From: Anadara kagoshimensis
Taxonomy: Eukaryota > Mollusca > Bivalvia > Arcoida > Arcidae
Length of the DNA: 64,000 nucleotides
Direction of reading: 5' to 3'
Assembly: GCA_021292105.1 (NCBI GenBank)
Contig: CM037874.1
Location: 53,612,540-53,676,539, forward strand
Shown: positions 1-64,000 of the stretch, piece after piece
How positions within the stretch are numbered: the stretch's first letter is position 1
How the letters are laid out: every line of letters begins with the position of its first letter
The notes under the pieces: model-generated
Told to the model about the DNA's origin: nothing
The model's database searches: none
Seen by the model: the letters and a program-made list of their open reading frames with translations, nothing else
Made by a program: the position numbers and the translations under genes

Positions 1-852
1 AGCAGATTTGTGACATAATTAAATTGCGTACATAAGAAATATTACTGTTAAAAATGGTGCCCCAAAATTCCAAAATTGTTCCACATCATTTCAGTGTGTT
101 ATTATTTTTACTTTAAAAATTATTAGTAGCCATATTTCCAAAGTTTGTGAAAATATAGTCCTTTTAAAATTTTTTTTTCACAAATTCCAAATTTGCTAAG
201 CTAAAGTAGGTTACTTTTTGAAATAATTTCTCATTAATAGCCAGTAGCAATTTTGGCAACCCAGGAATGGAAAATATCCAAGGTATATACTTATCCAATA
301 TAGCAATGACAATTTTGGCTACAGGAATGGGAATTCCTGGGAACTAGTGGTTGTTCTTTTTAAATGGAATTATTATTTGACTTTTAATATAGGGGAAATA
401 TAAGTTGGTTTACAGTTCTTGTGTACTGACATATGATTGAGCACATTAATTAAAAGTCACCTAACCAGCTTGTTTATTTTAACCATGCATGGATTATGAT
501 TTCATCACATTTATTAATATGTCCCGTATGGTTGCTATGGTAGTATGACATCACACTTTTTATTTTTAGTTAACTCCTCCTTATCCTAATTAACGTTAAG
601 GCATTTTGTGGTCTGACTTTTTAAGTTGAACCAACCTCATCTTGTGTGACCAGCTTTATATGGACCAAGATTAGGAAATACAAAATGAAAGCTAAAGAGT
701 TGTCTCCCGTGAAAGGGACCCCATAAGAAGACCAACTTATGTTTATTATTTTTAAAGATTTTTGTATCTTATTTCAAGACATTTTATTAAAATAATGATC
801 TGTTTGTTAAGGAGATCTAAAATCTTTGTAAATACGGATTGAAAGCATTGAC

Positions 853-935
853 AACTGGATAAAAGACTTGTTTAGTTGAAAACTGGATAAAAGTCTTGTT
901 AAGTTGAAAACTGGATAAAAGTCTTGTTAAGTTAG
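853..935 (+). repeat. 32-bp tandem repeat, ~3 copies
   Basis: The unit contains 'aactggataaaagtcttgtt' followed by 'aagttgaa' and is repeated about three times with few changes. It lies in an NF1 intron. Confidence 0.85.
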
Positions 936-2439
936 ATTGAAAATCCATAAAAATTGTACCCAAAGAAAAAAACGAGCACAATAAAAATCTGAAAAACAAG
1001 CAAGATTTACTATTTTACTTGACCATTGAAGGTCATAAATGAAACATTTTCAATACACTGGTGAAAAGTTTGTTGTGTCTCTGCATTTGTGCATATGTTC
1101 ATGCATGCATTCTTGAGATTTTAATCAACCTTGGAATCACTTTGAGAAATTTTTTTGTATATTATGGGTAAGATTTAAAAGAAAACTTTGTCAGACTTCT
1201 TGCCACACCTATTGGGCACCATTAAAAGATAGAATATTTGACATATTTGAATTAAAAATTAGGAGTCTCTTGTCCATCTGTCTTGATGTCATTGGCTTGT
1301 CCATCTGTCTGTTCATTATGCCTGGGTTATCTCCAATAGTATTGATTTTAGATAAATCCTTTAACACATGGTAAACCTACATGTGTATACATCATACCAT
1401 GAATCACAAGCCAGTATTTACAGAGTTATGTCCCTTTCATGAATTTTTCTGGTCTTGACTACATATATAGCTTGGTGACATCATACTAAGTCCTTGTGCA
1501 GGCAGAGGCTACTACTTATATGCAGTAGTCTCATATGTGCAGAGTTATGCCCCTTGACAGTTGGGGGGGGGGGGGGATGAGAGGGACAGGGGTATTGATT
1601 TCGTTTGGACAGGTCAAGTTTACACATGATACAAATCACTATATTCTCTCTTTTGACAACTACAGTTATCAGACATGATGTATTTTTACATAGCTAAAAA
1701 CAAAAATGTGTAATAACAATTTTTCATGTATTTATGTCTTAGTAACTTGTTTTTCGGTTCACAAGTTTAACTTACTTATTTATTATTGATTATTATTATT
1801 TTTTAATTTTATTTTTGGTAATTCTATGTATTGTTATTTATTCAGTCTTCTGGTATGCATATACTGCATGATCTCTTTATTTTAAATTGTTATTTAAAAA
1901 AAAAAAGATTTGTTATGTAAAGACTGGTCGTTATTGTTTTATTTTGCCTAGCGCATCACTTTAAATTTAATTTGTTTTTTGTACATTATTTTATTATATG
2001 TTTAGCAGTCTAAATAAATAGGAGCGAGTGAATTAATTGTGTGTTATATCCCCCATCAGATTCTGTCACTTATATCAAGACAGTAATTTCTGATAGAAGA
2101 GGAATCTGGAGTACCCAGAGATACCAACAAAATTTCTGGAGGGCATCACAGTGAATCTCACCAGATTTGAAACCTCAACCATTACCCCACCAGATTCCAA
2201 TTACTCTAGGAGTTGCCCTTGTGGGGTTTAAAACAAGTTAAAAATTTGAAAAAAAATTTTATAGGTCAGAATATATTTTTAACCATTCTTTCTTCAACAT
2301 AATAAGCAAATTAAACAAATACTGAATGGAAGGACAACTTTTGTATCTATCAAGATTTTTATCATCATTCCCTAAGGAAGAGGCAGAAAATCTAGTTGTA
2401 TAATTCATTTTGATTATGTAATTTCATGAAAAAATAGGG

Positions 2440-2645
2440 AGACATTTCATGAAATTTTGCAATTTTATTTTCTCTTTTAACCTTTCATTACAAATTCAAG
2501 TATCATACCCCAAAAAGATTATTAATAACTATTTTTATATTTTGAGACATTTTCGTGAAAATTTTGCAGTTTTGTTTCCTCATTTAACCTTTCATTGGAA
2601 ATTGACAGTATCATACCCAAGAATAGATTTTCAATAAATATTTTA
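2440..2645 (+). repeat. ~100-bp direct duplication
   Basis: Two adjacent copies share 'gacatttcatgaaattttgc', 'aacctttcatt' and 'gtatcatacccc' in the same order, about 100 bp apart. The copies are diverged. Intronic. Confidence 0.75.
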
Positions 2646-2950
2646 TATCATGATTAGCACTGTAGTTGTCAAAAGAGAGATACAGATTTAACTTTTCTAG
2701 TTTGTGTCACCTTAAGTGCCATTTATGCCTACCCAGCCTTATAAATCTGTAACTCAAATACATCTTACTGCTGTTATGTGGGGGGTCTGTGGTAGCCAAG
2801 TGGTAAACTCATAATTCAACTTATAAAATATAGTAAAAATAAGAAAAAAAATGGTGTCCATGGCTATTTTTCATAGAGTCCTCTTAGATAGGTCAAAAAA
2901 AAAAAAAAAAAATACACCAAATTGACAACAACAAAAACCACTAAATTGAC

Positions 2951-2989
<39 letters not shown>

Positions 2990-3320
2990 ACCAAATTGAC
3001 AAGAAAAATTAGTCAATGGAAAGCAATAAAATTTTAAAACAGAAGAAGTGCAAACCCCCACTTCAATGTTATAAAATACTTAGACTATTGCACATTTTGA
3101 TCTAATGAATTTTAGCAAATACATTGTATAGCTCCAGTTGGAGTAATAGAGGTGTTGGGAGAAATTACATGTCTGACCATCTTTCATAATCATTGTTTCC
3201 CTTGTCTATTTACTTATAGAGATATGTGTTAATTCCCTGTTTAAATATAGGTAAACATAATTCCCTGTTTATTTTTAGATCTATTTCTGGATTTTATGAA
3301 GGCATTCTTTATGATTTCAG

Positions 3321-32486
<29,166 letters not shown>

Positions 32487-35400
32487 TTCATGGATATTTT
32501 ATCTAGTTTTGTTGTCTTTTTGATTTATTTATTATTTTTACTTCCATTGATATTTTTTTTAAGTGGCTGGTAGACATCTTATAATTTAAGCAATTTTTTG
32601 GACCAATTATTTAATGTAAATTTCAGAAAATGATCTGTTTAATTTAAAAAGAACTATTGCATATTGAGTACGGTATTCTAAAATCCAACAAAAGAACACA
32701 TTTTTTCAGTCAAGGTACAAAAAGAGTAAAACCATACACAAGGGAGATAATTGTCCATGAACGTGAAATCATTTTCGTGATGTCCAATTTTCATGGATCA
32801 TTTAGAGGGTTTGTGGTTTCCATTCAAGGTAAGTTTGTGATACAGGTATAAATTATTTTGTTGAAATTTCAATTTGTGGGTCATAATTCCCACAAAAACA
32901 ATGAAAATTAGGACATCATAAAAGTCAATGATTTCAATGTATTAAGATTTAATTGCATTTAGCTGTGGCAATTTCTAGAATTTTGAAGATTTTTTTTTTT
33001 TTTGCCTGCAGAGTTTTACTAGAGTTAGAATATAAAATGTATAAAAAATGGAAATTGGGAATTTTAAGGTATTAAAAATCCAGTTATTTAACTTCAGAGA
33101 TGCCAGGTTGTATATCTCAAGTACAAATCACCATAAGAGAATTAAATGGGCTCTTTTTGATTTCAATAAAATAAAGTTAAACTTTGGAATTTCACACTCC
33201 AAATACAGTCATAGTTAATTTTTTTAAAAGTCTGAAATAATTGCCTTTCCCTTGTTAAGTATTGTTCTCGGGTAAAACCATTATGTGTTCATTATTATTA
33301 TCATCATTATATTATTATTTTGTGCAATATAATTTCTTTTTTGTTTTTTTAATTTTGTACATGATTTTAAGTTTTAACGCTGTCATTTATTCTCAATTTT
33401 CTTTGTTTTCTCATATTTTAATCTTGACATGTTTTATTTACATCTTAATTCAGCTACGTGCATTTTATTTTTAAAGGAATCTGTTAAAATTCCCTCTTGA
33501 TTTACAATGGAACGATTCATTTATGTCAGTTTTGGACTGTACCAACATGTCTAAAGGGATGAAAGGTTAAATTGATATTGGAAGGAGTGACCAAGTCACC
33601 AAATGTTTGTATTATGTTATATAATTCAGTGAAACATGATAAATCATTCTATAATCGTGACATTTTAATTCCATTTTGATGAAATTTAATTCTGAATTGC
33701 TAATAGATTTTATGAAAAAAATGAAAATAAATCATTCAATCATTCATTCTTGGAATATTAAAATGAAATCATTCATAATTTGAATATTAATCCTGATTAA
33801 CCCCTTAATTTATAATGGTATGACCCATTTCCTGTGATGATTGGATCATAGGTGTGTAAAGGGATTATTTGTATATGGCTTTAAATCATTAACTATTAAA
33901 GTTCAACTGTTATTTATATTAAATGATAAACCTAGTCATTACACATCTTATCCGGAATATATAATGTATTAATTTAATACTCCACATCACCACCAGGGGC
34001 TCACAAATCCCGATAATTTTTTCGACGATTTGAAGAAACCTTTTCATCATAGTGTTATATATTCAGATAATCTTAAACAATTTTTCTTTCGTATATAAAT
34101 AGATTTTTAAAAATATATATATTTCATTTATCATGTTTATATCAAGATGAAATTTCGAATAGAAAACAGAATGTCAGAAATCTGTAGGTTGATGTTGAAT
34201 GCATTAGTTTATTGTACTTGTTTGGTCTGGAGGTCTGGTCTTCAGACCAGTTTGAATTTGCATTTTCTGGTACAAGAAAAATTGGTGGGATTCTTATAAA
34301 ATGAACCAAACGATGTCAACAAATAATTGATTTTGAAATTGACCATTTTAAATCTGCCATTCCTGGTTACAAGAAAAAAGTGAGCATGCTTCAATGATAG
34401 ATGCACCAAGGAAGTCATATTTATGGTTTTACCTGTATATAAAGACCATCCATAGACCCAAGTTATGTGCACTTTATAGACAGGTGGTCATATTATAGAA
34501 TTTCTTTTTGGTTGAAATTTGATGCAACAGGACCTTAAAACATTAGTATTAATGGACAGATGGTCTTTATATAGAGGTGAAAATGGACAGATGGTCTTTA
34601 TATAGAGGTGAAAATGGACAGGTGGTCTTTATATAGAGGTGAAAATGGACAGATGGTCTTTATATAGAGGTGAAAATGAACAGATGGTCTTTATATAGAG
34701 GTGAAAATGAACAGATGGTCTTTATATAGAGGTGAAAATGGACAGATGGTCTTTAATTATATAGAGGTGAAAATGGACAGATGGTCTTTCTGTAGAGGTG
34801 AAAATGGACAGATGGCCTTTCTATAGAGGTGAAAATGGACAGATGGTCTTTATATAGAGGTAAATGCTGTTGCAGGTTTATTTGTATTTTGAAATTGACT
34901 ATAAAGCTTTGATGTCGCATGGTTAAGGTTTGAATTGTGGACTTTTGCCTGTAAGGGTTTGAATTATGGACTGTTGCCAGTACAAAGCCTACAACCCTTA
35001 TATTGGTAATATAAAGATAAATTAATTGTTTGAAAACTGTGTATGCCAGTATTCAGTACATGGCTCGCCATCAAATGTAAATTGATAGGATATAGTGCTA
35101 TATTGGATGTTGTGTTTAAGTGCGAATGAACTAGATTTTAATATTGATCTGTAGAGGTCATACATAATCGATGATTATAAATATTAATTATATCCTATGG
35201 AATATTAAATTTGTCAAATCTACAAGTAAGGGGAAATAACAATGGCAGATTCATCAGGTGGCTGATCTAGTGTTTAATAAGGAGAGGTTGATCTATAGTT
35301 TGTAATCTTTTTGATAATTTCTTTTCAAAATGTAGACAGAAGTCTAAAAAAAACTTGTTACTGCTAAATGTAAAATGACTATTTGAAACTATCACAAGTT

Positions 35401-35535
35401 TTTGTGAATTCTTTTTGTATCTTCTGCCATTTTTCGGAGCACTTTGATTCTTGAATCTGTCACTGTCATTTCAACCGTAACCTCTTGTAGAATAATTGTA
35501 CCATTGAATAAAGATTTATTTAGGAATATGGTTAG
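32487..35535 (+). other. Probable NF1 3'UTR
   Basis: Very AT-rich, no ORF of note. AATAAA signals occur at 33165 and 33170 (overlapping) and at 35507-35512, the latter followed by a GT-rich stretch. A ~3-kb UTR would fit the long UTR known for vertebrate NF1, but the true end cannot be fixed from sequence. It includes the 31-bp repeat array below. Confidence 0.5.
34551..34866 (+). repeat. 31-bp tandem repeat, ~10 copies
   Basis: The unit is 'aatggacagatggtctttat' plus 'atagaggtgaa', nearly identical between copies. It derives from the 'ctctatataaagaccacct' phrase (here inverted) that recurs at 9.7 and 41.8-42.5 kb. Confidence 0.93.
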
Positions 35536-36426
35536 TAGGTCTTGTTATGTGACCAGAATGTCCCTGGGTACAAAAAATAAAAGATTTTTGGCAAGACCTA
35601 CAGGGCCTTTTGAGAAGTTGTAGGCCATCATACAGTGAAACCTTTATCAACTGGACACCATTCACTGTATGTACGATATAACTGCCTTTTGTACCCTATT
35701 TCCATTAAACTCCATTTTAAATTTTTGAAAAATTATCTTTCTCAGAAATCTATATAAAAATTTTTGAAAAATTGTTTTTCACAAAAATCTTTAAAATGAC
35801 GTGATTCCATTATATTATAAAAAATTTAAGTGGAGGGTACAAATGGAAAACTATTTTTGTTTTTACATGTGTATAATGGATGCTTATAGAATCTAGAAAC
35901 CATGAGAAACTTTGTATATTTTTCATAATCACAACTTGGGGACATTGACACTGATATTGTTTTTAATCTTCAATGGAGTTTGCCAGCGTGCCATGTGATC
36001 AATAACCCTTAACGTTTGTTGGTAACATTTTGGAAAAAGTTTTTGTCAAAAATTTCCTGGAGTAATGTCATTTTTATGGAAAAATGGAAAACCATGAACT
36101 GAAGCAACTCTATTTCCAATGGAATAATTGTTCTGAATAAACATTATGGGGTTTTGCGTTCCACATTGGTGAACCCCATTGAAATGGACTCTTCAATATT
36201 CTGATTGTCCCTTGTAAATAATTTGGGATGTGCCACAAATGCATTAGGGTTGGTAAAGTTAAAAGAAAGCAGAAACTTTTAATTTGTCATAAAGCCATAT
36301 ATAAATGTATATATTGATGTAACTTCTGTCCCCTTTGTTGTAAATGGAATATTCCAATTTTGTTTTTGTGGCATGCTCAATATTAGGTCTGTAGGTGTGA
36401 TGGAAGGATGTGTTCAAGATTGGTAA

Positions 36427-36525
36427 TAATGGTATAACGATTATTATCACTCGTTTAACGAGAATTTGAATCGAGGCTTAACTAGGCTGTGATGGTGTAT
36501 AATGATACTACCTATAACATGTAAA
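36427..36525. mobile_element. Hairpin element D (degenerate)
   Basis: The left arm 'ataatggtataacgattatt' and the right-arm complement are imperfect inverted copies around a loop with 'gaatcgaggcttaactaggc', which on the other strand shows CCTAG-TTAA-GCCTCG. This is the weakest member of the hairpin set. Confidence 0.5.
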
Positions 36526-37650
36526 GTATATGTACATGTACCCTGTATTTTAAGAAAGAAAAAAGATATATTTTCAAAAGAAATATTACCGTATTTAACC
36601 AGTGGCGTCTAGTGTAAATAAAAAAAATTGTTGTTGTAGTTTTCGCAAAGTTGTACATAAATGTAATCTGTCTATGGTATTTGGCAGAGATTTTTTTAAC
36701 ATACTTTAAGTGCAGTTTTATTCGCAGTCTATATATTTACGGTCAAAACTTTTCTGGAAAATTTGTACCAAACATAAAATAATATATATTCTTGATCTTT
36801 TAGTCAGTTTCATAAAATCTGTGAATATTACACCCCATGAAAAGGTCAGAAATTATTAAACCCCGAAAAAATTGAACTTGTGTAATTTTGTACATTTACA
36901 ACAGAAAACTTATTTTTAAGGTTAATAGATTGGTTGTAGGATACAGACCAATGCATAATGATTTGACGCTCTAATTTGTTATATAAAGTGTTCATTTAAA
37001 AAAATTCTTTGAATAAACAATTTTTCAATGGATACACGACCAATTTACCCTGTCCATAAATGTACATTTACTTGCTATTTCACTCTGTCAAATGCCGTAG
37101 AAGATCTGCGCATGTCAGTCAGTGGTCATGTGACATGTTTATATATACGGTAGTAATTTTACGACTGTGTCATGTGTTATTTTTTGAAAATATGTAAATT
37201 CTCAAAAGTAGTGCTTGAAGTTTTTGATTTGCTAGCCGCAACTTGTACAGTGTTATTGTATTGTTATGGTTCAATGAATTTCGTTGTTAACGGTAAAATT
37301 ATTTATCATGATCGGTGGATATATTGTGTTTTTAACATAAAGTCCCGTGAATCTAATATTATCCATTTTGTTTTTAAACACCATATTAAATATCATAATT
37401 AAACCTGAAAATCATATTTTATCATCAAAAATCATCATTTAATTTATTTTTAATTTGCTCACAAACTGTATTTATTTTCCATTTATATTAATTGGATATT
37501 TTCATTTACACATTTCCAGTGCTGGAGCACAATCCATTTCCTTTTGAATTCTTGACCGATGTAGACCATACTATTTCATTTGTAAGGGGTTCAAGGTTAC
37601 TCTGACCTTCCTCTCCCTTTTAACTCTCTTTATTACTAAAATATTACCTA

Positions 37651-37858
37651 CAGTACAGGCCTGTCAAAAGTTTAACACTTAGCTATCGAATAAGTACTGA
37701 ATCGGAAGCTCATCTCGGCCCTTGGTAAGCTATCGTTTCATCAGCTTCTATCTCACAGCAGCTTTTTGGCTCCTTGGTAGCCATATCTCGACCACTTGGC
37801 AGTCAAGTTAGGCCCCATTTCGGTAGCAGAGTGTTAAACTTTCGACAGGTCTGTACTG
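37651..37858. mobile_element. TA-flanked MITE, 208 bp
   Basis: Terminal inverted repeats of ~29 bp start CAGTACAGGCCTGTCAAAAG at the left and, on the complement, CAGTACAGACCTGTCGAAAG at the right. TA flanks both sides (37649-37650, 37859-37860). No ORF. The size and TA target suggest a Tc1/mariner-mobilised MITE. Confidence 0.87.
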
Positions 37859-38742
37859 TACTATATATTAAGGTCCACTTAATGCCCGAAAAATGTTATT
37901 AAGATGCAGTTCATATAGACAGGCAAGGCGAACATGAAGGTAATTTTATTCCACTTACAAAATACGCCCTGTATAACATGTGCAAATGTACATTTTAGAG
38001 TGCAATACTGGTTGATATCTAAATCTGTCTAAATCTAACAGATCAGCAACATGGGCATCACAGATATGTACCAGATGAGCTACATGACTGCATATATAGT
38101 AATGGTATTATGTAGCTTATCTGATTAAAAATACTGTATATCAGAATATCAACATTTTATGATATACACATTCAGGATATTTTTGTGTCAGTTAAGTTTT
38201 AGGATTTTAAATATTTCAAGATATGTGTGTCGTCACATGGTTACCAGGTAGTTATTTTAAAAATTACCAACATTTTATAATACACACATTTATCTGCATT
38301 GTCAGATGATGGTCAAGGCAAATTCAAGTAAACTGTATCAAAATTAAATATTCCCAAAAGGTTTTTTTTTCAACTTGTTACTCTGCGAAATTACACGAAA
38401 GTAAAATGAACCTAAAATTCCTGTTTTACAGTAATCATGTGCATGTTGAGGTGTTGATTATTTGAATATTTTAAAGATTTGAAGTAATATCCTATTTTAT
38501 TCATTATCAAAGATGGTTGTGCTTATAAAGGGTCTTGTTTTAAAGTCGCCAGAAACAGTAGAATGTTTTTACAAATATGGTTGTTTTAATTTATGTCTGA
38601 CTGGTATTTTAATTGATAAGTATGTAAAATGTTCTTGAAGGGATTAGGAAATAGTTTTTTTTTCGCCGAAGATTTTTTTTTTTTTTTGATGTACATTTAG
38701 AACATTGGAAACAAAAAAAACGCTTAAATTATACCCAGAGAA

Positions 38743-38776
<34 letters not shown>

Positions 38777-39479
38777 GGAGAGAGAGAGAAAAACATATAA
38801 TACATCTGTTAAGTGACAGTTAAAATGATATTAATTGTCTAAGACAGACTCGATACTCAATTTTACCAATTGGTTTGATATTTCTACTGGAGATAGAGAA
38901 AGAGTGTGTGCAAGAGAATGAATGTTTGCATGCACATAACCACATGATGGATTTGCTTTTTTTAAATCTATACAGTACGTAAAATATTTAAATTCCACTC
39001 GCTATTTATTTTCAGTTTTGAAAATCTCCAAGTGACATAACTCCACCTACATTGTTGCATTCTAATTACCATAACCAATAGTTGTACTTTTTGTTCTTCA
39101 GAGTATGTATAAAATGTGCTAAATTAAACTGTTATCATAATTCAGGTTTCTGAGTTTAAATTGAGGTACCAGTATTGATTTTAATGTTGACAACAGGTTG
39201 ATGGTGTTAACGATTTTAGACACAAGATTCATCATTCATGTCATCATTATCATTGTTGTCATAGTCGCCGTTGTCATGGTGATCATCATAAATATTGATT
39301 GATATTATATGTAATTGTTGATATATCTATCTATATATATGTGAGTCTATTGGCATTGTTGTTGAACAAAACATTGTTATGTCAATAAAAATGAAATATA
39401 AAATGAAATATTATCTTATTGTCAAGTTAATCGTCTTCCATTTTATGCCATATACCATTTGGTAATTTTTGGCATGTGT

Positions 39480-39605
39480 CCAAAAGAATGCAAAAGATAC
39501 CATATCACCTGTCCAGGGATTGAACTTATAACCATAGAGTATCTGTCTAGGGCCTGAAATCAAGACCCTGAAGTCATCAGCTGATGGCATTAACCATTGG
39601 GCCAC
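39480..39605 (-). mobile_element. tRNA-SINE head, minus strand
   Basis: On the minus strand: A box 'tgtggcccaatggttaatgc', B box 'aagttcaatccctgg'. The anticodon arm is too long for a functional tRNA. Confidence 0.7.
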
Positions 39606-39784
39606 ATGTTAACAACCACCCTTATTAGAAACTGATAAATGTTGTCATATACATGTATCAATTTTAGGCCAATTGACATAACTGACAGTAATATTTGTTC
39701 TTTGACATCATATTTTGCAGGAATTTTTTATAACCATGATTTTAAACCAAACTTACACAGGGCCTAACCGACTGAATGATCTGA

Positions 39785-40020
39785 ACCACATATGCTGATA
39801 TATCACAGCACCTTTCTTTGTCTAGGTTCAAATCCTAGTGTGAGGAAGGTTTTGTTGGTTTGCTTGCTAAATGTCAGTGGTTTTCTCTGGGCACTCAAGT
39901 TTACTTCACCATTTTCTTTTTCACATTTTTACACACTTAAATACAAGACATCACTCACACCCACATTCTCACTAACATAATGAAGTATTGATGTGAACAA
40001 TCTTGACTGCAGCATAAAAC
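39785..40020 (+). mobile_element. SINE core relic
   Basis: B box 'aggttcaaatcc', core 'tggtttgcttgctaaatgtc' and 'tttctctgggcactcaagtt', tail 'aatcttgactgcagcataaa'. The A box has decayed. Confidence 0.7.
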
Positions 40021-40572
40021 CTTTGTTTTAGGTTAACCACTTTTCCATTATGGTGGCCTCACATATTCTTTATTATTACTTTCTATTTCTCACAGAATTA
40101 TATCCACATAGATGACACTAGGGTTCGAGGCCAATACCTTTCTATATTTACAATATGACTGTATCTCTCTTCGATGAAACATGCAGAAGCAATTGTATTG
40201 CAATTCCCTTGAAAGACAATTGGGGTCATGACCCTTGATGTGTATCAATTTTCCCGCAATATATTACGTCATGCTCCACACAGGGGGTCATGTAAGATAC
40301 TCGATCTCGCATGGCAAAAAACCCTATCTCACACAAGCAGATATTAAAGAAATAGCACCAAGTTACAAAATATTCATTAAAAGAAAGAATTTTCTTGCGC
40401 CCCAGATAGAAAAATCCATAAAAAGACAGGTGCAAGATATCTCCATCTTGTACCCCCCTGTGCAAGATAGCCTACACGCCGTTTTTACCGCAAAATTTTA
40501 TAAACAAAATCAGAGGTGTATCGAAGGTTGAAATTGATTTTAAATTGAAAAATTGTACTTTTTGATGCAAGA

Positions 40573-40733
40573 AATAGAATCAATCACTACTTGTAGTGCC
40601 AGATAAGGAAATCTCAACCCTCGTTTTAATATATTTCGTCCAGGACTCAGCAAGCCTCGTTCTGGACCAAATATATTAGAACTCGGGTTGAGATTTCCCT
40701 ATCTGGCACCACAAGTTGTGATAGATTCTATTA
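40573..40733. mobile_element. Hairpin element B
   Basis: Arms of ~70 bp ('tagaatcaatcactacttgt', 'gtgccagataaggaaatctc') pair with few mismatches. The loop is 'gactcagcaagcctcgttct', carrying GCCTCG. The arm sequence is unrelated to that of the other hairpins. Confidence 0.8.
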
Positions 40734-41275
40734 GTAAATATAAGAAATGACATTTCTGCTCATGGCATTTCAAGGGGTAATGCAAGATAGTGTGACGCGT
40801 GCCAAATTCAAAATGAAGGGCTTAAATGTAAGTAAAATAATGATATCTCAAAAGACCACTACATAAGGTCAATGGTGGACTGCTTGATTCTTAAATGGGA
40901 GGCTGAGTTAATTTTCCAACCAAGTCAAGTCTAGTTCTTGAAAAAGGTATGAAATGACTGTTCTTGCACCAAACTTTTCAATTAGTAATGAGTAATGAAA
41001 ACCTGATTATCCAGAGAAAGGTGCCAGCCTTCAGCAAGCAAATTAAAAATGTGTAAGTTGCAGGTGAATATTAAATACTTGGCAATAACCACAATATACT
41101 TAAAATAAGATACATATAAAACAGGCAATAAATCAATAACAAAAATACTAAAATTATACATTTTTATTCACTAGAAAATAAAACATTTTTCAAATATCAA
41201 AAATATTACTTATACCATCTGACCAGATAAATGGACAATTGACCACAAAACATAAAGCTCCCACATTAAATGAAT

Positions 41276-41404
41276 GCTGGTGCAGTCAGACCTGCCTTAG
41301 AGATCCCCATCTTCAATTGCTGGTGCAGTCAGACCTGCCTTAGAGATCACCATCTTCAATTGCTGGTGCAGTCAGACCTGCCTTAGAGATCACCATCTTC
41401 AATT
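41276..41404 (+). repeat. 43-bp tandem repeat, 3 copies
   Basis: The unit starts 'gctggtgcagtcagacctgc' and ends 'ccatcttcaatt'. It is almost perfect, so recent. A diverged ~80-bp direct repeat with 'cttcaagaacaccac' follows at 41450-41640. Confidence 0.95.
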
Positions 41405-41749
41405 ATAAAAGCAAACTATTTATTAATGCCCCATGAAAGAAGGTACAGCCAGAATTGCCTTTATAAAAATCATCTATTTTTTACTGCCCCCATAAAGGTT
41501 GGTAGAATTATACTTGACTTCAAGAACACCACCTTTGTTATAAAACCATCTATTTATAAAAATACCACAGTAAAAGTTGGTGCAGTTGGACATGCCTTCA
41601 AGAACACCAACTCTGTTATAAAAAGTACCTATTTATTAATGAAGGTAGACCTACTGTAAAGAGCCTGCCTTCATTATACATGTAAAATCCCCTGTTTGTA
41701 AATGGCCCACAAATATGACTATTTTATTATTAGAACCCAAGTATAAAGG

Positions 41750-42535
41750 TGACTAGTTCTTGTCTTTATAAACAGGTTTGACTAGGAAAAATCATATGAA
41801 CATAGAATAAAACCTGCTATGGTGGCCAACTCTATATAAATATCCCCTTTTCATTAAGACTAGTGTTTTAAATCCCTTTCTTAAAACCTGTTATAACCCT
41901 CACCTCTATATAAAGACCACCTGACCATACAGTAAAACCTGCTTTAGTGGCTAACTCTATATAATAAAGATCCTGTTTCCTTGAGGCCAGTGTTTTAAAT
42001 CCCTTTGTTAAAACCTGTTATAATATTCACCTCTATATAAAGACCATCTTACCATACAGTAAAACCTTCTATAGTGACCAACTCTATAAAAAGGTCCCCT
42101 TTTCTTTAAGACTAGTGTTTTAAATCTCTTTGTTAAAACCTGTTATAACAATCACCTCTATATAAAGACCACCTGTCTTTACAGTCCAATGTGTTATTAC
42201 AATCACCTCTATATAAAGAATACCTGTCTTTACAGTTAAATTACCTCTATATAAAGACCACTTGTATCTACAGTAAAACCTGTTATAGTGACCATATTTC
42301 TATAAAGACCACTGTCTTTACAATTAAATGTGTTATAACAATCACCTCTATATAAAGACCACCTTACCATGCAGTAAAACCTGCTATAGTAACCAACTCT
42401 ATATAAAGATCCCCTTTTCATTAAAACTAGTGTTTTAAATCCCTTTCATATTTCATTCATAAAGAACCTCTAGATAAAGTCCATATTTTAAGTTTCCACA
42501 GGTTGTCTTTATATACAGGTGTCACTGAATTTATA
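41750..42535. repeat. Tandem cluster of 'CAGTAAAACCTG' MITE fragments
   Basis: At least six repeats of 'acagtaaaacctgctatagt' followed by 'gaccaactctatataaag' and 'accacctgtctttacag', some with a 'tagtgttttaaatccctttc' spacer. Single copies near 5.3, 9.7, 13.6 and 43.5 kb have inverted ends like a MITE, so this cluster looks like tandem growth of a transposon end. Confidence 0.75.
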
Positions 42536-42844
42536 TTTGCTACATAATCAGTTCGTCAATCAGCTTTAAAAAAATTACAATACAAAAAGTTGGCATGTAT
42601 AGTGCCTCAAGTTTGACCTGGTCGCTTGACCTTTGATTTGAATATTAGATTGGGTTAATAAACTGTGTGATTTAGGTAAGACAGCATGTTTCATTACCCT
42701 AAAATCTGATACCCAGTATTAGTATCATCTATCCTTATATATCAAAATTGTATGTATATAGCCCCTAAATTATCTGTTTCAATATTCAAATTAAAGGTCA
42801 AATGGCAAGATCAAACTTGACACACTATACATATACACATGATA

Positions 42845-43023
42845 CAGTAAAACCTTGATTCATTGCCACCATATATCTTATCAGAGTCAGATTTTGGCAT
42901 TATACAGAGCTCTTGAGAAAAATCAAGGATAATTTATAAGAAATAGACAATAATACTTCAATAGTTCAAAAATATATGTGAGGTGGCAAGGTTATCACAG
43001 GGTATTATAACAAGGTTTTATTG
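42845..43023. mobile_element. TA-flanked MITE, 179 bp
   Basis: The ends CAGTAAAACCTTG and CAAGGTTTTATTG are inverted repeats with one mismatch, flanked by TA on both sides. A diverged relative lies at 18856-18960. Confidence 0.78.
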
Positions 43024-43479
43024 TATATGACAAACAACATACCAGAGTGAGTTCTGTCACTGACTATAGACCATAGTACCCATGGTTACAAACTGAACTA
43101 TCTCTATATTACAACATAGAAGACATATTAGGTCATGTTACTCACCTGGCATTAATACTATCATCATAATACAGTATATACACTATACAATTCTAACCTA
43201 TGATTTTTAGTTTATGATTTATATGATGAAAATCGGATGTTTTGACTCTCCAATCAACTCATAGTTCAAAGAATTAAATCCCATGAACTCTGAAAATTAA
43301 TTGGCCCCGTTGTAGCAAAATAATGAACATGTTCATTCGTCAATCTGATTTTCAAAATATAAATAGTAAACTTTTAAAAATCAAAATAAATCATAGCTGA
43401 AAATCATGTACGGTAGTGTAATTCCAATTTAAATACAATTGTGCTTCATTAAAACTTAAAAAAAGCAAAAAACAAAATA

Positions 43480-43660
43480 TAAAATACAGTTCAAACTGCC
43501 TTAACGGTCACCTCTATATACAGGTTACTTGCTTATAAAGGCCAGTAGAATTGTATCCCAATTATTCTTTATTCATATTATTTGAACATGTATATAAAGG
43601 CTATCTGCTCATAAAGACCACTCGTTTCCTTGGGTGGCCTTTATAGACAGGTTTGACTGC
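43480..43660. mobile_element. MITE, 'CAGTTCAAACTG' variant
   Basis: The left side 'acagttcaaactgccttaac' with 'ggtcacctctatatac' is mirrored by 'gggtggcctttatagacagg' and 'tttgactgc'. Diverged copy of the family clustered at 41.8-42.5 kb. Confidence 0.6.
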
Positions 43661-43783
43661 ATAATTTTTTTCAATGATCAAAACCTGTAAGATATTGAAA
43701 TATTATGTTAATAAAATTTAGACAAGCTCCTTTTAAACCTCTTAAAAATAGTGACAAGTTTATTGTGAAAATAATGTGGTCAA

Positions 43784-43973
43784 GTTAAGTTTACTTCGTC
43801 CGACTAGACCACTAAACCCCCATTTGAATTTTTGACTTGTTGGAGGATTTACAGTGTGCATTCATTATCACTCAAATCCACCTGTAATCTGGTGAATATT
43901 TGAGTGCCAACAAGTCAAAAATTCAAATGGGGGTTTAGTGGTCTGGTTAGTCAGACTAAAGTTTACTAATTCA
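43784..43973. mobile_element. Hairpin element, nested
   Basis: The outer arms share 'gaccactaaacccccatttg' and 'aatttttgacttgttgg' as perfect inverted copies. Inside is a second small hairpin 'cactcaaat'/'atttgagtg'. An AGTTTACT direct repeat flanks both ends, consistent with an 8-bp target duplication. The loop lacks the GCCTCG motif. Confidence 0.8.
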
Positions 43974-44764
43974 TGATTACATGGTCATGGGTTAGAACCC
44001 CAGACAAACAATTGTTACATATGTATGTGCCTGAACATGATATTTTACATCCGGTCCAGTCCACCAAGCTGACAAATGAATGGGTATGATATCAGCACAT
44101 ACGCTGACAGATTACTTTGCTTGCAAATGACTGGTTAATCCAATCCAAGGGAGTGGTGCCGAGTGGAGTGATGGTGTTTTACATCCTATCATTCTGGGAT
44201 GTTGGATGAAACTTGGCAAAGAAGCTTACTAACTTACTAGGATCTTCCACCAGGGAAGTGAGGCTGGGTGCTCGGATGACTGTATGGGAATCAAACCTAG
44301 GCAATGAGTGGTGCTATAATATGAACCACCAAACTAATTATGGGTCCTGTATTCTCAGTTGTATTATAAATGAAACAAGGTATAAGTACCGCAACTGTGT
44401 GATAAACCAACAGTCAAATGTCAGTTGCTATTGGTAACATATCACAATGTTATGTATCGGACAAATTTAACAAATAATGAAATAAATCTTGATGTTATGT
44501 GTTGTAGATAAAATACTGAATGTATTTAAGTACTTGGATGCTGAAGTCAATTTAAGTACAAACTAAAAAAAAAATTCAAAATGAACTTAAAATATCTATA
44601 TCAAAAAATAAAATTAATTTATACTTTGTCTATTTCAACTAAGTTTACAATGAATTAAATAATGAACAATTACTGTATAATTATTATAATCAAAATTATA
44701 TACATGTATTTACATGTATACTATATTCCATGCTTAAAGCCAAACTAGCTCCTCTCTCTCTCTA

Positions 44765-47700
44765 ATTTAAGTATGAAACCCTATGAAACACTTTCTAAAT
44801 ATGGAAGACCATACACACCATATCTGTGTGCAAATTTAAGTATGAAAACACTTCTAAATATGGAGGACTATACACACCATATCTGCGTGTGAAATTTAAG
44901 TATGAACACTTCTAAATATGGAGGACCATACACATCATATCTGTGGTGAATTTTAAGTATGAAACACTTCTAATATGGAAGACTATCCACACCATATCGT
45001 GTGTGAAATTTAAGTATGAAACACTTCTAAATATGGAAGACTATAACACACCATATCTGCGTGTGAAATTTAAGTATGAACATTTCTAAATATGGAGGAC
45101 CATACACACCATATCTGTGTGTGAAATTTAAGTATGGAACACTTCTAAAAATGGAAGACCATACACACCATATCTGTGTGTGAAATTTAAGTATGAAACA
45201 CTTCTAAAAATGGAGGACCATACACACCATATCTGTATGTGAAATTTAAGTATGAACATTTCTAAATATGGAGGACCATACACACCATATCTGTGAGTGA
45301 AATTTAAGTATGGAACACTTCTAAAAAATGAAGACCATACACACCATATCTGTGTTGAAATTTAAGTATGGAACACTTTCTAAAAATGGAAGACCATACA
45401 CACCATATCTGTGTGTGAAATTTAAGTATGGGAACACTTCTAAAATGGAAGACCATACACACCATATCTGTGTGTGAAATTTAAGTATGGAACACTTCTA
45501 AAAATGGAAGACCATACACACCAATCTGTGTGTGAAATTTAAGTATGGAACACTTCTAAAAATGGAAAGACCATACACACCATATCTGTGTGTGAAATTA
45601 AGTATGGAACACTTCTAAAAAATGGAAGACCATACACACCATATCTGTGTGTGAAATTTAAGTATGAAACACTTCTAAATATGGAGGACCATACACACCA
45701 TATCTGTGTGTGAAATTTAAGTATGGAACACTTCTAAAAAGGAAGAACCATACACACCATATCTGTGTGTGAAATTTAAGTATGAAACACTTCTAAATAT
45801 GGAGGACCATACACACCATATCTGTGTGTGAAATTTAAGTATGGAACACTTCTAAAAATGGAAGACTATACACACCATATCTGTGTGTGAAATTTAAGTA
45901 TGGAACACTTCTAAAAATGGAAGACCATACACACCATATCTGTGTGTGAAATTTAAGTATGAAACACTTCTAAATATGGAGGACCATACACACCATATCT
46001 GTGTGTGAAATTTAAGTATGGAACACTTCTAAAAATGGAAGACTATACACACCATATCTGTGTGTGAAATTTAAGTATGGAACACTTCTAAAAATGGAAG
46101 ACTATACACACCATATCTGTGTGTGAAATTTAAGTATGGAACACTTCTAAAAATGGAAGACTATACACACCATATCTGTGTGTGAAATTTAAGTATGGAA
46201 CACTTCTAAAAATGGAAGACCATACACACCATATCTGTGTGTGAAATTTAAGTATGAAACACTTCTAAATATGGAGGACCATACACACCATATCTGCGTG
46301 TGAAATTTAAGTATGGAACACTTCTAAATATGGAAGACCATACACACCATATCTGTGTGTGAAATTTAAGTATGGAACACTTCTAAATATGGAGGACCAT
46401 ACACACCATATCTGTGTGTGAAATTTAAGTATGGAACACTTCTAAATATGGAGGACCATACACACCATATCTGTGTGTGAAATTTAAGTATGGAACACTT
46501 CTAAATATGGAAGACCATACACTCCATATCTGTGTGTGAAATTTAAGTATGGAACACTTCTAAATATGGAAGACCATACACACCATATCTGTGTGTGAAA
46601 TTTAAGTATGGAACACTTCTAAAAATGGAAGACTATACACACCATATCTGTGTGTGAAATTTAAGTATGGAACACTTCTAAATATGGAGGACCATACACA
46701 CCATATCTGCGTGTGAAATTTAAGTATGGAACACTTCTAAATATGGAAGACCATACACACCATATCTGCGTGTGAAATTTAAGTATGGAACACTTCTAAA
46801 AATGGAAGACTATACACACCATATCTGTGTGTGAAATTTAAGTATGGAACACTTCTAAAAATGGAAGACTATACACACCATATCTGTGTGTGAAATTTAA
46901 GTATGGAACACTTCTAAATATGGAGGACCATACACACCATATCTGCGTGTGAAATTTAAGTATGGAACACTTCTAAAAATGGAAGACTATACACACCATA
47001 TCTGTGTGTGAAATTTAAGTATGGAACACTTCTAAATATGGAGGACCATACACACCATATCTGTGTGTGAAATTTAAGTATGGAACACTTCTAAATATGG
47101 AGGACCATACACACCATATCTGTGTGTGAAATTTAAGTATGGAACACTTCTAAATATGGAAGACCATACACACCATATCTGTGTGTGAAATTTAAGTATG
47201 GAACACTTCTAAATATGGAAGACCATACACACCATATCTGTGTGTGAAATTTAAGTATGGAACACTTCTAAAAATGGAAGACTATACACACCATATCTGT
47301 GTGTGAAATTTAAGTATGGAACACTTCTAAATATGGAGGACCATACACACCATATCTGTGTGTGAAATTTAAGTATGGAACACTTCTAAATATGGAGGAC
47401 CATACACACCATATCTGTGTGTGAAATTTAAGTATGGAACACTTCTAAATATGGAAGACCATACACACCATATCTGTGTGTGAAATTTAAGTATGAAACA
47501 CTTCTAAATATGGAGGACCATACACACCATATCTGTGTGTGAAATTTAAGTATGGAACACTTCTAAAAATGGAAGACCATACACACCATATCTGTGTGTG
47601 AAATTTAAGTATGAAACACTTCTAAATATGGAGGACCATACACACCATATCTGTGTGTGAAATTTAAGTATGGAACACTTCTAAAAATGGAAGACCATAC

Positions 47701-47942
47701 ACACCATATCTGTGTGTGAAATTTAAGTATGAAACACTTCTAAATATGGAGGACCATACACACCATATCTGTGTGTGAAATTTAAGTATGGAACACTTCT
47801 AAAAATGGAAGACCATACACACCATATCTGTGTGTGAAATTTAAGTATGGAACACTTCTAAAAATGGAAGACCATACACACCATATCTGTGTGTGAAATT
47901 TAAGTATGGAACACTTCTAAAAATGGAAGACCATACACACCA
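44765..47942 (-). repeat. 59-bp minisatellite (~54 copies) derived from the GT62 gene 3' end
   Basis: Spacing of 'ccatatctg' is 59 bp over most of the array. Read on the minus strand each unit contains the codons for YGVYGLPFLEVFHT and a TAA stop, then 'atttcacacaca'. The copy at 47900-47942 is the real end of the glycosyltransferase gene, so the unit is a piece of coding sequence plus 3'UTR. Two main variants occur, 'ctaaaaatggaagac' and 'ctaaatatggaggac', and they alternate in places (47.46-47.82 kb). Copies at the gene-distal end (44.77-45.6 kb) carry many indels; gene-proximal ones are nearly identical. Because 59 is not a multiple of three and each unit ends in a stop, the array cannot extend the protein; if transcribed it would be 3'UTR. 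Confidence 0.96.
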
Positions 47943-49024
47943 TAACCCATACTTAAAGCTAATTTAGCAAGACCTTCAGTTTCGATATGGTGATTAAATA
48001 CTTCCTCTGGAAATTTTAAGCCATTTTTGTGACATTTCCCTTTAATTAATAACGTACAGCCACCTACGCCATCTAATTTTACGATTCTACCTTCTGCTCG
48101 TAAATGAGATAGGTATATCCTACTTGTGTCATCATATCCCTCCACAATTAACTGACTTTTATCTGGCAGATGTGCCTGTTCTTCAAGTGATCTTGGAGTT
48201 TCTCTCCAGGAATTTTTATCATATATCCGAACATATTTCCCACTGTTGTACAAACAGGTGGCAGCAACAACATCTTTATTTGCAAATAACAACTGCTCTA
48301 CAAGATCATCTGGTAAAAACTTGATATCGCTGTCAATCCATAGGACATAATCTTCATTTTGAAAACTTGCATTCAGAAGCAGGTTACGAGCTTGGGCTAA
48401 ATGTCTTCGTCTTTGGTACTGAAAATCTTTTTCATGCACTTTTCTAAAATCACCATAAATTTTAGATGACATATTAAAAGAATACAATGAAATTTTTGAA
48501 AATCCAGACTTTTTTAATTCCTTTATGACATCCTGTGTTACTTGTACTGTATTGTCACTACTGCCATCCTCTCCAAACGCAATGGATATCTGTGCATGAG
48601 GGTATTTCAACTCATGTAACTGAAGGGCATATTTCTCTAAAGATTTAGCACTGTTGTGAATCGGTGTCAATATTAGAATTTTCTCTATGTATTTCCTAGG
48701 CTCCAATTTCAAATATTCCACCAAGATATCTTTTGAAAGACGGTGAACATAATCTGTATTTGAATATGGCGGGACTGGAGGAATTTGGAGGTAAATACCT
48801 TCAGGATTTTTCCTGTAAGTTAGCGGAATTTTAGTCCAGTCAGGAGCATGAGGGTCATTATTTAGATAATATTCTTCAGCAGAATCAGTGCCATCTGTAC
48901 TTAAAATGCCACCTAAGAGTTTGGGATAAATGTAATTCACTAGAATAAGAGAAATGACAGCAACCAAAACCAAAACCAAGATGAAGCGAATCCAATTGGG
49001 GCTCTTTCCTTTTTTTGCTACCAT
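47900..49024 (-). CDS. Anp1/Mnn9/Van1-family (GT62) glycosyltransferase
   Basis: 374 codons in one exon. Residues 11-33 form a single hydrophobic helix after a basic start, so this is a type II Golgi-type membrane protein. The lumenal domain shows the family motifs in order: ILILTPIHN (116-124), YPHAQISIAFGEDGSSDNT (141-159), RRRHLAQARN (206-214), the metal-binding DSD in YVLWIDSDI (226-234), NSWRETP (271-277), VEGYDD (294-299), LDGVGG (317-322), HHIETEGLAKLA (345-356) and the C-terminal VYGLP (363-367). In yeasts these proteins form mannan polymerase and add alpha-mannose; the substrate here is unknown. Length is typical. An acceptor-like TTTTTCAG lies ten bases before the ATG (exon start at about 49033), so a 5'UTR intron is likely. 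The last codons are the minisatellite unit. Family call secure; function in an animal inferred. Confidence 0.92.
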   Translation of the reverse strand: MVAKKGKSPNWIRFILVLVLVAVISLILVNYIYPKLLGGILSTDGTDSAEEYYLNNDPHAPDWTKIPLTYRKNPEGIYLQIPPVPPYSNTDYVHRLSKDILVEYLKLEPRKYIEKILILTPIHNSAKSLEKYALQLHELKYPHAQISIAFGEDGSSDNTVQVTQDVIKELKKSGFSKISLYSFNMSSKIYGDFRKVHEKDFQYQRRRHLAQARNLLLNASFQNEDYVLWIDSDIKFLPDDLVEQLLFANKDVVAATCLYNSGKYVRIYDKNSWRETPRSLEEQAHLPDKSQLIVEGYDDTSRIYLSHLRAEGRIVKLDGVGGCTLLIKGKCHKNGLKFPEEVFNHHIETEGLAKLALSMGYGVYGLPFLEVFHT

Positions 49025-49033
49025 AATCTTTAT

Positions 49034-51060
49034 CTGAAAAATTACAATAAGATAAATTTAATGATGAGTTTTCTAAATCCCCTAGGTCTAGTTGCACAAA
49101 GCTTCATTAGTGTCAATTATTAATTAAACCATAATTAGCCAAGTATTGCGAATTATGGTTGAATTACTGATTAACTTCAATTAACCACTGAACTGTCTAG
49201 CACGAATTATTCAGTTTGCTGTGCACAACAATGGAAGTTATAGCACTATAAACACCATTTCTAGACAGTTCAAGGGTTATATTTACATTTCGCAATTTTT
49301 GAAAATCGTATTTTTGATTTTGAATCGTGAAATAAATTTAAAGCACTGTCGTATACAGCATGCAATTCCAATTGCTGGAACAGCCAATCAATGACGTCAC
49401 AGGTATAGGCGTAAGCAAGAAATGAGTGACGTCTCATTAGCAAATGTGATTATAGTCCTATAACTTCATTTGGTCTCAAACAGACTTGAATTCAATCAAA
49501 CATCATAAATGTAAATATTTAAACTTTGTGCAACTTGGACTTGAATATTATAGAAATTGTGCATAATGCATATTATTATACCTCAGTTTATGATACTTGT
49601 ATTTGTTTGCCTAGAATAGGTCACGTGTCCTTAGATAAATGATGATATTTACCGTTGAAATCATAATGATTGTCTTTTCCCCAAAGTCTTCATATCACCC
49701 TCTGGAACCCCTTATATCACCCTCTGGGTACCCTTTATATCACCCTCTGACTTTCGGAAATCCTTTGAATATGTAGAGCAATAATAAAGTGTTCTGAGGT
49801 GTTCCAAATGTGTATATCTATGTGCAACAACAATAGCGGCATCAATCAGTGGTGTCTGATCGACGATGCAGAAATGAACCACCTTCTGCACGAAAAGGAA
49901 TCTAAGAACACTAGACGTGTGATGGCAAATGCTGTTGTTAATTCTATGTAAGAAATGCATTCTGTTTGCTTGTATTAATTCGGTATTATGAATGAGAGCC
50001 TTGTTCCAAATAACATAAATAAGAATAGTTACGTTGGGACTAGAATTGAATGCTGACCAATCAAACAATGCATGACGTAATAGGATGTGATTCTGTGACG
50101 TAATCGGATAGTTAAACATTATGTAAACAGACGTCATGACCCCACACTATTCAAGAGCAAATTGAAATTGCCAGTAAAAACAAGTAGGTTCATCTAAAGA
50201 AGGTCAATTCCAATTGTAAATCTTTAAGGTATTTTTCAGGAATTTTAGTCAGTATAATAAAGCAATTGTTGCCCTTGATTTTGGTGCAATATGAAAATTT
50301 GACAACCCTTGACAAGTTATATCAACCTCGGGCAGACTTGCCTCGGGTTGTCAAATTTTCATATCACATCAAAACAAGGGCAATAATTGTATAATATTAT
50401 CTACAGTTTTCCACACATTTTTCTTGGAGTAAATCATTGCCATTTGAAGTTTTCTATTTCAAATTCTTCTCTTTATTGATAATTCTCCAAAAACTATTTA
50501 TCAGAAGTTTACAAAAATTGGTGGAAAGTAGCAAGTTATAATTCTCAGCTCTTTTTCATTCACAAATTTATGGTAATTAAGTAAATTAATAAAAAAAAAT
50601 GTGCAAAACGACTAAACACTAATTTGCCAGACTTATTCCAGTGTTTACCAAATATCAAGATTTGATGTGCCACGTCCCAACGACTTCGGTTTTAATTTAC
50701 TCTATGGGTTAGGTTTTGATAATACCATCATTCATGTCTTAACATTGTTGCCACACTCAAGATAAACCGGCGTAACCGTCATGACCCTTTACCTTACCTA
50801 ACGTAACGCCAAGCACCTGTTCACAAAACGAAACTAAAACACCTCACAAATCCCTCCTTTTAACAGAGCACCTTTCTTTTATGCAGAGATGAACAGAAGT
50901 CCATTAGGCTAAATATATTAGCATAATTATATTTAATTGTTTATCCGATCATCTGGTATGAAGGTAGTCATAAAATAATTTTATTTTAAATAAATTTATA
51001 CAATAAAAATTATAAAATAAATTAAGATGAATCCGAAATATTGTCCGTTTACTGTTATCT
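49034..51060. other. Upstream of GT62 gene
   Basis: Presumed 5'UTR intron and promoter of the minus-strand gene. It contains a 23-bp triplicate 'tatatcaccctctgg' (49688-49752) and hairpin C (50255-50400). No other gene is recognised; a 141-codon minus-strand ORF (49712-50137) has no recognisable features. Confidence 0.55.
50255..50400. mobile_element. Hairpin element C
   Basis: Arms ('aataaagcaattgttgccct', 'gatatgaaaatttgacaac'-like) pair over ~50 bp. The loop includes 'caacctcgggcagacttgcc' then 'tcgggttg', with two CCTCGG motifs. Confidence 0.82.
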
Positions 51061-52053
51061 TGGGTCATTTAAGTAGGCAATTCAAGTGAAAACCATTTGA
51101 TTGAAAAGCGTGAAAGAGGGGTATAATTAAGAAATTACCTACACAAGTGTGAAGATTTATAAATACAAAGCAAGCAGACATTGATAATTTAAGAATTTTT
51201 AAAATATTTGTTGCATTTTTTAAAGAAAATTGTGCAAAAATACACGTGTTGGGGGGAAATAGTTTTCACCTTGTGTAACGAATTAATTTAAAAAATAAAA
51301 AGATATTAATATAGTCAACGTCATAGAGTAGTGCAAAGGGGACAGAGTTTGTTAAGGAAATACGAGGTTTTTGAAAACTCGACAATTTACGGTTGAGGTT
51401 TTCTATGATTTGTTTTCCTTTTAAAAATGTGTGTACCAGGCGTGATAGTTCATATTCTAAGGCTACCAACGAGCCAAGGGAAGATTATAAAAGCTAAGTT
51501 TGTATATAACTTGATTATTGTTCTATATATAGTTCAACATTGTTCAAACCAAACAATATTCACCTCAATTCAAATAGAACAATATTGTGTTATCGTGCAC
51601 TTTTAATGACTTGTTGTATTTTGGATTATATGTGGTCTTAGAATATAAATATCACGCCTGGTACACGCATTTTTTAAAGGAAAATAAATCGCAGATAACC
51701 TCAACCGTAATTAGTCGAGTTTTCAAAAACCTCGTATTTCTTTAACAAACTCTGGCCCCTTTGCACTGCTCTATGACGTTGACTATATAGCTATATTAAT
51801 ATCCTTTCATTTTTTAAATTAATTCGTTATACAAGGTGGAAACTCCCCCCCCCCAAAAAAAACGTGTATTTTTGCACAATTTTCTTTAAAAAATGCAACA
51901 AATATTTTAAAAATTCTTAAATTATCAATTCCTGCTTTATTTTTATTTATAAATATTCACACTTGTGTAGGTAATTTCATAATTGTACCCCTCTTTCACG
52001 TTTTTCAACCAAATAGTTTTCGCCGTGAATTTTCCTACTTAGATGACCCTAGG
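51061..52053. repeat. Long inverted repeat, ~400-bp arms
   Basis: The arm 51061-51466 is repeated in inverse at 51634-52053 with roughly 90% identity by eye (shared blocks 'tattaatatagtcaacgtca', 'aaatacgaggtttttgaaaa', 'gtgtaccaggcgtgat'). The spacer is ~167 bp. A transcript would form a ~400-bp hairpin. No ORF and no clear target duplication. It could be a foldback transposon or an inverted duplication. Confidence 0.88.
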
Positions 52054-52538
52054 CCGAGGAATGACCTAAATTTTTACCCACCGGTAAACAAATCTGATAT
52101 GGGAGGGACTTAATCTAAAAATAGCTTAGCACATGTTGCTGTTACTGGGATAGATAATTACATGCTGTATCAGTGACTATTAAGTTAACTCTTGACAACT
52201 GATCTTATAGTACAGATGTCCAAAAAATTAATTCAGAATTTTAGTAATACAATGTAAACAGAATATGTATAATAAATTTAATATTCCATATTTTATTTTC
52301 CATATTTTTAAAAATAATAAATTAAATATAAAACTGTCAATAACAACAAATCTATAGACAAAAGTGAACATATGAAAATAAATTTCAAATACATGTACAT
52401 GTATTTCATATCAATCTCAACAATGAAATTATAATTACATTACGAAAAATTTGTTCATTTGTACATTACCTTTGAGACCATTAAAACAAGCTGTCTAGAA
52501 AACGATTCCAGATATCAAAAACATAAGAATATGTACAC
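52054..52538. other. AT-rich gap beside transposase relic
   Basis: Nothing recognised apart from a palindrome 'aatacatgtacatgtatt' near 52390. Terminal inverted repeats for the adjacent transposon were sought here and not found. Confidence 0.5.
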
Positions 52539-54106
52539 TCAATGTATGTTTTCTTCCCTTTCTGGGTCTTTGGTGCATTTTGGATTTTTAGATGTCCACA
52601 CAGATGTATATGCCCTGTCAACATTTTCATTCCAGTGACAAACAGCTAATTGTCCTCTGAACCTATACTGGTCATCACTGAAAGAAATCCTCTTGTCTTG
52701 GAACACATTCATTACATTGTTAAAACTCTCAACATATGATGTGTCTTTTCCCAAAACATAATCTTGTGGATATCTATAGATGGACGATTTCTCTAGCACA
52801 GTTTTTAAAAGAATTTGAGCCTTTTTACTACAGATCAGTTCTCTGGAAGGTTCATAATTTGGATCAGATCTGCATCTTGAAGACTCATGACAACCAGAGT
52901 GAATGTTCCTATAGTGATCAAGAATTTATTCATATGAAAACGTAATTTCTCCGGGTCCTGGTTACAATTTCGAACAGCCCAGTGAATATGCTTGGCTATC
53001 GGTTCAACTTTGTCAGAAAGTTGTTGACTCCATTTTACTCCCTCGTAAATTTTGGGTCCTTTGGAAATATTTGTGACTGCTTTTTTTATTTGTTTTACTG
53101 CATGCCAAAGATCATTTTGGTTTGTTGTAAATCCTGAATCGCGAATATACTTATTGATGGACAAGTTTCTGTCATGTGTATGTACATTTACATCAACATT
53201 TCTCTCATTTAAATGATGGTATATTTTCTCTGTCCCTAAAAATTCGTGTCTCTGTGAAACCTTGTCATCAGCTTTAGTTACATGGACACACTCGATAACT
53301 TTGTGTATGTTTTCTCCAATGGCAACTACAGATGTGTCTTTGGAATTCTTTCTCCATCCATGTCTGGCATCAGTCATCATATTTATGCCACTCAAGTCTT
53401 CATACGAGCCTATTTCTTCATTGAGGGCATCATTTATTGACTCTTCATATATTTCCTTTGTTTTTTCTTTATAAACTTTAAAGAACTCCTTCCTCCTTGG
53501 TTTGTTGATAAACCCAATTCTAACGGCATTGCAAAATCTTGTGTAATGAATTGGTAGCATTCCACTAGTGAGGAGTCCATGATTTATCCTACTGTTCAGA
53601 AGGTATTCATTATTTGGCAAGTATGGAGAAGATGACCAAAGATATGAATGATTCTTTTCACGTTCACATTGTAAACGGATTGCTGCTACATGTCCTTTCA
53701 TTGTTGATTTACTTATCTTTAATTTGCCCTTACAAATACAGGTATGCGCCTCGAACACCTCTCCGAAAATTGACAACGATGACCTTGCTGTCATGAATGC
53801 AACTTCATCTACATGTTCTCGATCAGTCTGATTATATAGAATTGGAAATGGGTGGTTTTCAGGCATTTCAGGTTCTTCGTTAACTTGATTTTGAATCCAA
53901 AATTCTAACAACTGTTCCATTACCATGCCATTGTCAATTCGTTTCTTGTTCATCTTTTTCATTATGAAATATTTCACACTTTGAAACTGAGTTTGGATTT
54001 TCAATTTGAATTCTCCGTCTCCAGGAATTTCAATACGGAAATTTGATGGTCGCTTTTGTATTGGGTCTGTCATGATGAAATTAGTCTTAGTAAAACAATT
54101 AAACAA
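52539..54106 (-). pseudogene. Kolobok-like DDE transposase, one frameshift
   Basis: A 423-codon ORF (52835-54106; the ATG at 54073 is an alternative start) continues one frame over into 52539-52930. Candidate catalytic acids are D in NMMTDARHGW, D in VHTHDRNLSINKYI and, after the shift, E in TSYVESFNNV, followed by FQDKRISFSDDQYRFRGQLA and CHWNENVDR. This layout, with a VES.N motif late in the protein, resembles Kolobok-type transposases; the superfamily call is from memory of such motifs and is moderate. The shift lies at about 52920-52926 (TTCTTG on the coding strand), where one base appears lost; after it the reading gives HYRNIHSGCHESSRCRSDP. No other disabling change was seen, so decay is recent or the shift is a sequence error. 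Confidence 0.72.
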
Positions 54107-54585
54107 TTTTTAGACTGATTTTATTTTTTAAAGGCTTATATATCATTTTTATGATGGGTTTACCATGTACAATCAGCATTATCATCACTTTAATTAATTA
54201 TCAACAACACCCACACACATTTGACACAAACACAGAAATTCCAATGTGGTCCGATAACGGGTAGTTTTTTTTTCAAGTATAACAAAAAAAATGTAAATGT
54301 GTCAAATTGACTTGAAAAAAACCCCATATTTTTAAATTCTATATTTCACTTTAATTAGTTTGATTTAAATTAAATAACTTTGTCTCATTAATATTATTAG
54401 TATACATGTACATTTATTAGCATATAATGATGCAAACAATTAGTGTTGTCACTCCCTTATCAGAATTTGCTGAGGTCAGCTTCTCCATCCTATATGTGTA
54501 GGAGTGTATCTATGTTAGTGGAACAATACTCTTTGAGTCATTCACACCTTATGTAAAATAATATTGTAATTTTGTAAACTAAAAA
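54107..54585. promoter_or_regulatory. Divergent intergenic region of transposon ORF pair
   Basis: 479 bp between head-to-head ORFs, AT-rich, presumably containing both promoters. No motif can be named with confidence. Confidence 0.35.
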
Positions 54586-55176
54586 ATGGAATCAGAAACG
54601 AAACAGAAATTAGTGATGGAATTAAGTGAAGTTCAACTGGAAACAGTGAGAGGTGTATTTGGATTTAATGGTTGGGATTTCACAAATCTGGCGGATGGCG
54701 GGAATGATCAAAATGGCGGAAATGATCCTAATGAAAGAATCCAAATGGAAGACAAATCCATTCAAACAAATATGGAAGAAGATAAAAACCATGAAAATGG
54801 AGATGATGATCCCATATTTGTAACTGCCAGTACTTTAGGAGAATCAGAATGTAGATACTGTTTCTGTAGACCATGTGTAACCAATGAACAAAACAGGCAG
54901 ATGTGGTGGGAAACAACATCTGTCCGACCACACCAAAAGAATTCGTCCCTTCGGAAGGAAAAGTTTAAAAGATTCTGGACAATGCTATTACACAGAGGTT
55001 CATGGAATGATGAGAGGTATTTAGCAGCAAAGGCTGAAGCCTTGAGAGTAGATGGCCGGAGGCAAACATATGAATGGCACAGGAGGGACATCATGCCCAA
55101 GTGTGTATTGTCTGTAGTTAGAGGCTGGTATCCCAATCCACCTGGAGTGCCCTATATGGGACATTTATGGGAATAA
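54586..55176 (+). CDS. Cys/Trp-rich 196-aa protein, transposon partner ORF
   Basis: This ORF lies divergently from the transposase relic, 479 bp away, and is intact. N-terminal third acidic (NGGNDPNE, QTNMEEDKNHENGDDDP). Residues ~87-99 carry ECRYCFCRPCVTN, a C-x2-C-x-C-x2-C cluster that may bind zinc, and the end reads IMPKCVLSVVRGWYPNPPGV then PYMGHLWE. The Cys cluster plus MPKCV...R..YPNPPG.PYMGH recalls the zinc-binding C-terminal module of P2X7-like proteins that recurs as stand-alone ORFs in invertebrate repeats; this is resemblance, not proof. A shared promoter with the transposase and a role in transposition are inference. Confidence 0.6.
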   Translation: MESETKQKLVMELSEVQLETVRGVFGFNGWDFTNLADGGNDQNGGNDPNERIQMEDKSIQTNMEEDKNHENGDDDPIFVTASTLGESECRYCFCRPCVTNEQNRQMWWETTSVRPHQKNSSLRKEKFKRFWTMLLHRGSWNDERYLAAKAEALRVDGRRQTYEWHRRDIMPKCVLSVVRGWYPNPPGVPYMGHLWE

Positions 55177-57265
55177 AACAATACGAGGATCACATATATA
55201 TTTTTGAACACATTTCAATGTTATGTTTATCTTTCAAATTATTAATTAATTAAAAATAATTGATAATGCTAAAAATAATATTAAATTTTAAACATAACTA
55301 TTACTACATTAAACACAAATACTGTAAGTCTGGAATAAGTTTTAAAATGCAAGGATATCAAACTCAGTGACAAAACAGTAAGTCAGATTTTTTATTAGCA
55401 TGCCTGCATGTTGACCTATATATCGGATGTAAAATGTAAACATTAGATGGGTTTTTTGATATGACTTGCCAATCATTTTACAATCTCAACACAAATTACC
55501 ACTGCCTCATGATTTGTATTACAAATTACTTATTGTAGACTTGGATATAAAATCTGATATTGGTAATATTTATTCCTTAATTAGTAGCAATTCTGCATGC
55601 CAAAAATCTGCAAACAAAATAATTTCTTAATTGAGATATTTTTAAAAAACCTCTTGTCATCTGAAAGCTGCCAGAAAATTTAAAATTTCCTCCATATTTT
55701 CGATTGGCTGCTATTTATACCCTTTCCTCGGCCTTTAAACACTTGAATTCTGTTTGTGCTATGACCAGATGAGCTTTATTGAAGGACACGTGCTTTGTCC
55801 TTGACACATGAATTCTGTTTGTGCGGTGACCTGATGACCTATAAGGTCACATGTTTTGTCCTTGACACATGAATTCTGTTTGTGCTGTGACCTGATGACC
55901 TATGAAGTCACATGCTTTGGCCTTGACACATGAATTATGTTTGTGCTATTACCCAGTGACCTTTATTGAAAGTCACATGGTTTGTCCTTGACATTTGAAT
56001 TCTGTTTGCGCTATGACCTTATGACCTTTATTGAAGGTCACATGCTTTGTCCTTGACATGTGAAGTTAATGTATCGATGCAAGGTTGTTTGTTTTGCAAA
56101 TTCCATGTGGTCATTGCCATGGCTTTAATGCAAAGACACATACTTGGTCATTGACATACCATGGCCACAAACAAAATACAAAAATATTGTATCCAAAAGT
56201 TTGAAAATTGACTATGTTGACACACATACAAAACCTAAAAAAAATCATATTTTTGGAGTAATTTCCATTATACAACTGTTATAAAACCGTCAGTGCTGTT
56301 TCAACTACAAACTTTCAGCAAAGTGGGAAATCTGTCAAAAATAATCTAAATCATTTCATCATTTTAAGAATATTTTATCACGTCGGTATTTTATATATCG
56401 CTGTCCATATATTATTGATTACTTTATCCTAACATCATCCCCTTTAAATCGTCTTTTTTACGGAACGGAATAATTACTTTACCTTTTTCGGTTTGTATAT
56501 TATAGTATAGTATTACATTAACCCGAGAGAGAGAAACCGTAATAGATATTACCTTTGACCAAAGAAAAATAACATAAGTAAGGGCAATGAATCGAAACTT
56601 TGTTTTTTGGGAAAGGTAGGTTGCTGAAAACAGAAAGATTGGCGCTAAATCGTTGGTTTTTCGTATAATTACCATTAATTTATGGACAGTATGCGTACTA
56701 ACGCACTCCTTTGTTGCAGTATTATTCAAATACATATGCAATAGTCAAATTATTACAGGCACTATTTATTTTTCGAAAACTTTGTGTTGCATCCATGAAA
56801 CATTTTTGTCTCAACTCAGAATTTTCTCATTGAGAAGTTGGTCAGATTTTGACCAAAGTATATGCGATTTCAGATATATCCCTAAATCTTGAATTTGAAT
56901 GCAAACTGTAAATTTCTGTGACATACTAGAGTTGACAAGTTACAACATCAAAACTTTGACCATGGTGACACCTGGCAGAATTCACAATTATTTTATGTAA
57001 AGCATAGACTGGATTATTTCTGTCATCAACGACCCCTTTTATAAATGATATGTCCTAATATTAGTGATGCTGTGACCATTAAGAACCGCAGCGGACAACT
57101 GTGACAGAAGTTTTGCCTCTAATTTTGGCATAGACCAAATCATGAAATGCAAATGCTGATTATGTTTGGAGGAATTGGGTCAAACCTTTAAAAACTCTTA
57201 TCTACTTTTCTATATTTCTTAGTAAAAATTCAGAAATCATTAAAAAATTGTAGTTACGCATAGTG
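55177..57265. other. Intergenic, with tandem repeat
   Basis: Nothing coding is recognised. The 61-65-bp tandem repeat lies at 55741-56065. No terminal repeat matching the far side of the ORF pair was found. Confidence 0.55.
55741..56065 (+). repeat. 61-65-bp tandem repeat, ~5 copies
   Basis: The unit runs 'gaattctgtttgtgctatga', 'cctgatgacctttattgaag', 'gtcacatgctttgtccttga', 'cacat'. Copies are moderately diverged. Confidence 0.9.
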
Positions 57266-57267
57266 AT

Positions 57268-58285
57268 TATTGCAGAAAAAATTGCCAGACTGGTAGCCCG
57301 TTAGCAAATTTGTTTCTTGGACATTTGGAACAAAACTGGATGAATGAACAATTTTCTTCTATGATTTACGAAAAATGTTTGAATGATAGATTCTGTATTT
57401 TCTATACTAAACAAGATGCATTCAAGTTTTTTAAATGTATAAATTCAAAACATAAGAATTTGGAATTTACTTATGAAGAAAACCAGAACAATACTTTACC
57501 TTTTTGGACGTTAACATCACTACCAAAGATGATAATTTGGAAACAACCATTAAAAGAAAGAAAACTTTTACGGGGTTATTATTAAACTTTAATGCAATAT
57601 GTCCACACCAATGGAACAGAGGCTTAATTTTAAGACTTCTGCATGGAGCTAGAGATAGTATGTTCATCTTGGTTATCATTTAAAGAAGAAATTGAAAAAA
57701 TAATTTTTTTTCTCATTTCTAATGGTTATCCAGAAGATTTCTTTTACAACATTGTGAGAAAATTCATTTCTGACAAAATTTTGGGAAATTATAATATATT
57801 CAGGACTAAAACTAAAGAGGATAATAAATACACTTTTCTTTTACCATTTATTGGACAACCTTCACTTATATTAAGGAAACAACTTAAAAATTTTCAAAGG
57901 TCAATATAGTGTTTTCATCATTTAAAGGGAGAAATTACTTCTGGCTTAAAGACGAAAGTAATAGCATCCTGAAGGCATCTGTATTTATAAATTTCAATGC
58001 TTGGAGGATCCAAGTGTTACTTATGTAGGTAAAACTAAAAGATTCCTTCAGAGACGCATTACAGAACATAATAAAATGGGTAGTGCCATATTTAATCATG
58101 TAGAAAATTGTAAAGATGTAAAGAGTTCGGGATCACCAAGTGTTTCAAAACTCTGAATAAAGGTAATTCAGACTTTGACTTGGTGATCCTGGAGACTTTA
58201 CATATATATCAAAGAGGAAAGGCTTACCCTAAATAACTATTAGCAGGTGATGGGACAACTTTCTTATTGAATGTGTTCCAATAAC
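57268..58285 (+). mobile_element. Penelope-like element relic (RT end and GIY-YIG)
   Basis: Read in several frames. GSPLANLFLGHLEQNW matches the RT motif ending in LAN.FL. The adjacent YVDD active-site region seems deleted, leaving CLNDRFCIFYTKQDAFKFF. KRKKTFTGLLLNFNAICP, WNRGLILRLLHGAR and SNGYPEDFFYN are thumb-region phrases typical of Penelope-like RTs. Further on, TYVGKTKRFLQRRITEH is the GIY-YIG endonuclease core, then LNKGNSDFDLVILE. At least three frameshifts and stops make it dead. 5' part missing. Confidence 0.85.
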
Positions 58286-59700
58286 CGTTAGATTAAATCC
58301 TAATTGCTTTTTCACTTAATCAGGTGACTCTTTTGTGTAATTTTATTGTATAATCTGTAAATAATGTTTTATGTATATCTCTTGTATTTTGTAATTTTAA
58401 GTTAGTTAAAATATAATCTTGATAAGGAATACTGTGCATTCGAAATATATTGCAATATGGAGAATCATGCTGTCATTAGTTTTTATTTTATTGTTAAAAA
58501 TTCATGTGAATTTAACGCTTCCCTTTCTATGACCCCATATCATTTAAAAAGTCGTTGATGACAGAATGTAAAGCAGAGCTGAGCTGTTTTCCAAATTGCT
58601 GTGTTTCTGACAGGGAGTTATGCTTTATTCCCATACAAAATTCAAGAAACTGAGTCATGTTCACTTACTTTTGACTCACTGTAACATAATTTTATCAAAA
58701 ATTTCCAAATAGTCACAAGATGCATTTAAAAAAATTCCTGTCAGTTTTTCTCGATCCTGAAATGGCATTTAAAATTCCACATATGAAAATTCCATTTAAC
58801 AACAATTAATGTATCACCTGTGACAATTATACCTCTCCTCTATTCATTATTTAAGTCGCATTTAGTAAGTTTTGGCTTCTATGGGTACATTTTAATTTTT
58901 GCACTTTGTTGTAAGTGTCAGGCAGATTTGATGTGACCATAACTGGCATTATTTATTATGTGTATATCTGCTTTATAAATTTTACTAGCACAAACTCAGG
59001 ACAACTTTCAAGTTTTAGCTCAGAGAGACGACAGTTGCAGAGGTTGCAGTCTCACCAGTCCAGTATCCTAACACTTAGCCAAAAATCTCAAAATCAGCAG
59101 CAGTGTGATATGAAATAATTAGCTTAAGGTCATGCACATCACATGCCCTCATCAGGATTTGAACCCATAATCTTTAGCTACATGCCTCCACATAATATGT
59201 GATTTCACATACTTGCCTACCCTTATGATTTTGGTGGAAGTTGTATAACTTTTAAGCTATGGTAAAATTACAACTACATGTATATGAATCATGATTTTCA
59301 GTTAAAACTTGTTAATTTAATGGAAAAATATGGTAAATTCCGTAGTTTTCTAGTCTGTGTATATAGTAAAATATCAATTTCTTCCAATTCAATTTGAGCC
59401 AAGGGCAATGCTATAGTACATGTACTGTCCAAGAGCACAAGACTTGGATCTGGTGTTGTACATTTGGCTACCAACATTAGTGGTCATGAAAGTGACAATG
59501 AACTGGATCTTAAGAATATTGAGGAAGTAACAATCCTTTTATTGATTTTGTAACACTTACAATCAAAATTTACCCAAACTTAACCCTAGACTCACAAAAG
59601 TGCATGCAAGTATGCATATCATTAATTTTGGTGATGAAGTAAAGAAACTGGCTACTTGTCATGATATAAAAACTTTAAAATACATGTAATTCTATTTCAG
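58286..59700 (+). other. Upstream of BTB-ZF coding exon
   Basis: No gene recognised. It must include intron and probably promoter or 5'UTR exons of the BTB-ZF gene, which cannot be placed. The tract 59701-59716 is 5'UTR after the TTTCAG acceptor. Confidence 0.5.
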
Positions 59701-59716
59701 GTTGTAGACCTCCAGT

Positions 59717-61117
59717 ATGACTGAGGAGGCAGTCTTAGCACCTGGTTATGTCACAATACCAGGCTTTGTTAATCAGATTTCTGACTCTTTATACCAGATG
59801 CAGCAGCAAGGTTTGCTATGTGACGTACGGTTACAAGGGGAGAATGGATATGTGATGGCACATGCCCCAATCTTGTCTGCAGCAAGTCCGTTCTTAAAGA
59901 GAATGTTTACACAGACAGAAAGGAGAATGGAAAATCCGCTGACCGGTCGAAGTGTTGATGAGCTACAAAATTTTGTTCGGCTTATATATACAGGGAGGCT
60001 ATTTTTAACTTTTTCGAATGCGCCTAAAATGTCTACGCTACTACATAGGTTGGAAATTCATGACATCGCCAATATTATTCAGGAATATTGTAAAGTTGAA
60101 GACGAAAGGTCTGATCACAAAGCACGAGGCGTGAAAAGAAAAAGAGACGTGGAGTCTTCCCATGAAAGGGTTATAGAATCTGATACAGGGTTACAAAATA
60201 AAGTGGTTTATGTCGAAAATATAAATGAAGGATTAAATGAAGCATCTGAGAATATAGCCGGAAGTGATTACGGGGTGGACTCGGACTGTAGTTATCACTC
60301 TGAGGATGAAGAGCATGTTGTCAATAAGCAGGAAGACGTTTCCATGGAAATAGAAGGAAATCTATCCGAGATCATTTCTGCGGCACAGGCAGATGAATTG
60401 AATGGAAGTCCAAATTTTTTAACATCCAGTCGCATTGAACCGGTAGAGGAAGTTGTGGAAAATGATGAAAACTCTGATAATGTTAATATCGAAAATGAAA
60501 ATGCCAGTAAAAGTGACAAAGGCGGTGATGGTTTATGTAATTCTTCCGTAAACTCTGGAAAAGAAACATTACAACTTTTCACTGTTGAATTAGAAAAATC
60601 ACCGGAGGATAAAAATGCATCTAAACAATCATCACAAACAAGATCGTCTCCTCGATTGACTCAGAATCAGTCATCTTCAAATCAAAAGGGTAAAAAAGAC
60701 CTCAGATACGTAATAATAAAAAAGGGGGAAATAGTAGGTCGAGAAATCGCTTCAACGACCAATTCAGAGGATAACACTGACCGGAATAATTCTTCAATGG
60801 CTGCAATGCAGGAGGAAGAGAAAACAGAGACTAGTTCTACGAGAACAAGATCAGCCCCAGGTCAAAAGACTATGTTTTGTTCGAAATGTAATAGGATGTT
60901 CCGCAAACTTCCATATTTAATACAACATGAAAAAGGATGTCAGGTTGAACGGACCAGGAAACGTGATGGTGACTTGAGCATGTCTAGGCAAAAAGAAACT
61001 TGCGGACATTGTCATTATTCGACAAGAGTCGAGTGTTTAATGGTGAGACACAAGTATTTAAAACATGGAATAGACTTTGATCGTAAAAAATACAAAGTCT
61101 TTGAGTGCCAGTTTCCG
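59717..61117 (+). CDS. BTB-ZF exon 1: BTB domain, acidic linker, two fingers
   Basis: 467 codons. The exon ends CCG|GTAAGTG after FECQFP. The frame stays open to 61219, but splicing here restores a zinc finger with the next exon, so read-through is not the protein end. Confidence 0.9.
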
Positions 61118-64000
61118 GTAAGTGCGTTTTTTCAGTCTTTTGAAAAAGACAGCATTATAATTAGAAAAACATTTACAGCTATGGTTGGTGCTTACTGGCT
61201 ACCTTCCCATTTCTGGTAGCCAAAATCACCATTGGCTACTCATTTCTTAGACATTCATTTTAACAAAATTGTGATAGAATAAATTGGACTATATTTTGAC
61301 AAAATTCGGCTATATCTACAAAATGGGACTATATTTTCACAAAATTGGACTATCGTATATTTTCACAAAATTGGACTATATTTCCACAAATTTCAGAAAT
61401 TTGGCTTCTTTTAAATATTAAAAAACAAACATACCAATCCAAGTCTAAATCACTTTCCAATTTATGAATTGCAGAAACCCATTTACACTTTTCAGACATT
61501 TATAAATGTCATCCAAATTTTACTACAGTTCGTTAGAAATATTTTTTAATCTGTTTACCAGGTATGTGATTTTTATCTGGGATAACTGTGTAAATATGTT
61601 TCCAGTTAAGCTATACAGGCCATATTGGGCCTCTTATTTTCTGAATATTTAGGAAAAAATATATCAAAATTTGGGGAGGGGGGGGGGAAGAAAAATCATT
61701 TTAATGTTATGTGTTGATGTTACATGAGCTGTCAAACATAAATATATAATGCAGATGCATAAACAACCCACATGGCATTGCCGATTGTATTAGAATTGAT
61801 TCTGAATACTGTCACTTGTATTCAGACTGTGTTGGCCAAAAGAAAAACCTGGGTGAATTTTGGACTGTAACAGAAATGTTGGTCGTCCAAGATCATTCTA
61901 AGTGTACCAATAATTAAAATGTGTAGGGTAGAGGCAAACCGTTTCTTTCTTTTAAGTCATGCAATACAAAACAATATGTATTGCAATATTACCTCTGCAA
62001 TATGCAATATATTGCAATACAGTTTATGTCGTATTGTTGCAACTCTAAGTGACATGCCTTAAAACATGTTTATAATGTAAGTCTGAAGATTGTTATAATG
62101 CAAGGAAGTAGTTATGTTGATACTCAATTAAAAAATGGCCATGTTGCAATTAATTAATGACAATTAATTATAAATTACATATTCCAGTTTTTAATTTTAC
62201 AGCACTAGACAGCCGTTTCGGAATACAATTCCTCATCAGAGTAGTACTTGTACCAAAATTATGAAACCAAAATTTTTATCAAGATGTTGAAAAGATATCC
62301 AAAGGACCAAATTATATTTTACCAAATTTAGCTAAGGAAATACTTTGCATGAGGGAGTATACCTTAGTTTTTGAGTAATTTCAAATTTTGACTAGCAGCA
62401 AATTTAGACAATAGTATATTTCTGACAATAATACACAATTATTGCCTACTGAGTTTGTGATAAATGTATTTTATAACAAATGTACACAAGCAAAAAGAAA
62501 AAAAGAAAACGAACACATAGGTGTTCCACTGTTGGTAAGTTATGCCATCATGGACCAAGTTTTCTCCCAATCTTCCTAGATTCCAAAGTTTCTAGTTTCC
62601 ATAAGTTTAAAATAAGTTTTTAGAAACCTATTTTTCCAATGTTAGTTATGCCATCCTAGACAAGGATTTTGATGACATTTCTAGATTCCAAAGATTTTTA
62701 ATTCCAAAACTCTTGATATAATATTTTTGGATTGGAATTAATCTAGTTTTCAACTGTTAGTTGTGCCATCATAAACCACTGGATTTCTCACAACATTTTT
62801 TGATTCCTAAGTTTCTAGATTCCAAAAGTTTGATACAAGATAGATTGCTTATTTCAACCTACCTTACTTTTCCCAATATTTTTTACTGTCATTTTTAGAC
62901 ATGCTCTGTGTAGGTCATGAAGCTGATTCTTTGATACTCAGCAATTCTACAACCACTAAGCTGCATTGAACTAAATTTAAGAAGAATTCATGGTTGATGC
63001 TATGTTTACATTCCTAGAAACTAAATTTGCCATTGGCTACTAATTTCTGAGAAATTCTTCCAAAAAGTTACCTATTTTAGCAAATTTGTGAAAAAATACT
63101 GTCTTTTCAAAATTTTTAATTTGTGGTAAAAACTGGCAATGCAGTTTTAAAATTATGTTCAGCATAGCCGTTTGGAATCCAAGATGGCTGTCGGTACCAG
63201 TACTATAAATAATGAAAATGCAGATTTTATTTATGGAAATATTTTGTTAAAAATTAATTAAAAAAGAAGTAAATTTATAGATCTATATATAGCCATTTAG
63301 CATACATGTATGTTACAAGTTTTTCTGAAACTTTGTGGAACTAGTTTTTACAGAACATGGCCATTCCAAGCCCAGATAGTCAATGCAGGCCCAGCTAGTC
63401 ATTGCTGGCCAGATAGTCATTGCTGGCCCAGATAGTAATTCCTAACATCATTGGGGAAGTGGTAAACAGGGATACTTTGGAATCTAGGACATCCATATAC
63501 AGGATATTGTTTATAATGTTATTTGTAGGAGTGTAAATTTTTCCAAATGACGCAGGAATTGTTGACGGATCACATCAAGACAGAACATCTAGGTCTCCCC
63601 TCGGAAACTGTAAATGAGGAGGAAGAGATTACACCAGAAGATGATCTCGCCTCCGAGACCATTCTTGAGGAGGAGGAGGTTGAAACCCCTGAGACGGCGG
63701 AACCCCAATCATCAAAAGAAGGCGTATATGATATTTGTATGTTTCATTGTCCACTTTGCGGAGATTATTTTTTAGATAAGAATAGCTTAGAGGTGAGTCT
63801 AAAAGATTTTTATCCAAAAATATTAATAAAAAAAAAAAAACCAAAAGGTTGAAATTTTTTTAAACCTTTCAGGGATGCAATTACTTCCATTTGCAAGAGA
63901 GTCAGTACAAACAGCATGTTTTAGACAAGCATGGCGAGGCAAATTATACCTGTGAAAAGTGTGGTATCAGGTTATCGTCAAAATCACGGTTAAAACAACA
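59717..64000 (+). CDS. BTB/POZ and C2H2 zinc-finger protein, 3' end outside window
   Basis: Three exons: 59717-61117, 63529-63792 and 63873 to the window end. Start ATG lies 16 bases after an acceptor. Residues ~16-127 form a BTB/POZ dimerisation domain (LLCDVRLQGENGYVMAHAPI, LSAASPFLKRMF, FVRLIYTGRL). A long acidic, Ser-rich disordered region follows, with basic KRKRD (140-144). Fingers: C388-C391-H404-C408; C429-C432-H445-H450; a C-x4-C finger formed across the first splice junction (ECQFP|ECKFF ... TDHIKTEH); then HCPLCGDYF with HVLDKH; and YTCEKCGIRL at the edge. Probably a DNA-binding transcription regulator. No specific orthologue recognised. Confidence 0.9.
61118..63528 (+). other. BTB-ZF intron 1
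   Basis: It holds tandem repeats of ~28 bp ('cacaaaattggactatattt', 61265-61395), ~110 bp (62525-62845, 'gttatgccatcatggacc' with 'tagattccaaag') and ~20 bp ('cccagatagtcattgctgg', 63366-63440), a G run (61675-61687) and the hammerhead-like motif. No exon seen. Confidence 0.7.
62201..62254 (-). ncRNA. Hammerhead ribozyme-like motif
   Basis: The minus strand has the conserved core in order: CTGATGA, stem II GGAAT/ATTCC with loop TGT, GAAA, a two-base-pair stem III (AC/GT) closing a GGCT loop, and the C at which cleavage would occur (GTC|TAGTGCTG). Stem I can pair TAGTGCT with AGTACTA, but two extra bases (CT) lie between stem I and CTGATGA, which may weaken or abolish activity. Such type I hammerheads with very short stem III are characteristic of Penelope-like elements, and a PLE relic lies 4 kb away. 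Confidence 0.72.
63529..63792 (+). CDS. BTB-ZF exon 2
   Basis: Acceptor ATTTGTAG, donor TTAGAG|GTGAGT. 88 codons: completes a finger (MTQELLTDHIKTEHLG), acidic stretch (NEEEEITPEDD, ILEEEEVE), then starts the next finger HCPLCGDYFLDKNSLE. Confidence 0.9.
63873..64000 (+). CDS. BTB-ZF exon 3, cut by window end
   Basis: Acceptor ACCTTTCAG after an 80-bp intron. It reads GCNYFHLQESQYKQHVLDKH then GEANYTCEKCGIRLSSKSRL and continues past 64000. Confidence 0.88.

Follow-up and report, generated by a model that had tools for sequence, protein, structure and literature searches.

A tandem array of some 54 units begins inside the end of a GT62/Anp1-family glycosyltransferase gene in the window (the whole stretch of 64,000 nucleotides analysed here), and the locus raises a question of direction: did the end of the gene give rise to the repeats, or did a repeat from elsewhere give the gene its last codons? 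We are confident in the first answer, in which the 59-bp end of a single-copy GT62 gene was duplicated in place and expanded to about 54 copies, with the coding copy as unit 1, and the array is a real, local minisatellite, most likely born of the gene.

Anatomy of the array and decay of its gene-distant copies

TRF reports a single 59-bp tandem array at positions 44782-47944 of the window, with 53.7 copies, 94% matches and a score of 5575, and its head-to-tail units fall within the ~10-100 bp of a minisatellite. Together with unit-by-unit alignment, it places the repeats on the minus strand, in the orientation of the GT62 gene. The runner-up array anywhere in the window, with 16 copies of a 65-bp unit at 5862-6887, scores 1485. 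Unit 1 (47886-47944, minus strand) consists of 42 nt that encode YGVYGLPFLEVFHT (47944-47903), the stop codon TAA (47902-47900) and a further 14 nt, ATTTCACACACAGA; unit 2 starts directly after it, at 47885, and unit 1 is the sole copy within the GT62 reading frame. TRF, the ORF and the unit coordinates agree with the earlier note that a minus-strand unit of 59 bp, in ~54 copies, encodes the last 14 GT62 residues plus the stop codon, and that the gene ends within the first unit, inside which the ORF's stop lies. The span given there (44765-47942) differs from that of TRF mainly at its left edge, which was set 17 nt past the TRF edge.

The copies distant from the gene have decayed. Units 2-37 (45762-47885, minus strand) are free of indels (0 of 36), and their substitutions lie nearly all at unit positions 13, 17, 23, 36 and 55, whereas 13 of the 17 units in the distal part (units 38-54; 44782-45761, minus strand) carry indels. 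Counted over units 2-54, these five positions differ from unit 1 in 12, 20, 28, 12 and 6 of 53 units, respectively, and seven units (2, 3, 5, 7, 30, 35 and 48) are identical to unit 1 over all 59 nt. The total distance to unit 1 grows with position (Spearman 0.43, p 0.001) and the substitution-only distance follows a weak trend (Spearman 0.25, p 0.07), with both p-values descriptive only because the units are not independent. A deletion at the same position is common to units 46, 49 and 52, which points to copying, rather than sequencing error, as the source of at least some of the distal indels; single distal indels could be sequencing errors. As for higher-order repeats within units 1-37, identical pairs at lag 2 number 7 of 35, compared with 4.88 (sd 1.97) in shuffles, and the lag with the most identical pairs besides this one is lag 4 (9 of 33), the shuffles having been run for lag 2.

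A long repeat protein read through the array is ruled out, as no stop-free stretch is longer than 77 residues (minus strand) or 57 residues (plus strand). Elsewhere in the window, the consensus units of arrays at 9761-9877, 34551-34861 and 41797-42409 share CACCTCTATATAAAGACCA in one or other orientation, so that a related repeat lies at three places, and a 423-codon ORF at 52835-54106 (minus strand) matches a Mutator-like transposase (PF20700, 1.8e-07).

The GT62 gene and the polarity of the proposed duplication

The host gene (CDS 47900-49024, minus strand) is a single uninterrupted coding exon whose ORF translation is a protein of 374 aa terminating in KLALSMGYGVYGLPFLEVFHT and the stop. 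The protein matches the Pfam family Anp1 (PF03452) at 7.9e-52, with 176.7 bits against a cut-off of 28.8, which bears out the earlier assignment of the gene to GT62, and the yeast Mnn9 chain 3zf8_A matches it at 2.2e-32. By these two matches, its sequence family is that of the GT62 mannosyltransferases (Mnn9/Van1/Anp1), and on sequence grounds its product is a member of this mannosyltransferase-type family. Close to the N-terminus, residues ~14-29 are hydrophobic, as read from the sequence, and resemble a membrane anchor, and a single-sequence fold of the product reached a mean pLDDT of 41.6, too poor for use. Directly upstream of the ATG, TTTTTCAG resembles the splice acceptor of a 5′UTR intron. 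Across the genome (1.115 Gb, 36 contigs), this gene is the sole match for both the protein query and the PF03452 family, and no donor paralogue is therefore visible.

One line of evidence on polarity is the homology that runs into the unit. Mnn9 aligns with the GT62 protein without a gap over 27 residues to the end (one side reads IETEGLAKLALSMGYGVYGLPFLEVFH), the GT62 protein being one residue (T) longer at the C-terminus, and within the end encoded by the unit, Y361, V363, G365, L366, P367, V371 and H373 are identical in Mnn9. The comparable C-terminus comes from one homologue, yeast Mnn9, which is 37% identical in alignment A1. Because this alignment is ungapped to the end, the array unit seems to encode an ending native to the GT62 family rather than a foreign tail. 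The earlier statement that VYGLP is conserved in the family is right in substance, as Mnn9 has VFGLP, and rests on that one homologue; likewise, the comparison with an orthologous C-terminus proposed at the time has the collinear end of yeast Mnn9 as its sole comparator. The gene-first claim of the earlier note thus draws support from the Mnn9 homology into the unit, the single locus of the full unit, the sole family match in the genome and the pattern of variants, and we regard this polarity as well supported, along with the restriction of the full unit to a single locus.

In the sequence of events that we propose, a 59-bp segment made up of the 14 terminal codons, the stop and the adjoining 14 nt of 3′UTR would have been tandemly duplicated in place, after which replication slippage and/or unequal exchange would have expanded it to about 54 copies, with the coding copy still in service as unit 1. 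The seed region contains an 11-bp inverted repeat whose upstream arm, TTTAAGTATGG, lies at 47947-47957 and whose other arm, CCATACTTAAA, which contains the stop codon, lies at 47899-47909, both on the minus strand, so as to enclose the greater part of the coding segment in unit 1. Within 44700-48000 (minus strand), the TTTAAGTATGG arm occurs once and the CCATACTTAAA arm 38 times. A putative hairpin formed at this inverted repeat may have aided the initial slippage.

Directly beyond the distal end of the array, 54 nt (44696-44749, minus strand) resemble the gene immediately upstream of and into unit 1, GCTAAATTAGCTTTAAGTATGGGTTATGG, with a score of 36; none of 1270 window pieces scored as well, and 3 of 1000 shuffles did. 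Four scoring schemes were run against a wider null of 1728 pieces, which takes in the C6, C17 and C2 loci chosen for their likeness to the unit, and 27, 27, 98 and 328 pieces, respectively, did as well. The distal flank is a possible, weak candidate for an old degenerate duplicate of the gene end.

Turnover, function and older repeats as alternatives

The peptides that the copies would encode in the gene frame were tabulated for all 54 units, unit 1 included, with the 13 indel units set aside. Among the 40 indel-free copies besides unit 1, 7 keep the exact gene peptide, 7 change F to Y, and 26 untranslated copies have the GLP broken (9 SLP, 16 GPP and 1 GLH), while the coding copy is intact. 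Since Mnn9 has the G, the L and the P, the GLP-altered copies are most simply read as the derived type. It would be natural for selection to have kept unit 1 at the ancestral type, although one unit cannot prove it; under the proposed mechanism, turnover would include unit 1, and selection on its GLP-containing coding block would hold the ancestral type.

A stronger form of this exchange has the coding copy and the array evolving in concert, with the selected, translated unit reseeding the array and the array in turn rewriting the C-terminus (GLP to GPP or SLP) and the mRNA tail. We give it a minor share of probability, and if it were true, the end of a glycosyltransferase would be under repeat-driven mutation. 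Alteration of the GT62 C-terminus by slippage or conversion, a consequence drawn in the earlier note, is plausible, and should alleles show that unit 1 and the array exchange sequence, the C-terminus of a protein would be directly exposed to repeat turnover.

The array may also be carried in the mRNA. A scan for poly(A) hexamers of 11 types finds none on the minus strand within the array, the nearest beyond it being AATATA at 44727; behind the gene, AATAAA first occurs at 43759-43764 (minus strand), and a conventional transcript would therefore carry ~3.2 kb of repeats. Such a long repeat-bearing transcript, reading across all units and ending at a poly(A) signal on their far side, is plausible.

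One alternative is that the array itself is selected, the GT62 transcript being regulated either by tandem hairpins in a 3′UTR that measures 3.2 kb or more or by the recurring TTTCACACACAG, and in its favour one can cite the lack of poly(A) hexamers inside the array, the 41 copies of the acceptor-like TTTCACACACAG and the folding of a 198-nt piece (gene end plus three units) at a z of -3.17, with 1 of 200 shuffles as good. However, the fold comes from one stretch without a control array, and the distal third has decayed while copies vary freely at positions 13, 17, 23, 36 and 55, both of which one would expect without constraint. We consider such selection improbable, even if it fares best of the three alternatives, and we think that a function of the array is unnecessary as an explanation.

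The other two alternatives concern older repeats, and the genome searches that bear on them score the best candidates and pass over very common words. With that scope, a 118-nt query against its own genome found 53 of 53 places in the array or at its gene edge, and a 26-mer of the unit's second half, allowed up to 3 mismatches in the 1.1-Gb genome, found 47 of 47 in the array, with 0 places for a reversed-pattern control. The 18-mer GGTGTGTATGGTCTTCCA, allowed up to 2 mismatches, has 110 genome matches compared with 24 for its reversed control; its exact places all lie in the array (19 of 19), and among the matches listed, those with one mismatch fall to 28 of 33 in the array and 5 of 33 in a 53-bp array on C6. 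The four other loci that were aligned to the unit (C6, C17, C2 and one of 14 AGAGTGTATGG places) match it over just 15-30 nt each, with the best alignments of the C17 and C2 arrays spanning 20 and 21 nt. Shuffle counts for C6, C17 and C2 (0 of 2000 each) are invalid as significance because the loci were chosen by genome search. We take these likenesses for coincidences in a genome rich in repeats, probably so in the case of C6. The earlier note had named the presence of the same satellite at many unrelated loci as an observation that would speak against a gene-first origin; in these best-candidate searches, the outcome favours the note, as the unit did not turn up in arrays at several loci, apart from the partial 30-nt likeness on C6.

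The C6 array (C6:25568879-25570359 of genome G000; L019 2880-4360) has 53-bp units with 38-bp variants and starts ~80 nt past a possible splice acceptor. The best local alignment of its unit with that of the present array has 26 of 30 nt identical, in a shared coding frame and with a GxYGLP reading, and both arrays might descend from one older GxYGLPxL-coding element, the gene end being the seed here yet not unique. Common descent of the two would make for a more complex history than a single in-place duplication. Against this, the alignment ends after 30 nt, such a likeness has many opportunities to arise in 1.1 Gb of sequence (24 matches came from the reversed 18-mer control alone), there is no GT62 protein match on C6, and the C6 array, used as a DNA query, returns 2 of 2 places on C6 and nowhere else. 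Shared ancestry seems to us slightly less probable still than selection on the array.

Least likely of all, and in our judgement very improbable, is the insertion at the gene end of a pre-existing satellite, or of a mobile element with internal tandem repeats, that donated the last codons: the C6, C17 and C2 arrays do have 20-30 nt in common with the unit and the 18-mer AGAGTGTATGGTCTTCCA recurs at 14 places among the matches listed, but in those searches the unit's second half is confined to the array, the Mnn9 homology spans the unit's coding part, and of the best 40 of 61 candidates scored for the 682-nt distal flank, one is a full match (itself) and the other 39 are 31-42 nt pieces that all belong to one dispersed stretch, with no recurrence of the flank as a mobile element would show. 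Some 33 nt of this flank (44241-44273) recur at many places in the genome and may mark where a mobile element ends.

Comparison with known systems

This animal GT62 gene may be worth more attention than the array. The same genome has 68 exon-level matches to the Wnt family, which is taken to be animal-specific. On C4 (C4:4487676-4537603; L037-L039), COX1-like stretches occur at three places within 50 kb, with in-frame TGA as in the animal mitochondrial code, and are either nuclear mitochondrial DNA insertions or misjoined mitochondrial sequence. PMC5225481 reports PF03452/GT62 in fungi only among the genomes sampled there, whereas the present gene sits in an animal genome; horizontal transfer or wider retention in animals may each explain it. 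One open-licence literature collection yielded no report of a molluscan GT62, and PMC5872309 names GT62 and molluscs in unrelated contexts. Degenerate scans of viral and prokaryote contig collections, with the protein alone and with a protein and Mnn9 alignment, gave no GT62 relatives and, given the nature of those collections, have no bearing on animal orthologues.

With regard to the array, the open-licence literature, judged by titles and the starts of abstracts, yielded no account of comparable amplification at the end of a gene. Variable repeats at gene ends are known from the 40-bp VNTR in the 3′UTR of DAT1 and the last-exon VNTR of CEL, which share with the present array tandem, local units of 10-100 bp at the 3′ end of a gene. 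Here, by contrast, the unit straddles the coding end, the stop and the 3′UTR, its 59 bp are not a multiple of 3, and the first copy alone stands in the gene's reading frame. The copies of coding minisatellites such as the Prdm9 zinc-finger array are translated, whereas 53 copies here lie behind a stop codon; the two are alike in that a gene segment is turned over by repeat dynamics. A further parallel is the origin of new satellite repeats from a duplicated genomic segment, with slippage or unequal crossing over to follow; the example in the review PMC7767330, MsH42, arose in an intron, while the source here is a gene end still apparently in use. The array looks like a clear, local case of an already known kind of event, and it shows how a minisatellite can come about: its probable source can still be recognised as the end of a gene, an outgroup protein reveals the polarity, and the copies that have decayed are those remote from that source.
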